Source: Mediterranea massiliensis
Lineage (GTDB): Bacteria > Bacteroidota > Bacteroidia > Bacteroidales > Bacteroidaceae
NCBI GenBank assembly: GCA_015060685.1
Contig: SUXZ01000008.1
Span: forward strand, 48,864 to 112,863
DNA length: 64,000 nt
Direction of reading: 5' to 3'
Of this stretch, positions 1 to 64,000 are shown in pieces; within the stretch, counting starts at the first letter, position 1; the number at the start of each line of letters is the position of its first letter. Made by a program: the position numbers and the translations under genes. Below the pieces are notes generated by a model that saw only the letters and a list, made by a program, of their open reading frames with translations, was not told the DNA's origin and did no database searches.

Positions 1-862
1 TTTTTTCTATGAGTTTCAATACGAAGTCTTCGAGGTTGACGGATGAAATCTTATATCTGTACTCTTCTTTTAGCTCGTTTTTTAGTGAATTCACTTCATC
101 TCTTGTTGTGGGGTGCTCTTTAGGTGCCAATACAATGGAATATGCTTTTTTGTTTTGGTCAATTCCATAGGTCTCACTTAGTAGGAAGTTGCGATATATC
201 TGTGTAAGATTAACCTCTTTGTTTTCAATGCGTTCTTTAATTTCTGTACGGAATATGCCTAATGATGTAATTGTTCCTTTGCCTTTTCCTTTTCGGGATG
301 CTTCATTTGTTCCTAAGTTTTCGGAATATTTTGTTTCTATGGCAATGAAAGAGGGGATGCCGTCATAGTCTGTAAACTCAATGATTGCATCCATTGCCGT
401 GAGGTCATTTGTTAGCTCTTTAAAATTGTCAGGAATGAATTCCAAGTCTATCTTTGTAACCTTATTTATATTATAATCGGGCAATGCAGCTCTAAGGATG
501 TCTGTAGCTGAAGATTCATCCTCCTTTCGCATTTCTTCTAAAGGACAGAATAGATTGAAAGCCATCGGTTGGCTCGACAATAAATTGTTGAATAGTCGCT
601 CTTCGTTTATTGTTTCATAATGTTTACGATTATTCACCCTCTTTTTTGCATAATCAAAGATATAATCCTCAAGGAAATTTTTCCCCGTTTTATCTCCGTT
701 CATAATATAATTGCCGTAAAAATAGCGTTTAGAACCTCGTTGAATATATCCTTCATCTTCTCCAATTTCAACTCTATATATGGATTGGAGCAAGCGGCAT
801 TTGGCTACAAATTCGGAATCTCCTTTGTGTTGTTTTCCTATGTCCTGGTTGTTATAAATCAT
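1..862 (-). CDS. PGN_0703-like PD-(D/E)XK nuclease, 3' end beyond the window
   Basis: Reading the minus strand from an ATG at 862 gives an open frame of about 287 codons that runs off the left edge. It starts MIYNNQDIGKQHKG. An in-frame TAA at 872-874 makes this ATG the likely start. A core near residues 105-180 has AFNLFCPL, then DAIIEF, then FIAIETKYSE. This D...ExK arrangement is that of PD-(D/E)XK nucleases and matches my memory of the PGN_0703 putative restriction endonuclease family. A -7 element TACTTTTG lies on the minus strand at 892-899. The protein probably cuts DNA, but no methylase is visible in the window. Family placement is from motif recognition only, and the C-terminus cannot be judged. 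Confidence 0.72.
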   Translation of the reverse strand, partial: MIYNNQDIGKQHKGDSEFVAKCRLLQSIYRVEIGEDEGYIQRGSKRYFYGNYIMNGDKTGKNFLEDYIFDYAKKRVNNRKHYETINEERLFNNLLSSQPMAFNLFCPLEEMRKEDESSATDILRAALPDYNINKVTKIDLEFIPDNFKELTNDLTAMDAIIEFTDYDGIPSFIAIETKYSENLGTNEASRKGKGKGTITSLGIFRTEIKERIENKEVNLTQIYRNFLLSETYGIDQNKKAYSIVLAPKEHPTTRDEVNSLKNELKEEYRYKISSVNLEDFVLKLIEK

Positions 863-923
863 ACGTATGTTTTAAAGTGATAATTAGTTTACAAAAGTAG
901 ATATTATTTTTGAGAAAATGAAT

Positions 924-931
924 TATCTTTG
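924..931 (+). promoter_or_regulatory. -7 promoter element TATCTTTG
   Basis: A perfect match to the Bacteroidota -7 consensus TAnnTTTG, 29 bp before the ATG at 961. No convincing -33 TTTG was seen at the usual distance. It is back to back with the minus-strand element at 892-899 that would serve the nuclease gene. Confidence 0.6.
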
Positions 932-960
932 CATTAAACTAACTCCTAAAAGTATGTATT

Positions 961-1389
961 ATGAAAATTGATTACGACAAAGTGCCCCATCAGTATGCCC
1001 GTTGCTTCCAAGCGGATTGCCCGAAGGCGGCTACATGCTTGCGCCGTTTGGTGGCCGAGGCGATGCCCGCAAGCGAAGAGCGTTGCATGATTGTTTCTCC
1101 CAAGTATCTGGCTACGGTGAAGGGCGATTGCCCTTATTATCGCTCTTCCGAGATGATTCGTTATGCTAAAGGTTTTATTGGCATCATGAATCAACTTCCC
1201 CACAAAACACATAATTTGGCTATTACTTATTTGCAAGGAATGTTTAATGGCCGCAATTACTATCGTGTACGGAAAGGTGAACGATTGCTTTCGCCCGAAG
1301 AGCAAGAACGCGTATTGAATTTGTTGAATCGTATAGGTGCTCAAGGCCCGTTTGAATTCGATGCTTATATAGAGGATTACAACTGGTAA
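961..1389 (+). CDS. Small Cys-containing conserved protein (DUF6078-like)
   Basis: A 142-residue soluble protein without signal peptide or membrane segment. Its N-terminal third contains cysteines at short spacing (RCFQADCPKAATC, then ERC and GDCPYY), which could bind a metal. The rest is basic (RYAKGF, NYYRVRKGER). It resembles the Bacteroides family DUF6078, whose function I do not know. The start is supported by a -7 box 29 bp upstream. The neighbour on the right is convergent, and a phased repeat array lies between the two stops. Confidence 0.65.
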   Translation: MKIDYDKVPHQYARCFQADCPKAATCLRRLVAEAMPASEERCMIVSPKYLATVKGDCPYYRSSEMIRYAKGFIGIMNQLPHKTHNLAITYLQGMFNGRNYYRVRKGERLLSPEEQERVLNLLNRIGAQGPFEFDAYIEDYNW

Positions 1390-1413
1390 TCCCCGTCAGA
1401 AGTACTTCTCCAG

Positions 1414-1505
1414 TGCCAAGCCTTGCCAATATGTTGGCAGTCGAGTGCCAAGCCCTTGGCAGCGCACTGCCATAGTGATGGCAGTGGACTGCCACAACTA
1501 TGGCA
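1414..1505. repeat. 11-bp-phased alternating TGCCA/TGGCA array
   Basis: Eight pentamers start at 1424, 1435, 1446, 1457, 1468, 1479, 1490 and 1501, each exactly 11 bp after the last. They alternate TGCCA and TGGCA, so each pair is an inverted repeat with a 6-nt spacer (TGCCA-N6-TGGCA). The spacers themselves are not conserved. A ninth TGCCA sits at 1414. The array fills the gap between two convergent genes. It could fold as four small hairpins or present half-sites on one face of the helix. Function unknown. Confidence 0.85.
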
Positions 1506-1521
1506 AAATCCCTATTATTCG

Positions 1522-2574
1522 CTATTTATTTCCCTCCCACGAAATGAGCAGGCCGATGACTTCCGAGTAGTTCTTCTGTCCGCTACTAATCTTGTTACCT
1601 TTCAGGTAGAGATCGTACACCCAATCTTGCGCTTTGCCCATAAGCGGGCTATAAAGTTCGAGCCAATGGGCGCGGTTGCGTTGATATTGTTCGATTACTT
1701 CGGGGCGGATGGCGGATAGCAAAGCTTGATAATCGTCATCGCCAAGCATGCCTCGAGCGTTGGATAGCAAATGAGGAAGGATAGCAAGCCGTCCGCTGAA
1801 TCGTAGGGGTTGCCACTTGCTTCGGGTGCATACCTGATAGGCGTAGAAGTTGGCTTCGGCCTCGTTTGCAATGCCTTGTTGATGAGAAAGTTCGTGCGCA
1901 TAGGTGGCACCATATTGCGAAGCCGGCAAATCACCGTTCAGCGTAAACTCGCAGAAGAAGGGCATCATGCTGCCCGATACACCCACCTTAGAGGCCAAGG
2001 GCGTGTAGAGCATCGTCTTGACGCGCGGCCGTAGGTGGAATGGGGGATGGATGCCTTGTGTTGTCGCAATCTCTTGGTAGCCGGAAACTACCTCGTCGGC
2101 TATCAGCCATTTATCCTCTTCCGTTAAGCTATCTATCTCTATGAAGTCATTGTTCAGTTGGCCGATGAATCGCTCGGCAAATGCCTTGAACACCTCCTCG
2201 TCGAAGGCTTGCGGCGCGATGCCGGTGCGCTGATAGAAAGATGGTTGCGAGTAGTTCAGCCCCCACGCCAGGTAAAACCAAAGATATACCCACGCCAGGT
2301 ACTCGATGATAGAAAGCAAGGCACGCCCTTTGCCTTTCATCTTCGTGAAAATGATTTTTACCAACAAAAGCGTAAGGCCCACCACACTGACGATGACAAA
2401 CAAATCGCCTATGGAGAAGGGAAAAAGGTTGGAAAAACCAGATAGCAAACGGCCCGCGATAGGGTATATCCGGTAGGCATAGAAGGCACCCCACGAAGGG
2501 ATGGCTTGCGCCAACCATACCATCGCAAGCCCTATGAAAAGCAGAATATGACGTTTATTTAGCTGAATCTTCAT
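1522..2574 (-). CDS. DUF3810 membrane-associated metalloprotease-like protein
   Basis: A 350-residue protein with three hydrophobic segments in the first 110 residues (about 10-28, 52-75 and 88-105), followed by a large extracytoplasmic or cytoplasmic domain. The domain has an HExxH-like motif, YAHELSHQQG, near residue 228, with a downstream NEAEANFYAY that could supply a third zinc ligand, as in gluzincins. This matches the Bacteroidota family DUF3810. Peptidase activity is inferred from the motif; no substrate is known. A minus-strand -7 box TAATTTTG lies at 2620-2627. The gene is divergent from the next operon. Confidence 0.85.
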   Translation of the reverse strand: MKIQLNKRHILLFIGLAMVWLAQAIPSWGAFYAYRIYPIAGRLLSGFSNLFPFSIGDLFVIVSVVGLTLLLVKIIFTKMKGKGRALLSIIEYLAWVYLWFYLAWGLNYSQPSFYQRTGIAPQAFDEEVFKAFAERFIGQLNNDFIEIDSLTEEDKWLIADEVVSGYQEIATTQGIHPPFHLRPRVKTMLYTPLASKVGVSGSMMPFFCEFTLNGDLPASQYGATYAHELSHQQGIANEAEANFYAYQVCTRSKWQPLRFSGRLAILPHLLSNARGMLGDDDYQALLSAIRPEVIEQYQRNRAHWLELYSPLMGKAQDWVYDLYLKGNKISSGQKNYSEVIGLLISWEGNK

Positions 2575-2625
2575 GAAAAACTTTCTGTTTATGCCATATG
2601 AAACATAGTTTTATTGCGACAAAAT

Positions 2626-2660
2626 TATGCAATTCCATTTAAAATCACTAATTTTGCGGC
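2626..2660 (+). promoter_or_regulatory. 35-bp promoter segment, copy 1 (identical to 8951-8985)
   Basis: This stretch contains the -7 box TAATTTTG at 2649-2656 and would drive the operon that starts at 2680. The same 35 bp occur again at 8951-8985 before valS without a mismatch. The left end overlaps the minus-strand -7 box of the DUF3810 gene. Confidence 0.75.
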
Positions 2661-2679
2661 ATTAAGCATTAAATAGAAC

Positions 2680-3372
2680 ATGAAACACACATTTCTTTAT
2701 CTTGTCATTGTTTTGTTCAGTTTTTCTGTACCTTGCAAGGCTCAACAAGCATTTGAAGAGTTTCGTGCCGATGCTGGAGATTATAGCATCATCTACTCAG
2801 GAAAGGTAGCCAACACATATAGCAAACATAAATATGCCAATACACCTTATTGGGAAACCGAAGAATACCGCATAGGAACTTTGTCGTTCGAAGGACGTAT
2901 TTACAACGATGTACTTTTGCGCTATGATGCCTTTCGAAAAGATTTAAACATCGTTCCACCCCATAACAAAATAAGCGTAGCGGTCGATTCGCGTAAAGTG
3001 GATTATTTCATCCTGAACGAAGTGCGTTTTGTTCCTGACGACAAGGAGGGATATATATTGGTGCTACACGATAGCCCGTTTCTGAAGTTGACCTTGCAAT
3101 TGAAATGTAACATAGGCCCATACGATGTAAAAGACTATGTTAGTTTCCTAACATTCAAAACCCAAGAACAATATTCACTGACCATAGATGGCATATCATA
3201 CGACGTAAAAAATCGAAAATCTTTCGTTAAGCATTTTCCTGCTTACAAAAAGCAACTGAAAAAGTATGCAGAGGAAAACCGTCTAAACTTCTCCAAAAAT
3301 AGAAGAGAATCACTTACCGCATTGGCCCGTTATGCCGAAACATTGATTAAAGCCAATCACCATGAAAAGTAA
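2680..3372 (+). CDS. Secreted protein of unknown function, first gene of the TonB/DUF4249 operon
   Basis: A 230-residue protein with a signal peptide (MKHTFLYLVIVLFSFSVPCKAQ, cleavage after about residue 21). The mature part is rich in aromatic and charged residues with no motif I recognise. It ends in a basic helix-like segment (KHFPAYKKQLKKYAEENRLN). The stop overlaps the start of the TonB-dependent receptor gene by 11 bp, so the two are probably translationally coupled. A periplasmic or surface role alongside the receptor is inferred from context only. Confidence 0.7.
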   Translation: MKHTFLYLVIVLFSFSVPCKAQQAFEEFRADAGDYSIIYSGKVANTYSKHKYANTPYWETEEYRIGTLSFEGRIYNDVLLRYDAFRKDLNIVPPHNKISVAVDSRKVDYFILNEVRFVPDDKEGYILVLHDSPFLKLTLQLKCNIGPYDVKDYVSFLTFKTQEQYSLTIDGISYDVKNRKSFVKHFPAYKKQLKKYAEENRLNFSKNRRESLTALARYAETLIKANHHEK

Positions 3373-6091
3373 CCGACTCATCACATTTCTACTTCTTATA
3401 GGTTGCTTGACACTTTGTCACCAAGCAATTGCACAAACCGCTTCCGACAGCATTTCCATCTTTTCGTTGATAGAAGCGGTGGAGGCTAACACCTCATATC
3501 GCATCTACACCACTATCGACAAACCATTCTTAGTGAAGAAAGCCGAAACACAGAAACCGGAAGTAGAACACTTACAGAAAGCATTGACTGGTACGAACTA
3601 TCAGATAACAATATACCAAGACTACATCTTTGTATTGCCGACAGCACCTTTGGAAACCTCCTTGCCCATGTCTTGGCATAAGGATGGAGAGGCGGATAAG
3701 GCAAGTAGTCGGGCTGTAATAACCCCTGTGCGTGCCACTTCCGAAAATATGGTGTACGACATAGGCGATAAGTACAAACCAACGGATAAAAAGCAGATTA
3801 CACTAACGGGCGAAATCATCGACTTCAAAAGCGGACAACCCATGGTAGGGATAAACGTGATTCATCGCGCACCATGGGCAGCAACCATTACCGATATGCA
3901 GGGACGCTTCACGCTTCTCCTACAACAAGGACACAATGTGTTGGAAATAAGCGGTGTCAACATCAAGGATACCCAACGACAATACATGTTGTATGCCGAC
4001 GGAACCACCCATATCGTTTTGGAAGAGGAAGACCATCTGTTGGATGAAGTGGTGATAACCTCGGGAAAAGTGGAAAACGTAAAAGGATTGCAGCTGGGCA
4101 TGGAAAAGTTTCAGCCCCAGCTATTGAAAAACATCCCTACTGCTATGGGCGAGGTAGATGTATTGAAAATGATACAAACTTTGCCGGGTGTAAAAACAGT
4201 AGGCGAAGCCTCGAATGGATACAACGTGCGTGGAGGCGCTACCGACCAAAACCTATTGCTGCTGAACAACGGAACCATCTATAATCCAAACCATTTGTTC
4301 GGTTTCTTCTCTGCCTTCAACTCGGATATGGTACAAGATGTAGAACTCTATAAGAGTAGCATCCCTGCTCAATATGGCGGACGCATTTCTTCGGTACTGA
4401 ACATTACCGGAAAAGAAGCAAGTAAGGAAAAGTTTACGGGAGCAGCCAATATAGGGCTGGTAACTAGCAAACTAAACTTGGAAATTCCGTTGGTGAAAGA
4501 AAAGATGTCGCTCCTCTTGAGTGGACGTACCACCTATTCGGACTGGATTATGAAAAAACTACCCGAGAAGAGCGGATACAAAAACGGGAATGCCGGATTT
4601 TATGATTTAGGGGCCACTTGGTCGTATACCATCGACCATTTAAATAAAGTAAACGTGTATGGCTACTATAGCCACGACCGATTTGAGTTTAATGAAAACG
4701 AAAAGTATGCCTATAGTAACCTGAATGCATCGGTGAATTGGCGTACCATTCTCAACGAGAAGGTTACGGCCAACCTTGCTGCCGGCTACGATCACTATGA
4801 CTACATGAATGATGAAAGCACCGATGCCGTTGCCGCAGCCCGATTGAAGTTTGCTATCAACCAAGTGTATGCTAAAGTAGGCTTTAACCACGATTTAGGT
4901 AATGGTCATAAACTGAATTACGGACTCTCAACCATGCTTTACGACTTGCAACCGGGTATTTACGAACCATTGAATGATTCATCGACCGTTGCACGAAAGG
5001 AATTGCAAACAGAAAAAGCTTTGGAAAGTGCCCTCTACATTGGCGACCAATGGGAAATTAATTCTAAGTTGTCGATAGATGCCGGTATCCGTTTGTCTAT
5101 GTTTAATGCATTGGGAAAACGCACCTATTATGATTATGCTACAGGCGAACTCCCATCGCTCAATGCCATAACCGATACCATCACAACAGGAGGAGGTGCA
5201 TTCAAAACATACTTTGCACCGGAATTCCGTTTGTCGGCACGCTATGCCTTCTCGGACGATTTGTCGGTAAAAGCAGGCTTCAACACCATGCAGCAGTATA
5301 TACATAAGCTATCGAATACCGTCATCATGTCGCCTACCGACACATGGAAGTTGAGCGACAAGCATATTAAACCTCAACGAGGATGGCAACTTGCCGGTGG
5401 CGTGTATTACAATACTCCCGACAAGATGTTGGAGTTGTCGTTAGAGGGATACTATAAGAAATTGATTGATTATTTAGACTACCGCAGTGGGGCGCAACTC
5501 ATTATGAACGAGCATATAGAAACGGATGTAATCAATACAGAAGGCTATGCTTATGGTGTGGAATTTCAAGTTAAGAAGCCAGAAGGCAAACTGAATGGTT
5601 GGCTAAGTTATACCTACTCGCGTACCTTTCTTCGTCAGAACGACCCTCGAATCGCTAATCCGGCCAACCGTGGTGAATGGTATCCTACACAATATGACAA
5701 ACCGCACGATTTTAAACTTATCGCCAACTACAAGTTTACCCGTCGATACAGCATGTCGCTCAACTTAGACTATAGCACCGGTCGTCCGACTACTGTGCCT
5801 GCCGGAAAATATTGGGACAAGACTCTTAATCGAATGCTAGTGTATTATACCGACCGAAATAGCTATCGGGTACCCGACTATTTCCGTGTCGATTGGTCGT
5901 TCAATATTGAGCCAAGCCATCATTTGACACTGCTCACCCATAGCTCTATCTCCATCGGTGTGTATAATGTGACCGGACGTAAAAACGTATATTCCATTTA
6001 TTACGTACCTATGAATAATAAAATTCAGGGATACAAAATGTCTATCTTTGGAACACCGATACCTTTCGTTACATATAACATCAAATTCTGA
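3362..6091 (+). CDS. TonB-dependent outer-membrane receptor with carboxypeptidase-regulatory-like domain
   Basis: A 909-residue receptor. In order it has a signal peptide (to about residue 25), a secretin/STN-like N-terminal domain (about 30-95), a CarboxypepD_reg-like beta-sandwich (about 145-225, starting TLTGEIIDFKSG), a plug domain (about 250-350, with GYNVRGGATDQN) and a beta-barrel to the C-terminal phenylalanine (YNIKF). These are the hallmarks of Bacteroidota TonB-dependent transporters. An STN-like domain often goes with anti-sigma signalling, but no sigma/anti-sigma pair is adjacent. The next gene encodes a DUF4249 lipoprotein, the usual partner of this subfamily. The substrate is unknown; this is not a SusC/SusD pair. 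Confidence 0.92.
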   Translation: MKSNRLITFLLLIGCLTLCHQAIAQTASDSISIFSLIEAVEANTSYRIYTTIDKPFLVKKAETQKPEVEHLQKALTGTNYQITIYQDYIFVLPTAPLETSLPMSWHKDGEADKASSRAVITPVRATSENMVYDIGDKYKPTDKKQITLTGEIIDFKSGQPMVGINVIHRAPWAATITDMQGRFTLLLQQGHNVLEISGVNIKDTQRQYMLYADGTTHIVLEEEDHLLDEVVITSGKVENVKGLQLGMEKFQPQLLKNIPTAMGEVDVLKMIQTLPGVKTVGEASNGYNVRGGATDQNLLLLNNGTIYNPNHLFGFFSAFNSDMVQDVELYKSSIPAQYGGRISSVLNITGKEASKEKFTGAANIGLVTSKLNLEIPLVKEKMSLLLSGRTTYSDWIMKKLPEKSGYKNGNAGFYDLGATWSYTIDHLNKVNVYGYYSHDRFEFNENEKYAYSNLNASVNWRTILNEKVTANLAAGYDHYDYMNDESTDAVAAARLKFAINQVYAKVGFNHDLGNGHKLNYGLSTMLYDLQPGIYEPLNDSSTVARKELQTEKALESALYIGDQWEINSKLSIDAGIRLSMFNALGKRTYYDYATGELPSLNAITDTITTGGGAFKTYFAPEFRLSARYAFSDDLSVKAGFNTMQQYIHKLSNTVIMSPTDTWKLSDKHIKPQRGWQLAGGVYYNTPDKMLELSLEGYYKKLIDYLDYRSGAQLIMNEHIETDVINTEGYAYGVEFQVKKPEGKLNGWLSYTYSRTFLRQNDPRIANPANRGEWYPTQYDKPHDFKLIANYKFTRRYSMSLNLDYSTGRPTTVPAGKYWDKTLNRMLVYYTDRNSYRVPDYFRVDWSFNIEPSHHLTLLTHSSISIGVYNVTGRKNVYSIYYVPMNNKIQGYKMSIFGTPIPFVTYNIKF

Positions 6092-6097
6092 CGACAC

Positions 6098-7273
6098 ATG
6101 AAACAACTGAAATATAACTTAGCATTACTTTGCTGCCTATCACTCTTGATGTATGGTTGTGTAGAGGAGTTCAATGCCCAACTACCCGATGGCGATACCG
6201 ACTTGTTGGTAGTGGATGGGAACATTATCTCCGATTCTACCGTAATCTTTTCCTTGAGTCGTAGCGTATCCCTCGATGACGTGTTGGCTACCGATGTCTA
6301 TGATCATATAGATGCAGAAGTGAACGTTGTGGGTAGTGACGGAAGCATCTATAAGGGGGAAAATCTGGGACTTGGAAGGGCAGATGACTATCGTGTAACG
6401 ATAGGTAAACTAAACCCACAAGTCTTATACCATTTGGAGATAAAGTGGAATGGCGATACCTATACTTCCACACCGCAACAACCCTTGGAAACGGAAGAGT
6501 TTGCCTTGAATTTTAAACAAATAGACGAAACTAGCCCCGTACAAGTACAGGCAACCACTAATCCTGCAACTGATGGAAAGACGTCGTATTATATATGGGA
6601 TTATGAGGAAGATTGGGAAATTCGGACTACATATCGAAGCAGATTTGTATTTGATCCAGATGAGGGTAAAAATGGAGCTATTATAGAATATAGTGAAGCT
6701 CCTTACGATCAAGGATGGATACACAAAACATCAAATTCTATATTAATAAGTTCTACAGACAATTTTCAGGACAACCGTCTGAAAAACAAAACAATCTACC
6801 ATATCGATTATACCGATAATCGCATTTCCCATTTGTATAGTACCCTTGTAACCCAGCGAAAAATAACTAAAGGAGAATACGAATATTATCAGTGTGAAGA
6901 AAGATATACCAACAATATGAGTGGGCTTTTCACTCCTCAACCATCTGAATTACCTACCAATATTACATGTGACAACAAGAATAAGCGGGTAATTGGTTAT
7001 GTAGGTGTCAATATGAATGTGGTCAAACAACGCCTATTTATTCCTACCACAGAGGTATATTACGAACAAGATTACAAGTGTGTACCACGTAAGCTTGAAT
7101 CTTTTGAAGGTGCCGACTATAAAGAAATCTACGATCAAGATTATCAGATTTCATATTATTCGGCTCTTCCAGGAGCACCCATCATTATCCTATGGGTAAA
7201 TACAAGATGTGTGGATTGCCGTGCATTTGATGCCAATCCAGATGCAAAACCGGACTTCTGGCCAAATAATTAA
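6098..7273 (+). CDS. DUF4249 lipoprotein partner of the TonB receptor
   Basis: A 391-residue lipoprotein. The signal ends in a lipobox-like LMYGC near residue 21, so the mature protein would be lipid-anchored. The N-terminal half (LVVDGNIISDS, then a beta-rich SLSRSV region) and the YHLEIKWNGDTYTS segment fit DUF4249. The family regularly sits just after a TonB-dependent receptor, as here with a 6-bp gap, and is thought to assist it at the outer membrane. The C-terminus has a CVDCRAF cysteine pair. No substrate can be inferred. Confidence 0.85.
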   Translation: MKQLKYNLALLCCLSLLMYGCVEEFNAQLPDGDTDLLVVDGNIISDSTVIFSLSRSVSLDDVLATDVYDHIDAEVNVVGSDGSIYKGENLGLGRADDYRVTIGKLNPQVLYHLEIKWNGDTYTSTPQQPLETEEFALNFKQIDETSPVQVQATTNPATDGKTSYYIWDYEEDWEIRTTYRSRFVFDPDEGKNGAIIEYSEAPYDQGWIHKTSNSILISSTDNFQDNRLKNKTIYHIDYTDNRISHLYSTLVTQRKITKGEYEYYQCEERYTNNMSGLFTPQPSELPTNITCDNKNKRVIGYVGVNMNVVKQRLFIPTTEVYYEQDYKCVPRKLESFEGADYKEIYDQDYQISYYSALPGAPIIILWVNTRCVDCRAFDANPDAKPDFWPNN

Positions 7274-7289
7274 TCTTTAAAATGGGAAT

Positions 7290-8903
7290 ATGAAAAAAAC
7301 AATTGCCTTTATAATATATCTTCTTGCTTCTATGAGCATGGTTGCACAACAGCAAGAATATATCCGACTGATTACTGACAAAGAGTGTTACTTGGCCGGA
7401 GAAGATTTGTGGATGAAAGTTTGTGTGAGCGATGCTAACAATCAACCGATGAAAATCAGTAAGGTGGCCTACATTGAAGTGAGTGACGAAAAACAAGTAT
7501 ATGCCCAAGCCAAAATAGATTTAACGGATGGATGGGGAAGTGGACGCATTCGATTGCCGAGAACCATGCATTCGGGGACATTCCTAATTACTGCCTATAC
7601 TCGTTATCTGCGCAACTGGGGAGAAGATGCATTCTGTCATCAACTGATAGCTGTAGTAAACACTTTGCAAGCATCAGATGAGGATTGTATTGCATGGATA
7701 GACTCACTTCCCTCATTACCAACTTCAATTTCCAATAAACTGAGTAGCGATAAGCAAATGTATGGTAAACGGAGCAAGGTCGTCCTTTCGTGGGAAGAGG
7801 TTCCTACAGATGTCTTCGGACTTACTTTGTCGGTTGTCAGAAAGGACTTTGCCTTGGGAGGAATTCTACAATCAACTTCATACGTTCCAATCAACCATCC
7901 TCAAACATTTCCATGGATTGCCGAAATCGAGGGACATATTGTTCATGCTGCTTTGACCGACTCAACAATTCAAACACAAACCAGTCGATTGGCCTGTGTT
8001 GGAAAGGAGATTCGCATGTTTGAGGGAAAACCTGTTGAAGACGGAAGTGAGTATTATTTCTATACACACGGAGTCAACAATATGCAGGACATCGTACTTG
8101 ATGTCGTGCTTAAAAACGAAACAGACAAAGCACGCTTAAATATTGTCACTCCCTTTGCGGAAAGTAAAGCCAAACAATTGCCATCTATTCCTCTATATAG
8201 TTCGGAACAGAATTTGTTGGAACGCAGTGTGATGATGCAAGTATATACGTTGGTGCCCGATACAACCAACTCTCTTTCTGTTGCTAGTTCGTTATATAAC
8301 TTTACTCCTTCGAATTCTTACAAGTTGGACGAATGGACGCGCTTTAATAGTGTGCGAGAAACCTTTATTGAATTTATACCCGATATTCGAAGCACCAAAC
8401 AAGGAAACGAAAATGTTATTCAAACTTTTTCGAGAGAAATTGGCAATTTCGGCAAATTCAAATCATTGGTACTGATAGATGGCGTTCCCATTGAAAACCA
8501 TCAGCAAGCCTTGGACTTCGATGCTCGTTTGTTGGAGTACATCCATCAATACCAAGGCAGTTATATATTCGGTGGGCAAGTTTACGATGGTATTGTATCC
8601 ATGGTTACCTACAAAGGTAATTTGAATGGCCTTCGATTGGAAGAAAATGCTTCGCTTTTTGCTTATGAATTCCCACAAAAAGGTATCTGCTTTCCTATGA
8701 AAGATTATAGCGATGAAGCAAAAATAACATCGCGCATTCCCGATTTTCGACATACTTTATATTGGAATCCTTCTATAGGAAGTAACTCGCGCACTATAGA
8801 GTTTTATACTTCAGATTTGACAGGGACCTATCAAGCTATTCTACGTGGATTCACTGAAAAGGGGGCAATTTGGGAAGAGAAGATTGATTTTGTTGTAGAA
8901 TAG
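7290..8903 (+). CDS. Secreted MG2/macroglobulin-like protein, last gene of the operon
   Basis: A 537-residue protein with a signal peptide (ending MSMVAQ). Residues about 24-115 (IRLITDKECYLAGEDLW, then YIEVSDEKQ and the GTFLITAYTRYLRNWGE segment) resemble the MG2 beta-sandwich of alpha-2-macroglobulin-like proteins. The later part contains LVLIDGVP and GSYIFGGQVYDGIVS, which recall the plug-like ending of Bacteroidota MG2 proteins that work with TonB receptors. It has no thioester motif and is much shorter than true macroglobulins. It lies 16 bp after the DUF4249 gene and probably acts with it at the envelope. Confidence 0.68.
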   Translation: MKKTIAFIIYLLASMSMVAQQQEYIRLITDKECYLAGEDLWMKVCVSDANNQPMKISKVAYIEVSDEKQVYAQAKIDLTDGWGSGRIRLPRTMHSGTFLITAYTRYLRNWGEDAFCHQLIAVVNTLQASDEDCIAWIDSLPSLPTSISNKLSSDKQMYGKRSKVVLSWEEVPTDVFGLTLSVVRKDFALGGILQSTSYVPINHPQTFPWIAEIEGHIVHAALTDSTIQTQTSRLACVGKEIRMFEGKPVEDGSEYYFYTHGVNNMQDIVLDVVLKNETDKARLNIVTPFAESKAKQLPSIPLYSSEQNLLERSVMMQVYTLVPDTTNSLSVASSLYNFTPSNSYKLDEWTRFNSVRETFIEFIPDIRSTKQGNENVIQTFSREIGNFGKFKSLVLIDGVPIENHQQALDFDARLLEYIHQYQGSYIFGGQVYDGIVSMVTYKGNLNGLRLEENASLFAYEFPQKGICFPMKDYSDEAKITSRIPDFRHTLYWNPSIGSNSRTIEFYTSDLTGTYQAILRGFTEKGAIWEEKIDFVVE

Positions 8904-8950
8904 CTCTACAAAAATCTTATTCTTTAAAGTGTTGTTTTATCTCTGTAAAG

Positions 8951-8985
8951 TATGCAATTCCATTTAAAATCACTAATTTTGCGGC
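8951..8985 (+). promoter_or_regulatory. 35-bp promoter segment, copy 2, before valS
   Basis: An exact duplicate of 2626-2660 with -7 box TAATTTTG at 8974-8981, about 45 bp before the valS start codon. The two copies bracket the whole secreted-protein/TonB/DUF4249/MG2 operon. Confidence 0.75.
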
Positions 8986-9025
8986 CATTATTCGGAAAGT
9001 ATAACCATAAGATAGAATTTTAAAC

Positions 9026-11656
9026 ATGGAATTAGCAAGTAAGTACAACCCCGCTGATGTGGAGGGAAAGTGGTACCAATATTGGTTGGACCACAAACTG
9101 TTCAGTTCGAAACCCGATGGTCGTGAGCCCTACACCGTCGTCATTCCGCCCCCCAACGTCACCGGTGTGCTCCACATGGGACACATGCTTAATAATACCA
9201 TCCAAGATATCCTGGTGCGCCGCGCTCGCATGGAAGGCAAGAATGCCTGCTGGGTGCCGGGTACCGACCACGCATCTATTGCTACCGAAGCCAAGGTGGT
9301 GAACAAACTGGCCGCCCAAGGCATCAAGAAGACCGACCTCACTCGCGAGGAGTTCTTGAAGCACGCTTGGGAGTGGACAGACGAACACGGAGGCATCATC
9401 TTGAAGCAACTTCGCAAACTTGGTGCATCGTGCGACTGGGATCGTACCGCCTTCACCATGGACGAGAAGCGTAGCGATAGCGTTATCAAGGTATTCTGCG
9501 ACCTATACAACAAAGGCTTGATTTACCGCGGTGTACGCATGGTAAACTGGGACCCCAAAGCGCTTACCGCTCTCTCTGACGAAGAGGTAATCTACAAGGA
9601 AGAGCATAGTAAGCTCTACTACCTGCGTTATATGGTAGAGGGCGATGCCGAAGGTCGTTATGCCGTAGTGGCTACTACTCGTCCCGAAACCATCATGGGC
9701 GATACCGCCATGTGTATCAACCCCAACGACCCCAAGAACGAATGGTTGAAGGGTAAGAAGGTCATCGTGCCATTGGTAAACCGCGTTATCCCCGTCATCG
9801 AAGACGACTATGTGGATATCGAGTTCGGTACCGGTTGCTTGAAGGTTACTCCTGCCCACGACGTGAACGACTACATGTTGGGCGAAAAATACAACCTCCC
9901 CTCTATCGACATCTTCAACGACAACGGCACATTGAGCGAAGCCGCCGGCCTATACGTTGGCATGGATCGCTTCGACGTTCGCAAGCAAATCGAAGAAGAT
10001 TTGCAAAATGCCGGTCTTTTGGAAAAAGTTGAAGCCTACACCAACAAGGTGGGTTGCTCCGAACGTACCGGTGTGCCCATCGAGCCAAAGCTCTCTATGC
10101 AATGGTTCCTCAAGATGCAACACTTTGCCGACATGGCCTTGCCACCGGTAATGAACGACGAACTGAAATTCTATCCAGCAAAATATAAGAACACTTATAA
10201 GAATTGGTTGGAAAACATCAAGGATTGGTGCATCAGCCGCCAACTTTGGTGGGGACACCGCATACCGGCCTACTACCTGCCCGAAGGTGGATACGTGGTA
10301 GCCGAAACACCCGCGAAAGCACTCGAATTGGCTCGCGAAAAGACCGGCGAAAGCTCGTTGACGCTCGATGCCCTTCGTCAGGACGAAGATTGCCTCGACA
10401 CATGGTTCTCGTCATGGTTGTGGCCCATCTCGCTCTTCGACGGCATTGAAAACCCCGGAAACGAAGAGATTAAGTACTACTATCCTACAACCGACTTGGT
10501 GACCGGCCCGGACATCATCTTCTTCTGGGTGGCACGTATGATTATGGCCGGATACGAGTACATGGGCGACATGCCGTTCAAGAACGTTTACTTCACCGGT
10601 ATTGTGCGCGACAAGCTCGGCCGCAAGATGTCTAAGTCGCTCGGCAACAGCCCCGACCCATTGGATTTGATTGATAAGTATGGTGCCGATGGTGTGCGCA
10701 TGGGTATGATGCTTTCTGCCCCTGCCGGCAACGACATTCTCTTCGACGATGCACTTTGCGAACAAGGACGTAACTTTAACAATAAGATTTGGAATGCCTT
10801 CCGCTTGGTGAAGGGATGGGAAGTAAGTGCCGATGTAGAAGTGCCCGAAGCAGCCGCCCTCGCCATTAAGTGGTTCGAAGCTAAGCAAGCAGCCGTAGCT
10901 GCCGAAATGGCCGACCTCTTCAGCAAGTATCGCCTTAGCGAAGCCTTGATGGCTGTTTACAAACTCTTCTGGGATGAGTTCTCAAGTTGGTACCTCGAAA
11001 TGATTAAGCCGGCCTACGGACAACCCATCAGCAAGCAAGTGTACGACACTACCATCGGTTTCTTCGACAACCTGCTTCACTTGTTGCACCCATTTATGCC
11101 ATTCATCACCGAAGAACTTTGGCAACACATTGCCGACCGCAACGAGGGCGAAAGCCTCATGGTAAGCCCGATGGCCGCCCCTGTCGCCTACGACGAAGCC
11201 ATCATTGTTCAGTTCGAAGCCGTGAAAGAGGTTATCAGTAGCATCCGTGCTATCCGTTTGCAAAAGAACATTGCGCAAAAGGAAACATTGGATTTGCAAG
11301 TAATTGGTGAAAACCCCGTAGTAGAATACAATGCCGTTATCACTAAGATGTGTAACCTCGAAGCTATTCAAGCCGTTGAGGCGAAAGCCGATGGTGCAGC
11401 AGCCTTTATGGTAGGTACAACTGAGTTTGCCGTACCTCTTGGCAACATGATTGATGTAGAAGCCGAAATTGCCCGTATGGAAGCCGAGTTGAAGCACAAA
11501 GAAGGTTTCTTGGCTGGTGTAATGAAGAAGCTCAGCAACGAAAAGTTTGTGAACAACGCTCCCACCGCCGTTATCGAGCTTGAGCGCAAGAAGCAAGCCG
11601 ATGCCGAAAGCATCATCAAGTCGCTCAAAGAAAGCATTGCCGCTTTGAAGAAATAA
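9026..11656 (+). CDS. valS: Valine--tRNA ligase
   Basis: An 876-residue class I aminoacyl-tRNA synthetase that charges tRNA-Val and edits mischarged threonine. The HIGH-type signature is HMGH at residues 50-53, preceded by PPPNVTGVL. The KMSKS loop (RKMSKSLGN) is near residue 534. The editing domain includes the segment [15 protein letters not shown]. The C-terminal tRNA-binding coiled coil ([15 protein letters not shown]...) is present, so the protein is full length. A strong terminator follows. Codon choice is markedly C-ending (TTC, GAC, AAC), as expected for a highly expressed gene. Confidence 0.99.
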
Positions 11657-11678
11657 TTCTTTCCCGATTATAACAAAA

Positions 11679-11712
11679 AAAAATAGGAGCCAATCGATTG
11701 GCTCCTATTTTT
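11679..11712 (+). terminator. Terminator after valS
   Basis: A perfect inverted repeat (arms ATAGGAGCCAATC and its complement) flanked by A and T runs. The A/T symmetry suggests it may work in both directions, also ending the minus-strand exporter operon. Confidence 0.88.
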
Positions 11713-11733
11713 GTGTCTTGTAAACCATTATTG

Positions 11734-11760
11734 GTAGGGACGCAACGTGTTGCGTCCGCC
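11734..11760. repeat. GTAGGGACGC-type palindromic interspersed repeat
   Basis: Within it GGACGCAACGTGTTGCGTCC is a 20-bp near-perfect palindrome (9-bp stem). The flank TAGGGACGC recurs at the right end of the window (63857-63880). Short palindromes of this kind are, to my knowledge, scattered through Bacteroidota genomes. It sits between two convergent genes. Confidence 0.65.
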
Positions 11761-11767
11761 TGGTGAT

Positions 11768-12955
11768 TTACTGTATAATCTTTGTGCTATTTTTCACCCT
11801 TCCTCTATAAACCAGGCATGCAATAATGAAATATCCAATGCATTGTCCCCACAAAATGAGCAATTCTTGGCTGAGGTCGGCTATGCTTGCTCCCATCGAA
11901 TTGGCTTTGACAAAGGCAAGCACACCAACCGGGGCGGGTAGCAAGTAGTGAAGTACGCGCCAAGGAAACGGCATCAGCTCCAACGGCCAGGAGATGCCCG
12001 AAAGGAAAAGCAAGCCCACCGAGAAGAAGGCTATGAGCAACAAGGGAGCATCGCTATCCTTGAAGAAGGGCGAGCAGGCCAAACCGAAAAAGGCGGTGCC
12101 ATATAAATAAGGTATTATTAATTGGATGAGCACCAACGGACTGGCCAAATGGGGCAAATCGTATAATAACGGAAGTAATCCCAATAAAAAGAGGGCAAAC
12201 AGCGCATAGAAACCTACATAGACAACCGTCTTGCCTATCACAATGCTAAGAGCACCTTCCCAAGGGCCTTGACGACCGGCTATCTGCATCAATTTTCTAT
12301 TGCCTTGTTCATGCTCTTTGCCGCATCGCATACTGATGACCATCAGTAGCGTCTGGAAAATAATAACCATCAGTACCGCCGGAATTAGGTAATCGGCATA
12401 TCCTCCGCTTTCGTTGAATAGGGCAATGCCTTCCACCCCGATGCTTCGGGTATTGACGATGGCCTCTACCGCATCGGCATCCAGGAATACCAATTGCTGC
12501 TGGCGCACCGCATCGTCCAACGCCAACATGGCTCCGCTGAAAGCCTTCTCCATGGCTTCGTAGTAGAGAAAGGAGGTGGTGTTGTTGTAGGAAACAAACA
12601 CGGCCTCTTCTCCCCGGCCAACCCGTTCGTCGAAATCGTTCGGCAAGAAGAGCATTCCGGCGGCTTCACCTCTTGTCATTCGTCGGTGAGCTTCGCCGAT
12701 GTCGGTGGCATAGCCCTCTATCCGCACTTGCGGGGTGGCATCCAGTAGCTGTACATAACGACGGCTCAGAGCGGTGCGGCCATTATCGACCACCGCCACC
12801 GGCACTTCGAGCAACACATTCGGGCTATACATATAATTATATAGTATGCCGTACACGAAGATGCCACCACCCATTACCAACAGCACGGGGAGGCTACGAA
12901 GAATGCTTCGAAACTCGTACTTCGCCACACGGAGGATGTTATTCAAATGCAGCAT
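11768..12955 (-). CDS. ABC-2 type transporter permease (second of a pair)
   Basis: A 395-residue permease. It has one N-terminal membrane helix (about 20-40), a large extracytoplasmic domain (about 50-170, with VAVVDNGRTALSRRYVQ), and a cluster of five helices from about residue 185 to the end. This is the ABC2_membrane_3 (YhhJ/YbhR-like) layout. It overlaps the upstream permease by 17 bp, so the two are probably co-translated. With the HlyD and TolC proteins it would form a tripartite exporter. No ATP-binding subunit is encoded nearby. Confidence 0.9.
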   Translation of the reverse strand: MLHLNNILRVAKYEFRSILRSLPVLLVMGGGIFVYGILYNYMYSPNVLLEVPVAVVDNGRTALSRRYVQLLDATPQVRIEGYATDIGEAHRRMTRGEAAGMLFLPNDFDERVGRGEEAVFVSYNNTTSFLYYEAMEKAFSGAMLALDDAVRQQQLVFLDADAVEAIVNTRSIGVEGIALFNESGGYADYLIPAVLMVIIFQTLLMVISMRCGKEHEQGNRKLMQIAGRQGPWEGALSIVIGKTVVYVGFYALFALFLLGLLPLLYDLPHLASPLVLIQLIIPYLYGTAFFGLACSPFFKDSDAPLLLIAFFSVGLLFLSGISWPLELMPFPWRVLHYLLPAPVGVLAFVKANSMGASIADLSQELLILWGQCIGYFIIACLVYRGRVKNSTKIIQ

Positions 12956-14108
12956 ATCGATGGGTTGTCAGAGCGTTTTTTAAGCGGGGAAGCAATAAAA
13001 GGGATAGCGGCATAAAGAGCAATAGGGCTGCAATACTCGTCCAATAATCGGCAAATCGGCCTCCTGCGTATTGAAGCATCTGCACGGCTTCCATAAAATG
13101 GCGCACCGGAAACAGATAGGAAACGGCATAGACGGGTGTATCCATGAAGCGGATGGGGAAGGTGACACCCGACAAGGTTGCCCCCAATGAACCTACCATC
13201 GAAACAATGCTGATGATGAGGCTTAGTGCCGGAAACAACGAGTAGAGCAGCAGGGCCAATGCTTGTGTGGCGCAAACAAACAGAATGGTAACACCGGTTA
13301 TCGTCCAAAGACCATTGGGCAAAGGAATATCCAACCACCCGAAGAAGACGTAATTGGCCGCTATGCCCATAAGGATAAAGATGCAGGTGTAGGGAAGTAG
13401 TTTGCCCATAACCGCTATGAAGATATCGCCTTGCGCGGTTTGTAGCCAGTCGTCGGCTGTGCCGAACTTGCTTTCGCTACCCAAAGCATAGGTGGTGACC
13501 AACAACAATAGGATTTGCAAGAAGATGAAAAACATGGGTTGTCCTAAGTAAACCAGGTAGTTGCGATTGGCATTATAGATGGGGAAAGAGGACTTGGTGA
13601 TGGGTATCAGAAAAGAGATTACGGATTCGTTCTCCTCGCCTAGTGCTACGCCAGTTGTTACGATGGGTGTTATCGAAACTTGCTTCAATAGTTGTTCGAA
13701 GGCGGCATACACTTCGCCGCCCACACCGAGCATGGCGTTGTGGTAGTAATAGCTAAGGGTCACCTCTTCGTTGTTGCCGGTTTTTTTGGCGAATCCAGGG
13801 GGAATGAGCAGGTAGGCATAAATACGCTTGCGCTTTACGTCGTTGCGTGCTTCCGTTTCGTTGCTATATTGCTTTGCAACCTTCAGTTCGGGTGTGGCAT
13901 CCACCATGCGGACAATGTTTCGTGAGGTGGAACTATTGTCGGCATCTACCACGCCAACGGGTAACTCCCTCATACGTCCATCGCCGAATATGGTTGCCAT
14001 GAAGAGTAGCGAGAATAGTGGCAACACGATGCATGCGGCAAGGTAGATGCGTCGGGAAGTCATACGGCTCAGCTCGCGACGGATTACGGCAGATAGCTTC
14101 TTTCTCAT
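12939..14108 (-). CDS. ABC-2 type transporter permease (first of a pair)
   Basis: A 389-residue paralogue of the next gene with the same plan: one N-terminal helix, an extracytoplasmic domain (LPVGVVDADNSSTSRNIV near residues 50-67), then a C-terminal helix bundle (about 180-380). The two permeases probably form a heterodimer. It overlaps the HlyD gene by 4 bp (ATGA). Substrate unknown; relatives export drugs or lipophilic compounds. Confidence 0.9.
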   Translation of the reverse strand: MRKKLSAVIRRELSRMTSRRIYLAACIVLPLFSLLFMATIFGDGRMRELPVGVVDADNSSTSRNIVRMVDATPELKVAKQYSNETEARNDVKRKRIYAYLLIPPGFAKKTGNNEEVTLSYYYHNAMLGVGGEVYAAFEQLLKQVSITPIVTTGVALGEENESVISFLIPITKSSFPIYNANRNYLVYLGQPMFFIFLQILLLLVTTYALGSESKFGTADDWLQTAQGDIFIAVMGKLLPYTCIFILMGIAANYVFFGWLDIPLPNGLWTITGVTILFVCATQALALLLYSLFPALSLIISIVSMVGSLGATLSGVTFPIRFMDTPVYAVSYLFPVRHFMEAVQMLQYAGGRFADYWTSIAALLLFMPLSLLLLPRLKNALTTHRYAAFE

Positions 14109-15100
14109 TGTTGCATGGTTACCAATACACTCATTCCCGGTCTTAATCCGTTTGCCTCCTCCATGGGCAAGGCATGGATTTCGAAGGTGCGCATGTCGTA
14201 GTCGCTTTTGCTATCGGTGCTTTTCCATGTGGCGAAGCTACCTAACGGACTGATGTAGTTTACTTTGAACACCATCTCTACGTTGCCGAGCGCTGGCACC
14301 TTACCAACAAAAGCCTGTCCCATGCTGAAGAATGACAGATAGTCCTCGCGCACGTTCAGCACTACATGGCAATCGGCAAGTACCACCAAGTTCATGATGG
14401 GTGTGCCTGTGCCTACCAGTTCGCCTTGCTTGGCATAGATGGTGGCAATCTCGCCGTTGTCGGGGGCCGTCAGCCATGCATCTTGAAGCACGGATTCCAC
14501 TTCGTTCACCGTGCCTTGGGCGGCATCTACCAGCGAACGGGCACTCTCCTTGTCTTGTTTCTGTGCTCCATCCTTGGCCAACAGATACTGCTGATGGGCG
14601 GCACGCTCGGCCGCTACTGCTGCCTTGTAAAGGGCTTCGGCTTCATCGAACTGTTGGGCGCTCACCACACTATCGGCATATAGGTTGGCGATGCGTCGGT
14701 AGGTAGTGGTGGCCAGTTGCAGATCGCTTTGGCTTTTGTTCCATAGCTCTTCGGCCGTGCGGATAATCTGTAAGCGTGTTCCTTCGTCCACTTTTTGATT
14801 CTGGAAAGCGGCCACATCCTTCATGGCGCTTGCCTGTTGCAACTTGGCCCGCGCTTCGGGGCTGTTGATGCCGACCAAAGTATCGCCTTTGCTTACCATT
14901 TCTCCTTCGGCCACCCAAAACGTATCTATTCGCCCGGGCAACTTGCCCGATATGCGTATTTCGGTTGCCTCGATTGTTCCTTGCAACACTACGGGTGTGC
15001 GGCTCATCAGCATGATGCCGGCGATGGAGATTATTGCCACCGCTATTATGCCGATGATGAATGTCTTTGCTATCAATCTACTTGTTGTCTTCATTATCAA
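14105..15100 (-). CDS. HlyD-family membrane fusion protein
   Basis: A 331-residue periplasmic adaptor. It has an N-terminal membrane anchor (about residues 10-33), a lipoyl/biotinyl-like half near 38-75 (GTIEATEIRISGKLPGRI), a long coiled-coil hairpin (about 80-195, rich in Ala, Glu and Gln) and a beta-barrel return (LTAPDNGEIATIYAKQGELVG). It would bridge the inner-membrane permeases to the TolC-type channel. The start codon directly abuts the stop of the TolC gene. The ATG two codons in is an equally good start. Confidence 0.92.
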   Translation of the reverse strand: MIMKTTSRLIAKTFIIGIIAVAIISIAGIMLMSRTPVVLQGTIEATEIRISGKLPGRIDTFWVAEGEMVSKGDTLVGINSPEARAKLQQASAMKDVAAFQNQKVDEGTRLQIIRTAEELWNKSQSDLQLATTTYRRIANLYADSVVSAQQFDEAEALYKAAVAAERAAHQQYLLAKDGAQKQDKESARSLVDAAQGTVNEVESVLQDAWLTAPDNGEIATIYAKQGELVGTGTPIMNLVVLADCHVVLNVREDYLSFFSMGQAFVGKVPALGNVEMVFKVNYISPLGSFATWKSTDSKSDYDMRTFEIHALPMEEANGLRPGMSVLVTMQQ

Positions 15101-16540
15101 TTAGTTGTTAGGATATACTTGTGCTTCTTGGACAGAATCCGAAAACGTCCAAAACATCTCCGGTACGCCACAGACTGAACAGAGCGAGGCAAGCGATACA
15201 TCGAATTGATAGTATGCCAACAACAAGGCTATCTGTACTTTGGAAAGCATCACTTCGGCATCGACAACCTCTGTGGAGGTGGACATGCCCTCTTCGAATG
15301 ACTTCCGACGAATGCGGAGCAGTTCCCTACTCATGGCGATGGTGGTTTGCAAGGTGTTTACCTCCTCTTCGGCCTGTTGCAGCTCCTTGTATAGTTGGTC
15401 CACCATAACGCTAAGTTTGTTTGTGGCTTCCTCTCTTCCCAAGGTCAGCGATTGTTTGGTTAGTCGTGCTATGCGTACATCGGCTTCTCGGTTCAGTCCG
15501 TCGAACAAATTCCATGTAAAGCCAATGCCTACCATGGTGCGTGGCATCAGGTTGCTTGGTAAATTCTTGGCATACAGTGTTTGTTTGCCCAGCAAGGCAA
15601 TGTTGGGTAAATAGGCACTCCGGCTGATGCGTAGTTGGTTGTCGGCTATCGACTCTTCCAACCGTAATTTGCTTACCATATAATTACTGCTTGGGATGAG
15701 GCTCTGAAAGAAAAGACTGTCGGGCAAACCGTTGGAAATGAACAAAGGCGTTACGGGAGTTATCATTACATTGTTATCTTCTAATTCGAGCAACGAACAG
15801 AGCGCACGATGGGCTACTTCGTGCTCTTTCCGTGCCGACTCCCATTCGCGTTTGGCCTCTTGACGATTTACCTCGGCAAACAGCCGTTCGGCTTTGGTTA
15901 GCATGCCATTCGCTTCTAATTTCAAGGCATGTTCGTAGTGTAGTTGAAGGCTTTGGTAGGTTTGCTTCCGTACGTCCACCACCTTCTCGGCTAAGCGTAG
16001 GGCAAAATATGTCTCTGTCAGTTCGGTTTGTAGTGTGGCATGTGTCTCCTTTTTCCCTACTTGTGCCAAGTCAATCATTCTGCGGCCGATGCGTGAAGCA
16101 TAAATACGTTTTCCACCGGTAAATATCGGCCACGAAAGAGTGGCATCTATTGTAGTGAGGTTGCGTTTTAGTAGTGGCATGGAGAGGGTGTAACTCCCTA
16201 TTTGGTCGAGTAGAGAAGTGATGAGCCGGTTATCGGGAAGGATGGATTGGACAAACTCCTTGGCCGGTTCGGTGTAGGTGTCGAGCGGTTGGCGCACCTC
16301 TACCTGATTGGATAAATGTGCGTACATGCCCGATGCGTTTATGGCTGGAAACCAGAAGGCATTCAGCTTCTGCCGTTCGCCACGAGCCATCTCGATGGCT
16401 TTGTCCGCCATCTGCAAGGTATGGTTGTTGGTTTCCATCAAAGCCGTGGCCTCTTGCAATGAGAGTGCGCGTCTGTCCGTTTGCGCCATGAGTGCAAGCG
16501 GAAAGTAAAGAATAATCAAGAGTGATGTTCTGTTTGACAT
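15101..16540 (-). CDS. TolC-family outer-membrane efflux protein
   Basis: I start this at the ATG at 16540 (479 residues) because a good signal peptide follows (MSNRTSLLIILYFPLALMAQ). An upstream in-frame TTG would only add charged residues. The body has two repeats of long alpha-helical segments, each about 200 residues, as in TolC/OEP proteins (for example ARGERQKLNAFWFPAINASG and ADNQLRISRSAYLPNIALLG). It is the first gene of the exporter operon. The C-terminal tail is short. Confidence 0.92.
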   Translation of the reverse strand: MSNRTSLLIILYFPLALMAQTDRRALSLQEATALMETNNHTLQMADKAIEMARGERQKLNAFWFPAINASGMYAHLSNQVEVRQPLDTYTEPAKEFVQSILPDNRLITSLLDQIGSYTLSMPLLKRNLTTIDATLSWPIFTGGKRIYASRIGRRMIDLAQVGKKETHATLQTELTETYFALRLAEKVVDVRKQTYQSLQLHYEHALKLEANGMLTKAERLFAEVNRQEAKREWESARKEHEVAHRALCSLLELEDNNVMITPVTPLFISNGLPDSLFFQSLIPSSNYMVSKLRLEESIADNQLRISRSAYLPNIALLGKQTLYAKNLPSNLMPRTMVGIGFTWNLFDGLNREADVRIARLTKQSLTLGREEATNKLSVMVDQLYKELQQAEEEVNTLQTTIAMSRELLRIRRKSFEEGMSTSTEVVDAEVMLSKVQIALLLAYYQFDVSLASLCSVCGVPEMFWTFSDSVQEAQVYPNN

Positions 16541-16582
16541 ATGGATCTGAACATTTTCTCTCCCTAACAAATCAAGGAGGTT

Positions 16583-16606
16583 GATGGTTCAAATCCATCA
16601 TAGCCT
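16583..16606 (+). other. tRNA T-arm-like fragment
   Basis: GATGG-TTCAAAT-CCATC forms a perfect 5-bp T-arm with a 7-nt loop, followed by ATAGCCT, which could be a 3' acceptor strand. No matching AGGCTAT acceptor or anticodon arm lies upstream, so this is at most a 3' remnant of a tRNA gene. It may be chance. Confidence 0.3.
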
Positions 16607-16675
16607 TCTACTACGTCATTGATTAGCTTTACGATAAATTATTCTTTCTTTAATAATTGACAACTGAGCATCAAG

Positions 16676-17536
16676 TCAAATATCTAGATTGCTTATACCC
16701 TCTTTAATTCCGGCAAGTAGCTGAGCATAAACGTCGGATTCTTTGGCTTGTATAAGAATATTTTCTCTATTATCTGTGGGAGTGGAACAGAATAGTCGGG
16801 CATAATGGCATGACGTTAAGATTGATTCGGTTATTGTTGGTAAATGCTCGGACAATAGTTTAGAGGCAATTAAACGATAGGCCGTTGTATCTATACCTTT
16901 GAAGTATGAGGCGGAGTCGATAGGGATAGCCCTGCCAGAGGTTATGTCTATGAGAATGTTTTCTGGGTTTTCATCCCAAGGTATCCATCGTTCATCGCCC
17001 ACATCGTCGTATTCGGAATGTAATAGTTCATTCCTAAAGGCACTAAGAGGAAAACGGTCGTAATTGCGCACATAGAGGTCAATCACTACCATCTTTCCGA
17101 TGTCGTGGAATATCTGGTGTAATTTGCCCTTTGGCAACGGGGCGTTGAGGATAACCTTGTGTAATTCACTTCCCTTCATTCGTTTCATAACCAATGCTTC
17201 GGTTACTGCCTCTATCTTTTTTCCTTGATTGTTTAACCAATTGACATCATTGAGTGCTTTCTGAACTTCACTCCATAAAACAATGTTGTTGGGAGTAACA
17301 AGGATAGGCTCTACCGATGGAAGGTTCATTCTTCGGATGAGTGTATCGCAAGTTATGATCGTAGAGTCAAAACTTGTAATCTTTATGGCGTACTCTTTGC
17401 CAAGTAATACGCCATCATCTCCGGAAGTGGACCAATGGTATGGCTCGTTTGTAGAATGATTGGAAACCAACGGCTTATTTGTATTGCTCCAACTTGGGTA
17501 GAATCTTTTTGATGTCGTTGATTCGTGTGGCATCAC
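16676..17536 (-). CDS. Actin-fragmin-kinase-like / lipid-kinase-fold protein
   Basis: A 286-residue frame with features of an atypical protein kinase. It has a possible ATP lysine in KEYAIKIT (about residue 50), a hinge-like LVMKRMKGSEL (about 115), a catalytic-loop-like DLYVRNYDRF (about 154-163), an NPENILID segment (about 189) and PIDS in place of DFG (about 204). This pattern recalls the actin-fragmin kinase catalytic domain. The first 21 codons overlap the M48 gene. A TTG at 17470, 4 bp after the M48 stop, would give 264 residues and may be the true start. No signal peptide is seen. Function in bacteria is unknown. Confidence 0.6.
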   Translation of the reverse strand: MMPHESTTSKRFYPSWSNTNKPLVSNHSTNEPYHWSTSGDDGVLLGKEYAIKITSFDSTIITCDTLIRRMNLPSVEPILVTPNNIVLWSEVQKALNDVNWLNNQGKKIEAVTEALVMKRMKGSELHKVILNAPLPKGKLHQIFHDIGKMVVIDLYVRNYDRFPLSAFRNELLHSEYDDVGDERWIPWDENPENILIDITSGRAIPIDSASYFKGIDTTAYRLIASKLLSEHLPTITESILTSCHYARLFCSTPTDNRENILIQAKESDVYAQLLAGIKEGISNLDI

Positions 17537-18263
17537 TGGGGTGTGTACTCATGAATTCGGGTACATTTGCACCTCCACTGGCCGACATCTTTTGCCAGAA
17601 ATTGATGGCTACACTCGGATTGTAACCGGCCATGGTCATGAGTACAAGTCCCATGTAGTCGGCTTCTGATTCGTGCTTACGCGAGAAGGGGAGGGTTAAA
17701 CCATATTGGGCACCTAAACCATAGATAGCGCTACCGGCTTGTTGTATAGCAGCAGACTTCTTGCTTAGCGCTTGCGTTAGGATTTGTGCTCCATATTGTG
17801 TCATTAGTTGCTGGCTCAAACGCTCGTTGCTATGCTTGGCTACAGCATGTGCCACTTCGTGACCTAATACAACGGCTAATTCATCGTCGGAAGAGACAAG
17901 TTTAAGCAATCCTTCGTACACCACAATCTTTCCACCTGGCATACAAAACGCATTAATCTGGTTGTCTTTAACCAATTTGAATTCCCAAGAGAAGTTGGAT
18001 ATTTCAGCACTTAAGCCATTATTCTTTAAGTATTGTTCGGTAGCGGCTGCAATCTTTTTTCCAACACGTGTCACCATAGCAGTGCCTTTAGCATTGGTAG
18101 AAATCGGTGCCGATTTGATGTAGTCGGAATATTGAGTTAAACTTGAGGATAATACTTCTTGGTCGGATACCAGTAAGATTTGTTTTCTTCCTGTAATGGG
18201 AACGATACTACAACCTCCCAAGAATAGCAGGGCGGTGATAAATAGAGTGGCAAGTTTTTTCAT
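17475..18263 (-). CDS. M48-family metalloprotease lipoprotein
   Basis: A 262-residue protein from the ATG at 18263, which follows the upstream stop by 4 bp and opens a lipoprotein signal (MKKLATLFITALLFLGGC). The zinc site is HEVAH near residue 135, with the downstream glutamate in ESEADYMG (about 200). It is close to the LoiP/YcaL branch of M48 peptidases that monitor envelope proteins. A longer frame from a TTG at 18278 starts inside the previous gene and is unlikely. The order with the kinase-like gene suggests co-transcription. Confidence 0.93.
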   Translation of the reverse strand: MKKLATLFITALLFLGGCSIVPITGRKQILLVSDQEVLSSSLTQYSDYIKSAPISTNAKGTAMVTRVGKKIAAATEQYLKNNGLSAEISNFSWEFKLVKDNQINAFCMPGGKIVVYEGLLKLVSSDDELAVVLGHEVAHAVAKHSNERLSQQLMTQYGAQILTQALSKKSAAIQQAGSAIYGLGAQYGLTLPFSRKHESEADYMGLVLMTMAGYNPSVAINFWQKMSASGGANVPEFMSTHPSDATRINDIKKILPKLEQYK

Positions 18264-18267
18264 ATGG

Positions 18268-18711
18268 TTAATTTTCAAGCAAATCTTTCAAAAATGCATC
18301 TAACTCTTCGTCTAACCCTTGCAACAATCCTTCGCTGATAATCATGGTGTCATCATCCATCAACAGGAGGTCGGCAATGGTTTCTTTTTCCTCATCAACC
18401 AATACAAACGAATAGGGCTTCATCAGCGGAAGTTGGTCGAATGCTCCCGATTCTTTCTGCTTGGCAAGTAAGGTGATTAGTACTTGTTGCGCTTCGTTAA
18501 TCAATACATCTTCTTGGCTATCTACCCATTCGGCAATGGTTGCACGCGACAATTCCTCGTCGTTGTCATCGAAGACAACAAACTCGCCTGCGATAGTAAC
18601 TTGCAGGTAAATGTCGGTAATAATGGGGCGTTCCTTCTTTTGAAGGAGTTTGCTGACGGCCTTTTTAAGGCTGTCTTCTAAGAGAGAGAGAGATGATTGA
18701 TTCAGTTTCAT
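18268..18711 (-). CDS. Conserved acidic protein of unknown function
   Basis: A 147-residue cytoplasmic protein, strongly acidic, with no signal or membrane segment. It starts with an amphipathic stretch (MKLNQSSLSLLEDSLKKAV) and ends in EGLLQGLDEELDAFLKDLLEN. I do not recognise a family beyond conserved Bacteroidota protein. A minus-strand -7 box TACCTTTG at 18740-18747 lies 29 bp upstream, making this the first gene of a transcript with the M48 protease and probably the kinase-like gene. Confidence 0.7.
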   Translation of the reverse strand: MKLNQSSLSLLEDSLKKAVSKLLQKKERPIITDIYLQVTIAGEFVVFDDNDEELSRATIAEWVDSQEDVLINEAQQVLITLLAKQKESGAFDQLPLMKPYSFVLVDEEKETIADLLLMDDDTMIISEGLLQGLDEELDAFLKDLLEN

Positions 18712-18778
18712 ATCTTGGCTTTGTTGCTTAAAGTGTGTTCAAAGGTATAAAAAAAACAATTACATTGATAAAAAAACA

Positions 18779-19834
18779 TTAAAATTCCGTATCAAACCGC
18801 TGCATTTGTGCTTTTAGTTGCACCATTCCGTCGTTTCGAACCTTCAACTCGTTCACTAATCGGGTACATTCCAAGTAGTAGAGGATTGATTCGGGGGCAA
18901 CAGCTTGTATGTTTTCTATCTCTTTGATTTTTTCTAATTCGTAAGCAATCTGTTGTGCTTCGGTAGCAAATTCGTAAGCCTTTTGTAACTCGTCCATCAT
19001 TTCATAACCCAAGGCAAGATTGTAGGCGGCTTGCATTCTTTTCTTACCCTTCTTTTTGCTGTCGTAAACCTGTTTCCATAGGTTGATGGCTTCTTCCCAA
19101 TTGTTTTCTTTAGCATAAACGGCGGCGTCTCGCATGGCAACATTGCCGTTTGTAAAGTAATAGCGGTTGGATGTATTCCAATAAGGAAGAATGTGCTTCA
19201 GGGGAATTCCGCCCGCAAAGGTTGATGCCTCGGCGATGATTAGGCTATCGCTTGGCAACAATTCGATAACGGCTTCCTCTGTTTGGGCAATTCTATCCCA
19301 AAAGATACTGTCGCAGGGCTGAAGTGATATTAATGGCTTTTGCCTATTAGGTAGATAAACCGTTAATCTGGGTGAAACGATTGAGTGGATGATAGCATAG
19401 CATCCTCCCCAATCGGGCATTCGAGTAACCTCTTTCTTCTTCTCGATGTCTATTCCTTCCACGGCAATCAAAAAATCGACACCCATCAAATCGGTCAACT
19501 CTTGTGTCTCGGCTTGTGTGAGCATTAGTGAACGCTCTTGCGTGTCGTTTGCGCGAAGAACGGAATCGCAGATGATGACTTCGTCGAAGTAGTTTTCATC
19601 GGCAATGGCTTCGGCTAATGCCTCGGCCGTAAGTTTGCCGTTTCCATATAAATATCCCGATAAGCCATGCGATTTGTCGCTTGGCTTATCGGGGCAATTA
19701 TTTACAATACCTATCCGTCGTAAGCTGTTGGGAAAGCTTATGTCGGCGGGGAGCAAATAGTCTATAGAGAGTTGCTCAATACTTTGACAACCCGATAGCA
19801 ATAGTATGGTTAGTATGTAGAGTACTCTCTTCAT
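18779..19834 (-). CDS. DUF6340-type lipoprotein with TPR-like C-terminus
   Basis: A 351-residue lipoprotein. I start it at the ATG at 19834, which gives a clean signal (MKRVLYILTILLLSGC, lipobox LSGC); the frame could open 10 codons earlier. The middle part (GVDFLIAVEGIDIEKKKE, then PRLTVYLPNRQ) and the C-terminal helical repeats (EEAINLWKQVYD, QAAYNLALGYEM) match what I recall of DUF6340. Its start overlaps the secA stop, which implies coupling to secA. Role at the outer membrane unknown. Confidence 0.75.
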   Translation of the reverse strand: MKRVLYILTILLLSGCQSIEQLSIDYLLPADISFPNSLRRIGIVNNCPDKPSDKSHGLSGYLYGNGKLTAEALAEAIADENYFDEVIICDSVLRANDTQERSLMLTQAETQELTDLMGVDFLIAVEGIDIEKKKEVTRMPDWGGCYAIIHSIVSPRLTVYLPNRQKPLISLQPCDSIFWDRIAQTEEAVIELLPSDSLIIAEASTFAGGIPLKHILPYWNTSNRYYFTNGNVAMRDAAVYAKENNWEEAINLWKQVYDSKKKGKKRMQAAYNLALGYEMMDELQKAYEFATEAQQIAYELEKIKEIENIQAVAPESILYYLECTRLVNELKVRNDGMVQLKAQMQRFDTEF

Positions 19835-19842
19835 AAACATGC

Positions 19843-22800
19843 TTATAATCCGCGTCCGTGACAATGCTTGAACTTCTTACCGCTTCCACAAGGACATGGG
19901 TCGTTACGTCCAACCGTCTTCTCTGCACGAACGGGTTCGCGGCGAGGTTGCTCGCGAGTATCTTGAGCAGCAGCTGCCTGTTGGTTAGGGTCGTTCAAGT
20001 CTTGTTTCTGTTCCTGATATCTGCTCATATCTTGCTTGCGCTCGGGTGCTGCTTGGCGAACTCCCATTTGTTGTGCACGTTGTTCGGCATTAGGCGCTTC
20101 GGGCATTGGAATTTGTCCGCGCATCAAGATTGAGATTGTCTGGTTGTTAATCTTATCCACCATGGCATCGAACAATGTCACCGATTCGAGTTTGTAAATC
20201 AACAACGGATCTTTTTGTTCGTAACTTGCATTTTGTACCGAATGTTTCAATTCATCCAATTCGCGCAAGTTCTCTTTCCATGCTTCGTCGATGATATGTA
20301 ACAGGATTGATTTCTCGAATGCTTTGATAACCTCCTTGCACTCGCTTTCGTAAGCCGCTTTCAAATTGCATGAAATGTTGTAAACGCGCTTGCCGTCGGT
20401 GATAGGAATCAAGATGTTTTCGTACATGTGTCCGTTCTTCTCGTACACATCCTTGATGACAGGGTATGCCACTTGAGCCAAGCGATCCATCTTGCGTTTG
20501 AAATTCTCCATAGCCGTTTCGAAAGTCTTTTCAATCAAGACATCTTTCTTTTCGTTACGGAATTCCTCTTCGCTGAATGGAAGCTCCATGGCAAGCGTTT
20601 GCAATGCATCGAGTTTGCAACTTGTGTAGTCGGGGTTGTTTTCGATAGCATTTACCGAACGTTCCCAAATCATGTTTACAATATCCATACCGATGCGTTC
20701 GCCCATCAGAGCATGACGACGTTTGGTATAGATGGCTGTACGTTGCTTGTTCATTACGTCGTCGTATTCGAGCAAACGTTTACGGATACCGAAGTTGTTT
20801 TCTTCTACCTTCTTTTGAGCGCGTTCGATTGATTTTGAAATCATGCCATGCTCAATCATTTCGCCCTCTTTGAATCCAAGTTTATCCATTACACTTGCAA
20901 TGCGGTCGGAAGAGAAGAGACGCATCAGATTGTCTTCCAACGAAACGAAGAATACAGAAGAACCGGGATCTCCTTGACGTCCGGCACGTCCGCGAAGCTG
21001 ACGGTCGACACGGCGTGATTCGTGGCGTTCGGTACCGATGATGGCCAAACCTCCGGCATCTTTTACTTCTTGACTTAGTTTGATGTCGGTACCACGACCT
21101 GCCATGTTGGTGGCAATGGTTACGGTACTGCTTTGTCCGGCCAATGCAACGATGTCGGCTTCTTTCTGGTGAAGCTTGGCATTCAATACATTATGTGGAA
21201 TCTTGCGCATGGCAAGCATCTTGCTCAACATTTCAGAGATTTCGACCGAAGTGGTACCTACCAGTACCGGACGTCCGGCTTCTACCATCTTGACGATTTC
21301 GTCGATAACCGCTTTATACTTTTCGCGCATGGTTTTGTAAACGCGGTCGTTCATGTCGTTGCGTGCAATCGGACGGTTGGTTGGGATAACCACTACGTCC
21401 AATTTGTAGATGTCCCAAAGTTCGCCTGCTTCCGTTTCGGCTGTACCGGTCATACCCGATAGCTTGTGATACATACGGAAGTAGTTTTGAAGCGTAATGG
21501 TAGCGAATGTTTGTGTAGCTGCCTCGATTTTAACTCTTTCCTTGGCTTCTACGGCTTGGTGCAAACCATCACTCCAACGGCGTCCGTCCATGATACGGCC
21601 GGTTTGCTCATCCACAATCTTTACCTGACCTTCCATTACCACGTAGTCGGTATCCTTTTCGAACATGGTATAGGCCTTCAATAATTGGTTGATGGTGTGG
21701 ACGCGTTCCGACTTGATGGCATAGTTGGTCATCAGTTCGTCTTTCTTTAACAGACGTTCTTCGTCGGTCAGATTAGGCATCGCCTCCAATTCGGAAAGTT
21801 GGGCGGTGATGTCGGGAAGTACGAAGAAAGTAGGATCTTGCGAGTTACCGGTAATCAAATCGACACCCTTGTCGGTCAAGTCAACGCTCTTGATCTTTTC
21901 GTCGATAACGAAGTAAAGCGGATCGGTAACCTCGGGCATGCGTTTGTTGTTTTGCTCCATGTAGATCTCTTCAGTCTTCAGCATACCGGCCTTGATGCCC
22001 GGTTCGCTTAAGAACTTGATGAGTGCTTTGTTCTTCGGTAAGCACTTATGGCTACGATAGAGGGCCAGGAATCCGGCTTCTACCTCTTCCTTGTTTTCTG
22101 AATAGACAAGACGTTTTGCTTCTGTCAGGTATTGGGTTGCCAATTTCTTTTGCGCTTCAACCAGCTTTTCTACTTGGGGGCGCAAATCTTCGAATAGCTG
22201 GTCGTCGCCTTTCGGTACAGGACCAGAAATAATCAGAGGAGTACGTGCGTCGTCAATCAATACCGAGTCCACCTCATCGACGATGGCATAGTTGTGTTGG
22301 CGTTGTACCAAGTCTTGTGGACGGATGGCCATGTTGTCGCGCAAGTAGTCGAAGCCGAATTCGTTGTTTGTACCGAATGTAATGTCGGCCAAGTATGCCT
22401 TTCGACGTTCGTCTGAGTTTGGACGATGTTTGTCGATGCAATCCACACTCAATCCGTGGAACATATACAATGGTCCCATCCATTCCGAGTCGCGTTTTGA
22501 AAGGTAATCGTTCACGGTTACAACGTGTACGCCGTTTCCGGTAAGCGCATTCAAGAATACGGGCAATGTAGCCACCAATGTCTTACCTTCACCGGTTGCC
22601 ATTTCGGCAATTTTGCCTTTGTGCAACACTACGCCACCAAACAACTGAACATCGTAGTGAACCATGTTCCATGTCATTTCGTTACCTCCGGCCATCCAAT
22701 GGTTTTTGTAGATGGCCTTGTCGTCTTCGATGCGTACGAAATCTCTTGTTGCGGCAAGGTTGCGGTCGAAATCGTTGGCGGTAACCACCAATTCTTCGTT

Positions 22801-23169
22801 TTCGGTGAAACGACGTGCTGTATCTTTTACGATGGCAAAGGCATAGGGCAATACATCGTCCAATGCTTTTTCGTAGATATCCAGTATCTCTTTCTCTAAT
22901 TTGTCAATCTGAGCAAATAGTTCTTCGCGTTTTTCCAATTCGGTTTCTTCAACAGATGCTTTCAACTTTTCAACCTTTTCGCGTTGTTGAGTTGCCGAAT
23001 TGCGAATATAAGCTTTTAGTTCTTCTGTCTTGGCGCGTAGGCCGTCATTGTCGAGTTTGGCAACCTCTGGATATACTGCTTTAACTTTTTCTACCCATGG
23101 CTTAATCTCCTTCATGTCTCGAGAAGATTTGTTGCCGAAAATCGAACTTAAAAATTCATTAAATCCCAT
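19843..23169 (-). CDS. secA: Protein translocase subunit SecA
   Basis: The ATPase motor that drives unfolded preproteins through SecYEG. At 1108 residues it is longer than the E. coli protein (901), as is usual in Bacteroidota, with extra sequence around the first nucleotide-binding fold (about 300-430). Visible motifs are the Walker A-like [14 protein letters not shown] (about 186-199), the DEAD-type [17 protein letters not shown] (about 288), NMAGRGTDI (about 733) and [13 protein letters not shown] (near 760). The C-terminal zinc finger [16 protein letters not shown] is intact. A minus-strand -7 box TAACTTTG lies at 23236-23243. Confidence 0.99.
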
Positions 23170-23291
23170 TATATTAGTTTGTTTATTATTCGATAGTTAG
23201 TTAAACGATTCGAGGGTTTTTCCTTAAATCGCGTGCAAAGTTAATTAAAATGCTGATTTTTGCGTATTTTACGCGCTCATTTTTTGGTTTT

Positions 23292-24857
23292 TTAGAATAG
23301 AGTAGCAGCTTTTGTTGCATTTGGCGCTCGTATTCGCAAGCGATTTGCCAAAGTTGGTGCCACTTGTTCGAGGTTTACGGGTGTTGCAATCTTCTCCGCC
23401 TTGATGCCATTTCCAATGAAAATGATGGGTGCGGGGATGATTGTTGAGCGCACTACACGATTGTTGTTGCTCTTTTCGTCGATGATTGTCCATCCCGGCA
23501 AGACATCGATTACCAAATCTCCTGAACGAAGTCGGTTGTAAGCGTTGCGGATTCTTTCCAAACGGGGCGACCAGTTGCCTAAAAGTAACCGGTGTTTGGA
23601 ATATACCTCGTTCACTCCGCTGAATTGCATTAAGAAAGCTTCCGACTTTTCCAATATCTCGGTCAGATCCAGTTGCTTGTCTTCGATGAGCTTATGATTC
23701 AGGTAGATTTGCTTGTCGTAGTAGGCTTCTACGAATTGTCCTTGTCCGTAGGTGGCCATCAGGTACATGTTGAGCAGTGTTGCACAACGGGTTAAGTGAA
23801 ATTCGCCTCCCGGTGTGCGGTATAAGCCGACATCGGGTGAGTCGGGTTCGGTATATCCGGTAGAGGTGATGCAAAGCAGTACGTTTTCCATGCCGACTTT
23901 CTTGTCCAATATGTCGAGCAGGCGGGAGATGCTATTGTCCAGACGGACATAGGCGTCTTGCAATTCCATGGCACACTCTTGAGTGGGCAAGTGGTTGTAA
24001 TTGCCTGCGTAATAGGTCAGTGCAAGCAAGTCGGGCGTCTGGTCGTTTGCAATGGTACTTTTGTTTAGCAACTCCTCGGTAAGGAGATTGATTTCATCGT
24101 TTACTAACGGACTGGTTATTAATCTTCTGAACTTGTTTATGCGTTCGCTTTCGAAACGATGTTTGAAGCTGTTTTCCCTCCAGTTGGGTAGGAAAGTATA
24201 TCGCTCGGCCGGATAGATTGGCGACCATTCGATATCTTTGATGCGGAAGTCGGGCGACCATCGTTCGTTGTATTGGCTTACCCACCAGGGAAATTCTCCG
24301 TAATAGGTTGTGCTACACCATTTTCCTGTCAGCTCGTTTATCCATAATGCGCTATTGGCATTGTGTCCGGCCGATAAGATGGCGGCATCGCGGAAAGGTG
24401 CGATGGCATACACCAAACCTTTGTTGCAGGTTGCTATCCTGATTTCGTCGGATAGGGTAGAGGTGAGCAGTTTGCCTGGCGAAGAACTCTCGGCGGTATA
24501 GTTGCCCATGAATTCAGGGTCGTCAACGCAATTGATTGGGCGAAGAGTCTTGGTGTCAAGCCAATTCTCGCTTACAATGCCGTTCAACGAAGGTGTTGTC
24601 CCGCTATAGAGGGCGGCTATCGACGATGCTCTGTCGGCACCATCGAAAGTGAATTGGGCGTTGGTATAAACCTTTCCTTCGCGCATCAATCGCTTGAATC
24701 CGTTTTCGCCATAAAGCGCAGAGAAGGTTTCCAAGTAATCGGTGCGTAGCTGGTCGATGGTAAGTGTTACAACCAGTTTCGGAATTTGATTCGTCGATTG
24801 TGCTTGCAAACTTCCAAAAGCCAGTACCAATATGGATGTGATAATACTTTTTTTCAT
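23292..24857 (-). CDS. Alkaline-phosphatase-superfamily protein with degenerate active site
   Basis: A 521-residue secreted protein (signal ending FGSLQAQ). The fold is recognisable: VVTLTIDQLRTDYL near residue 30, ALYSGTTPSLNGIVSE near 85, TPDLLALTYYAGNY near 285, a YLN segment near 395 and PIIFIGNG near 470. Active members of the PafA/PglZ-like branch have a T/S nucleophile before GHAS, a D..H pair after TPDLLA, a DHG motif and a late histidine. Here these read DGADRAS, GNYNH, TSTGYTE and STIIPAP. Most metal ligands seem lost, so it may be a pseudoenzyme. It overlaps the lnb stop by 4 bp. Confidence 0.8.
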   Translation of the reverse strand: MKKSIITSILVLAFGSLQAQSTNQIPKLVVTLTIDQLRTDYLETFSALYGENGFKRLMREGKVYTNAQFTFDGADRASSIAALYSGTTPSLNGIVSENWLDTKTLRPINCVDDPEFMGNYTAESSSPGKLLTSTLSDEIRIATCNKGLVYAIAPFRDAAILSAGHNANSALWINELTGKWCSTTYYGEFPWWVSQYNERWSPDFRIKDIEWSPIYPAERYTFLPNWRENSFKHRFESERINKFRRLITSPLVNDEINLLTEELLNKSTIANDQTPDLLALTYYAGNYNHLPTQECAMELQDAYVRLDNSISRLLDILDKKVGMENVLLCITSTGYTEPDSPDVGLYRTPGGEFHLTRCATLLNMYLMATYGQGQFVEAYYDKQIYLNHKLIEDKQLDLTEILEKSEAFLMQFSGVNEVYSKHRLLLGNWSPRLERIRNAYNRLRSGDLVIDVLPGWTIIDEKSNNNRVVRSTIIPAPIIFIGNGIKAEKIATPVNLEQVAPTLANRLRIRAPNATKAATLF

Positions 24858-26059
24858 TCTCTCGTCTTGGGGTTATAAGTTAAAACAAGGTTGCTTGCCG
24901 AACGTATCCACAAACATAGCACCAAAGGTAGCACCGCAAGGTTTATTTCTTGTGGTATAAACGTCCAAAGCAACAAAAATAGCGTTAATACTACTAAATT
25001 TATGGATAAATAGATACTTTTTTTTCGTTTGGCCACTTTGCGTAGCATCCAAGGCAAACAGAAAAGGTGCAGGGGATGAAACACAAACAACAGGTAGTTA
25101 GGACTGACCGTGGGGTGTTGGGAGAAAAGCACCAAGAATGCCAGGATGCATCCGGCGATACCTGCCGAAGCAAATAGAAGCAGGTCGATTATCCAAAGCG
25201 TTTTCTGCTTTCGTAGCCCATAAATTGTGAGGAATGTAATGATGATAAATATCAACAATGATGCTTGGATGGGAGTGATAAGGTTGCCGCTTGACAGAAG
25301 TTCGCATTGCGGCATGCTTACCAACTGCTTGCATCCTTTTACAAGCGGTGTCTCTGTCTGCTCGTTGCCGATTAGCTTGGCTTGGCCGAATACTTCCATC
25401 AAGTAAAAAGGGACAAACATCATTTCGCGTCGTGAAATAGGTTTGTCGGCTTCACTTCCTAAGCACAAATCGATGCCAAAACGCGACCAGGGATGGTTCT
25501 CGGTGTACTTGTGAATCATCTTGCGGAAACTTTCCGTTTCTACTTTCTCGTTCATTTCATCGGTATAATCCAATTGCCTTGTGATGGCTTTTTCTATCTG
25601 ATCGCGCGGACGGGTAGCGCAATTGTCGAAGAAGAAGTTGTAGCGATACTCGCGGTTTTCCGGACGATAATTCTCCTCTAATTGTGCAAACAACCGAAGC
25701 TTTTCTTCTTGCGTAAGGTTTAATTCCTGTTCCCAAACGTCGCGCTTTATGTGCTGATAACTGTTTACAAAATGGCGGTATTCCGATATCCCTAAAAGGT
25801 AGTCGGTTTCGCCCAATGTAAAGCGAAGGACAAAGTTGGGTGCATTGAAGTTGAAGATGCCATAGTTGAATACGAGGTCAATCCCCTTGGCCGGTTGCTC
25901 GTAGCGTATAGCCGTATGTCCGAAGAGCGAATAAATCTCACTCCCCGCACCACACGTCAGCAGACTGACTCGGATAGAGTCGGCCGGAAGCGTTGTTTGC
26001 GAACGGCTGCAAATGGCTATTGATAAGCAGCATAGCACTGTGGTTAAAAATCTTTTCAT
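24854..26059 (-). CDS. lnb: Lnb-type lipoprotein N-acyltransferase candidate (DUF4105)
   Basis: A 401-residue protein from the ATG at 26059, chosen because the signal (MKRFLTTVLCCLSIAICSRSQ) starts there; an upstream in-frame ATG 6 codons earlier lies within the -7 region. The periplasmic domain has FGHTAIRYEQ (about residue 45) and FFFDNCATRPRDQ (about 150), the His and Cys expected of this NlpC/P60-related fold. The last 150 residues hold about five membrane helices. DUF4105 plus five helices is the architecture described for Lnb, which N-acylates lipoproteins in Bacteroides. Its transcript runs on into the phosphatase-fold gene. Confidence 0.82.
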   Translation of the reverse strand: MKRFLTTVLCCLSIAICSRSQTTLPADSIRVSLLTCGAGSEIYSLFGHTAIRYEQPAKGIDLVFNYGIFNFNAPNFVLRFTLGETDYLLGISEYRHFVNSYQHIKRDVWEQELNLTQEEKLRLFAQLEENYRPENREYRYNFFFDNCATRPRDQIEKAITRQLDYTDEMNEKVETESFRKMIHKYTENHPWSRFGIDLCLGSEADKPISRREMMFVPFYLMEVFGQAKLIGNEQTETPLVKGCKQLVSMPQCELLSSGNLITPIQASLLIFIIITFLTIYGLRKQKTLWIIDLLLFASAGIAGCILAFLVLFSQHPTVSPNYLLFVFHPLHLFCLPWMLRKVAKRKKSIYLSINLVVLTLFLLLWTFIPQEINLAVLPLVLCLWIRSASNLVLTYNPKTRE

Positions 26060-26063
26060 GTCG

Positions 26064-26310
26064 CAAAGATAGTGCAAGCCGAGCGAAGAAAAAAGAAGTT
26101 TACTTATTTTTTTCTTCCGAGGCGCCGCCTATCTTATCCAAAGGTAGTGCAAGCCGGCAAAGAAGTAGTGGTTGCTTAATTTTTTCTTCCGAGGCGCCGC
26201 CTATCTTATCCAAAGATAGTGCAAGCCGCCAAAGAAGTAGTGGCTTGCTTATTTTTTTTTCTTCCGAGGCGCCGCCTATCTTATCTAAAGATAGTGCAAG
26301 CCGGCAACCT
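26064..26310 (-). repeat. Tandem 72-75-bp promoter-bearing repeat upstream of lnb
   Basis: Three full units and one partial unit. Each begins (plus strand) with CAAAGATAGTGCAAGCC and continues to an A/T-rich run, a GAGGCGCCGCCT palindrome and ATCTTATC. On the minus strand the units carry TAnnTTTG elements at 26064-26071 (TATCTTTG), 26139-26146 (TACCTTTG) and 26211-26218 (TATCTTTG); the fourth, at 26286-26293, is TATCTTTA. Periods are 75, 72 and 75 bp. The array points at lnb, and the first -7 box is only 4 bp before its ATG. Confidence 0.88.
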
Positions 26311-26552
26311 GTTCTCTGAAGCATCTTGAAATTTTCCCTTAAGGGTAATTTTAATTTCCCTTCTTGGAAAATAAAAATGCCTTTCTGCGGAATGAATTGC
26401 GTAGCCGCGCCGAACAAATACGGTGCGTGCACCGAACGCATTCGGTGGAAACGGGTTGCCGATTGAGCGTTTCGTCCCATGCTTATAGATAGGATTTTTA
26501 TTATAAATAATGTAATAATGGCGATATTTGGGCGTAATTTACGTTTTTTTTG

Positions 26553-26560
26553 TATCTTTG
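26553..26560 (+). promoter_or_regulatory. Promoter of coaX operon, -7 TATCTTTG
   Basis: A perfect -7 element with a -33-like TTTG at 26527-26530, a spacer of 22 bp, and the coaX ATG 36 bp downstream. The stretch 26320-26520 between this and the tandem repeat holds no gene I can support; it is A/T-rich with a CCGAACGCATTCGG palindrome near 26435. Confidence 0.7.
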
Positions 26561-26596
26561 CCGCGTTGTTCAAAAAGCAACCTATTGCGATAGCCT

Positions 26597-27328
26597 ATGA
26601 ATTTGGTGATTGACATTGGAAATACGACGGCCAAAATGGCCGCTTTTAAGGGCGAGGAGCTATTGGAGGTAGCCTATACCGATAATAACCGTCTGTCGGA
26701 TTTGTCCAAGTTTGCCGTTCGCCACCCTTTCAAGCAGGCAATCTACTCTACGGTTGTGAACTTGGGCAATGAGGCTTTGGAAGAGATTGCCCGGCTACCT
26801 TTCCCATGCCGCAAGCTGACGGCGGAAACGCCCATCCCGGTGGTGAATTGTTACGACACCCCCGAAACGTTGGGAACCGACCGCATAGCGGCTGTGATAG
26901 GAGCGGCATCCGTTAAACCGGGCGTGCCGTTGCTGGTGATAGATGCCGGCACATGCATCACCTACGAGTTTCTCGATGCAGATGGCCGCTATCTAGGTGG
27001 AAACATCTCGCCAGGCTTGGAAATGAGGTTGAAGGCACTGAATCACTTTACCTCACGCCTTCCGTTGGTGCCGTTGCAAGGCCCTTTGCCCGATGTGGGA
27101 AAGGATACGGAAACTGCTATACGGTTGGGCGTAAGTAAGGGTGTGCAATACGAAATTGAGGGCTATATTGAAGATTTTAGGAAGAAATATCCCCGTCTTT
27201 TGGTTTTTTTAACGGGCGGTGATGATTTTTCTTTTGATACAAACATAAAAAACCTCATCTTTGCAGACAGATTTTTAGTGTTGAAAGGATTAAACTGTAT
27301 TTTAAACTACAACAATGACGAATATTAA
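26597..27328 (+). CDS. coaX: Type III pantothenate kinase
   Basis: A 243-residue ASKHA-fold kinase that phosphorylates pantothenate, the first step to coenzyme A. Motifs are the phosphate loop [10 protein letters not shown] (residues 5-14), [11 protein letters not shown] (about 95-105) and [10 protein letters not shown] (about 118-127), then [11 protein letters not shown]. Length is normal for the family. Its 3' end overlaps the next gene by 14 bp, so the envelope operon is read through from here. Confidence 0.97.
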
Positions 27329-28580
27329 ACAAATACTTTTTGTGCTTATGCTTACCGCGTTTTCCGGGGTAGTCGTAGCTCAAAATAACACAAACTCACC
27401 ATATACACGATACGGATTCGGACAACTGACAGATCCCGGATCGGGCAATTCAAAGGCAATGGGAGGCGTGGCCTATGGCTTGCGCGACCACCTGCAAGTG
27501 AACTTTGCCAACCCCGCATCCTATTCATGCGTCGATTCGCTGACTTTTATCTTCGATGGTGGTTTGGGATTGCAAAACACCAACTTCAGCAACGGAGAGG
27601 TGAAGATGAATGCCCACAACTCAAGCGTAGATTACATTACGATGCAGTTCAGAGCCAGCAAGTGGTGTGGCGTCAGCCTCGGTTTGCTGCCCTATTCAAA
27701 CGTGGGATATAACTTCAGCAACTATCAGAAGAACGAAACAGATCCGCAAAACTCTACTCTTGTAACCTACTTGGGCGAAGGCGGATTGCACCAAGTGTAC
27801 ATCGGTGCCGGCTTCAAGCTGATGAAAAACTTGTCGGTAGGTGCCAACATCTCATACCTTTGGGGCGACATCGCTCGCGAACGTACACAATCGTTCGTGT
27901 CGAACAGTTCAGCCAACGGCTTGACAACTACCACAAACGTATCTATCGAAAGCTATAAACTCGATTTAGGTTTGCAATATACCCAAAAGCTTTCCGATAA
28001 GCGAACACTTACATTGGGCGCCGTATTCTCGCCGGGACACGATTTGGCCAACCAGACATATGTACAGGATGTGCTCTCGTCCGGTTCAGGTTCGGCAAAC
28101 TCGGTGACCGTGCGCGATACATCGACCGTATTCGGCTTGCCTACAACCATTGGCGTGGGCTTGGCCTACAAATACGATAACCGATTGACTATTGCGGCCG
28201 ACTTCATGACACAAAACTGGAGCAAGGCCAAGTACATGGGTCAGGACAACGTGATGTGCAACCGCACACGCATCTCGGTAGGTGCCGAGTATCAACCCAA
28301 CCCACTTGGAAGAAGCTACTTTTCGGTAATTAAATATAGAATAGGTGCACACTATTCTAAACCATATTATAAAATAGATGGAGTAGATGCCGCCAAAGAA
28401 TACGGCGTGTCGTTCGGATTCGGATTGCCGGTAGCCACTTCGCGCTCGCTCGTCAGCCTGACCGCACAATATGTGCGTACAAGCGGAAAGATGAACTCGT
28501 TCCTGAACGAAAACACCTTGCGCATCTGCATCGGTGTAACATTCAACGAACGCTGGTTCTTCAAGAGCAAGGTAAATTAA
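27315..28580 (+). CDS. Outer-membrane beta-barrel protein of the coaX-lptC operon
   Basis: A 421-residue protein with a signal peptide (ending VVVAQ) and repeated amphipathic beta-strands separated by Asn/Ser/Gly-rich turns. It opens [16 protein letters not shown] and has [12 protein letters not shown], which recall FadL-like or PorV-like barrels, but I do not assign either. It is conserved in this position beside coaX in Bacteroidota. Cargo unknown. Confidence 0.78.
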
Positions 28581-28636
28581 TGGATAATAACTGAGAAACA
28601 TAAATAGACTATTTAATAATTAAAACTTCGAATACG

Positions 28637-29959
28637 ATGAAAATGAAAATGTTTGTCGCTGCTTTGTTCCTTTCACTGGGTGCATCCAGCGCTATCGCAC
28701 AAGAATGTAACGCAAACAGTAGTATTTCTCACGAAGCAGTTCGTGCAGGAAACTTTAAAGATGCGTATGCTCCATGTATGGCAGTTCTTAAAGAATGCCC
28801 AACCTTGAAGTATTATACCTATACTGATGCCAAGAAAATCTTGAGAGCATTAATGACAGAGATCAAGGATCGCAACAATGCCGACTATCAAAAATACTTC
28901 ACCGAATTGATGGGGGTTTTCGATTTGCAAATCCAATACCTTCCTCAATTGAACCAAAAGCTTAAAGCCAGCCAACAAGTACCCGCTTACGAATTGTTGG
29001 GCGACAAGGCTGTTGACTACTTGCAATATGCACCATCAGCCAAGTTGGATGAGGCATATGCATGGTTGAAGGAATCTGTAGATGCCGGTAAGGGCGCTTC
29101 TAAGGGTGCAACCTTGAACGCTTTCCTGGATATCTCTACAAAGAAAGTACAAGCAGACAAGAGCCACACCGGCCAATACTTCCAAGATTACATGGATGCA
29201 ACCAAGTATATCGAAGAAGCAATTGCTAACGAAACCAAGCCTAACACTAAATCTTACCTCGAAGCTTTGAAGGAAAACTTCACTCCTATCTTCGTAAGTA
29301 GTGGTGTTGCCGATTGCGAATCGTTGCAAGCTATCTATGGCCCGCAAGTTGAAGAAAACAAGACCGACTCGGTTGTTCTTCAAAAGGCCCTTAACGTATT
29401 GAAGCTGATGCGTTGTACTGATAGCGAAGCATACTATGCTGCTTCTGACTACATGTATCGCATCAAGCCAACTGCTGATGCTGCTATCGGTGTAGGCTAC
29501 ATGTACATCAAGAAAGAACAATACGAAAAGGCTATGCCTTACATCGACGAGGCTTTGGCTATGGAAACAGACAATGCCAAGAAAGCTGAAATGGCATACC
29601 TTGCCGCTGCTTCTTTGTCGGGTGCCAAGAAGTATTCACAAGCTCGTAAGTACTGCTACGATGCATTGAAGTACAACGAAAACTTCGGTAACGCTTACAT
29701 CCTTTTGGCAAACTTGTATGCTGCTTCTCCTAACTGGAGCAACGAAGGTGCTCTGAACAGATGTACTTACTTCGTATGTATCGACAAGTTGCAACGCGCT
29801 AAGAATGTAGATCCATCTGTTGCTGAAAAGGCTAACGAACTTATCGCTACCTATTCACGCTATACTCCTGAAGCAAAAGACCTCTTCATGTTGGGTTACA
29901 AGCCGGGTGATCGCGTAACTGTTGGCGGTTGGATTGGTGAATCTACAACTATCCGATAA
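28637..29959 (+). CDS. Periplasmic TPR protein
   Basis: A 440-residue protein with a signal peptide (MKMKMFVAALFLSLGASSAIAQ). The mature part is alpha-helical with tetratricopeptide-like repeats, clearest at about residues 285-400 (EQYEKAMPYIDEALAME, AYILLANLYAAS). It carries cysteines near the N-terminus (ECNANSS, APCMAVLKECP). Codon use is strongly biased, suggesting high expression. It lies in the operon leading to lptC, which hints at envelope assembly. Confidence 0.85.
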   Translation: MKMKMFVAALFLSLGASSAIAQECNANSSISHEAVRAGNFKDAYAPCMAVLKECPTLKYYTYTDAKKILRALMTEIKDRNNADYQKYFTELMGVFDLQIQYLPQLNQKLKASQQVPAYELLGDKAVDYLQYAPSAKLDEAYAWLKESVDAGKGASKGATLNAFLDISTKKVQADKSHTGQYFQDYMDATKYIEEAIANETKPNTKSYLEALKENFTPIFVSSGVADCESLQAIYGPQVEENKTDSVVLQKALNVLKLMRCTDSEAYYAASDYMYRIKPTADAAIGVGYMYIKKEQYEKAMPYIDEALAMETDNAKKAEMAYLAAASLSGAKKYSQARKYCYDALKYNENFGNAYILLANLYAASPNWSNEGALNRCTYFVCIDKLQRAKNVDPSVAEKANELIATYSRYTPEAKDLFMLGYKPGDRVTVGGWIGESTTIR

Positions 29960-29963
29960 CGAT

Positions 29964-30593
29964 ATGCAAAAACAGACGTCGGACACAAACGTTCGTAAAC
30001 ATAATAACATAACCATTGCTTTGGCGATGGTTATGTTTATTTTATTATCAGCGGCTTGCTCGGGTAGGAAGAAAATCGTGAGCGAGGCAATCACCGAGCG
30101 CGATTCGCTACCGGTAATGGAGACAAAAGGAGTCACTACCTTGATATCCGATTCCGGTATCATCCGCTATCGTTTGCAAGCCGAGAAGTGGGAGATTTTC
30201 GATAAGAAGAAGCCTCCCTACTGGGCATTTGAAGAGGGTATCTACCTGGAAACATTCGATACGCTCTTCCAGATGGAAGCGAACATTGTTGCCGACACGG
30301 CATACTATTTCGAAAAGCAGAAACTTTGGAAACTGATGGGCAATGTCATCATCAGAAATCTGAAAGGAGAGAAATTCAATACCGAATTGTTGTTCTGGGA
30401 TCAGAATACCGAAAAGGTATATTCTGACCGCTTTATCCGAATAGAGCAACCCGATAGAATCATCACCGGTCGTGGTTTCGAATCCAATCAGGAAATGACA
30501 AAATATTCTATCCATAAGCCCGAAGGAATCTTCTATATGGAAGATGACGGAGTGGCGGTGGTAGATACAACTAAGAATACTCAAACAAACTAA
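29964..30593 (+). CDS. lptC: LPS export system protein LptC
   Basis: A 209-residue protein from the ATG at 29964, 4 bp after the previous stop; the longer frame starts inside that gene. It has one N-terminal hydrophobic segment ending in a lipobox-like SAACS, then a beta-jellyroll (LISDSGIIRYRLQAEKWEIF, LMGNVIIRNLKGEKFNTELLFWD, VYSDRFIRIEQ). The repeated strand pattern is that of LptC/LptA domains that carry LPS across the periplasm. LptE is encoded 9 kb further on. Confidence 0.9.
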   Translation: MQKQTSDTNVRKHNNITIALAMVMFILLSAACSGRKKIVSEAITERDSLPVMETKGVTTLISDSGIIRYRLQAEKWEIFDKKKPPYWAFEEGIYLETFDTLFQMEANIVADTAYYFEKQKLWKLMGNVIIRNLKGEKFNTELLFWDQNTEKVYSDRFIRIEQPDRIITGRGFESNQEMTKYSIHKPEGIFYMEDDGVAVVDTTKNTQTN

Positions 30594-30598
30594 CCGAT

Positions 30599-31855
30599 AT
30601 GGATGTATTGATTTATGTGTTGATAACGATGGCTTTCTCCGCTTTTTTCTCAGGCATGGAGATTGCTTTTGTGTCGGTGGATAAATTACGCTTTGAAATG
30701 GATAGGAAGTCTGGGCCAACTACATCCATTCTCTCTTACTTTTTCCGTAATCCCAATAATTTTATCTCGACCATGTTGGTGGGAAACAACATCGCATTGG
30801 TTGTATATGGTATCTTTATGGCAGATATCATACAGGATAAATTGTTGTCGGGCATTATCTCGAATGAGTTCTTGCTGATGCTGGTACAAACCATCATCTC
30901 TACCATTATTATATTAGTAACGGGTGAGTTCTTGCCGAAGACATTGTTCAAGATTAATCCCAATCTGGTGTTGCGCATCTTTGCTTTTCCGTTGCTTCTG
31001 TGCTATGTAGTGCTATTCCCTATTTCGAAGTTTGCATCGGCTCTTTCGGCGATATTCTTGCGCTTGGTCGGTGTGAAAGTAAATAAAGAGGCTTCGGAAA
31101 AGGCTTTCGGAAAGGTCGATCTTGACCACTTTATCCAGACAAGCATCGAAAATGCAACCGACGAGGAAGAACTGGATGCCGAGGTGAAAATCTTTCAGAA
31201 TGCACTCGATTTCTCAAGTATCAAGATACGCGATTGCATCGTGCCGCGCACCGAGGTGGTGGCCGTAGATGTATCTACTACATTGGAAGATTTGAAGGTA
31301 CTGTTCGTAGAGTCGGGCATATCTAAAATCATTGTATTCGAAGGCAATATAGACAATGTAGTGGGGTATATCCATTCTTCGGAGATGTTCCGTAATCCCG
31401 ATGCCTGGCAAAACAACGTGAAGGAGGTGCCCATCGTACCCGAAACAATGGCCGCCCATAAGCTGATGAAATTGTTCATGCAACAAAAGAAGACTATTGC
31501 GGTGGTTGTCGACGAGTTTGGAGGAACTTCCGGTATCGTCTCTCTTGAAGACTTGGTAGAGGAAATCTTTGGTGAAATAGAAGATGAACATGACAATACT
31601 TCATACATCTGCAAGCAATTGGGTGCGGATGAGTATGTTCTTTCTGCCCGTTTGGAGATTGAAAAGGTAAACGAGACATTCGATTTGGATTTGCCCGAAT
31701 CCGACGATTACCTGACGGTGGGCGGCTTGATTTTGAATCATTATCAAAACTTCCCCAAATTGAACGAAGTGGTGGAAGTGGGCAACTTTAAATTCAAAAT
31801 TATTCGTCTTTCGGCTACGAAAATCGAGTTGGTTAGGCTAAAAGTTGACAAATAA
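30599..31855 (+). CDS. GldE-like CNNM/HlyC-family membrane protein with CBS domains
   Basis: A 418-residue protein. It has a DUF21/CNNM membrane domain (about residues 1-170, opening FSAFFSGMEIAFVSVDKL and with GEFLPKTLFK), then a CBS pair (about 205-330, starting VPRTEVVAVD and including VVVDEFGGTSGIVSLEDL) and a CorC_HlyC domain (about 345-415). Such proteins are often annotated hemolysin or magnesium/cobalt efflux protein. The close relative GldE takes part in gliding and type IX secretion in other Bacteroidota, but no gliding genes are nearby. Confidence 0.92.
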   Translation: MDVLIYVLITMAFSAFFSGMEIAFVSVDKLRFEMDRKSGPTTSILSYFFRNPNNFISTMLVGNNIALVVYGIFMADIIQDKLLSGIISNEFLLMLVQTIISTIIILVTGEFLPKTLFKINPNLVLRIFAFPLLLCYVVLFPISKFASALSAIFLRLVGVKVNKEASEKAFGKVDLDHFIQTSIENATDEEELDAEVKIFQNALDFSSIKIRDCIVPRTEVVAVDVSTTLEDLKVLFVESGISKIIVFEGNIDNVVGYIHSSEMFRNPDAWQNNVKEVPIVPETMAAHKLMKLFMQQKKTIAVVVDEFGGTSGIVSLEDLVEEIFGEIEDEHDNTSYICKQLGADEYVLSARLEIEKVNETFDLDLPESDDYLTVGGLILNHYQNFPKLNEVVEVGNFKFKIIRLSATKIELVRLKVDK

Positions 31856-31974
31856 GCCTCGTTTTGAACTTTTTTTCGGAATTAAATAGATACATCCATA
31901 CATTTTTTGTATCTTCGTGCGCTAAAATTGAAATGATTTAAGAAATAATATAAACTAAAAACATAATTTTAAAA

Positions 31975-34113
31975 ATGGCAACATTACAAAGCATTCGTTC
32001 AAAAGGACCATTATTGTTGATTGTCGTTGGTTTGGCTTTGTTCGCTTTCATTGCAGGCGACGTATTCAAGGCTATCCAACCGCACCAAACACAAGATGTT
32101 GGTGAAATCAATGGTGACGCTGTTTCTGCTCAAGAATATCAAGACTTGGTAGAAGAGTACACCGAAGTAATCAGACTTACTCAAAACACTAATGCAATTA
32201 GCGATGAAGTCTCTAACCAAATCAAGGATGTGGTATGGAGAAATTACGTGAATAACAAATTGATTGAGGCTGAAGCAGAAAAGATTGGTCTGACTGTTTC
32301 TGACGCAGAAATCCAAGCTATCATCGATGCTGGCGTTCATCCTTTGTTGCGTCAAACTCCGTTTATCAATCAACAAACCGGCGCATTCGATAAGGATATG
32401 CTCAAGAAATTCTTGGTTGACTATTCTCAAATGCAAAACGGTCAATATCCTGCTGAGTATTTGCAAGAATACGAACGCTTGTATACTCTTTGGTCGTTCA
32501 TTGAAAAGACTTTGAAGCAAAGCCGTTTGCAAGACAAGTACATGGCATTGGTTTCAAATTCTATCATTTCAAACCCGGTAGAGGCACAAGCTGCATTCGA
32601 TGCTCGTACCAACCAGACAAACATGTTGTTGGCTGCTATCCCTTACAACTCAATTGCCGACTCATTGGTTACTATCAAGAGCTCAGAATTGAAGGACTTG
32701 TATAACAAGCGCAAGGAAGAATTCAAGCAATATGCCGAAACTCGCGATGTTAAGTTCATCGACGTACAAGTTGTTGCAAGCGATGAAGACAAGGCTGCTT
32801 TGCAAGCAGAACTTGATGAATATACTGCTCAATTGGGCGAGACTACCGAAAACTATACAACTTTCGTTCGCTCAACTGGTTCAGAAGTTCCTTACGTTGA
32901 TTTGTTCTATTCAGAAAAGGCACTTCCTTTGGATGTAGTTGCTCGTTTGGACTCTGTTGCCGTTGGTGGCGTATTCGGTCCTTACTACAATGTAACAGAC
33001 AATACATTGAACGCTTTCAAGAAGATTGCTGTTGCTAACATGCCCGACTCAATCCAATTCCGTCAAATCCAAGTTGTAGAAGCCGATGCTGCCAAGACAA
33101 AGGCTTTGGCCGACAGTATCTATACTGCAATCAAGAACGGTGCCGATTTCGCTGAGTTGGCTAAGAAGTATGGTCAGACAGGCGAACCTGTTTGGATCTC
33201 TTCTGTAAACTACGAAGGTGCACAAATCGATGGCGACAACTTGAAGTATATCGAAGCTATCACAACCGGTAAGGTAAACGAGTTGGTTAATCTTCCTTTG
33301 ATGCAAGCCAACGTTATCTTGCAAGTTACCGACAAGGCAAACAACGTAGATAAGTATAAGGTGGCTGTTGTGAAGCGTTCAGTAGATTTCAGCAAGGAAA
33401 CCTACAACAAGGCTTACAACGAATTCAGTCAATTCATCTCTTCTAACCCAACATTGGCACAATTGGAAGCTAACGCTGAAGATGCCGGTTACAAGTTGTT
33501 GGAAAGAGCCGACCTTTCAAGCGCAGAACACACTATCGGTTCTATCCGTGGCACTAAGGAGGCTTTGCGTTGGGCGTTTGATGCTGAAGTAGGCGATGTG
33601 TCTGGTTTGTACGAGTGTGGCGATAACGACCGTATGTTGGTTGTTGCTGTATCTGGTATCAACCCTGAAGGCTACCGCTCACTCGAGCAAGTGAAGACCG
33701 ACTTGTCTCTTCAATTGCTTCGTGACAAGAAGGCTGAGAAGATTATGGCCGACTTGAAGGCAGCCAATGTTGCTTCGTTCGATCAGTTCGTGGCTATGGA
33801 AGATGCCGTTAGCGATTCGTTGAGATACGTTACATTCGGTGCTCCTGCTTATGTATCTGCATTGCGTAGCAGCGAACCTCAAGTAAGTGCATACGTTAAT
33901 TCGGAAATGAATCAACTCACTGCTCCTGTCAAGGGTAATGCCGGTGTATATGTATTGCAACCTTATGGCGTTGAAAAGCAAGAACAAACCTTCGATGCAG
34001 CTGCAGAAGAGGCTACAATTGCTAACCAATATGCACGCTCGGTTGCACAACAATTCATCAACGACCTTTATTTGAAGGCAAATGTATCAGACGCTCGTTA
34101 CATTTTCTTCTAA
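31975..34113 (+). CDS. PpiD-like periplasmic peptidyl-prolyl isomerase/chaperone
   Basis: A 712-residue protein with one N-terminal membrane anchor (LLLIVVGLALFAFIAGDVF, residues 13-31). A SurA_N-like chaperone segment follows (about 40-200, with WRNYVNNKLIEAEAEKIG), then a parvulin-like region (about 345-450, with FRQIQVVEADAAKTKALAD and DFAELAKKYGQTG). It would help fold outer-membrane proteins at the inner-membrane face. The preceding gap holds a -7-like TATCTTCG, so it may have its own promoter. Codon use is highly biased. A terminator follows. Confidence 0.92.
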   Translation: MATLQSIRSKGPLLLIVVGLALFAFIAGDVFKAIQPHQTQDVGEINGDAVSAQEYQDLVEEYTEVIRLTQNTNAISDEVSNQIKDVVWRNYVNNKLIEAEAEKIGLTVSDAEIQAIIDAGVHPLLRQTPFINQQTGAFDKDMLKKFLVDYSQMQNGQYPAEYLQEYERLYTLWSFIEKTLKQSRLQDKYMALVSNSIISNPVEAQAAFDARTNQTNMLLAAIPYNSIADSLVTIKSSELKDLYNKRKEEFKQYAETRDVKFIDVQVVASDEDKAALQAELDEYTAQLGETTENYTTFVRSTGSEVPYVDLFYSEKALPLDVVARLDSVAVGGVFGPYYNVTDNTLNAFKKIAVANMPDSIQFRQIQVVEADAAKTKALADSIYTAIKNGADFAELAKKYGQTGEPVWISSVNYEGAQIDGDNLKYIEAITTGKVNELVNLPLMQANVILQVTDKANNVDKYKVAVVKRSVDFSKETYNKAYNEFSQFISSNPTLAQLEANAEDAGYKLLERADLSSAEHTIGSIRGTKEALRWAFDAEVGDVSGLYECGDNDRMLVVAVSGINPEGYRSLEQVKTDLSLQLLRDKKAEKIMADLKAANVASFDQFVAMEDAVSDSLRYVTFGAPAYVSALRSSEPQVSAYVNSEMNQLTAPVKGNAGVYVLQPYGVEKQEQTFDAAAEEATIANQYARSVAQQFINDLYLKANVSDARYIFF

Positions 34114-34135
34114 AAAATAATAGATCCTATAAGAC

Positions 34136-34165
34136 AATGCCGATTGCTTATCAGTAATCGGCATT
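34136..34165 (+). terminator. Terminator after PpiD-like gene
   Basis: Arms AATGCCGATT and AATCGGCATT around a short loop, followed by a run of six T residues. Confidence 0.88.
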
Positions 34166-34217
34166 TTTTCTTTAGCTCTTTTTTAACCTTTCCATAGGTT
34201 ATTTCCTCTCTTTGTAT

Positions 34218-34225
34218 TATCTTTG
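34218..34225 (+). promoter_or_regulatory. -7 element TATCTTTG before rlmN
   Basis: A perfect TAnnTTTG box 26 bp before the rlmN ATG. Confidence 0.65.
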
Positions 34226-34251
34226 TTCGCAATTAGATAGACAAATCTTAC

Positions 34252-35295
34252 ATGATTCAAAAACAACCTCTTTTAGGACTTACTTTGCCGGAGTTGCAAG
34301 AGATAGTGAAGCAACTCTCGATGCCGGCATTTACCGCCAAGCAGATAGCCTCTTGGTTGTATGACAAGAAGGTGAAGAGCATCGATGAGATGACAAACTT
34401 GTCGCTGAAGCATCGTAGTCTGCTGAATGAAATCTATGAGGTAGGAGCCCATGCACCTGTCGAAGCGATGCGCTCGATAGACGGCACGATAAAGTACCTG
34501 TATCAAGTAGGTGAGAACCATTTTGTGGAAGCTGTCTATATCCCCGATGGCGAACGTGCAACGTTGTGCGTTTCCTCTCAAGTGGGCTGCAAGATGAATT
34601 GCAAGTTCTGCATGACCGGTAAGCAAGGCTTTGCCATCAATCTATCCGCCAATCAGATTTTGAATCAGATTATCTCATTGCCCGAGTGCGATCAACTCAC
34701 CAATGTTGTTATGATGGGTATGGGCGAACCCTTAGACAATCTCGATGAAGTACTGAAAGCATTGGAAATCATGACAGCATCCTATGGCTTTGCATGGAGT
34801 CCCAAGCGGATTACCCTCTCTACTGTTGGCTTGAAGAAGGGTTTGAAACGCTTTATCGAGTCCTGCGATTGCCATCTGGCTATCAGTCTTCACACGCCCG
34901 TTCCCCAACAAAGACGTGATTTGATGCCTGCCGAGAAGGCCTATTCGATAGTGGATATTGTCGATTTGTTGCGCAATTACGACTTTACCAAGCAACGCCG
35001 CCTCTCATTCGAATACATTGTGTTCAAGGGAGTGAACGATTCGTTGCTCTATGCAAAAGAGTTGCTGAAACTTCTGCGCGGCCTTGATTGTCGGGTAAAC
35101 CTTATCCGTTTCCATGCCATCCCCAATGTCGATTTGGAAGGTGTGGAGATGGAAGAGATGCTGAAGTTCCGCGATTATCTCACCTCGCATGGATTGTTCA
35201 CAACGATTCGGGCTTCGCGTGGAGAAGACATTTATGCGGCTTGCGGCATGTTGTCAACGGCCAAGCAAAATAAGAATAAACAAGAATTAATATAA
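34252..35295 (+). CDS. rlmN: Dual-specificity RNA methyltransferase RlmN
   Basis: A 347-residue radical-SAM enzyme that methylates C2 of A2503 in 23S rRNA (and A37 of some tRNAs). The iron-sulfur motif CxxxCxxC is CKMNCKFC near residues 113-120. Other signatures are MGMGEPLDN, RITLSTVGL and SLHTPVPQQRRDLMP, and the mono-methyl cysteine region GEDIYAACGML near the C-terminus. Length is normal. Single gene or start of a short operon. Confidence 0.98.
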   Translation: MIQKQPLLGLTLPELQEIVKQLSMPAFTAKQIASWLYDKKVKSIDEMTNLSLKHRSLLNEIYEVGAHAPVEAMRSIDGTIKYLYQVGENHFVEAVYIPDGERATLCVSSQVGCKMNCKFCMTGKQGFAINLSANQILNQIISLPECDQLTNVVMMGMGEPLDNLDEVLKALEIMTASYGFAWSPKRITLSTVGLKKGLKRFIESCDCHLAISLHTPVPQQRRDLMPAEKAYSIVDIVDLLRNYDFTKQRRLSFEYIVFKGVNDSLLYAKELLKLLRGLDCRVNLIRFHAIPNVDLEGVEMEEMLKFRDYLTSHGLFTTIRASRGEDIYAACGMLSTAKQNKNKQELI

Positions 35296-35369
35296 TTTAT
35301 TGCAATCTTTTGGGTGGATATTGAAGAAACTTTGTTTCTTTGTAAATTATTTAAATAAATAGCGAGTAT

Positions 35370-36419
35370 ATGATGAAGAAATGTTTCTATTTGGTGTTGC
35401 TGCTTGTTGTGTTTTTGGCAAGCGGCTGTAATAACAAGAAAGAAAATAGTGCCGGCAAGATAGCCAAGAGCCTTTTGATGCCTCCTGCAAGTGGCCGTCC
35501 ATACGAGTTGTTGGTGGTTATCAACCAGGATATGTGGGAACGTCCGGCAGGTAGAGCACTCTATAATGTGTTGGATAAGGATGTACCCGGATTGCCCCAA
35601 TCCGAACGTTCGTTCCGCATCATGTACACCGACCCTGCCAATTTCGATTCAACCTTGAAGTTGGTGCGCAATATCATCATTGTGTTGGTGGACGAAACCC
35701 GCTACACACAACCCAAGATGAGCTTTGCCAAGGATGTATATTCAGCTCCTCAAGCCATCCTTACCATCCAGGCACCCACCGAAGCCTCTTTGGGTGGATT
35801 CATCACAGAGAATACAAACAAGATTATCGATTTCTTCACCACACAAGAGATGAATCGCCAGATGCAGTTGCTCGAAACCGACCATAGTGCTTTTGTATCG
35901 AGCAAGGTGAAGGAGATGTTCGGTTGCGATGTATGGGTACCCGGCGAATTGTCTTCATACAAGGTAGGGGAGGACTTCTGCTGGTTTGGAACCAATACTG
36001 CTACTCGCGACCGCAATTTTGTTATCTATTCCTATCCCTACACCGCCTACGACACCTTTACAAAAGAGTATTTCACCCATAAGCGCGACTCGGTGATGCG
36101 TGTCAATATCCCCGGTGCCCGCGAAGGCATGTATATGGAAACCGATACCCTGATGACCAACGTTAAGGGTCTGACCATCCAAGGCCAGTATGCGCTCGAA
36201 GGCCGCGGCTTATGGAGAGTGAAAGGCGACATGATGGGTGGTCCCTTCGTATCACATGCCCGTGTCGATACGGTAAACAATCGGGTAGTGGTGGCCGAAG
36301 TGTTTGTCTATTCACCCGACAAACCCAAGCGCGATTTGATTCGCCAGATGGAGGCCTCGCTCTACACCTTGCGTCTGCCCGGTGCGGTAGCATTGCAAAA
36401 CAACGATTCTATTCAGTAA
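35370..36419 (+). CDS. DUF4837 lipoprotein
   Basis: A 349-residue lipoprotein (signal MMKKCFYLVLLLVVFLASGC, lipobox ASGC). It opens with SGRPYELLVVINQDMWERPAGRAL, and contains FRIMYTDPANFD and GREGMYMETDT-like segments. This fits the Bacteroidota family DUF4837. No enzymatic motif is visible. It precedes pdxA by 23 bp. Confidence 0.85.
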   Translation: MMKKCFYLVLLLVVFLASGCNNKKENSAGKIAKSLLMPPASGRPYELLVVINQDMWERPAGRALYNVLDKDVPGLPQSERSFRIMYTDPANFDSTLKLVRNIIIVLVDETRYTQPKMSFAKDVYSAPQAILTIQAPTEASLGGFITENTNKIIDFFTTQEMNRQMQLLETDHSAFVSSKVKEMFGCDVWVPGELSSYKVGEDFCWFGTNTATRDRNFVIYSYPYTAYDTFTKEYFTHKRDSVMRVNIPGAREGMYMETDTLMTNVKGLTIQGQYALEGRGLWRVKGDMMGGPFVSHARVDTVNNRVVVAEVFVYSPDKPKRDLIRQMEASLYTLRLPGAVALQNNDSIQ

Positions 36420-36442
36420 AACTATAATTTCAACTAACAAGA

Positions 36443-37537
36443 ATGGGAAATAATAAAATCAGAATAGGTATAACCCAAGGAGATATCAATGGAGTAGGAT
36501 ACGAAGTCATCCTGAAGACCTTCGCCAATCCTACCATGTTCGAGTTGTGTACACCTATTATATATGGCTCTCCCAAAGTAGCGGCATACCATCGCAAGGC
36601 TTTCGAGCTGCCCACCAACTTCAGTATCGTGAATTCTGCCTCAGATGCTCAAGAAGGTCGTTTAAGCATTGTCAATTGCTCGAACGACGAAGTGAAAGTA
36701 GAGTTCGCCAAGGCCGATCCCGAATCGGGCAAGGCTGCTTTGGCTGCCTTGGAAAAGGCGGTCCAGGAGTACAAGGAAGGTTTGATTGATGTAATTGTCA
36801 CCGCTCCAATCAACAAGCACACCATTCAGTCCGAGGAGTTCTCTTTCCCCGGCCATACCGAATACATCGAGGAGAAATTGGGCGAATCGCAAAAGGCATT
36901 GATGATTCTGATGAAGGGCGATTTCCGCGTGGCGTTGGTCACAGGCCATATGCCGGTCAGCCAGATAGCCTCTCACATCACCAAAGAGGCGATAACCGAG
37001 AAGATAGCCATCTTCCATGAATCGTTGAAGCGCGATTTCGGAATCAGCTCTCCCCGCATTGCAGTACTCTCCTTGAACCCTCACGCCGGCGATAGCGGCC
37101 TGTTGGGCAAGGAAGAAGAAGAGGTAATTGCTCCAGCCATGCAAGAGATGATTGAAAAGGGCATCCAATGTTTCGGCCCCTATCCCGCCGATGGCTTTAT
37201 GGGTTCGGACAACTATACCCATTTCGATGGTATATTGGCCATGTATCACGACCAAGGTCTGGCCCCCTTCAAGGCACTGGCTATGGACGAGGGCGTGAAC
37301 TTCACTGCCGGTTTGCCGGTAGTCCGTACCTCGCCAGCACATGGAACCGCCTACGACATTGCCGGCAAGGGTATTGCTACCGAAGACTCTTTCCGTCAGG
37401 CAGTCTATGTGGCTATCGATGTGTATCGCAACCGATGCCGCGACAAGTATGCCCGCAGGAATCCGCTTCGTAAGCAATATTACGAGAAGCGCGACGATAG
37501 CGACAAATTGAAACTTGATAATACCGACGAAGCATAA
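36443..37537 (+). CDS. pdxA: 4-hydroxythreonine-4-phosphate dehydrogenase
   Basis: A 364-residue NAD-dependent dehydrogenase of the DXP-dependent vitamin B6 pathway. Signatures are IGITQGDINGVGYEV at the N-terminus, PGHTEYIEE (metal-binding His), LNPHAGDSGLLG and MYHDQGLAPFKALAMDEGVN. It is slightly longer than E. coli PdxA (329) through a charged C-terminal tail. It is 6 bp from the sigma-54 activator start. Confidence 0.97.
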   Translation: MGNNKIRIGITQGDINGVGYEVILKTFANPTMFELCTPIIYGSPKVAAYHRKAFELPTNFSIVNSASDAQEGRLSIVNCSNDEVKVEFAKADPESGKAALAALEKAVQEYKEGLIDVIVTAPINKHTIQSEEFSFPGHTEYIEEKLGESQKALMILMKGDFRVALVTGHMPVSQIASHITKEAITEKIAIFHESLKRDFGISSPRIAVLSLNPHAGDSGLLGKEEEEVIAPAMQEMIEKGIQCFGPYPADGFMGSDNYTHFDGILAMYHDQGLAPFKALAMDEGVNFTAGLPVVRTSPAHGTAYDIAGKGIATEDSFRQAVYVAIDVYRNRCRDKYARRNPLRKQYYEKRDDSDKLKLDNTDEA

Positions 37538-37543
37538 AGCATA

Positions 37544-38752
37544 GTGAAGACCGAGATTCAACATATCAAGCAACGTTTCGAAATCATAGGGAATTATCCT
37601 CCCTTGCTTCGTGCGATAGATATCGCCGTGCAGGTTGCCCCTACCGACCTCTCCGTGCTGATTACCGGCGAGAGCGGTGTGGGTAAGGAGAGCTTCCCCC
37701 AGATTATTCACCAGTTCAGCCGGCGCAAGCACTCCAAGTACATTGCTGTAAACTGCGGTGCTATTCCCGAAGGAACCATCGATTCCGAACTGTTCGGCCA
37801 CGAAAAAGGAGCCTTTACCGGTGCCATTGGCGAGCGTAAGGGATACTTCGGCGAGGCCAACGGCGGAACAATCTTCCTGGACGAAGTGGGCGAACTGCCT
37901 TTGGCCACCCAAGCCCGCCTGTTGCGTGTATTGGAGAGTGGAGAGTTTATCAAGGTAGGCTCATCTACTGTCGAGAAGACCGATGTCCGCATCGTTGCTG
38001 CCACCAATGCCAACCTTACCAAGGCCATCTCCGAGGGCAAGTTCCGCGAAGACCTGTTCTATCGTTTGAACACCATTCCCATTCAAATACCGCCGTTGCG
38101 CGAACGTGGAAACGACATCTGGATGTTGTTCCGCAAGTTTGCTTCCGACTTTGCCGAGAAGTATCGCATGCCAAGCATCCAGTTGACCGATGATGCCAAA
38201 GAGGCACTGATGAGCTACGCCTGGCCGGGTAATGTGCGCCAGCTGAAGAACATCACCGAACAGATATCTATCATCGAAACCAACCGCGAGATAAATGCCG
38301 AGGTCTTGGCAAACTATCTGCCCAGGGCGGAATACGCCTCCAACCTGCCGGCATTGTTGGTTCCCAACGAATCGCGAACCTTCGAGAGCGAACGCGAAAT
38401 CCTCTATAAGGTACTCTTCGACATGCGCAAGGATGTTACCGAACTGAAGAAGTTGGTACACGACATCATGTCCAATCAAGACGTCTCCAAGCAGGGCGTT
38501 CAATACTATACATCCGAGGGCCAGTTGGTAACCCCGTTGGCCACCGACAAGACAAAAGCTGCTCCCATCAACATCGACTATCAGGAGACCGAAGAGTATA
38601 TCGAAGACGACTCCATCCTGGACAATGTAGAGAAGACAGCCATCCTGAATGTGCTGAAGAAACATCGTGGCAACAGGAAGCAGACGGCTGAAGAGCTGAA
38701 CATTTCGGTACGAACACTATATAGAAAACTCAAAGAATATGGCTTGTATTAA
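37544..38752 (+). CDS. Sigma-54-dependent transcriptional activator without receiver domain
   Basis: A 402-residue NtrC-type activator starting at GTG. The AAA+ domain fills residues about 15-255: Walker A GESGVGKE, the sigma-54 contact loop GAFTGA, Walker B GGTIFLDEVGELP and the WPGNVRQLKN motif. A linker follows and then a Fis-type helix-turn-helix at the end (NRKQTAEELNISVRTLYRKL). There is no N-terminal receiver or sensor domain, so activity must be controlled otherwise. It lies inside an operon with pdxA and lptE; the target genes are unknown. Confidence 0.94.
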   Translation: MKTEIQHIKQRFEIIGNYPPLLRAIDIAVQVAPTDLSVLITGESGVGKESFPQIIHQFSRRKHSKYIAVNCGAIPEGTIDSELFGHEKGAFTGAIGERKGYFGEANGGTIFLDEVGELPLATQARLLRVLESGEFIKVGSSTVEKTDVRIVAATNANLTKAISEGKFREDLFYRLNTIPIQIPPLRERGNDIWMLFRKFASDFAEKYRMPSIQLTDDAKEALMSYAWPGNVRQLKNITEQISIIETNREINAEVLANYLPRAEYASNLPALLVPNESRTFESEREILYKVLFDMRKDVTELKKLVHDIMSNQDVSKQGVQYYTSEGQLVTPLATDKTKAAPINIDYQETEEYIEDDSILDNVEKTAILNVLKKHRGNRKQTAEELNISVRTLYRKLKEYGLY

Positions 38753-39263
38753 ATTTGTGTGGAAGTTGTTGGCTGCTTTCGCGGCATCGCTCTTGCTCTA
38801 TGCCTGCAGCATCTCGTTGGGCTTGGCCCCCATCAGCTCCATCGACTATAACAAAGTAAAAACCATATCGATTGCCGATTTCCCCAATCAGGCCGAATAC
38901 GTCTATGCCCCCTTGGCGGTAGAGTTCAACCAGAACCTGAAGGATATGTTTATCCAGCAAACCCGTTTGCAGTTGGTGGACAATGGCGGCGACCTGGAAA
39001 TCTCGGGCGAGATTACCGGCTATAACCAATACAACGAATCGGTAGCGGCCGATGGCTACTCATCGAAGGTGAAGCTCACCGTAACAATCAACGTCATCTA
39101 TGTGAACAACACCAATCACGAAGAAGACTTTGAGCAGCAGTTCTCCGCCTTCCGTGTGTACGATTCCACCCAGTTGCTCACCGATGTACAAGACCAACTG
39201 ATTGGCGAGATGGTGAAAGAGATTACAGAACAGATATTCAACGCAACCGTAGCAAACTGGTAA
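38739..39263 (+). CDS. lptE: LPS-assembly lipoprotein LptE
   Basis: A 174-residue lipoprotein (signal with lipobox LYACS near residue 22). The body matches Bacteroidota LptE: a conserved SIDYNKVKTISIADFPNQA segment, then GEITGYNQYNESV and alternating strands. It would partner LptD in placing LPS in the outer membrane. It overlaps the regulator gene by 14 bp and the next gene by 1 bp. Confidence 0.92.
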   Translation: MACIKFVWKLLAAFAASLLLYACSISLGLAPISSIDYNKVKTISIADFPNQAEYVYAPLAVEFNQNLKDMFIQQTRLQLVDNGGDLEISGEITGYNQYNESVAADGYSSKVKLTVTINVIYVNNTNHEEDFEQQFSAFRVYDSTQLLTDVQDQLIGEMVKEITEQIFNATVANW

Positions 39264-40057
39264 TGGGCATGGCAATTGGAACTATACAGCATTGGATGCA
39301 GCATCCGGAGACCTTGGACAAGGACTCCCTTTACGAGCTGCGCAACCTGATGGCCCGTTATCCCTATTTCCAGACGGTTCGCCTGCTCTATCTGAAGAAC
39401 CTCTTCCTCTTGCGCGACCCCTCTTTCGGCGAAGAGTTGCGCCGCTCCATCATCTATGTATCCAACCGCTTGATGCTTTTCCAACTGATAGAGGGCGACT
39501 CGTTTGCCCTGAAAGCATTGAAGTCGGCTGCCGTTTCCCAGCAACAGCCGGTCGATGATGTCTCTATCGACCGCACCTTGTCGCTTATCAACGCCTTCCT
39601 GGCAACCACCCCCGAAGAGGCGGGGCTTACCGACTCCATCGATGCCGGCTACGCTGTGGACTATACGGCCTATCTGATGGCCGATGAGGCCGAAGGAGAG
39701 GCGGCAGCCACCACTCCGGCCGATGAAACACAATTGTTAAAAGGCCACGAATTGATAGATGAGTTTATCGGTCAGGCCGAAACAGCCGAAAAAGCCCCCG
39801 AAGAGGCCGAATCCAACGACGCCGGTTTGCGCGATTTGTCTGAAATAGAATCTGTTATGCCATCCGATGAAGAGGGCCTCGACGAGACCTGTTTCACCGA
39901 AACGCTGGCCAAGATTTACGTCAAACAGCAAAGATATGACAAGGCACTTGAAATTATCAAGAGATTAAGTTTGATTTATCCAAAAAAAAATGCTTACTTT
40001 GCAGACCAAATCAGATTTTTAGAAAAATTGATTATTAACGCTAAATTTAAACAATAA
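39263..40057 (+). CDS. TPR-like protein of unknown function
   Basis: A 264-residue cytoplasmic protein. The N-terminal 70 residues are helical (DSLYELRNLMARYPYFQTVRLL). A long acidic Glu/Ala-rich linker (about 135-195) follows, and then a single tetratricopeptide-like repeat near the C-terminus (FTETLAKIYVKQQRYDKALEI). It starts in the TAATG overlap with lptE and ends 2 bp before secG, so it belongs to this envelope operon. Confidence 0.78.
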   Translation: MGMAIGTIQHWMQHPETLDKDSLYELRNLMARYPYFQTVRLLYLKNLFLLRDPSFGEELRRSIIYVSNRLMLFQLIEGDSFALKALKSAAVSQQQPVDDVSIDRTLSLINAFLATTPEEAGLTDSIDAGYAVDYTAYLMADEAEGEAAATTPADETQLLKGHELIDEFIGQAETAEKAPEEAESNDAGLRDLSEIESVMPSDEEGLDETCFTETLAKIYVKQQRYDKALEIIKRLSLIYPKKNAYFADQIRFLEKLIINAKFKQ

Positions 40058-40059
40058 CA

Positions 40060-40419
40060 ATGCTTTATTTTTTCTTAATTATTTTGATGGTGTGTGTATC
40101 GGTACTGATGTGCCTCATTGTGTTGATTCAAAAGTCTAAGGGAGGCGGTCTTGCATCAGGTTTTGCATCATCAAACCAAATTATGGGTGTACGTAAAACA
40201 GCAGACTTCTTGGAAAAGACAACTTGGACATTGGCTGCTTTGATGGTTATCATCAGCGTAGTTTCTGCCTACACCATCCCTTCTAAGAATGTTGTAGAAC
40301 AAAGTGCCATTATGAAACAGGCTCAGGAAGAGGCTGCAACCAATCCTTATTCTATGCCGATTGGTACAGAGGCTCCTGCATTGGAAATGCCTGAAGCAGC
40401 AGGCGATTCTGCAAACTAA
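40060..40419 (+). CDS. secG: Preprotein translocase subunit SecG
   Basis: A 119-residue inner-membrane protein with two helices (about residues 2-22 and 50-70) and the conserved loop LIQKSKGGGLASGFASSNQIMG between them. The C-terminal tail is longer than in E. coli. It supports SecYEG, whose motor SecA is encoded 20 kb away. A terminator follows. Confidence 0.96.
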   Translation: MLYFFLIILMVCVSVLMCLIVLIQKSKGGGLASGFASSNQIMGVRKTADFLEKTTWTLAALMVIISVVSAYTIPSKNVVEQSAIMKQAQEEAATNPYSMPIGTEAPALEMPEAAGDSAN

Positions 40420-40451
40420 TCATTAGGATTTAAAGACAAACCCAATAGTTA

Positions 40452-40484
40452 AGCGGGATTGCGCATACTGTTGTGCAATCCCGC
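40452..40484 (+). terminator. Terminator after secG
   Basis: Arms AGCGGGATTGCGCA and TGTGCAATCCCGCT (one G-T pair) with a 5-nt loop. It is followed by TGCTGTTTTAA. It lies across the frame that could extend the MFS gene upstream, which argues for the start at 40507. Confidence 0.85.
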
Positions 40485-40506
40485 TTGCTGTTTTAATACA
40501 ATAACT

Positions 40507-42168
40507 ATGACAACATCTACTAAAGTACAATCGACATTGCGCGATTCGGCCGCTTTGCGGTGGACAGCCTTGCTATTGTTGGCAATGGCTATGTTTTTTG
40601 CCTATATCTTTATGGACATTCTCTCTCCCATTAAAGATTTGATGCAATCTACTCGTGGTTGGGACTCAACAGCGTTCGGTACGATGCAGGGTTCCGAAAC
40701 CTTTCTGAATGTATTTGTATTCTTCCTGATTTTTGCCGGTATCATCCTCGACAAGATGGGCGTGCGCTTCACAGCCCTTCTTTCGGGCGTGGTAATGCTT
40801 GTAGGTGCCGCCATCAACTGGTATGCAGTGACCGAGGCATTCATGGGCAGCAGCCTGGAAACATGGTTCACCAACAACCTGAACTACATCCCCGGTTTCG
40901 ACGAGTTGGGCATCTCGCCCTTCTACTTGGGCATGCCGGCTTCGGCCAAGTTTGCCGCCGTGGGCTTTATGATATTCGGTTGTGGTGTCGAGATGGCCGG
41001 TATCACCGTCAGCCGTGGCATTGTGAAGTGGTTTAAAGGCCGCGAGATGGCCCTTGCAATGGGTTCCGAGATGGCCCTTGCCCGTTTGGGTGTGGCCACC
41101 TGTATGATCTTCTCGCCCATGTTTGCCCGTCTGGGTGGTGTGATAGATGTTTCCCGTTCGGTAGCTTTCGGTTTGGTGCTGCTCATGGTAGCCCTCATCA
41201 TGTTCATCGTCTATTTCTTCATGGACAAGAAGCTCGATGCGCAGACCGGTGAAGCCGAAGAGAAGGACGACCCGTTCAAGATCAGCGACTTGGGACAAAT
41301 CCTCACCAGCAGCGGTTTCTGGTTGGTAGCCCTGCTTTGCGTACTCTACTACTCGGCCATCTTCCCCTTCCAGAAGTATGCCGTTAACATGTTGCAGTGC
41401 AACCTTACCTTCACCGAGTTGTCGGCCGATTCGTTCTGGGCCACCAATACCGTTACCATTATCCAATACATCATCATGTTGGTAGTGGCAGCCGCCTCGT
41501 TCACCAGCAACTTCTGCAAGAACAAGCCGATGAAGTATGGTTTGCTGCTTGTGGCCGTAGTTGCTTTGGTCACCTTCTGCTACATGGGCTACATGCGTCA
41601 AAGTGCCGAAACCGTCTTTGCCGTCTTCCCCTTGTTGGCTGTGGGTATCACCCCAATCCTGGGTAATTACGTCGATCATAAGGGCAAGGCCGCATCCATG
41701 TTGGTACTCGGCTCGTTGTTGCTCATTGCCTGTCACCTGACGTTTGCCTTCATCCTCCCGTTGTTCCAGGGCAATGCCGTTGGCGGCGTGGTTGTTGCCT
41801 ACCTCACCATCCTTGTGCTTGGAGCCAGCTTCTCGTTGGTACCCGCTTCGTTGTGGCCCAGTGTGCCCAAGTTGGTCGATGCCAAGATTATCGGTAGTGC
41901 CTATGCATTGATATTCTGGATACAGAACATCGGCTTGTGGCTCTTCCCGATGCTTATCGGTAAGGTGCTCGATAAGACCAATCCTCAATTGGTGGAAGAT
42001 TTGAAGAATGGCGTTATCACTCCCGAACAGGCAGCCGTTTCTTACGACTATACCGCTCCGCTGGTCATGCTTGCCGGTTTGGGCGTAGCCGCCCTGCTTC
42101 TTGGCTTGCTGTTGAAAGTTGTTGACAAGAAGAAAGGCTTGGGATTGGAAGAACCCAACATTAAATAA
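40507..42168 (+). CDS. Major facilitator superfamily transporter
   Basis: A 553-residue inner-membrane protein with about 12 membrane helices, in two bundles of six separated by a charged loop (FMDKKLDAQTGEAEEKDDPF, about 230-250). I begin at ATG 40507 because the frame before it runs through the secG terminator. The motif LDKMGVRFTALLSG between helices 2 and 3 is a typical MFS loop. The family pattern suggests an anion or organic-acid carrier, but I cannot name the substrate. Confidence 0.9.
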   Translation: MTTSTKVQSTLRDSAALRWTALLLLAMAMFFAYIFMDILSPIKDLMQSTRGWDSTAFGTMQGSETFLNVFVFFLIFAGIILDKMGVRFTALLSGVVMLVGAAINWYAVTEAFMGSSLETWFTNNLNYIPGFDELGISPFYLGMPASAKFAAVGFMIFGCGVEMAGITVSRGIVKWFKGREMALAMGSEMALARLGVATCMIFSPMFARLGGVIDVSRSVAFGLVLLMVALIMFIVYFFMDKKLDAQTGEAEEKDDPFKISDLGQILTSSGFWLVALLCVLYYSAIFPFQKYAVNMLQCNLTFTELSADSFWATNTVTIIQYIIMLVVAAASFTSNFCKNKPMKYGLLLVAVVALVTFCYMGYMRQSAETVFAVFPLLAVGITPILGNYVDHKGKAASMLVLGSLLLIACHLTFAFILPLFQGNAVGGVVVAYLTILVLGASFSLVPASLWPSVPKLVDAKIIGSAYALIFWIQNIGLWLFPMLIGKVLDKTNPQLVEDLKNGVITPEQAAVSYDYTAPLVMLAGLGVAALLLGLLLKVVDKKKGLGLEEPNIK

Positions 42169-42180
42169 GGAATAACCATC

Positions 42181-42217
42181 GTGCCGAAAAGCGACGTTTC
42201 CGCGTCGTTTTCGGCAC
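42181..42217 (+). terminator. Long hairpin after the MFS gene
   Basis: Arms GTGCCGAAAAGCGACG and CGTCGTTTTCGGCAC (one bulged G) around a short loop, 12 bp after the MFS stop. It lacks a good T run but is the first strong structure downstream. Confidence 0.65.
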
Positions 42218-42256
42218 GTTGCAGCAGCCTTCCGAAAAGGTTAAACCTGCTGCCCC

Positions 42257-42318
42257 AAAACATTAAACCTTTTTGCCCAAAAGGTTAAACCTAATAGGCA
42301 AGAAGGTTTAATGTTTTT
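42257..42318. repeat. 21-bp inverted repeat with T tail, TTAAACCT motif
   Basis: Left arm 42257-42277 (core ACATTAAACCTTTTTGCC) pairs with right arm 42297-42318 (core GGCAAGAAGGTTTAATGT) with one mismatch and about 19 nt of loop. The loop holds a further GGTTAAACC. The right arm ends in eight T residues, so it may be a terminator. The AGGTTTAA/TTAAACCT word also occurs just upstream at 42239. Confidence 0.7.
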
Positions 42319-42367
42319 TTTATGCCCTTTCCACCCCTTTTCCCAGCCATTTACACCTTATTATATA

Positions 42368-42390
42368 ATACGCGCACGCGCGTGCGCGCG
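42368..42390. other. Alternating purine-pyrimidine tract with 18-bp palindrome
   Basis: A 23-bp run with strict purine/pyrimidine alternation, nearly all CG and CA/TG steps. It contains the perfect palindrome CGCGCACGCGCGTGCGCG (42371-42388). Such a tract can adopt Z-DNA under negative supercoiling. It is very different in composition from the A/T-rich flanks. Confidence 0.7.
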
Positions 42391-42410
42391 AGGGGCGAAT
42401 CCTTGCTTCC

Positions 42411-42558
42411 GGAATCACGCGTGATTTACGCCGGATTCACGAACAATTGTTACCGAAATCACGCGCGATTTTCACCGACTTTGCGCACACTTTCTGAGAA
42501 AATCACGAACAAATCCGGCGACAAATACGCGCAAATCCGGCGCAATTTGCGCGTGATT
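42411..42558. repeat. AATCACG palindrome cluster
   Basis: Palindromes AATCACGCGTGATT (42413-42426, perfect) and AATCACGCGCGATT (42457-42470, one mismatch) alternate with GATTCACGAACAATTG-like and AATCACGAACAAATCC segments, the word AATCCGGCG (twice), and a CGCGCAAAT/ATTTGCGCG hairpin (42528-42553). No open frame is supportable here. Function unknown. Confidence 0.7.
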
Positions 42559-42608
42559 TTGGTGGCAGCATTTTAAGCCGTTTCCAAAGTATTAATACTT
42601 CACGTCCG

Positions 42609-42735
42609 AAGTATTTGTTCGTCAGCCGTAAAGTGTTTGTTCGTCAGGAATGAACTACCTATTCACAAATATAGCTTCGTGTGTTCATGAAGCTATATCT
42701 GTGAATCTACGAAGCTATATTTGTGGGCCTATGAA
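42609..42735. repeat. Two 22-bp-period repeats and a GAAGCTATAT hairpin
   Basis: AAGTATTTGTTCGTCAG (42609-42625) recurs as AAGTGTTTGTTCGTCAG (42631-42647), a 22-bp period. Then ATTCACAAATATAGCTTC (42661-42678) forms a hairpin with GAAGCTATATCTGTGAAT (42689-42706), one mismatch. The right arm recurs at 42711-42726 and partly near 42733, again 22 bp apart. This lies directly upstream of the ThiF-like promoter. Confidence 0.7.
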
Positions 42736-42751
42736 GCTACTAATGCAAATT

Positions 42752-42796
42752 CACACTTTTGTGTCACAGCATTTTGGAATACATATTCTACCTTTG
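42752..42796 (+). promoter_or_regulatory. Regulated promoter of the ThiF-like gene: CACAC-N4-GTGTC box plus -7
   Basis: The inverted repeat CACAC-TTTT-GTGTC (42752-42765) is centred at 42758.5. The -7 box TACCTTTG (42789-42796) is centred at 42792.5, 34 bp downstream. The ATG is 65.5 bp from the box centre. The same geometry occurs before two nearby genes. Confidence 0.75.
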
Positions 42797-42823
42797 TGGC
42801 GTTGAATTAAAATTTATTAGTAG

Positions 42824-43606
42824 ATGGAAGAAAGGTATATCCGTAATCGAATTTACCTCACGGAAGAGGAGCAAGAGAAAATCAAGCATGTGCGCATACT
42901 GTTGGGCGGTGCAGGTATTGGTAGTATCATTGCCGAGTGTGCTTTGCGCTTTGGCTTCGAAAGTATCACCATTGTCGATGGCGACCGTGTAGAGCGTAGC
43001 AACTTGAACAGACAGAATTACACCAATGGTGAAGTAGGTAAGTTCAAGGCAGAATCTCTTGCAAAGCGATTGTTGCGCATCAACCCCAAAGCGGATATTC
43101 GTTATCATAATACATTTATCGACCATGATAATGTTCGCGAATTGATAGAGGGCCATCAAATAGCAATCAATGCCTTAGACTTTAAGAGCGACATTCCGTT
43201 TGTGTTCGACCAAATATGCAAGGAACAAAACATTCCCGTGCTTCATCCCTATAATTTCGGTTGGGCCGGTTTCTTGACTATCGTTAAGCCGGATGGATAT
43301 CCCTTATCCGAATTGAACCCCAATCCCAAGAATTTCGAGTTGGAGATGGCACAATATGTTTCCCGATATGGACAATTCTGGAACATGCCTATAGCATGGT
43401 TGGATAAAGTTGTTACCTCTTATCGAAAAGACGGACTGGCACTTCCTCCTCCCCAGCTTGCTATAGCATCCTGGATTGCGGCTGCCTTTTGTGTAAACGC
43501 AATGTTTAATCTTGCCACCGGCCGCAAGGTGAAGTACTTCCCAAAATTCTTCTTCTCGTCGTTGATGAGCGAGAACGAGGATTATAACGGTGACTTCAAC
43601 TCATAG
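42824..43606 (+). CDS. ThiF/E1-like adenylyltransferase
   Basis: A 260-residue E1-superfamily protein. It has a Rossmann nucleotide site GGAGIGS (about residues 28-34), the acidic and arginine signature DGDRVERSNLNRQNY (about 52-66) and a helix GKFKAESLAKRLLRINP. These fit enzymes that adenylate a C-terminal carboxylate of a small protein or another acid. It lacks the paired CxxC zinc motifs of ThiF/MoeB and has no sulfur-carrier or ubiquitin-like partner nearby. It is convergent with, and overlaps by 6 bp, the LuxR-type regulator. The shared promoter box suggests control with the acyltransferase gene. Confidence 0.85.
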   Translation: MEERYIRNRIYLTEEEQEKIKHVRILLGGAGIGSIIAECALRFGFESITIVDGDRVERSNLNRQNYTNGEVGKFKAESLAKRLLRINPKADIRYHNTFIDHDNVRELIEGHQIAINALDFKSDIPFVFDQICKEQNIPVLHPYNFGWAGFLTIVKPDGYPLSELNPNPKNFELEMAQYVSRYGQFWNMPIAWLDKVVTSYRKDGLALPPPQLAIASWIAAAFCVNAMFNLATGRKVKYFPKFFFSSLMSENEDYNGDFNS

Positions 43607-44362
43607 GAGTTTGTAATTGGTGGCATAGGACAAAGCCTCGGTAATGCTCTTTACTTCCAATTTGGCAAAGAGGCGTTTCTTGTAGGTTTTGATTGTGTCG
43701 ATCGATTTGCACAGTTTGTCTGCAATGTCGTTCATAGTATATCCTTGCGAAGAGAGTCGCAGGATGTCACGTTCAACTTCAGTCAACACCATCGCTTCTT
43801 TCTTAGTCCATTTGTGAGTTTCCAAGGAGTATTCATAGAACCAACTTTCATCACCTTTCTTCATAACGATGTGTCCGGGTGTGTTTCTTGCCGACAAAGA
43901 TACAGTACATAATGCCAACCATATTCGTCCGTCTCTTGTCATTAACAGCGGAGTAAGGTTGTGGTTAATCAACCTTTTCTTCTTGCCGTTTATGAAATGG
44001 AAGTCGTAAGAAATGGTATATTGCACCCTTTCTTCGGGCGGAATGGTATTTGCCAATTGAAATCCGGCTTTATTAATCTCCAACAACATTTGCTGCTCTT
44101 TTTCGGGTACATGCTTTATGTAAAGGTCGTATCCAAATTCCTTAATTTTCTCGGCCGGTTCTCCACATAGCAGAGCCAGATTTTCGGAAACATACAGAAA
44201 GTCTTTTCGGAAATAGTCTATGATGTAAACACACTGATAAGTATTACGCGCAAATGCTTTAGCGGTATTGATTAGCAATTCCACATTTTCATATTCTTTA
44301 TCAGTGACGTTATACACCGAATTGGCTTCTATAAAGAAATCACCTTTGTTTGCCGCGGTCAT
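43601..44362 (-). CDS. LuxR-type transcriptional regulator with PAS-like sensor domain
   Basis: A 253-residue regulator. I start at the ATG at 44362 because AGGAGGG at 44369-44375 (minus strand) is an unusually strong ribosome site for this phylum; a longer frame to 44479 is unlikely. The N-terminal 110 residues look PAS-like (NTYQCVYIIDYFRKDFLYVSENLALLCG). The C-terminal 60 residues are a LuxR helix-turn-helix (LTEVERDILRLSSQGYTMN, then DTIKTYKKRLFAKLEVKSI). A minus-strand -7 box TACCTTTG lies at 44404-44411. It is divergent from the acyltransferase and is the obvious candidate to bind the CACAC-N4-GTG boxes. Confidence 0.88.
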   Translation of the reverse strand: MTAANKGDFFIEANSVYNVTDKEYENVELLINTAKAFARNTYQCVYIIDYFRKDFLYVSENLALLCGEPAEKIKEFGYDLYIKHVPEKEQQMLLEINKAGFQLANTIPPEERVQYTISYDFHFINGKKKRLINHNLTPLLMTRDGRIWLALCTVSLSARNTPGHIVMKKGDESWFYEYSLETHKWTKKEAMVLTEVERDILRLSSQGYTMNDIADKLCKSIDTIKTYKKRLFAKLEVKSITEALSYATNYKLL

Positions 44363-44514
44363 AATAAACCCTCCTGCTGTTTTTATAATAGAATTATTTT
44401 CAGCAAAGGTAGTGTGTAGCTTTCTAATAAACAAGTTTTTATGCAAAATAATGAAGTAATATTGTATTATACCTTTCAAATATTATAATTTGCATGGTTT
44501 GCAATTGAAATTAA

Positions 44515-44598
44515 CACACAATAGTGTGAATATTCTTGCGTGTGTTTATCTATCACACTTTTGTGTCATAACAATCAATCAGACTCCTAATAATTTTG
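44515..44598 (+). promoter_or_regulatory. Regulated promoter of the acyltransferase gene: two boxes plus -7
   Basis: Distal box CACAC-AATA-GTGTG (44515-44528, perfect inverted repeat) and proximal box CACAC-TTTT-GTGTC (44554-44567) have centres 39 bp apart. The -7 box TAATTTTG (44591-44598) is centred 34 bp after the proximal box. No -33 TTTG is seen, consistent with an activator-dependent promoter. Confidence 0.78.
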
Positions 44599-44625
44599 TT
44601 TACAGTAACTTAAAAGAACAAAATT

Positions 44626-45252
44626 ATGGAAAAATTAATTTATCAAAATCAGCATTATTCAATTTGGGAAAGTAAGAACGAGAACCTTTATGAGTTGGCA
44701 AAATTTATTGTTTATGAAAATTACAAGCATCACACTGGAAGTTTCTCTGAATCTGAAATGTGCAATGAAATAGAGCTTGTTTATCAAGAGGAGCTCTCAT
44801 ATTCGGAAAATTCTATCATTTACTTGGTACGAAATAAACATGATAAAATTATTGGTTCCATCCGTGTCTTTCAGTGGAATCGAAAACAAATGTTGCCTAT
44901 TCAAAGAATTTTTAATATTAATCCGTTGATACAGATTCATTCAGAGAAGCAGTATAATTATTGGCACATAGGACGTTTTGCTATCGATTCTTTTAGTGGC
45001 ATATCTACACTTTCGCTTTTTAAACAATTGATGGTTTATGCTATTCATCCCATAATAAAGACGGAGTATAGCTATATGATTGCAGAAACAGATAGTAAGT
45101 TGCTTAAGGTAATGAACGCCTTAGGTATAAAAACGGTTCAATTGGGAGATTCGGTCAATTATTTGGCTTCGGAAACAATACCCATCTGCTCCAGTCGAGA
45201 GGGACTTGAGTCTTTTTATAATAAGTATAAAAACTTCTGTTTGGCTTCGTAA
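44626..45252 (+). CDS. LuxI/FeeM-like N-acyltransferase (GNAT fold)
   Basis: A 208-residue protein with no signal or membrane segment. IYLVRNKHDKIIGSIRVFQ (about 65-83) and YWHIGRFAIDS (about 112-122) align by eye with the two conserved arginine motifs of autoinducer synthases (GxxRL and ELSRFAVD) and FeeM-type N-acyl amino acid synthases. YMIAETDSKLLKVMNALGIK (about 147-166) fits the last helix of that fold. The glutamate before SRF is replaced by histidine. It could join an acyl chain from acyl-ACP to an amine or amino acid. Base composition is A/T-rich. Product unknown. Confidence 0.7.
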   Translation: MEKLIYQNQHYSIWESKNENLYELAKFIVYENYKHHTGSFSESEMCNEIELVYQEELSYSENSIIYLVRNKHDKIIGSIRVFQWNRKQMLPIQRIFNINPLIQIHSEKQYNYWHIGRFAIDSFSGISTLSLFKQLMVYAIHPIIKTEYSYMIAETDSKLLKVMNALGIKTVQLGDSVNYLASETIPICSSREGLESFYNKYKNFCLAS

Positions 45253-45267
45253 TACAATAAAAGATTG

Positions 45268-45351
45268 TACACTTTTGGGTGAATTTTATTCTAAGCGATT
45301 CGTTATCACACAAAAGTGGACAAGGGTGAATATATATTAAGAATACTTTTG
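45268..45351 (+). promoter_or_regulatory. Regulated promoter of the transglutaminase-like lipoprotein gene: two boxes plus -7
   Basis: Distal box TACAC-TTTT-GGGTG (45268-45281) and proximal box CACAC-AAAA-GTGGA (45307-45320) are both imperfect but again 39 bp apart. The -7 box TACTTTTG (45344-45351) is centred 34 bp after the proximal box, and the ATG is 66.5 bp from the box centre. Confidence 0.72.
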
Positions 45352-45379
45352 CCATTGAATTTAACTAAATATTTTTGAT

Positions 45380-47320
45380 ATGAGATGTATTTTCCTTTTT
45401 CTATCTCTTCTTATCTTATCTGCTTGCACTCCACGCCCTATAACTCCAACTATAGAGGAAATATTGGAGGTGAATCCCTCACTTCAACAAGTGTTGGATT
45501 ATTGCCAGAATGATTCGCTAAAGTACGAGGCTGCAAAGTTCCTGATAAAGAACTTGCCCTATCATTACGGATATGAGGGAGAGGCACTGACCGACTATAT
45601 GCGCCTGTTCGAACTACACGGACAACATACGCTCTACCCCGAACAGGTGTTGGACTCCATCAAGAAAACATACGGTCCTTTCCGTATGCACGAACTGCGT
45701 GCCGTTAGCGATGTACACATCAGTCCCGAACTACTGATTGAAAACATCGACTGGGCATTCAAGGTGTGGCGTGAACAACCGTGGGGAAAGCATATCTCGT
45801 TCGATGTATTCTGTGAATATATCTTGCCTTATCGGGTAGCCGACGAGAGGTTGGAATCGTGGAGGGAATATGTATATAACAAGTATAATCCGTTGTTGGA
45901 CAGCCTGCGCACCCTGCCCGAAGCCGAAGACCCCATCCATGCAGCACGCATACTGATGGATACACTCCATAAAGGACCGATAAACTTTACCGGTCTGTTC
46001 TCGTTCGGTCCTCACTATGGTTACAAGTCGGTGGACTGGCGTTCGGGCAGTTGCAAGGACTTCACATGTTTGCAACTCTTCGTATTCCGCGCATTGGGTT
46101 TGCCCTGTAGTGAAGAGATTATGCTGATTCGCGGAAACGGTAATGTGGCGCACTATTGGAATGCGGTATTCGACAAAGAAGGGAACAGTTACTATTGTTC
46201 CATCCTTGACCCGACATCGGAATTGAAAGACCCCACCACAATGTGGGACCCGAAAGGAAAGGTCTATCGGGGAACGTTCAGCGTCAACAGGGAGATGATG
46301 CGACAGATGAATCGACCGAAAGAAGAAGTATATCCATCGTTCAGACATCCTTGCATGATAGATGTTACACCAATATATAGTGGCGAAAAGAATTGGCAAA
46401 TACGGATAGAAAAAGAACAACTGTACAACCGTCCCAAGCGTGGGGAACCGCTCTATCTCTGTGTACCTCGCTACATGGAGTGGGAACCGTTGGCATGGAG
46501 CAAATTCAATGGTAGGGAGGTAGTGTTTGATGATGTGGAAGGACAGGTTGTCTTTCGTCTGGCCACTTACGAAGAGGGAGCACTGAAATTACAGAGTGAC
46601 CCTTTCCTGTTGGAACGCGAAACGGGTGAGATACGTTTTTATCCGACAGGCGGCAAGGAGACAGAAGTGAAACTGCTGCATAAGTTTAACCTCTACTTTG
46701 AACCGTTTGTGCGACTGATGAATGGCGGAGTGTTCGAAGGCAGCAACGACCCGCATTTCATAACGAAAGATACATTACACTTAATAGAGTATATGCCGGA
46801 ACGGCTATGGAACGTGACAGGTACGCGAAATAATAAGTCATACCGCTATGTTCGTTTCTATGGTTTGGACGAAAGCCATTGCGACATTGCCGAGGCATCA
46901 TTCTATGAACATGCTTCAGATACCATCCCACTGAAGGGGTGTGTTATAATCAATCCGGGTGGTACACCTATCGACGATGAGCACCATCCGCGCAATGTGT
47001 TCGATGGCGACCCTTACACTTCGTTCAGTCATACCGATGCTTCGGGTGGATGGATAGGTCTTGACTTTGGCCGGCCAAGACAAGTGAAGAAAATCGTCTT
47101 TACAGCTCGTAACCGTGACAACTTCATCCGCACGGACGATGAATATGAACTGTTCTTTGCCGACAAGAATGGATGGCAATCGGCTGGTCGTACATGGCCT
47201 ACTTCAGATTCGTTGCTCTACACTGTTCCCGAAGGAACACTGCTCTACTTAAAAGACCACACACGAGGCAAAGAAGAACGCATCTTTGAATATAGAGAGG
47301 GGAAACAGGAGTTTTGGTAA
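45380..47320 (+). CDS. Transglutaminase-like lipoprotein with discoidin-type C-terminal domain
   Basis: A 646-residue lipoprotein (signal MRCIFLFLSLLILSAC). The middle part has a transglutaminase-type triad pattern: Cys in SGSCKDFTCLQLF (about residue 222), His in NVAHYWNAVFD (about 254), Asp in CSILDPTSE (about 275). The C-terminal part (about 490-640: FDGDPYTSFSHTDASG, WIGLDFGRP, KIVFTARNRDN) is a galactose-binding-like discoidin domain. It may act on surface peptides or glycopeptides. It shares the CACAC-N4-GTG promoter layout with the two genes before it. Confidence 0.85.
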   Translation: MRCIFLFLSLLILSACTPRPITPTIEEILEVNPSLQQVLDYCQNDSLKYEAAKFLIKNLPYHYGYEGEALTDYMRLFELHGQHTLYPEQVLDSIKKTYGPFRMHELRAVSDVHISPELLIENIDWAFKVWREQPWGKHISFDVFCEYILPYRVADERLESWREYVYNKYNPLLDSLRTLPEAEDPIHAARILMDTLHKGPINFTGLFSFGPHYGYKSVDWRSGSCKDFTCLQLFVFRALGLPCSEEIMLIRGNGNVAHYWNAVFDKEGNSYYCSILDPTSELKDPTTMWDPKGKVYRGTFSVNREMMRQMNRPKEEVYPSFRHPCMIDVTPIYSGEKNWQIRIEKEQLYNRPKRGEPLYLCVPRYMEWEPLAWSKFNGREVVFDDVEGQVVFRLATYEEGALKLQSDPFLLERETGEIRFYPTGGKETEVKLLHKFNLYFEPFVRLMNGGVFEGSNDPHFITKDTLHLIEYMPERLWNVTGTRNNKSYRYVRFYGLDESHCDIAEASFYEHASDTIPLKGCVIINPGGTPIDDEHHPRNVFDGDPYTSFSHTDASGGWIGLDFGRPRQVKKIVFTARNRDNFIRTDDEYELFFADKNGWQSAGRTWPTSDSLLYTVPEGTLLYLKDHTRGKEERIFEYREGKQEFW

Positions 47321-47337
47321 TAGATAACATTGCATAG

Positions 47338-48918
47338 ATGAAACTGATTGAAAAAATAATGTTGTTTGTATTGGTAGCAATATCCATATTCTGCCATTCC
47401 GAAAAGATGGTTGATGCCTATATTGTACCAAAATGGTGCTATACACTATCAGCATTGCTATTGATATTAATATACTTATCAATTAAACACCTGATAGTGA
47501 AGCAATACAATCACATTATCAATCTTTTGGATATATCGCGTATTGTTCTATTACTATGTTTAACCTTATCAATCTGGGGTATTTTGCAATATATAGAATG
47601 GTTGCCCTCATTTTCGGCATTTAAAGTCGTGGGCAATTACGATAATCCTGCCGGATTTGCAGCTACATTGTCTATCAGTTTTCCATTAGTGTGGTATCTA
47701 TTGAAGAATACCACCAAACAAGCAGAACGTATTATTGCCTATATTGTAATAGTAGCGATGACAGTAGCCGTTTTGTTGTCTGCTTCACGCGCAGGGATAG
47801 TAACGATTGCTATTTGGTTTGGGATGTTGGCATATGATAAAATAGAATTGCCAAACTACGTAAAAAAAACAGCTTCTGTTCTATTGGCCATTGCATTGTT
47901 TGTAGTAGTTTATGCATTAAAGAAAGATTCCGCCGATGGCAGATTGTTGATTTGGCGATGTGCACTGGAAATGATTTCTGATTCTCCATATGTAGGCTAT
48001 GGTTGGGGAGGTTTTAAAGCAAATTACATGGATTATCAAGCTTGTTATTTCGAGCAAAACCCGAATAGTCCGTATGCCATGTTGGCAGACAATGTACAAT
48101 CTCCTTTCAATGAATACTTAAATGTCTTGATTAATTGGGGGGTAATAGGTTTTCTGATTATCGCAAGCGGCTTTGTGTATTTATTCTATATTCATCACAA
48201 GCATCCTACAAGTAAATCAAAAGTCGCTATTACATCAATCATTACCATTGCAGTATTTTCATTGTTTTCTTATCCGTTTACATATCCTTATCCGTGGTTG
48301 ATATTGATTATTTCCATTGCAGTTATCATTAACGAATGTGTCAAGATAAATGTGTCGCATGGCAAATTAGCAACACTATTCTGCTTAACCATACTATTTG
48401 CATCATCTATATTACTTCATGAGGTAGTGACTCGGATAGAAGCTGAGTATAAATGGAAGTCCATTCTTTATCGTAATGACGATTATGCACTGAAAGCGTA
48501 TAAAGAATTAAATCAAGAACTCGGTTCCGATCCCTATTTCCTTTATAGTTATGCTGTAAACCTATATCAACAGGGTTGTATTGATGCAAGCCTTGAGGTG
48601 GCTAATGCGTGTGATAAATATTGGGCTGATTACGACTTACAACTGCTATTGGGGACTATCTATCATGACAAGTTGATGTATGATGATGCCATACATCATT
48701 ATAAGAGAGCCGCTTTGATGTGCCCGAATCGTTTCATTCCCTTGGAAAAACTGATGGATGTGTATATGACATGTGGAAAAAGAAGCGATTGCTATCAAAT
48801 AGCTCTGACCATATTGGAAAAGCCTGTAAAAGTGCCTTCCATCAATATTCAGATAATTAAGAGAAAAGCAAAAGGGATAATAAACCAAATGTTGAACGAA
48901 AAAGATACGATTATGTAA
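47338..48918 (+). CDS. O-antigen-ligase-like (Wzy/WaaL) membrane protein with TPR tail
   Basis: A 526-residue protein. About ten membrane helices fill residues 1-365. The large periplasmic loop carries the Wzy_C/O-antigen-ligase signature (RLLIWRCALEMISDSPYVGYGWGGF, about 200-224) and a preceding SASRAG motif. The last 150 residues are soluble and TPR-like (YLYSYAVNLYQQG, AIHHYKRAALMCP). Such proteins transfer a lipid-linked glycan to LPS or protein, but no glycosyltransferase cluster is nearby. It starts 17 bp after the lipoprotein gene, probably in its operon. A/T-rich compared with the core genes. Confidence 0.85.
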   Translation: MKLIEKIMLFVLVAISIFCHSEKMVDAYIVPKWCYTLSALLLILIYLSIKHLIVKQYNHIINLLDISRIVLLLCLTLSIWGILQYIEWLPSFSAFKVVGNYDNPAGFAATLSISFPLVWYLLKNTTKQAERIIAYIVIVAMTVAVLLSASRAGIVTIAIWFGMLAYDKIELPNYVKKTASVLLAIALFVVVYALKKDSADGRLLIWRCALEMISDSPYVGYGWGGFKANYMDYQACYFEQNPNSPYAMLADNVQSPFNEYLNVLINWGVIGFLIIASGFVYLFYIHHKHPTSKSKVAITSIITIAVFSLFSYPFTYPYPWLILIISIAVIINECVKINVSHGKLATLFCLTILFASSILLHEVVTRIEAEYKWKSILYRNDDYALKAYKELNQELGSDPYFLYSYAVNLYQQGCIDASLEVANACDKYWADYDLQLLLGTIYHDKLMYDDAIHHYKRAALMCPNRFIPLEKLMDVYMTCGKRSDCYQIALTILEKPVKVPSINIQIIKRKAKGIINQMLNEKDTIM

Positions 48919-49029
48919 ACAGATTAAGTATAGGAAGGATTAAGGCTGTGGGTCCAAGATTGGCAAGGGGCTGATACCTATGAGAAATGATAGAACACAG
49001 TTTAAGTAAATATATAAATTATAAAAATC

Positions 49030-49731
49030 ATGAGAAATTTGTTATTTTTAATAATAATGATGTTTATTGTTTCATGTGAAAATTCTATAGTCAATTTTGG
49101 AAGAGAAGACACATTGCAAGAAATTATGGATGAAATCCAAACAAGAAATATGGATTATGAAGAATATGTTCATCCCCTTTTAGAAGGGCATTATGTTGAC
49201 TTTGTAAATAATCAATATGAAGTTACAATATCGAAAAATGAGGCTATTGAAATCGGTATTTCTGCGGACAGTTATGATGAGTTTTTAGAATTGGTATCTA
49301 AGACGAATAATTTGATACAAGAAACCATTGACGAATGTGTCGAAACATCTGATACTGTAATCGTAGTTTCTAATTTATATGACAATCCAAATAACTATGT
49401 AAATTTATCCATAGCAAAAACACGTGCAGAACCGACTAATACTATGCCTTTTGGTACAATTCAAACTAATGGACAAGAGGAAGGTATGAATCCGATGACT
49501 CTTCCACGCAGTATGAAGTTTGTTGTATGTGATTGTTATGCCAGAGCAGCCCTTGCTGCTGGTCATGTCGTTACAACGAAAGTTTTTGGAGGGACTATGG
49601 TTGGTACAGGTATTGGGCAGCACATAGATATAAAAGTAGGTGTAAGTGCTTCCGGCACTGTTGGAGGAATATATTATAAAACCACTGATAGTAATGGAGG
49701 TGTATGCGCATGGCAAGGAAGTGAGAATTAA
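49030..49731 (+). CDS. Lipoprotein of unknown function
   Basis: A 233-residue lipoprotein (signal MRNLLFLIIMMFIVSC, lipobox IVSC). The N-terminal half is acidic and helical (LQEIMDEIQTRNMDYEEYVHP). The C-terminal 70 residues are Gly/Ala/Val-rich with cysteines (VCDCYARAALAAGHVVTTKV, then a final CAWQGSEN). I do not recognise a family. Base composition is A/T-rich like its neighbours, suggesting a recently acquired block. Confidence 0.65.
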   Translation: MRNLLFLIIMMFIVSCENSIVNFGREDTLQEIMDEIQTRNMDYEEYVHPLLEGHYVDFVNNQYEVTISKNEAIEIGISADSYDEFLELVSKTNNLIQETIDECVETSDTVIVVSNLYDNPNNYVNLSIAKTRAEPTNTMPFGTIQTNGQEEGMNPMTLPRSMKFVVCDCYARAALAAGHVVTTKVFGGTMVGTGIGQHIDIKVGVSASGTVGGIYYKTTDSNGGVCAWQGSEN

Positions 49732-49796
49732 TATTTGACCCTTTACTGTTTGAATATTAAATTTTACTTTACACATAATTTTAAATCTCAGAGTCT

Positions 49797-50210
49797 ATGA
49801 AATTAATAGTTGAGAAAATCAGCATGATACTTTTAGTTAGTATCTTGGTTACTCTTGTTAGTTGTTGGAATAATAATACCACTATAACTGATAAAAAGTA
49901 TAAAGAACTATTGAATGAATCAATTTTGCTCATTCCTGATTCATTGCTGAACGAAGAACAGGCTGCATTGAAAACTAAACTTGTGGATTTGATTTATAAG
50001 GAAGTTGAAGTGGTAGATAATAACCTTGTTTTGAAAATTTCGCGCGAAGATTTAGAAAACCAAGGAATACCTTCTTTCTATTATGATATTATCAAATATC
50101 AATTGAAAGAGACTTCCGATACAATGAATAAATGGGTTGATGAGGGTTCGCTTACTCCCGAACAAGCTGATTTAGATTCCTTGTATAGAGAATGGCGAAA
50201 GAAGTTTTAA
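49797..50210 (+). CDS. Small lipoprotein of unknown function
   Basis: A 137-residue lipoprotein (hydrophobic signal ending LVTLVSC at about residue 23). The mature part is helical and charged (DKKYKELLNESILLIPDSLLNEEQAAL). No motif recognised. It follows the previous lipoprotein by 65 bp in the same direction. Confidence 0.62.
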   Translation: MKLIVEKISMILLVSILVTLVSCWNNNTTITDKKYKELLNESILLIPDSLLNEEQAALKTKLVDLIYKEVEVVDNNLVLKISREDLENQGIPSFYYDIIKYQLKETSDTMNKWVDEGSLTPEQADLDSLYREWRKKF

Positions 50211-50316
50211 ATTACTCAATTACTTGATTGATGAAACATTATTATACATGTTTGTCGGGATACTGTTTATAAAAAAAATGTGTATCAGTTAAGTAGGATA
50301 TGGATTAGTATAAATA

Positions 50317-50380
50317 GGGAAATTCCTATTCAAAAGTAGGAATTTCCCTCATCTTGTTAAAACGCTTATTGCTATATTTG
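50317..50380 (+). promoter_or_regulatory. Hairpin and -7 box before the first LRR-like lipoprotein
   Basis: GGGAAATTCCTA (50317-50328) and TAGGAATTTCCC (50337-50348) form a perfect 12-bp stem. A -7 box TATATTTG follows at 50373-50380. The hairpin may end the previous transcript. The block is repeated at 51351-51412 before the second paralogue. Confidence 0.65.
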
Positions 50381-50433
50381 TAGCATAATACATGACACCC
50401 CACTATTATTAACAATTAAAAAAAATTACGATT

Positions 50434-51330
50434 ATGAAAAAAACGTTACTATTTTTAAGTATGTTTGCATGGCTATGGGTTGGAATGGCTTGTAGCGGCG
50501 ACGACGATTTGCCACCGATTGAAGAAAAGCAACCGATAAAAAGTTTCTTTATGAATGAAGGGGATAGCTTGGCTCTTGCTGTTTCTTTACGACCTTTTGG
50601 GATTAAAGACTTGGATAAATTTATTGATAGTGAGTGGGAATATGTTATAGACGATATTAAATATCATCAGTATTATTACCAAGGTGTAGTATTTAATACA
50701 CTTTGGGATACAAAAGAAAACATATACCGTTTGTGGCGCATTGCTGTGGAAGAACCTGAGTTGTTGCCCGATGGTTATTTTCTATCTCCTGCGTTGAAAG
50801 ATTTAAAACGTTTAAGTCATCTTGAAATACGTGGTGATGAACGGGCTACCGGCGTAATACCAAAAGAAATATTTGATTGTCCTTTGGTTAGATTGCACAT
50901 TTCAGGCAAGGGATTTACAGGTGCTATACCTAAAGAAATAGCAAAGGTTGCTAATACATTAGTAGCAATTGAAATAGTTAGTACCTCATTAAATTACTTA
51001 CCGGAAGAAATAGGTGAACTGCGGAAAGTAAATGTTCCGTATTTGTGCTATAATGAGTTTCGAGGAACCCCTCCAATGTCTTTACGTAACTTCAGTTCTT
51101 CGGCACAGTGTCAGGACAATTATTTTGATGAAATAGATTGGAATATGTTTTTAGAATTTGATGCAGATAAGTCTGTGGTTACCGGTATTTATTCTGTTCC
51201 ACTGCTTGATGGCAATTGCTTAACAGGAGAAATCCCACAAGAAGTACTCGATTCTGAATATTGGACCTACTTCGCTCAATGTTTAGGACGTCAAAGGGAT
51301 GGATATGGATTCAGTAACTGGTCTAAATAA
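50434..51330 (+). CDS. Leucine-rich-repeat-like lipoprotein, copy 1
   Basis: A 298-residue lipoprotein (signal MKKTLLFLSMFAWLWVGMAC, then an acidic SGDDDLP that favours surface export). The body has LRR-like strands (LSHLEIRGDERATG, GVIPKEIFDCPLVRLHISG, GFTGAIPKEIAK, NCLTGEIPQEVL) with the GxIPxEI pattern. The first 27 residues are identical to those of the next gene; the rest differs widely. A binding role at the cell surface is likely but the ligand is unknown. Confidence 0.75.
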   Translation: MKKTLLFLSMFAWLWVGMACSGDDDLPPIEEKQPIKSFFMNEGDSLALAVSLRPFGIKDLDKFIDSEWEYVIDDIKYHQYYYQGVVFNTLWDTKENIYRLWRIAVEEPELLPDGYFLSPALKDLKRLSHLEIRGDERATGVIPKEIFDCPLVRLHISGKGFTGAIPKEIAKVANTLVAIEIVSTSLNYLPEEIGELRKVNVPYLCYNEFRGTPPMSLRNFSSSAQCQDNYFDEIDWNMFLEFDADKSVVTGIYSVPLLDGNCLTGEIPQEVLDSEYWTYFAQCLGRQRDGYGFSNWSK

Positions 51331-51350
51331 ATAAAAATATTTAAGTAATA

Positions 51351-51412
51351 GGGAAATTCCTATTCAAAAGTAGGAATTTTCCTCATCTTGTAAAAAACTT
51401 ATTGCTATATTT
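51351..51412 (+). promoter_or_regulatory. Second copy of the hairpin/promoter block, with altered -7
   Basis: GGGAAATTCCTA (51351-51362) pairs with TAGGAATTTTCC (51371-51382). The position matching the first copy's TATATTTG reads TATATTTTC, a weaker -7. Sequence identity with the first copy continues into the coding region. Confidence 0.6.
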
Positions 51413-51465
51413 TCAGCATAATACACTACACCCCACCATTATTAACAATTAAAAAAATTACGATT

Positions 51466-52314
51466 ATGAAAAAAACGTTACTATTTTTAAGTATGTTTGC
51501 ATGGCTATGGGTTGGAATGGCTTGTAGCGGCGACGACGACTTGCCGGAAGTGCCTAAAGGACCGGCACGCCCAACAATGAATGTACAAGACAGTTTGGTT
51601 ATGGTGGCCTATTATCATAGTATGAAGTGTGCAGAATGGAAAGAACCCTATCATTGGGATATTACCGACTATACCACTTGGGGCGATGTAACAGCTGCAT
51701 TGGATACAGAAAAGAATGAATATCGCATAGTGAAAATCCGAGTAGGCGATCCGAAATACTTGCCGGCAGGCTATTCATTGCCGACCGAATTGGGTAATCT
51801 GCCTTACTTGACCTGGTTAGAGATATCGGGTGATGAACGCGCCAAGGGTGGTATTCCCAAAGAAATCTTTAATTGTCCGTTGGAGCTATTGTATATTTCA
51901 GGTAAGGGATTTGGTGGAGAAATCCCTAAAGAGATTGGTAATGTAGCCGCAACAATGAAATGGCTATATATAACCGGCACTTCGTGTAATACAATTCCAG
52001 AAGAAATCGCATTATTGCAGAATTTAGGGAGTCGAGCACATTTAGGTGGTAATGAATTTTCTGGAACTCCCCCTCTGTTCTTAAGGGATTTGCCGCATGG
52101 TGTTAATCTTTGGTATAATTATTATACTGAAATGGATTGGCGATTCTTTACCGAGGAGAAAGGTATTGTTCCTGAATTGGATTATAATTGGCTATCTGGA
52201 GAGATTCCGGAAGAGGTGTTTGCTACTGAAAATTGGAAAATTTATGGAATGAGAATACGAAATCAACGTGATGGGTATTGGTTTAGTAATTGGCCTGATG
52301 ATTTTTGGGATTAG
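51466..52314 (+). CDS. Leucine-rich-repeat-like lipoprotein, copy 2
   Basis: A 282-residue paralogue of the preceding gene. The signal and the SGDDDLP motif are identical; the mature part shares the plan (PYLTWLEISGDERAKG, GGIPKEIFNCPLELLYISG, GFGGEIPKEIGN, NWLSGEIPEEVF, RNQRDGYWFSNW) but with many changes. The near-identical 5' end over a diverged body suggests duplication with later exchange of the leader region. Confidence 0.75.
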   Translation: MKKTLLFLSMFAWLWVGMACSGDDDLPEVPKGPARPTMNVQDSLVMVAYYHSMKCAEWKEPYHWDITDYTTWGDVTAALDTEKNEYRIVKIRVGDPKYLPAGYSLPTELGNLPYLTWLEISGDERAKGGIPKEIFNCPLELLYISGKGFGGEIPKEIGNVAATMKWLYITGTSCNTIPEEIALLQNLGSRAHLGGNEFSGTPPLFLRDLPHGVNLWYNYYTEMDWRFFTEEKGIVPELDYNWLSGEIPEEVFATENWKIYGMRIRNQRDGYWFSNWPDDFWD

Positions 52315-52341
52315 TATAAGTAGGGAAATTCCCTAAAGAAT

Positions 52342-52374
52342 AATGGGGTGCATAATATCGCTATGCACCCCATT
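52342..52374 (+). terminator. Terminator after the second LRR-like lipoprotein
   Basis: Perfect 13-bp arms AATGGGGTGCATA and TATGCACCCCATT with a 7-nt loop, followed by a T-rich run. The partial hairpin TAGGGAAATTCCCTA lies just before it (52321-52335). Confidence 0.88.
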
Positions 52375-52396
52375 GCTTTTTGTTTTTATGTTCTCT

Positions 52397-52468
52397 TTAT
52401 TCTTCATCCCGATGCACTTTCAGCAATCCGCCGGTGGCGGTGTCGAACAGTACTTGGGTGCCGGAGTT
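52397..52468 (-). pseudogene. Orphan 3' end of a DUF4831 gene
   Basis: The minus strand encodes the last 24 codons of the DUF4831 protein and its stop (TAA at 52397-52399). Positions 52404-52468 are identical over 65 bp to 53357-53421 inside the intact gene. The final residues read RDEE rather than RDDE. An in-frame TAA lies immediately upstream, so this is a remnant. With the intact copy it brackets the HEPN/MNT pair. Confidence 0.88.
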
Positions 52469-52563
52469 ATTTTACTGTATCGTGAAATGTTTTGATATCC
52501 CCAACATGGTTATATAGTCCAAGTAGGGATGTTGCATGTGCAGTGTTCGATAGTGGGGAAATG

Positions 52564-52962
52564 CTATTCATTAAGCAAATCTTCTACTTTTTGGATAAGT
52601 TCTTTGGCCGGATTAACCATGCTTAAGATTTCATCCTTCGATACAGAAAAGAGACAGTTATAATCGCCTTTTTTCCTTAACTGCTCAATTCTTGATAGGA
52701 ATGCGCCAAGGTTCGATTCTACCTTGCCGGTCTTCACGAAGTGAAGTCCAAATAGAGTTATCAGCCCATCGTGTGTATGACAAGAAATGCCATTTTGAAT
52801 AAATAGGGCCTGTATAGCATGGAAGCAGGCATAATAATACCTGTTCGAAGCAATATCCCAATATTGTTGTTTGCACATTTGGTCTGCTTGCTCCAAAAAC
52901 AGGCGTGCCTTGTTCATTTGTAGCTTTACAACGGTTTTTCGATCGTCTTCATTTAGGCTCAT
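52564..52962 (-). CDS. HEPN-domain protein (toxin of a HEPN/MNT pair)
   Basis: A 132-residue helical protein. The HEPN motif is RYYYACFHAIQALF near residues 42-55 (an R...H pair, RYYYACFH, that in active members forms the RNase site). These proteins act as toxins neutralised by a nucleotidyltransferase partner. The start overlaps the end of the MNT gene by 4 bp, so the order is MNT then HEPN, as is usual for such pairs. Confidence 0.88.
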   Translation of the reverse strand: MSLNEDDRKTVVKLQMNKARLFLEQADQMCKQQYWDIASNRYYYACFHAIQALFIQNGISCHTHDGLITLFGLHFVKTGKVESNLGAFLSRIEQLRKKGDYNCLFSVSKDEILSMVNPAKELIQKVEDLLNE

Positions 52963-53273
52963 AACAATGCTATTGCGTCTTGTTGAACATTGTGATAGAA
53001 AGGAGTTATTTTACTTTCTTCCCATTCCTTGCTCGAATACATGATAGGGTTGATTTGTTCTCCTAAGTCCCAACCAAGTACGGTCAATGGATAGGTGACA
53101 GTGTCATAATCGGTAGGCAGCAATTTATCTTTGTTCAGAACGATAAGAATGTCCCAATCCGACCCTTCGTGTGCATCGCCACGAGCTTGTGAGCCGAAAA
53201 GCCACGCTTTCCCATCGTTAGGAAGATGGTTGATGAGCGTTTGTTTTATGCTTTCTATAACCGATTGTTTCAT
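52959..53273 (-). CDS. MNT-domain nucleotidyltransferase (antitoxin of a HEPN/MNT pair)
   Basis: A 104-residue minimal nucleotidyltransferase. The active-site motif GSQARGDAHEGSDWDILIVL has the expected GSxARG and SDxD elements (about residues 27-46). In characterised pairs MNT adenylylates the HEPN toxin to silence it. The pair lies between two 65-bp direct repeats. Confidence 0.9.
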   Translation of the reverse strand: MKQSVIESIKQTLINHLPNDGKAWLFGSQARGDAHEGSDWDILIVLNKDKLLPTDYDTVTYPLTVLGWDLGEQINPIMYSSKEWEESKITPFYHNVQQDAIALL

Positions 53274-53349
53274 AATACATTCCTTTTATAGCACCACAAA
53301 TAAACAAGTTAATTTTGATTTTGCCAAATAATCCTTCTACTTTTATATA

Positions 53350-54429
53350 TTATTCATCATCCCGATGCACTTTCAGCAATCCGCCGGTGGCGGTGTCGAA
53401 CAGTACTTGGGTGCCGGAGTTCTTGTTGAAGAGGACGGGCGAGAGGTATTCGATGCTGCCGAATTGCGATACGGACTTCTCTTCTTTGTAGATGACTTCG
53501 TTGTTGCGGGTCAGTGTGATGAGGCCCCTGCCCGGTACGTTATAGACAATGCCGCTCAACTCCTTCTTCTTGCCGCCGGTAGCTTCGTCGGCTGCCGGTA
53601 CTTCGGGGCTTTTCAAGTCGGTGATGGTGATGTAGGTGGGCGCACCGGCCAAGTTGTCGTTATCTACCACACCGAATTTGGTGGAGAACCGGAAGGCAAT
53701 GGCATTCTTTACTTCGCGTGGAGTGATGCGGATGACGTGCGTCTTGCTCTCTTTCTTTGTGGTGCCGGTGAAGAGCGACATCAGGGCCTGCTCCTGTTGG
53801 CTCAGATTGTCCAGCATCAGCTTCAGTTGCTCACCGTCTTGCGGCAGGTTGTCCGATTCGCCCCTAACCAAGGCGTTCTTGCTTTCGCGTATTTCGTAAA
53901 TCTCTTTTGCAATCAGTTCGGCCATCTTGGCACTGGAGTTTGCCATGAGAATCTCTTCGGTAAGGTAGTTGCTTGCATCGGGGGCGGCGTCTTGGTTGCC
54001 GGCCGGCCGGCTGCTGCTTGCCTGCTTGTCTGCCTGCTTACCGCTGAAAGGCATGTTGATGGAGCGTATGATGCCGTCTTCGGTCAGTTCCATGAGTGGG
54101 GCAGAGCTCTTGTCCTTCATCTTGACAAAATAGACTTTCTCCTTGTTGGGCACACCCTCCAAGTCCATGGAAATGTTGTCGATGCTCCACTTGCTGCTTG
54201 CCTCTGAAGAGATGTTGCTCAGGCGCAAGAACTGTTCGGCATACTTGCACAACTCGCCGGGAACATAGGTGTGCTTGGTGGTTTCTACGGTAATCACAAC
54301 CTCGGTTTGAGGCAGCATGTAGGTAACGCCATAGTCCTTGCCACGCATAACGCCGGCGGTCACTTCGGTTTGTGCTTTCAGCGTGCAAACGGCCAACAGA
54401 CCTGCTATTATTACGGATAATCTTTTCAT
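53350..54429 (-). CDS. DUF4831 secreted protein
   Basis: A 359-residue protein with a signal peptide (MKRLSVIIAGLLAVCTLKAQ). It has VMRGKDYGVTYMLPQTEVVITVE near the N-terminus and a later YLTEEILMANSSAKMAELIAKEIYEIRESK segment, matching the Bacteroidota family DUF4831. A Ser/Gln/Ala-rich linker sits near 130-150. A minus-strand -7 box TAACTTTG is at 54459-54466. Its last codons are duplicated at 52397-52468. Function unknown. Confidence 0.85.
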   Translation of the reverse strand: MKRLSVIIAGLLAVCTLKAQTEVTAGVMRGKDYGVTYMLPQTEVVITVETTKHTYVPGELCKYAEQFLRLSNISSEASSKWSIDNISMDLEGVPNKEKVYFVKMKDKSSAPLMELTEDGIIRSINMPFSGKQADKQASSSRPAGNQDAAPDASNYLTEEILMANSSAKMAELIAKEIYEIRESKNALVRGESDNLPQDGEQLKLMLDNLSQQEQALMSLFTGTTKKESKTHVIRITPREVKNAIAFRFSTKFGVVDNDNLAGAPTYITITDLKSPEVPAADEATGGKKKELSGIVYNVPGRGLITLTRNNEVIYKEEKSVSQFGSIEYLSPVLFNKNSGTQVLFDTATGGLLKVHRDDE

Positions 54430-54522
54430 ATTTGTCGTATTATGGAGATTTCAGGTAGCAAAGTTAATTAACTTCTTTGGCTTACCAAAAAAAAATGCCA
54501 TCTTTGCACGACAATCTACACA

Positions 54523-55092
54523 ATGAGTATGAACGAAGAGATTAAAAAGGCTTGTCAGGTGCTGCGCGAGGGGGGAGTGATTCTCTATCCCACCGACACC
54601 ATTTGGGGCATTGGATGCGACGCCACGAACGAAGAGGCCGTCAGAAGGGTTTACGAGATTAAGCAACGTGCCGACAGCAAGGCGTTGTTGGTGCTGGTGG
54701 ATTCGCCCGTGAAGGTGGACTTCTACGTACAGGATGTGCCCGACATTGCCTGGGACTTGATTGAACTGACCGACAAGCCGCTCACCATTATCTACTCCGG
54801 TGCCCGCAACTTGGCCGCCAATCTCTTGGCCGAGGATGGAAGTGTGGGTATCAGGGTTACTTCGGAAAGCTTCTCGCAACGCTTGTGCCAGCAGTTCCGC
54901 AAGGCCATTGTCTCTACATCGGCCAACATCAGCGGCATGCCTTCGCCCAAGTGCTTCTGCGAAATCAGCGAAGAGATAAAGGCCGCCGTCGATTACATTG
55001 TGAATTATCGTCAAGAAGAGACACAGGCTCCTGCACCAAGCAGCATCATCAAGCTGGGCAAGGGTGCCGAAATAGAAATAATCCGTAAGTAA
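54523..55092 (+). CDS. Threonylcarbamoyl-AMP synthase (Sua5/YrdC/TsaC family)
   Basis: A 189-residue enzyme that makes threonylcarbamoyl-AMP for the t6A modification of tRNA. Signatures are LYPTDTIWGIGCDATN (about residues 21-36), the KxRxxxKpl-type KQRADSKALLVL (about 48-59) and STSANISGMPSP (about 130-141). A second ATG lies two codons in. It is divergent from DUF4831 and 5 bp before the CLC gene. Confidence 0.94.
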   Translation: MSMNEEIKKACQVLREGGVILYPTDTIWGIGCDATNEEAVRRVYEIKQRADSKALLVLVDSPVKVDFYVQDVPDIAWDLIELTDKPLTIIYSGARNLAANLLAEDGSVGIRVTSESFSQRLCQQFRKAIVSTSANISGMPSPKCFCEISEEIKAAVDYIVNYRQEETQAPAPSSIIKLGKGAEIEIIRK

Positions 55093-55097
55093 CAGGT

Positions 55098-56888
55098 ATG
55101 GAAGGGGAGAAAGGCAGTTGGCTACAGCGCTTCATCATCTGGCGCGAACAGCATATTAAGGAGAAACACTTTATCTTGGTGCTCAGTTTCTTGGTGGGTA
55201 TCGGTACGGCCGTTGCCGCATTGGTGCTGAAGGGAATCATCCACGCCATACAACACTTCCTGACGGAGAACTTCTCTACTACCGAAGTCAACTATCTTTA
55301 CTTGCTTTATCCCGTGGTGGGTATTGCCATTGCCGGCCTGTTTGTGCGCTACGTGGTGAAAGACGACATTGGGCACGGTGTAACGAAAATTCTCTATGCC
55401 ATCTCCAGCCGCAAGAGCCGCATCAAGCGGCACAACACCTGGTCGTCTATCGTGGCCAGTTCCATCACCATCGGGTTTGGCGGTTCGGTAGGAGCCGAGG
55501 CCCCTATTGTGCTGACCGGTTCGGCCATCGGCTCGAACTTGGGAAGCCTCTTCAAGATGGAGCATCGCACACTGATGCTGCTTGTGGGATGTGGTGCGGC
55601 AGGTGCCGTGGCTGGCATCTTCAAGGCTCCGATTGCCGGTCTGGTCTTTACGCTCGAAGTGCTGATGCTCGACCTGACCATGTCGTCGCTTCTTCCGTTG
55701 CTCATCTCGGCCGTAACGGCGGCCACCGTCTCCTATATCACCAGTGGCACCGAGGCGATGTTTAAGTTCCACTTGGACGAATCGTTCCAGTTGGAGCGCA
55801 TCCCATACGTTATCCTGCTGGGCGTTTTCTGTGGCATGGTGTCGCTCTATTTTACCCGCGCCATGAATGCCGCCGAAGGATGGTTTGCCAAGTTGCTGAA
55901 GCCCGGACGCAAGCTGGTGGTCGGCGGATTGATGTTGAGCATTCTGATATTCCTCTTCCCGCCGCTTTATGGCGAAGGCTACGATACCATCGAGCTGTTG
56001 CTGAACGGTACTTCCAACGAGCATTGGGAGACGGTGATGAACAACTCGTTGTTCTATGGATATAGCGAGTTGCTGTTGGTTTACCTGCTGCTCATCGTGC
56101 TCTTCAAGGTGTTTGCATCCAGTGCAACCAATGCCGGCGGCGGATGCGGCGGTATCTTTGCACCTTCGCTCTTCCTGGGTTGTATATCGGGCTTTGTCTT
56201 TGCCCATTTCAGCAACGACTTTGCCGTCATCCCTTATCTGCCGGAGAAGAACTTTGCCTTGATGGGCATGGCCGGTGTGATGAGCGGTGTGATGCATGCA
56301 CCGCTGACCGGTGTCTTCCTGATTGCCGAGCTGACCGGTGGCTACGACCTCTTCTTGCCGTTGCTGATTGTATCCGTAAGTTCCTACCTCACCATCATCA
56401 TCTTCGAACCGCATAGTATCTACTCCATGCGTCTGGCCAAGAAGGGCGAGTTGCTTACTCACCACAAGGACAAGGCCATCCTGACACTGATGAACCTGGA
56501 AAAGGTGGTGGAAACCGATTTCGTGACCGTGCATCCCGAAATGGATCTGGGCGATGTGGTGAAGGCCATCTCTTCATCGCGACGCAACATCTTCCCCGTG
56601 ACCGATGGCGAGAACAAACTGATAGGCATTGTGTTGCTGGACGACATACGCAACATCATGTTCCGACAAGAGTTGTACCATCGCTTCAACGTGAGGCGTT
56701 TCATGACCTCGGCACCGGCACGCCTGCTCAGTACGGATAGCATGGAGGTGGTGATGCGCAAGTTCGATGATACCAATGCGTGGAACTTACCGGTGGTGGA
56801 TGAAGAGGGGCATTACTTGGGCTTTGTATCCAAATCGAAGATATTCAACTCCTATCGTCAGGTATTGGTACACTTCTCGGAAGACTAA
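55098..56888 (+). CDS. CLC-type chloride channel/antiporter with CBS domains
   Basis: A 596-residue membrane protein. The CLC core (about 20-440) has GSVGAEAPIVLTGS (the gate-glutamate region, about 128-141), GAAGAVAGIFKAPIAG and GGCGGIFAPSLFLG (about 348). A CBS pair fills about 470-590 (VHPEMDLGDVVKAIS and TDSMEVVMRKFDD). The gating glutamate is present, so it may be a Cl-/H+ antiporter. The CBS pair suggests regulation by adenine nucleotides. Confidence 0.94.
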   Translation: MEGEKGSWLQRFIIWREQHIKEKHFILVLSFLVGIGTAVAALVLKGIIHAIQHFLTENFSTTEVNYLYLLYPVVGIAIAGLFVRYVVKDDIGHGVTKILYAISSRKSRIKRHNTWSSIVASSITIGFGGSVGAEAPIVLTGSAIGSNLGSLFKMEHRTLMLLVGCGAAGAVAGIFKAPIAGLVFTLEVLMLDLTMSSLLPLLISAVTAATVSYITSGTEAMFKFHLDESFQLERIPYVILLGVFCGMVSLYFTRAMNAAEGWFAKLLKPGRKLVVGGLMLSILIFLFPPLYGEGYDTIELLLNGTSNEHWETVMNNSLFYGYSELLLVYLLLIVLFKVFASSATNAGGGCGGIFAPSLFLGCISGFVFAHFSNDFAVIPYLPEKNFALMGMAGVMSGVMHAPLTGVFLIAELTGGYDLFLPLLIVSVSSYLTIIIFEPHSIYSMRLAKKGELLTHHKDKAILTLMNLEKVVETDFVTVHPEMDLGDVVKAISSSRRNIFPVTDGENKLIGIVLLDDIRNIMFRQELYHRFNVRRFMTSAPARLLSTDSMEVVMRKFDDTNAWNLPVVDEEGHYLGFVSKSKIFNSYRQVLVHFSED

Positions 56889-56908
56889 AAGATTACACTG
56901 GTAGGTTC

Positions 56909-58483
56909 TTATTCTATAAACAAGACCCCCGCTACTATCATCCCCATGATGCATAGCCAACGGAGGCGTGCAACCGAAAACCGCTCGATGTACAGATAGA
57001 TGGCATGTATCAACAGGTAGAGCAGGCACACTTCCACCAGGCTTAGTTGCAAACCGTCGAACGAGGCATAGGGGAGCGACTCTATCCAATGCAACCCTTT
57101 GTGCTGGAGCATCAGCATCTTCTCCAATAACCACGCCACGCCAGCTTGAAGCATGGGGAAGGGGGTGAGCATCAGCATGGCTATGGCTATGTAGAGCACG
57201 AACGTCACCATCGGGATTATCCAGAAGTTGGTAAGCAGGAAGTGGGTGGAGAAGCGGCCAAAGTAGTAAACCACCAACGGCATGGTGCCGAACTGGGCCG
57301 CAAGAGAGACGGAGGCAAGCCCCCACACCTTCCTGATGATGGGGTTCGACCAGGGGCATAGCGCATTCAAGTGAGGACAGAAAAGGATTAAGGCACACAC
57401 GGCCGCAAACGAGAGTTGGAAGCCTACGTCGAACAACCACGTGGGCTTGGCGCAAAGCATTACGAAGGCGGTGAAGGCCACTACGTTCAGTGTCAGCGGT
57501 TCGTTGCGCCACAAGCGGACAAGGGCCAGCACGGAAAACATGATGACCGCCCGGACTACCGAGGGCGAAAGGCCGGTGAAGTAGGCAAATCCACCCAATA
57601 GTATCAGTGTGAGCACCGAACCTATCGGGCGCATCCACCGAATGCGTCCGGTGAAAAAGGAGAGGATGAAGGTCAGCAACCAGGCTATCAACCCGACGTG
57701 AAGCCCCGAAAGTGCCAGCACATGGCTTGCACCGGAGACGGAGTACATCTCGCGAACCTCCTCGCTCAAATCCTCCTTCTCTCCAATGGTCAGTGCCTTC
57801 AGTACGGCCAGCTCGTCGCCTTCCAATCCCAAACGTTGATAAAGCAAAGCCACCTTTTCGCGGTAGGCCTCGGCCTTGTCGCGCCATCCCATGAGGCTAT
57901 CCTTGCTTAATACTTGCCACTTGCCCGATGGCACATAGGCGGTGGCTGCCACTCCTTTCCGTTTCAGGTAGCGGGCATAGTCGAAATCTATCTCACCGAA
58001 GTTGCGGGGCGGTTGCATCGTAGCCTGGATAGCTATGCGATGTCCTTTCTGTAGTGTGTACGAGGCGGAATCCTTGGGGAAGTAAAGCAGGCATAGCGGT
58101 TGGTGAGGCAAGGGAAGCAGCGAGTCGCCCTGTTGGCAAGCCAATGCCCTTGCCCGGTAGAGCACCGAGCGTTGTTTCTCCTCACTATGGTCGGTAATCT
58201 GCACGAGGCACACCTGTCGCCCGTCGGCGAAAGGAAACTCAAGCGATAGGTAGTGCTGCGATAATCGGCTGATGCCTAACGTGAAGAGCAGTGCCGTAAA
58301 GAGGATGGCAAAGCAACGCGAGAAGCGGCGGTAGCAGAGGCCCATGAGCAGTGTCAAGGCAACAATAAGGCCTATCGCCAAGGTAACGGGTAGCGGCGGT
58401 AAGAGATACTCTTCGCAAGCGATGCCTGCGATGAGTGGAAACAGGAAGAATAGGAAGGGATGGTTGTGCAATCCCGTTTGCAT
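56909..58483 (-). CDS. comEC: ComEC/Rec2-family competence membrane protein
   Basis: A 524-residue protein with an N-terminal DUF4131-like region (about 30-200) and the Competence membrane domain (about 230-500, with YSVSGASHVLALSGLHVGLIAWLL and TGLSPSVVRAVIMFS). It would form the channel for single-stranded DNA. There is no C-terminal metallo-beta-lactamase domain and the frame stops soon after the last helix. It lies 4 bp after rpe. Confidence 0.9.
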   Translation of the reverse strand: MQTGLHNHPFLFFLFPLIAGIACEEYLLPPLPVTLAIGLIVALTLLMGLCYRRFSRCFAILFTALLFTLGISRLSQHYLSLEFPFADGRQVCLVQITDHSEEKQRSVLYRARALACQQGDSLLPLPHQPLCLLYFPKDSASYTLQKGHRIAIQATMQPPRNFGEIDFDYARYLKRKGVAATAYVPSGKWQVLSKDSLMGWRDKAEAYREKVALLYQRLGLEGDELAVLKALTIGEKEDLSEEVREMYSVSGASHVLALSGLHVGLIAWLLTFILSFFTGRIRWMRPIGSVLTLILLGGFAYFTGLSPSVVRAVIMFSVLALVRLWRNEPLTLNVVAFTAFVMLCAKPTWLFDVGFQLSFAAVCALILFCPHLNALCPWSNPIIRKVWGLASVSLAAQFGTMPLVVYYFGRFSTHFLLTNFWIIPMVTFVLYIAIAMLMLTPFPMLQAGVAWLLEKMLMLQHKGLHWIESLPYASFDGLQLSLVEVCLLYLLIHAIYLYIERFSVARLRWLCIMGMIVAGVLFIE

Positions 58484-58487
58484 GTTG

Positions 58488-59138
58488 TTATAGTTGCTTC
58501 AGTTGATGGATGGCTTCTTCGGGCGACGATGCTTTGAAGACGGCACTTCCCGCAACCAGCACGTCGGCACCGGCGGCTATCAGTTGGGGGGCGGTTTCCA
58601 TGTTCACGCCTCCATCCACTTCGATCAGTGCTTCCGAGCCGGTTTCGTTAATCAGCGCCTTCAGCTCGCGAATCTTGTCGAGGCTATGTTCGATGAATGC
58701 CTGTCCGCCAAAGCCGGGGTTTACACTCATTACCAACACCATATAGACATCTTTAATAATGTCTTTCAGCAACGATACGGGTGTGGCCGGGTTGATGGTG
58801 ACGGCCGGTTGCATGCCGGCTTCGCGTATCTGTTGCACCACGCGGTGCAGGTGTGGGCATGCTTCGAAGTGTACGTTCATGATGTGTGCGCCCAACGCCT
58901 TTACTTCGGGGATGAACTTTTCGGGTTGGACAATCATCAGGTGTACGTCGAGTGGCTTTTGTGCTACCTTGGCCACCGCCTTCAGTACGGGGAAGCCGAA
59001 TGAGATGTTGGGTACAAACACGCCGTCCATGATGTCGGCATGAATCCAGTCGGCCTCGCTACGGTTTAGCATTTCAATGTCGGCTTGCAGGTTGCCGAAG
59101 TCGGCTGATAATATAGAGGGTGAAACGATTGTTTTCAT
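58488..59138 (-). CDS. rpe: Ribulose-phosphate 3-epimerase
   Basis: A 216-residue TIM barrel of the pentose phosphate pathway. Motifs are SILSADFGNLQADI, DWIHADIMDGVFVPN, LDVHLMIVQPE, VNPGFGGQAFI and IEVDGGVNMETAP, with the metal-binding His and Asp residues intact. A minus-strand -7 box TACATTTG lies at 59163-59170. Confidence 0.98.
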   Translation of the reverse strand: MKTIVSPSILSADFGNLQADIEMLNRSEADWIHADIMDGVFVPNISFGFPVLKAVAKVAQKPLDVHLMIVQPEKFIPEVKALGAHIMNVHFEACPHLHRVVQQIREAGMQPAVTINPATPVSLLKDIIKDVYMVLVMSVNPGFGGQAFIEHSLDKIRELKALINETGSEALIEVDGGVNMETAPQLIAAGADVLVAGSAVFKASSPEEAIHQLKQL

Positions 59139-59181
59139 AGGTTACCTTGATTATTTGTGCTACAAATGTAGAAAAAAGTTT

Positions 59182-60150
59182 CTATTTAACGCAAAAATCG
59201 TTGTTTATCTTGAATCCTCTAAGCAATTCGTCGGTTTTCAGTCGTTTTTTTCCGGGTAATTGCAACGATTTTACCTCAATCCATCCGTCGGGAACGGCTA
59301 TGCGCAGATAGTTTTTACCATCCGTATCGATGCTGCCGGTGGGGTTGTTGTGTGCCTTTTCGATGCGTTCGGTTTCGAAAATCTTCACCGTCAGCACCTC
59401 GCCACCGGGTTGGTGAAGCTCCGTCCAGGCGGCAGGGTAGGGCGATAGGCCACGGATGAAGTCGTACACCTGCTTGGCGCTCTTTGTCCAGTCGATGCGG
59501 CACGTCTCTTTGAAGATTTTGGGTGCAGGCTTCAGTTCGCCCACCACGGCCATCTCCTCTTGTGGTATGCTCTTTACGCTTCCGTCCAGGATGGCATCTA
59601 CGGTTTCCACCACAAGCTTTCCGCCCAGCATCATCAGTTTGTCGTGAACGATGCCCACGTTGTCGGTTTCGGCAATGGGCACTTTCACCTGTTGAATCAC
59701 CTCGCCGGTGTCAATCTCGTGTTGCAGGAAGAAGGTGGTGATGCCCGTTTCGGTGTCGCCGTTCATTACCGCCCAGTTGATGGGTGCCGCACCGCGGTAT
59801 TGGGGCAGGAGCGAGGCGTGCAGGTTGAAGGTGCCTAATCGTGGCATGTCCCACACTACTTGCGGCAACATACGGAAGGCCACCACAATTTGCAGGTCGG
59901 CTTGCCAGGCGCGAAGGTCTTCGATAAAGGCTTCATCCTTCAGCCGTTTGGGTTGCAACAGGGACAATCCTTGCTCCAAGGCATACTGCTTTACGGGCGA
60001 GAATTGCACCTTGTGCCCGCGTCCGGCCGGCTTGTCGGGCATGGTGATGACACCTACTACATTATATCCGCCTTCCACGAGGCAACGCAGGGATTCGACG
60101 GCAAAGTCGGGCGTCCCCATATATACGATTCTTAAATCTTTCTTTTCCAT
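59182..60150 (-). CDS. fmt: Methionyl-tRNA formyltransferase
   Basis: A 322-residue enzyme that formylates initiator Met-tRNA. I start at ATG 60150 (MEKKDLRIVYMGTPDFAVESL), since the 24 codons before it are not conserved in character. The catalytic core NLHASLLPQYRGAAPINW and DTGEVIQQ are visible; the C-terminal domain (RGLSPYPAAWTEL...) is present. The gene is convergent with nothing and precedes rpe on the same strand by 43 bp. Confidence 0.98.
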   Translation of the reverse strand: MEKKDLRIVYMGTPDFAVESLRCLVEGGYNVVGVITMPDKPAGRGHKVQFSPVKQYALEQGLSLLQPKRLKDEAFIEDLRAWQADLQIVVAFRMLPQVVWDMPRLGTFNLHASLLPQYRGAAPINWAVMNGDTETGITTFFLQHEIDTGEVIQQVKVPIAETDNVGIVHDKLMMLGGKLVVETVDAILDGSVKSIPQEEMAVVGELKPAPKIFKETCRIDWTKSAKQVYDFIRGLSPYPAAWTELHQPGGEVLTVKIFETERIEKAHNNPTGSIDTDGKNYLRIAVPDGWIEVKSLQLPGKKRLKTDELLRGFKINNDFCVK

Positions 60151-60232
60151 ATTTACGTGTAAAACTCGTGCGAAGATACTACATGCTGCCGAAATAAACA
60201 AATATATTTTTTCTGTGCTCAAACCTTTTTCT

Positions 60233-60240
60233 TATTTTTG
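60233..60240 (+). promoter_or_regulatory. -7 element TATTTTTG
   Basis: Matches TAnnTTTG and lies 26 bp before the DHH phosphoesterase ATG. Confidence 0.6.
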
Positions 60241-60266
60241 CACTTTCTAAAAGAAACTGACACTAT

Positions 60267-61328
60267 ATGCTGACAAAGATAATCGACCAAAGCAAGATTG
60301 ACCATTTCGAGAAATGGCTGGATAAAGGAGAAAAGTTTGTAATCGTATCACACGTATCGCCCGACGGCGATGCCATTGGCTCGTCGCTTGGCTTGTGGCA
60401 CTTCCTGTCGTTGCAAGGCAAGGAGGCACACGTCATCACCCCCAACGCTTTTCCCGATTTCCTTCGGTGGATGCCCGGTAGCCGTGGCGTGCTCTTCTAC
60501 GACGCCATGCGCGAAAAGGCCGACAAGCTGATTGCCGAAGCCGATGTAATCTGTTGCCTCGACTTCAACGTCATTACCCGCATCGATGCCATGGCCGATG
60601 CCGTGCTGGCTTCACCGGCCCGCAAGATACTTATCGACCACCACTTGAATCCCGGCGACTTCTGCCAGATTATCATCTCTCATCCCGACATTGCCTCCAC
60701 CTCCGAACTGGTGTTCCGCCTGATTTGCCGCTTGGGCTGCTTCGACGACATCACCAAGGAGGCGGCCGAATGTATCTACACCGGCATGATGACCGACACC
60801 GGCGGCTTCACCTTCAACTCCAACAACCGCGAGGTGTACTTCATTGTCAGCGAGTTGCTTTCGAAAGGTATCGACAAGGATGCCATCTACCGCAAGGTGT
60901 TCAACACCTACTCGGAAAGCCGCCTGCGCCTGATGGGCTACGTCCTTTCGCACATGTATGTCTTCCGTAAGCACCACACCGCCCTCATCTCCCTGACCGA
61001 GCAGGAGCAAAACCGCTTCAACTACATTCGTGGCGATAGCGAAGGCTTTGTAAACATGCCGCTTAGCATCCGCAACGTCATCTGCTCGTGCTTCCTTCGC
61101 GAAGATACCGAGAAACCCATGATTAAGGTATCCCTCCGTTCGGTGGGCAGCTTCCCGTGCAACCAGCTTGCCGCCGAGTTCTTCAACGGAGGCGGACACC
61201 TCAATGCTTCGGGTGGCGAGTTTTACGGCACCATGGAAGAGGCAAAGAAGCAATTCGAAGCCGCTATCGAGAAGTTCAAACCCCAACTTTTGGCCTGTTA
61301 CGAAGAAAAAAAGGCTGATAAAGGTTAA
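60267..61328 (+). CDS. DHH-family phosphoesterase, NrnA-like
   Basis: A 353-residue DHH/DHHA1 enzyme. Metal-binding motifs are SPDGDAIGSSLGLW (about 29-42), CLDFN (about 95), DHHLNPGDF (about 126-134) and a DTGGFTF segment near 174. The C-terminal DHHA1 domain has NGGGHLNASGG (about 308-318). NrnA enzymes degrade nanoRNA and pAp or cyclic dinucleotide products. It is divergent from fmt. Confidence 0.94.
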   Translation: MLTKIIDQSKIDHFEKWLDKGEKFVIVSHVSPDGDAIGSSLGLWHFLSLQGKEAHVITPNAFPDFLRWMPGSRGVLFYDAMREKADKLIAEADVICCLDFNVITRIDAMADAVLASPARKILIDHHLNPGDFCQIIISHPDIASTSELVFRLICRLGCFDDITKEAAECIYTGMMTDTGGFTFNSNNREVYFIVSELLSKGIDKDAIYRKVFNTYSESRLRLMGYVLSHMYVFRKHHTALISLTEQEQNRFNYIRGDSEGFVNMPLSIRNVICSCFLREDTEKPMIKVSLRSVGSFPCNQLAAEFFNGGGHLNASGGEFYGTMEEAKKQFEAAIEKFKPQLLACYEEKKADKG

Positions 61329-61377
61329 AAGATACGAACTTTCTCCCTTTCTCCTTCTTTGTTTCAATTAAATAGAA

Positions 61378-61385
61378 TACTTTTG
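61378..61385 (+). promoter_or_regulatory. -7 element TACTTTTG before DUF4827
   Basis: Matches TAnnTTTG, 27 bp before the ATG at 61413. Confidence 0.6.
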
Positions 61386-61412
61386 CACCCGAAATACGAA
61401 CAAACATAACCA

Positions 61413-62027
61413 ATGAAGAAAATTTTACCATTCATCTATTCGTTGATGGTGCTCAGCATCATCTTTTATGCTTGCGACGACACAAAGACTTATGCCGAAA
61501 TGATGGAAGACGAAGACAATGCCATCGAAGAATTCATTCGCGACAGTAGCATCACCGTCATCTCACAAAGCCAATTCTATGCCAACGACTCCACTACCGA
61601 CGTATCCAAGAACGAGTACGTGCAACTGGCCAGTGGCGTATATATGCAAATCGTAAAGAAAGGCTCTACCAACCTGGCCGACACCATCCGCCCCAACGAA
61701 GAGGTGCTGGTGCGCTTCTCGGAATATAGCCTTTTCGATAAGCAGATTACTGTATCCAACCTCGAACTGCCCTATATGGTCGATCGTTTCCGCTACGTGG
61801 TAACCTCATCGTCTATTGCCGGCATCTTCTCTACCGAGGACGTTGGTGCCATGTACTACTACTATGGCTCAACCACCGTACCGGCCGGATGGCTTGCCGC
61901 CCTGGCATACATTCGCGACGGCGCACATGTCAAACTCATTGTGCCCCACAAGATGGGCCACGACAATGCCCTTAGTGGTGTAGAGCCCTACTTCTACGAC
62001 ATGCGCAAGATAACATTCTGGAGATAA
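61413..62027 (+). CDS. DUF4827 FKBP-like lipoprotein
   Basis: A 204-residue lipoprotein (signal ending IIFYAC). The body has YVQLASGVYMQIVKKGS and IRPNEEVLVRFSEYSLFD, which recall FKBP-type isomerase cores and fit the Bacteroidota family DUF4827. Isomerase activity is not certain. Confidence 0.85.
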   Translation: MKKILPFIYSLMVLSIIFYACDDTKTYAEMMEDEDNAIEEFIRDSSITVISQSQFYANDSTTDVSKNEYVQLASGVYMQIVKKGSTNLADTIRPNEEVLVRFSEYSLFDKQITVSNLELPYMVDRFRYVVTSSSIAGIFSTEDVGAMYYYYGSTTVPAGWLAALAYIRDGAHVKLIVPHKMGHDNALSGVEPYFYDMRKITFWR

Positions 62028-62037
62028 TAAATAGAGG

Positions 62038-62143
62038 TTAGGGGTTAGTGATTGACAAGAATACTAACCCCTAATCACTCATCACTCATCGCTAATCGCT
62101 AATCACTAATCACTCATCGCTAATCGCTAATCACTAATCACTA
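62038..62143. repeat. Hairpin plus ten tandem heptamers (CTMATCR) before glmM
   Basis: TTAGGGGTTAG (62038-62048) pairs perfectly with CTAACCCCTAA (62064-62074). From 62071 to 62140 ten 7-bp units follow, all CTAATCA, CTCATCA, CTCATCG or CTAATCG. Units 3-6 and 7-10 are identical 28-bp blocks. The array ends 7 bp before the glmM ATG, so it lies in the leader of that gene. Confidence 0.9.
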
Positions 62144-62147
62144 AAAT

Positions 62148-63536
62148 ATGGCTTTAATCAAATCAATCTCGGGCATCCGAGGCACTATCGGCGGACACGT
62201 GGGCGAAGGACTTAACCCCTTGGACATCGTGAAGTTCACATCTGCCTATTCAACACTTATCCGTCAGACATCTACCATAAAAAGCAATAAAATCATCGTT
62301 GGACGCGATGCACGCCTTTCGGGCGAAATGGTAAAGAACATCGTTGTAGGCACCTTGATGGGCATGGGATGGGATGTAGTCGATATCGACCTGGCATCTA
62401 CCCCCACCACCGAGCTGGCCGTAACCATGGAGGGTGCCGACGGAGGTATCATCCTGACCGCTTCGCACAACCCACGCCAATGGAATGCCTTGAAGTTGCT
62501 CAACGAAAAGGGCGAATTCCTTAATGCTGCCGAAGGTCAGGAAGTGCTGCGCATTGCCGAGGCCGAAGCCTTCGAATATGCCGAAGTAGATAAACTGGGC
62601 AGCTATCGCAAAGACTTGTCATATAACCAAAAACATATTGATAGCGTCCTTGCGCTCGACTTGGTCGATGTGGAGGCCATCAAGAAAGCCAACTTCCGTG
62701 TAGCCATCGATTGTGTCAACTCGGTAGGCGGCATCATCCTTCCCCAACTGCTCGAAGCCCTTGGTGTGCAACACATCGAGAAACTCTATTGCGAGCCCAC
62801 CGGCGACTTCCAACACAACCCCGAACCCTTGGAAAAGAACTTGGGCGACATCATGGAGTTGATGAAGGGCGGCAAGGCCGATGTAGCCTTTGTGGTCGAT
62901 CCCGATGTGGACCGTCTGGCCATGATTTGCGAAGACGGCAAGATGTATGGCGAAGAATACACCCTTGTCACCGTGGCCGATTATGTACTGAAGCACACCC
63001 CCGGCAACACCGTATCCAACCTCAGCTCTACCCGTGCCTTGCGCGACGTTACCGCCAAGTATGGTCAAACCTACTCGGCAGCAGCCGTAGGCGAGGTGAA
63101 CGTAACCACCAAGATGAAGGAGGTAGGTGCCGTGATTGGTGGCGAAGGCAACGGAGGTGTCATCTATCCTGCCAGCCACTACGGACGCGATGCTTTGGTG
63201 GGCATTGCACTCTTCCTTAGCCACCTGGCACACGAAGGCAAGAAGGTAAGCGAACTTCGCGCCACCTATCCCGCCTACTACATGGCTAAGAACCGTGTCG
63301 ATCTGACTCCCGAAACCGATGTCGATGCCATCCTTGCCAAAGTGAAGGAAATCTATCAGAACGAAGAGATCAACGACATCGACGGTGTAAAGATTGACTT
63401 CCCCGACAAGTGGGTACACCTGCGCAAAAGCAATACCGAACCCATTATCCGTGTATATAGCGAAGCCTTCTCGCCGGCCGAGGCCGAAGAGATTGGTCAG
63501 CAAGTAATGGCCGTTATTGAAGAATTGGCAAAATAA
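62148..63536 (+). CDS. glmM: Phosphoglucosamine mutase
   Basis: A 462-residue alpha-D-phosphohexomutase making glucosamine-1-phosphate for cell-wall and LPS synthesis. The catalytic serine loop is TASHNPRQWNALKLL (about 103-117), the metal loop DPDVDRLAM (about 250-258), and the phosphate-binding RKSNTEPIIRVYSEA lies near the end (about 424-438). Length and motifs are complete. Confidence 0.93.
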   Translation: MALIKSISGIRGTIGGHVGEGLNPLDIVKFTSAYSTLIRQTSTIKSNKIIVGRDARLSGEMVKNIVVGTLMGMGWDVVDIDLASTPTTELAVTMEGADGGIILTASHNPRQWNALKLLNEKGEFLNAAEGQEVLRIAEAEAFEYAEVDKLGSYRKDLSYNQKHIDSVLALDLVDVEAIKKANFRVAIDCVNSVGGIILPQLLEALGVQHIEKLYCEPTGDFQHNPEPLEKNLGDIMELMKGGKADVAFVVDPDVDRLAMICEDGKMYGEEYTLVTVADYVLKHTPGNTVSNLSSTRALRDVTAKYGQTYSAAAVGEVNVTTKMKEVGAVIGGEGNGGVIYPASHYGRDALVGIALFLSHLAHEGKKVSELRATYPAYYMAKNRVDLTPETDVDAILAKVKEIYQNEEINDIDGVKIDFPDKWVHLRKSNTEPIIRVYSEAFSPAEAEEIGQQVMAVIEELAK

Positions 63537-63558
63537 TCCCCCTAATTAATACAGATGC

Positions 63559-63593
63559 AAACGCCCCTTGTTGCTTCGTGCACAAGGGGCGTT
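63559..63593 (+). terminator. Terminator after glmM
   Basis: Arms AAACGCCCCTTGT and ACAAGGGGCGTTT (13 bp, perfect) around a 9-nt loop, followed by ATTTTA. Confidence 0.9.
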
Positions 63594-63717
63594 TTATTTT
63601 AGCTTTTATTCTCACCATTCCCATTGCTTTAGCGTAATAACGATTCAAATAAATTATCCGTACAATTTCCAATCATTGTTTCATATTTGAAAGATGAAAG
63701 TATCACAGAGCCACAAT

Positions 63718-63812
63718 CAGTATATGACAGAGATAGGCTCAGTATATCATCGAGCCTATTTCAGTATATGACTGATCCTACCCCCTCTCAGAAACACTTC
63801 TGAGAGGGGGTA
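63718..63812. repeat. CAGTATATGA repeats and a 15-bp hairpin
   Basis: CAGTATAT-GA/CA occurs three times (starting at 63719, 63741 and 63762, about 21 bp apart), with an ATAGGCTC/GAGCCTAT inverted repeat around the middle one. Next is a perfect 15-bp hairpin, TACCCCCTCTCAGAA (63779-63793) and its complement (63798-63812), with a 4-nt loop and no T run. No gene is supportable in 63540-63925. Confidence 0.75.
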
Positions 63813-63856
63813 GTTGTTATTAGTCAAGTATGCAAAGATTATTTTACAAAAAAAAT

Positions 63857-63880
63857 GTAGGGACGCATCATGATGCACTG
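63857..63880. repeat. Degenerate copy of the GTAGGGACGC repeat
   Basis: GTAGGGACGCATCATGATGC matches the left half of the repeat at 11734-11760 in its first nine bases and has its own ATCATGAT palindrome. The right arm is decayed. Confidence 0.5.
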
Positions 63881-63929
63881 CTGTCCCAAAGAAATATTTA
63901 ACGATACGATTTATATTATAATAAGCTTT

Positions 63930-64000
63930 TCAATGTGACATTTTGTCAAAATCAAATAGCGATGGAAGAATTGATTTTTCTTTTTCTTCATTCGGCTCTT
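63930..64000 (-). CDS. Possible C-terminus of a minus-strand gene (partial)
   Basis: The minus strand reads EPNEEKEKSILPSLFDFDKMSH and stops at 63930-63932. The residues look like a real protein tail, but 22 codons are too few to assign. An alternative plus-strand start at 63962 is less convincing. Confidence 0.3.
   Translation of the reverse strand, partial: EPNEEKEKSILPSLFDFDKMSH

Follow-up and report, generated by a model that had tools for sequence, protein, structure and literature searches.

Bacteroidota are major gut bacteria, and their small-molecule signalling has long been unclear. In Mediterranea massiliensis, a 64,000-nucleotide stretch of DNA (the window; contig SUXZ01000008.1, positions 48,864 to 112,863) carries genes for a LuxR-type regulator, a LuxI/FeeM-like acyltransferase and an E1-like enzyme, an arrangement that an earlier note had interpreted as an acyl-signal regulon. 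Which signal would such a locus make, and which genes would respond to it? The analysis presented here partly supports the earlier interpretation. The locus is a real instance of a known quorum-sensing system: with high confidence, we assign its genes to the N-acyl-cyclolysine (ACL) type, with a predicted surface operon as the likely output.

Identity of the synthesis and regulator genes

The Nature abstract of Linares-Otoya et al. reportedly describes lysine acylation, ATP-dependent cyclization, a regulator named AclR and autoinduction, and the ACL system is said to include an acyltransferase of the FeeM/AHL-synthase fold. AclR is presumably a LuxR-family protein, and the PDB name AclA we take to point to acyl-cyclolysine, a step that a literature search bore out. 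Three features of the ACL system are present in the window, namely an AclA-type ThiF/E1-like cyclase, an acyltransferase of the FeeM/AHL-synthase fold beside it, and a LuxR-family regulator inside the locus; a co-localised output operon is likewise common to both, as far as a published review and a PDB title describe the ACL system. The cyclase gene (42824..43606, plus strand, 260 amino acids) was assigned to the AclA family from sequence and model: AclA is the nearest solved structure to the E1-like protein, which is 52% identical to AclA of T. discolor. The review passage (PMC13419125) omits AclA, and AclA is linked to ACL through its name. That passage credits the discovery of N-acyl-cyclolysines in Bacteroidota to Linares-Otoya et al. 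(Nature 2025, 646, 423-432) and describes the system as widespread in human gut and oral samples. The earlier suggestion of a new acyl-signal module was dropped, since the nearest solved relative of the cyclase is AclA and the ACL system is named in the same review passage (PMC13419125); the locus is instead related to this published system.

The acyltransferase gene (44626..45252, plus strand) encodes a 208-residue N-acyltransferase of the ACL module. The AHL synthases LasI, RpaI, BjaI and TofI are among the top structural matches of its model, and Pfam FeeM is found in 37 of 42 aligned acyltransferase proteins, in line with the LuxI/FeeM fold proposed earlier. A point against this assignment is that the fold margin above general GNATs is about 2 Z units. 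Between the two synthesis genes, on the minus strand, lies the gene for an AclR-like LuxR-family regulator (43601..44362), for which alignment with relatives favours a start at ATG 44362 (253 amino acids) over TTG 44479, where the open reading frame begins. The earlier description of this protein as a PAS-LuxR regulator holds for its LuxR part, given a GerE domain of 47.7 bits (Pfam) that recurs in all 21 aligned regulators, window included; the PAS part does not hold, with a weak Pfam match in only one of the 21. No Rfam match at gathering score was found within 42100-46000. Between a transporter gene and the cyclase promoter, inverted and direct repeats are nested in one another over about 470 bp (42257-42725).

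When one genome per species was scanned, acyltransferase relatives turned up at 52 loci, in records named Bacteroides fragilis, Prevotella, Segatella, Parabacteroides, Muribaculaceae, Dysgonamonadaceae and others; one record is labelled Eubacteriales. Among the 52 stretches fetched around them, 43 contain a ThiF relative, 46 a LuxR relative and 41 the complete trio; contig ends cut several of the remaining stretches, and some of the Prevotella-named loci are almost identical to one another. The gene trio, whose conservation the earlier note had proposed to check, is conserved. The circuit itself is sparse: it was found in 5 of 121 genomes of the family (its own included, one of them a fragment) and in 11 of 395 genomes of a phylum sample (again with its own, E≤1e-15), for which 10 of the 11 matches outside the own genome were fetched and a second match in G466 was left out. 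At loci of other families, the cyclase lies outside the fetched stretch in five of ten cases; AclA-like genes occur elsewhere in those genomes, three of these distant genes being flagged with a stop inside the matched stretch. At a locus of the same genus (L145, 7728-9823), the cyclase and regulator genes are open and the acyltransferase is only a fragment, possibly representing a listener that has lost signal production. Near-identical circuits occur in three differently named Prevotella-type genomes (L026, L027 and L028), and three loci (L022, L049 and L050) hold a second acyltransferase copy or fragment; these observations suggest recent transfer or duplication. On plasmids, there was no match to the acyltransferase protein and none by DNA; no acyltransferase relative was confirmed on viral contigs, and phage matches to the cyclase amount to three records (30-32% over 42-50% of its length).

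A FeeM-fold acyltransferase and a ThiF-family cyclase are also shared with the TyzABC/OxzAB systems. According to PMC10404671, TyzA is an acyltransferase with a modelled FeeM/AHL-synthase fold, TyzB is a ThiF homologue responsible for ATP-dependent cyclization, and the two yield acyl-oxazolones in M. tuberculosis. By analogy, the product here could be an acyl-oxazolone or another N-acyl amino acid lipid with no signalling role, the LuxR protein being an ordinary pathway regulator. We consider this improbable, since the window lacks an adjoining flavin-dependent oxidase (no such nitroreductase-superfamily domain was found by Pfam in the eight window proteins scanned), carries a regulator and phased boxes, encodes a cyclase nearest to AclA among solved structures (TyzB and OxzB being outside that comparison), and has boxes before both synthesis genes that suggest feedback. 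A LuxI/LuxR acyl-homoserine-lactone circuit gained from proteobacteria would account for the AHL synthases among the top structural matches, and such circuits share with the window the acyltransferase fold, a LuxR-type DNA-binding domain, an operator near -41 and a feedback layout. This origin is nevertheless very improbable, because the window has an extra ThiF-family cyclase (a relative of which occurs in 43 of the 52 fetched loci), the Autoind_synth score of its acyltransferase is 16.7 bits against a cut-off of 24, with matches in only 3 of the 42 aligned proteins, and an autoinducer-binding domain is absent from the 19 Pfam families that a scan of the 21 regulators gave at E≤1, under filters that drop most weak matches. 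N-acyl amino acid chemistry in Bacteroidales is also represented by GlsB and commendamide of Bacteroides; compared through excerpts of published descriptions rather than by sequence, the GlsB glycine lipid synthase differs in being an acyltransferase pair, with no cyclase mentioned in those excerpts.

Operator geometry in the window and in relatives

Operator boxes and -7 cores were located on the plus strand ahead of three genes. Box 1 (CACACTTTTGTGTC, 42752..42765) precedes the cyclase promoter core TACCTTTG (42789..42796), and box 2, with the same letters CACACTTTTGTGTC (44554..44567; sequence and genome scans), precedes the acyltransferase promoter core TAATTTTG (44591..44598). Box 3 (CACACAAAAGTGGA, 45307..45320), which has two mismatches and fits the strict box definition in all but one letter, precedes the output promoter core TACTTTTG (45344..45351). 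The gap from box to core is exactly 23 bp at all three promoters, or 34 bp from centre to centre, and the box centres lie 65.5, 65.5 and 66.5 bp ahead of the ATGs, confirming in the sequence the three-promoter inverted repeat reported earlier. At two of the three promoters, those of the acyltransferase and the output operon, a second box is found exactly 39 bp upstream (CACACAATAGTGTG, 44515..44528, and TACACTTTTGGGTG, 45268..45281, respectively).

Taken without its core, the box shows no enrichment across the window's genome, with 79 matches at ≤1 mismatch versus 75 for a reversed control; because the box without its core is as common as the control, it is the phase rather than the box that constitutes the signal. 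Box and phased core together give two exact matches and one one-mismatch match in the 2.6 Mb genome, all at this locus, and at ≤3 mismatches show no excess (63 versus 69 in the control). The significance of the boxes is therefore to be sought in their phase and in relatives.

For the comparison of relatives, upstream or downstream regions with the same sequence counted as one, and those below a length of 150 to 200 bases were dropped. With the window included, the strict box is found in 32 of 38 distinct cyclase upstream regions and in 38 of 42 distinct acyltransferase upstream regions; in 28 and 31 of these, respectively, TAnnTTTG follows it after exactly 23 bp. The exact phase is missing from the other 10 cyclase and 11 acyltransferase regions, 6 and 4 of which have no strict box. 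Among 200 mononucleotide shuffles per upstream set, the box occurred in at most one region and the exact phase in none. Loss of this spacing in relatives, which the earlier note had named as a refuting outcome, is not seen in most of them. Of the 41 acyltransferase upstream regions, the window's among them, 29 have a pair of boxes 39 or 38 bp apart. Downstream of the acyltransferase, 40 distinct regions remained from 48 after removal of 2 short and 6 duplicate ones; 31 of them contain a box and 26 have it at phase 23 (shuffles, ≤2). The window's own output promoter is not among the 26, since box 3 is one letter short of the strict definition.

The box arms are ACAC/GTGT in 52 of 68 boxes. Both arms read ACCC/GGGT in five, including both boxes of L046 and both of L054, two loci apparently of a single lineage. 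A further 11 are altered in just one arm. As proof of a protein site, joint change of the arms was considered weak, with 5 joint against 11 one-sided changes among the 68 boxes, and an alignment of the regulators inspected by eye gave no clear rule linking recognition helix to box arm. Whole-genome scans of 14 relatives gave 28 exact matches to the pattern of box and core, spread over 11 of the genomes. By manual count, 22 of the 28 are at circuit loci and the rest are elsewhere in those genomes; in G130, two exact matches precede outer-membrane-protein-like genes on other contigs. At ≤2 mismatches, the 14 relatives show no enrichment of box and core (144 versus 155 in the reversed control).

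The geometry is also found outside the family. All ten loci fetched from two other families of the same class, perhaps flavobacterial, have same-phase sites, and the gap is 23 bp in 18 of the 19 sites listed when gaps of 20-26 were allowed, a figure that carries no shuffle control; in L167, the listed site is located away from the acyltransferase promoter. It is hardly credible that an ordinary acetyltransferase and a ThiF enzyme lie beside a LuxR regulator with boxes that are due to chance or belong to another regulator. In favour of this reading, the box alone is unenriched, the exact phase is missing from 10 of the 38 regions before the cyclase and from 11 of the 42 before the acyltransferase, and regulator binding is a prediction. 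Against it, most relatives and two other families keep the phase, and the gene set is conserved.

The regulator gene's own promoter follows a different pattern. In 32 regions, the 23-bp phase was not found once; boxes are commonest 30 or 31 bp before TAnnTTTG (18 box-core pairs), which amounts to a second phase in relatives, and also occur 69-70 bp before it (17 box-core pairs). Since the gap is never 23 bp in these 32 promoters, autoregulation of the regulator by the same geometry is unsupported. For the same reason, the distal box can be read either as completing a tandem site at the synthesis or output promoter or as a differently phased site of the regulator gene.

The predicted output operon

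The third phased promoter precedes a plus-strand operon of four genes (45380-50210). Its first gene (45380..47320), with box 3 ahead of it, encodes a lipoprotein, as judged from its signal sequence, that combines a transglutaminase-like domain with one of F5/8 type C; Pfam scores are 28.4 for F5_F8_type_C (cut-off 28.2) and 17.6 for Transglut_core, which is under its cut-off of 23. The second (47338..48918) encodes an O-antigen-ligase-like membrane protein with a Wzy_C match of 61.6 bits and a weak TPR_1 match at the C-end (18.0, under the cut-off). The third (49030..49731) encodes a rare lipoprotein-like protein of 233 amino acids with three homologues in the protein database and no Pfam match, and the fourth (49797..50210) a small lipoprotein-like protein of 137 amino acids. 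A terminator-like hairpin with a 15-pair stem follows (50316..50349, plus strand; consensus scan only). We predict that this output acts at the cell surface or is secreted, and that the two small lipoprotein-like proteins might be processed or glycosylated by the products of the first two genes.

The same four families, including homologues of the third and fourth genes, follow the acyltransferase in changed order at L014, a sheep-rectum metagenome-assembled genome, and at no other locus among the 52. Six stretches around other relatives of the transglutaminase protein contain no ACL circuit; three of them (L140, L141 and L143) also hold a Wzy_C relative, and in L139 homologues of the third and fourth output genes are paired. 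From these pairings, the window's operon looks as if it was put together from two older pairs. Beyond it lie two tandem lipoprotein genes (50434-52314) with a common N-terminal signal sequence and diverged bodies, the second with an LRR match slightly under cut-off, and a HEPN and nucleotidyltransferase (MNT-like) pair (52564-53273, Pfam) in a toxin-antitoxin-like layout.

Relatives differ from the window in what follows the circuit. Whereas the window has a transglutaminase-like/Wzy_C/lipoprotein operon, 15 of the 40 distinct downstream regions lead to stretches with both radical-SAM and C39-exporter relatives. An exporter is present in 19 of the 40, a radical-SAM enzyme in 16 and an outer-membrane-protein-like gene in 24, three of the regions being without a downstream table. 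Labels come from scanning representatives for protein families (B12-type radical SAM, radical SAM with SPASM, peptidase C39 ABC exporter), and those for outer-membrane and HlyD-like proteins are matches under curated cut-offs. A small peptide with a GG-type leader is encoded within the first 900 bases of 10 of the 40 regions, and the four such peptides tested had no NCBIfam model match at E≤0.01. From their gene content, the radical-SAM/C39-exporter outputs read as modified-peptide clusters. A survey of modified-peptide clusters in Bacteroidales (PMC10352776) does not mention ThiF, LuxR or acyltransferase in its main text.

Proposed circuit and its implications

Signal synthesis is predicted to begin with acylation of L-lysine by the FeeM-fold enzyme, a substrate carried over from AclA. 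The AclA-type E1-like enzyme would then use ATP to close the acyl-lysine to a lactam, so that the product, again by analogy with AclA, would be an ACL. The LuxR-family regulator likely senses this product and likely activates promoters that have a box 23 bp before the TAnnTTTG core. We infer that it binds the box, and binding near -41, the position of a class II activator, would be expected to activate. Boxes ahead of both synthesis genes suggest positive feedback, and the box before the operon at 45380-50210 would make that operon one output.

More tentatively, and with slightly less than even confidence, we propose a phylum-wide ACL cis code, TACAC-N4-GTGTA 23 bp before TAnnTTTG and often doubled 39 bp upstream, together with capture of a surface-protein operon as the output at this locus. 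If this is true, ACL regulons, including unlinked targets, would be readable straight from genome sequence, and in this lineage an unrelated operon for surface-protein assembly would have come under the circuit as its quorum-controlled output. The fixed distance from box to core provides a sequence test for the genes that each circuit may control. A fixed operator geometry that extends beyond one order and an unusual output may add to the known ACL system. The locus adds one more carrier of an ACL circuit among Bacteroidota, and the outputs, radical-SAM/C39-exporter clusters in many relatives and a predicted surface operon here, suggest quorum control over secreted or surface products.
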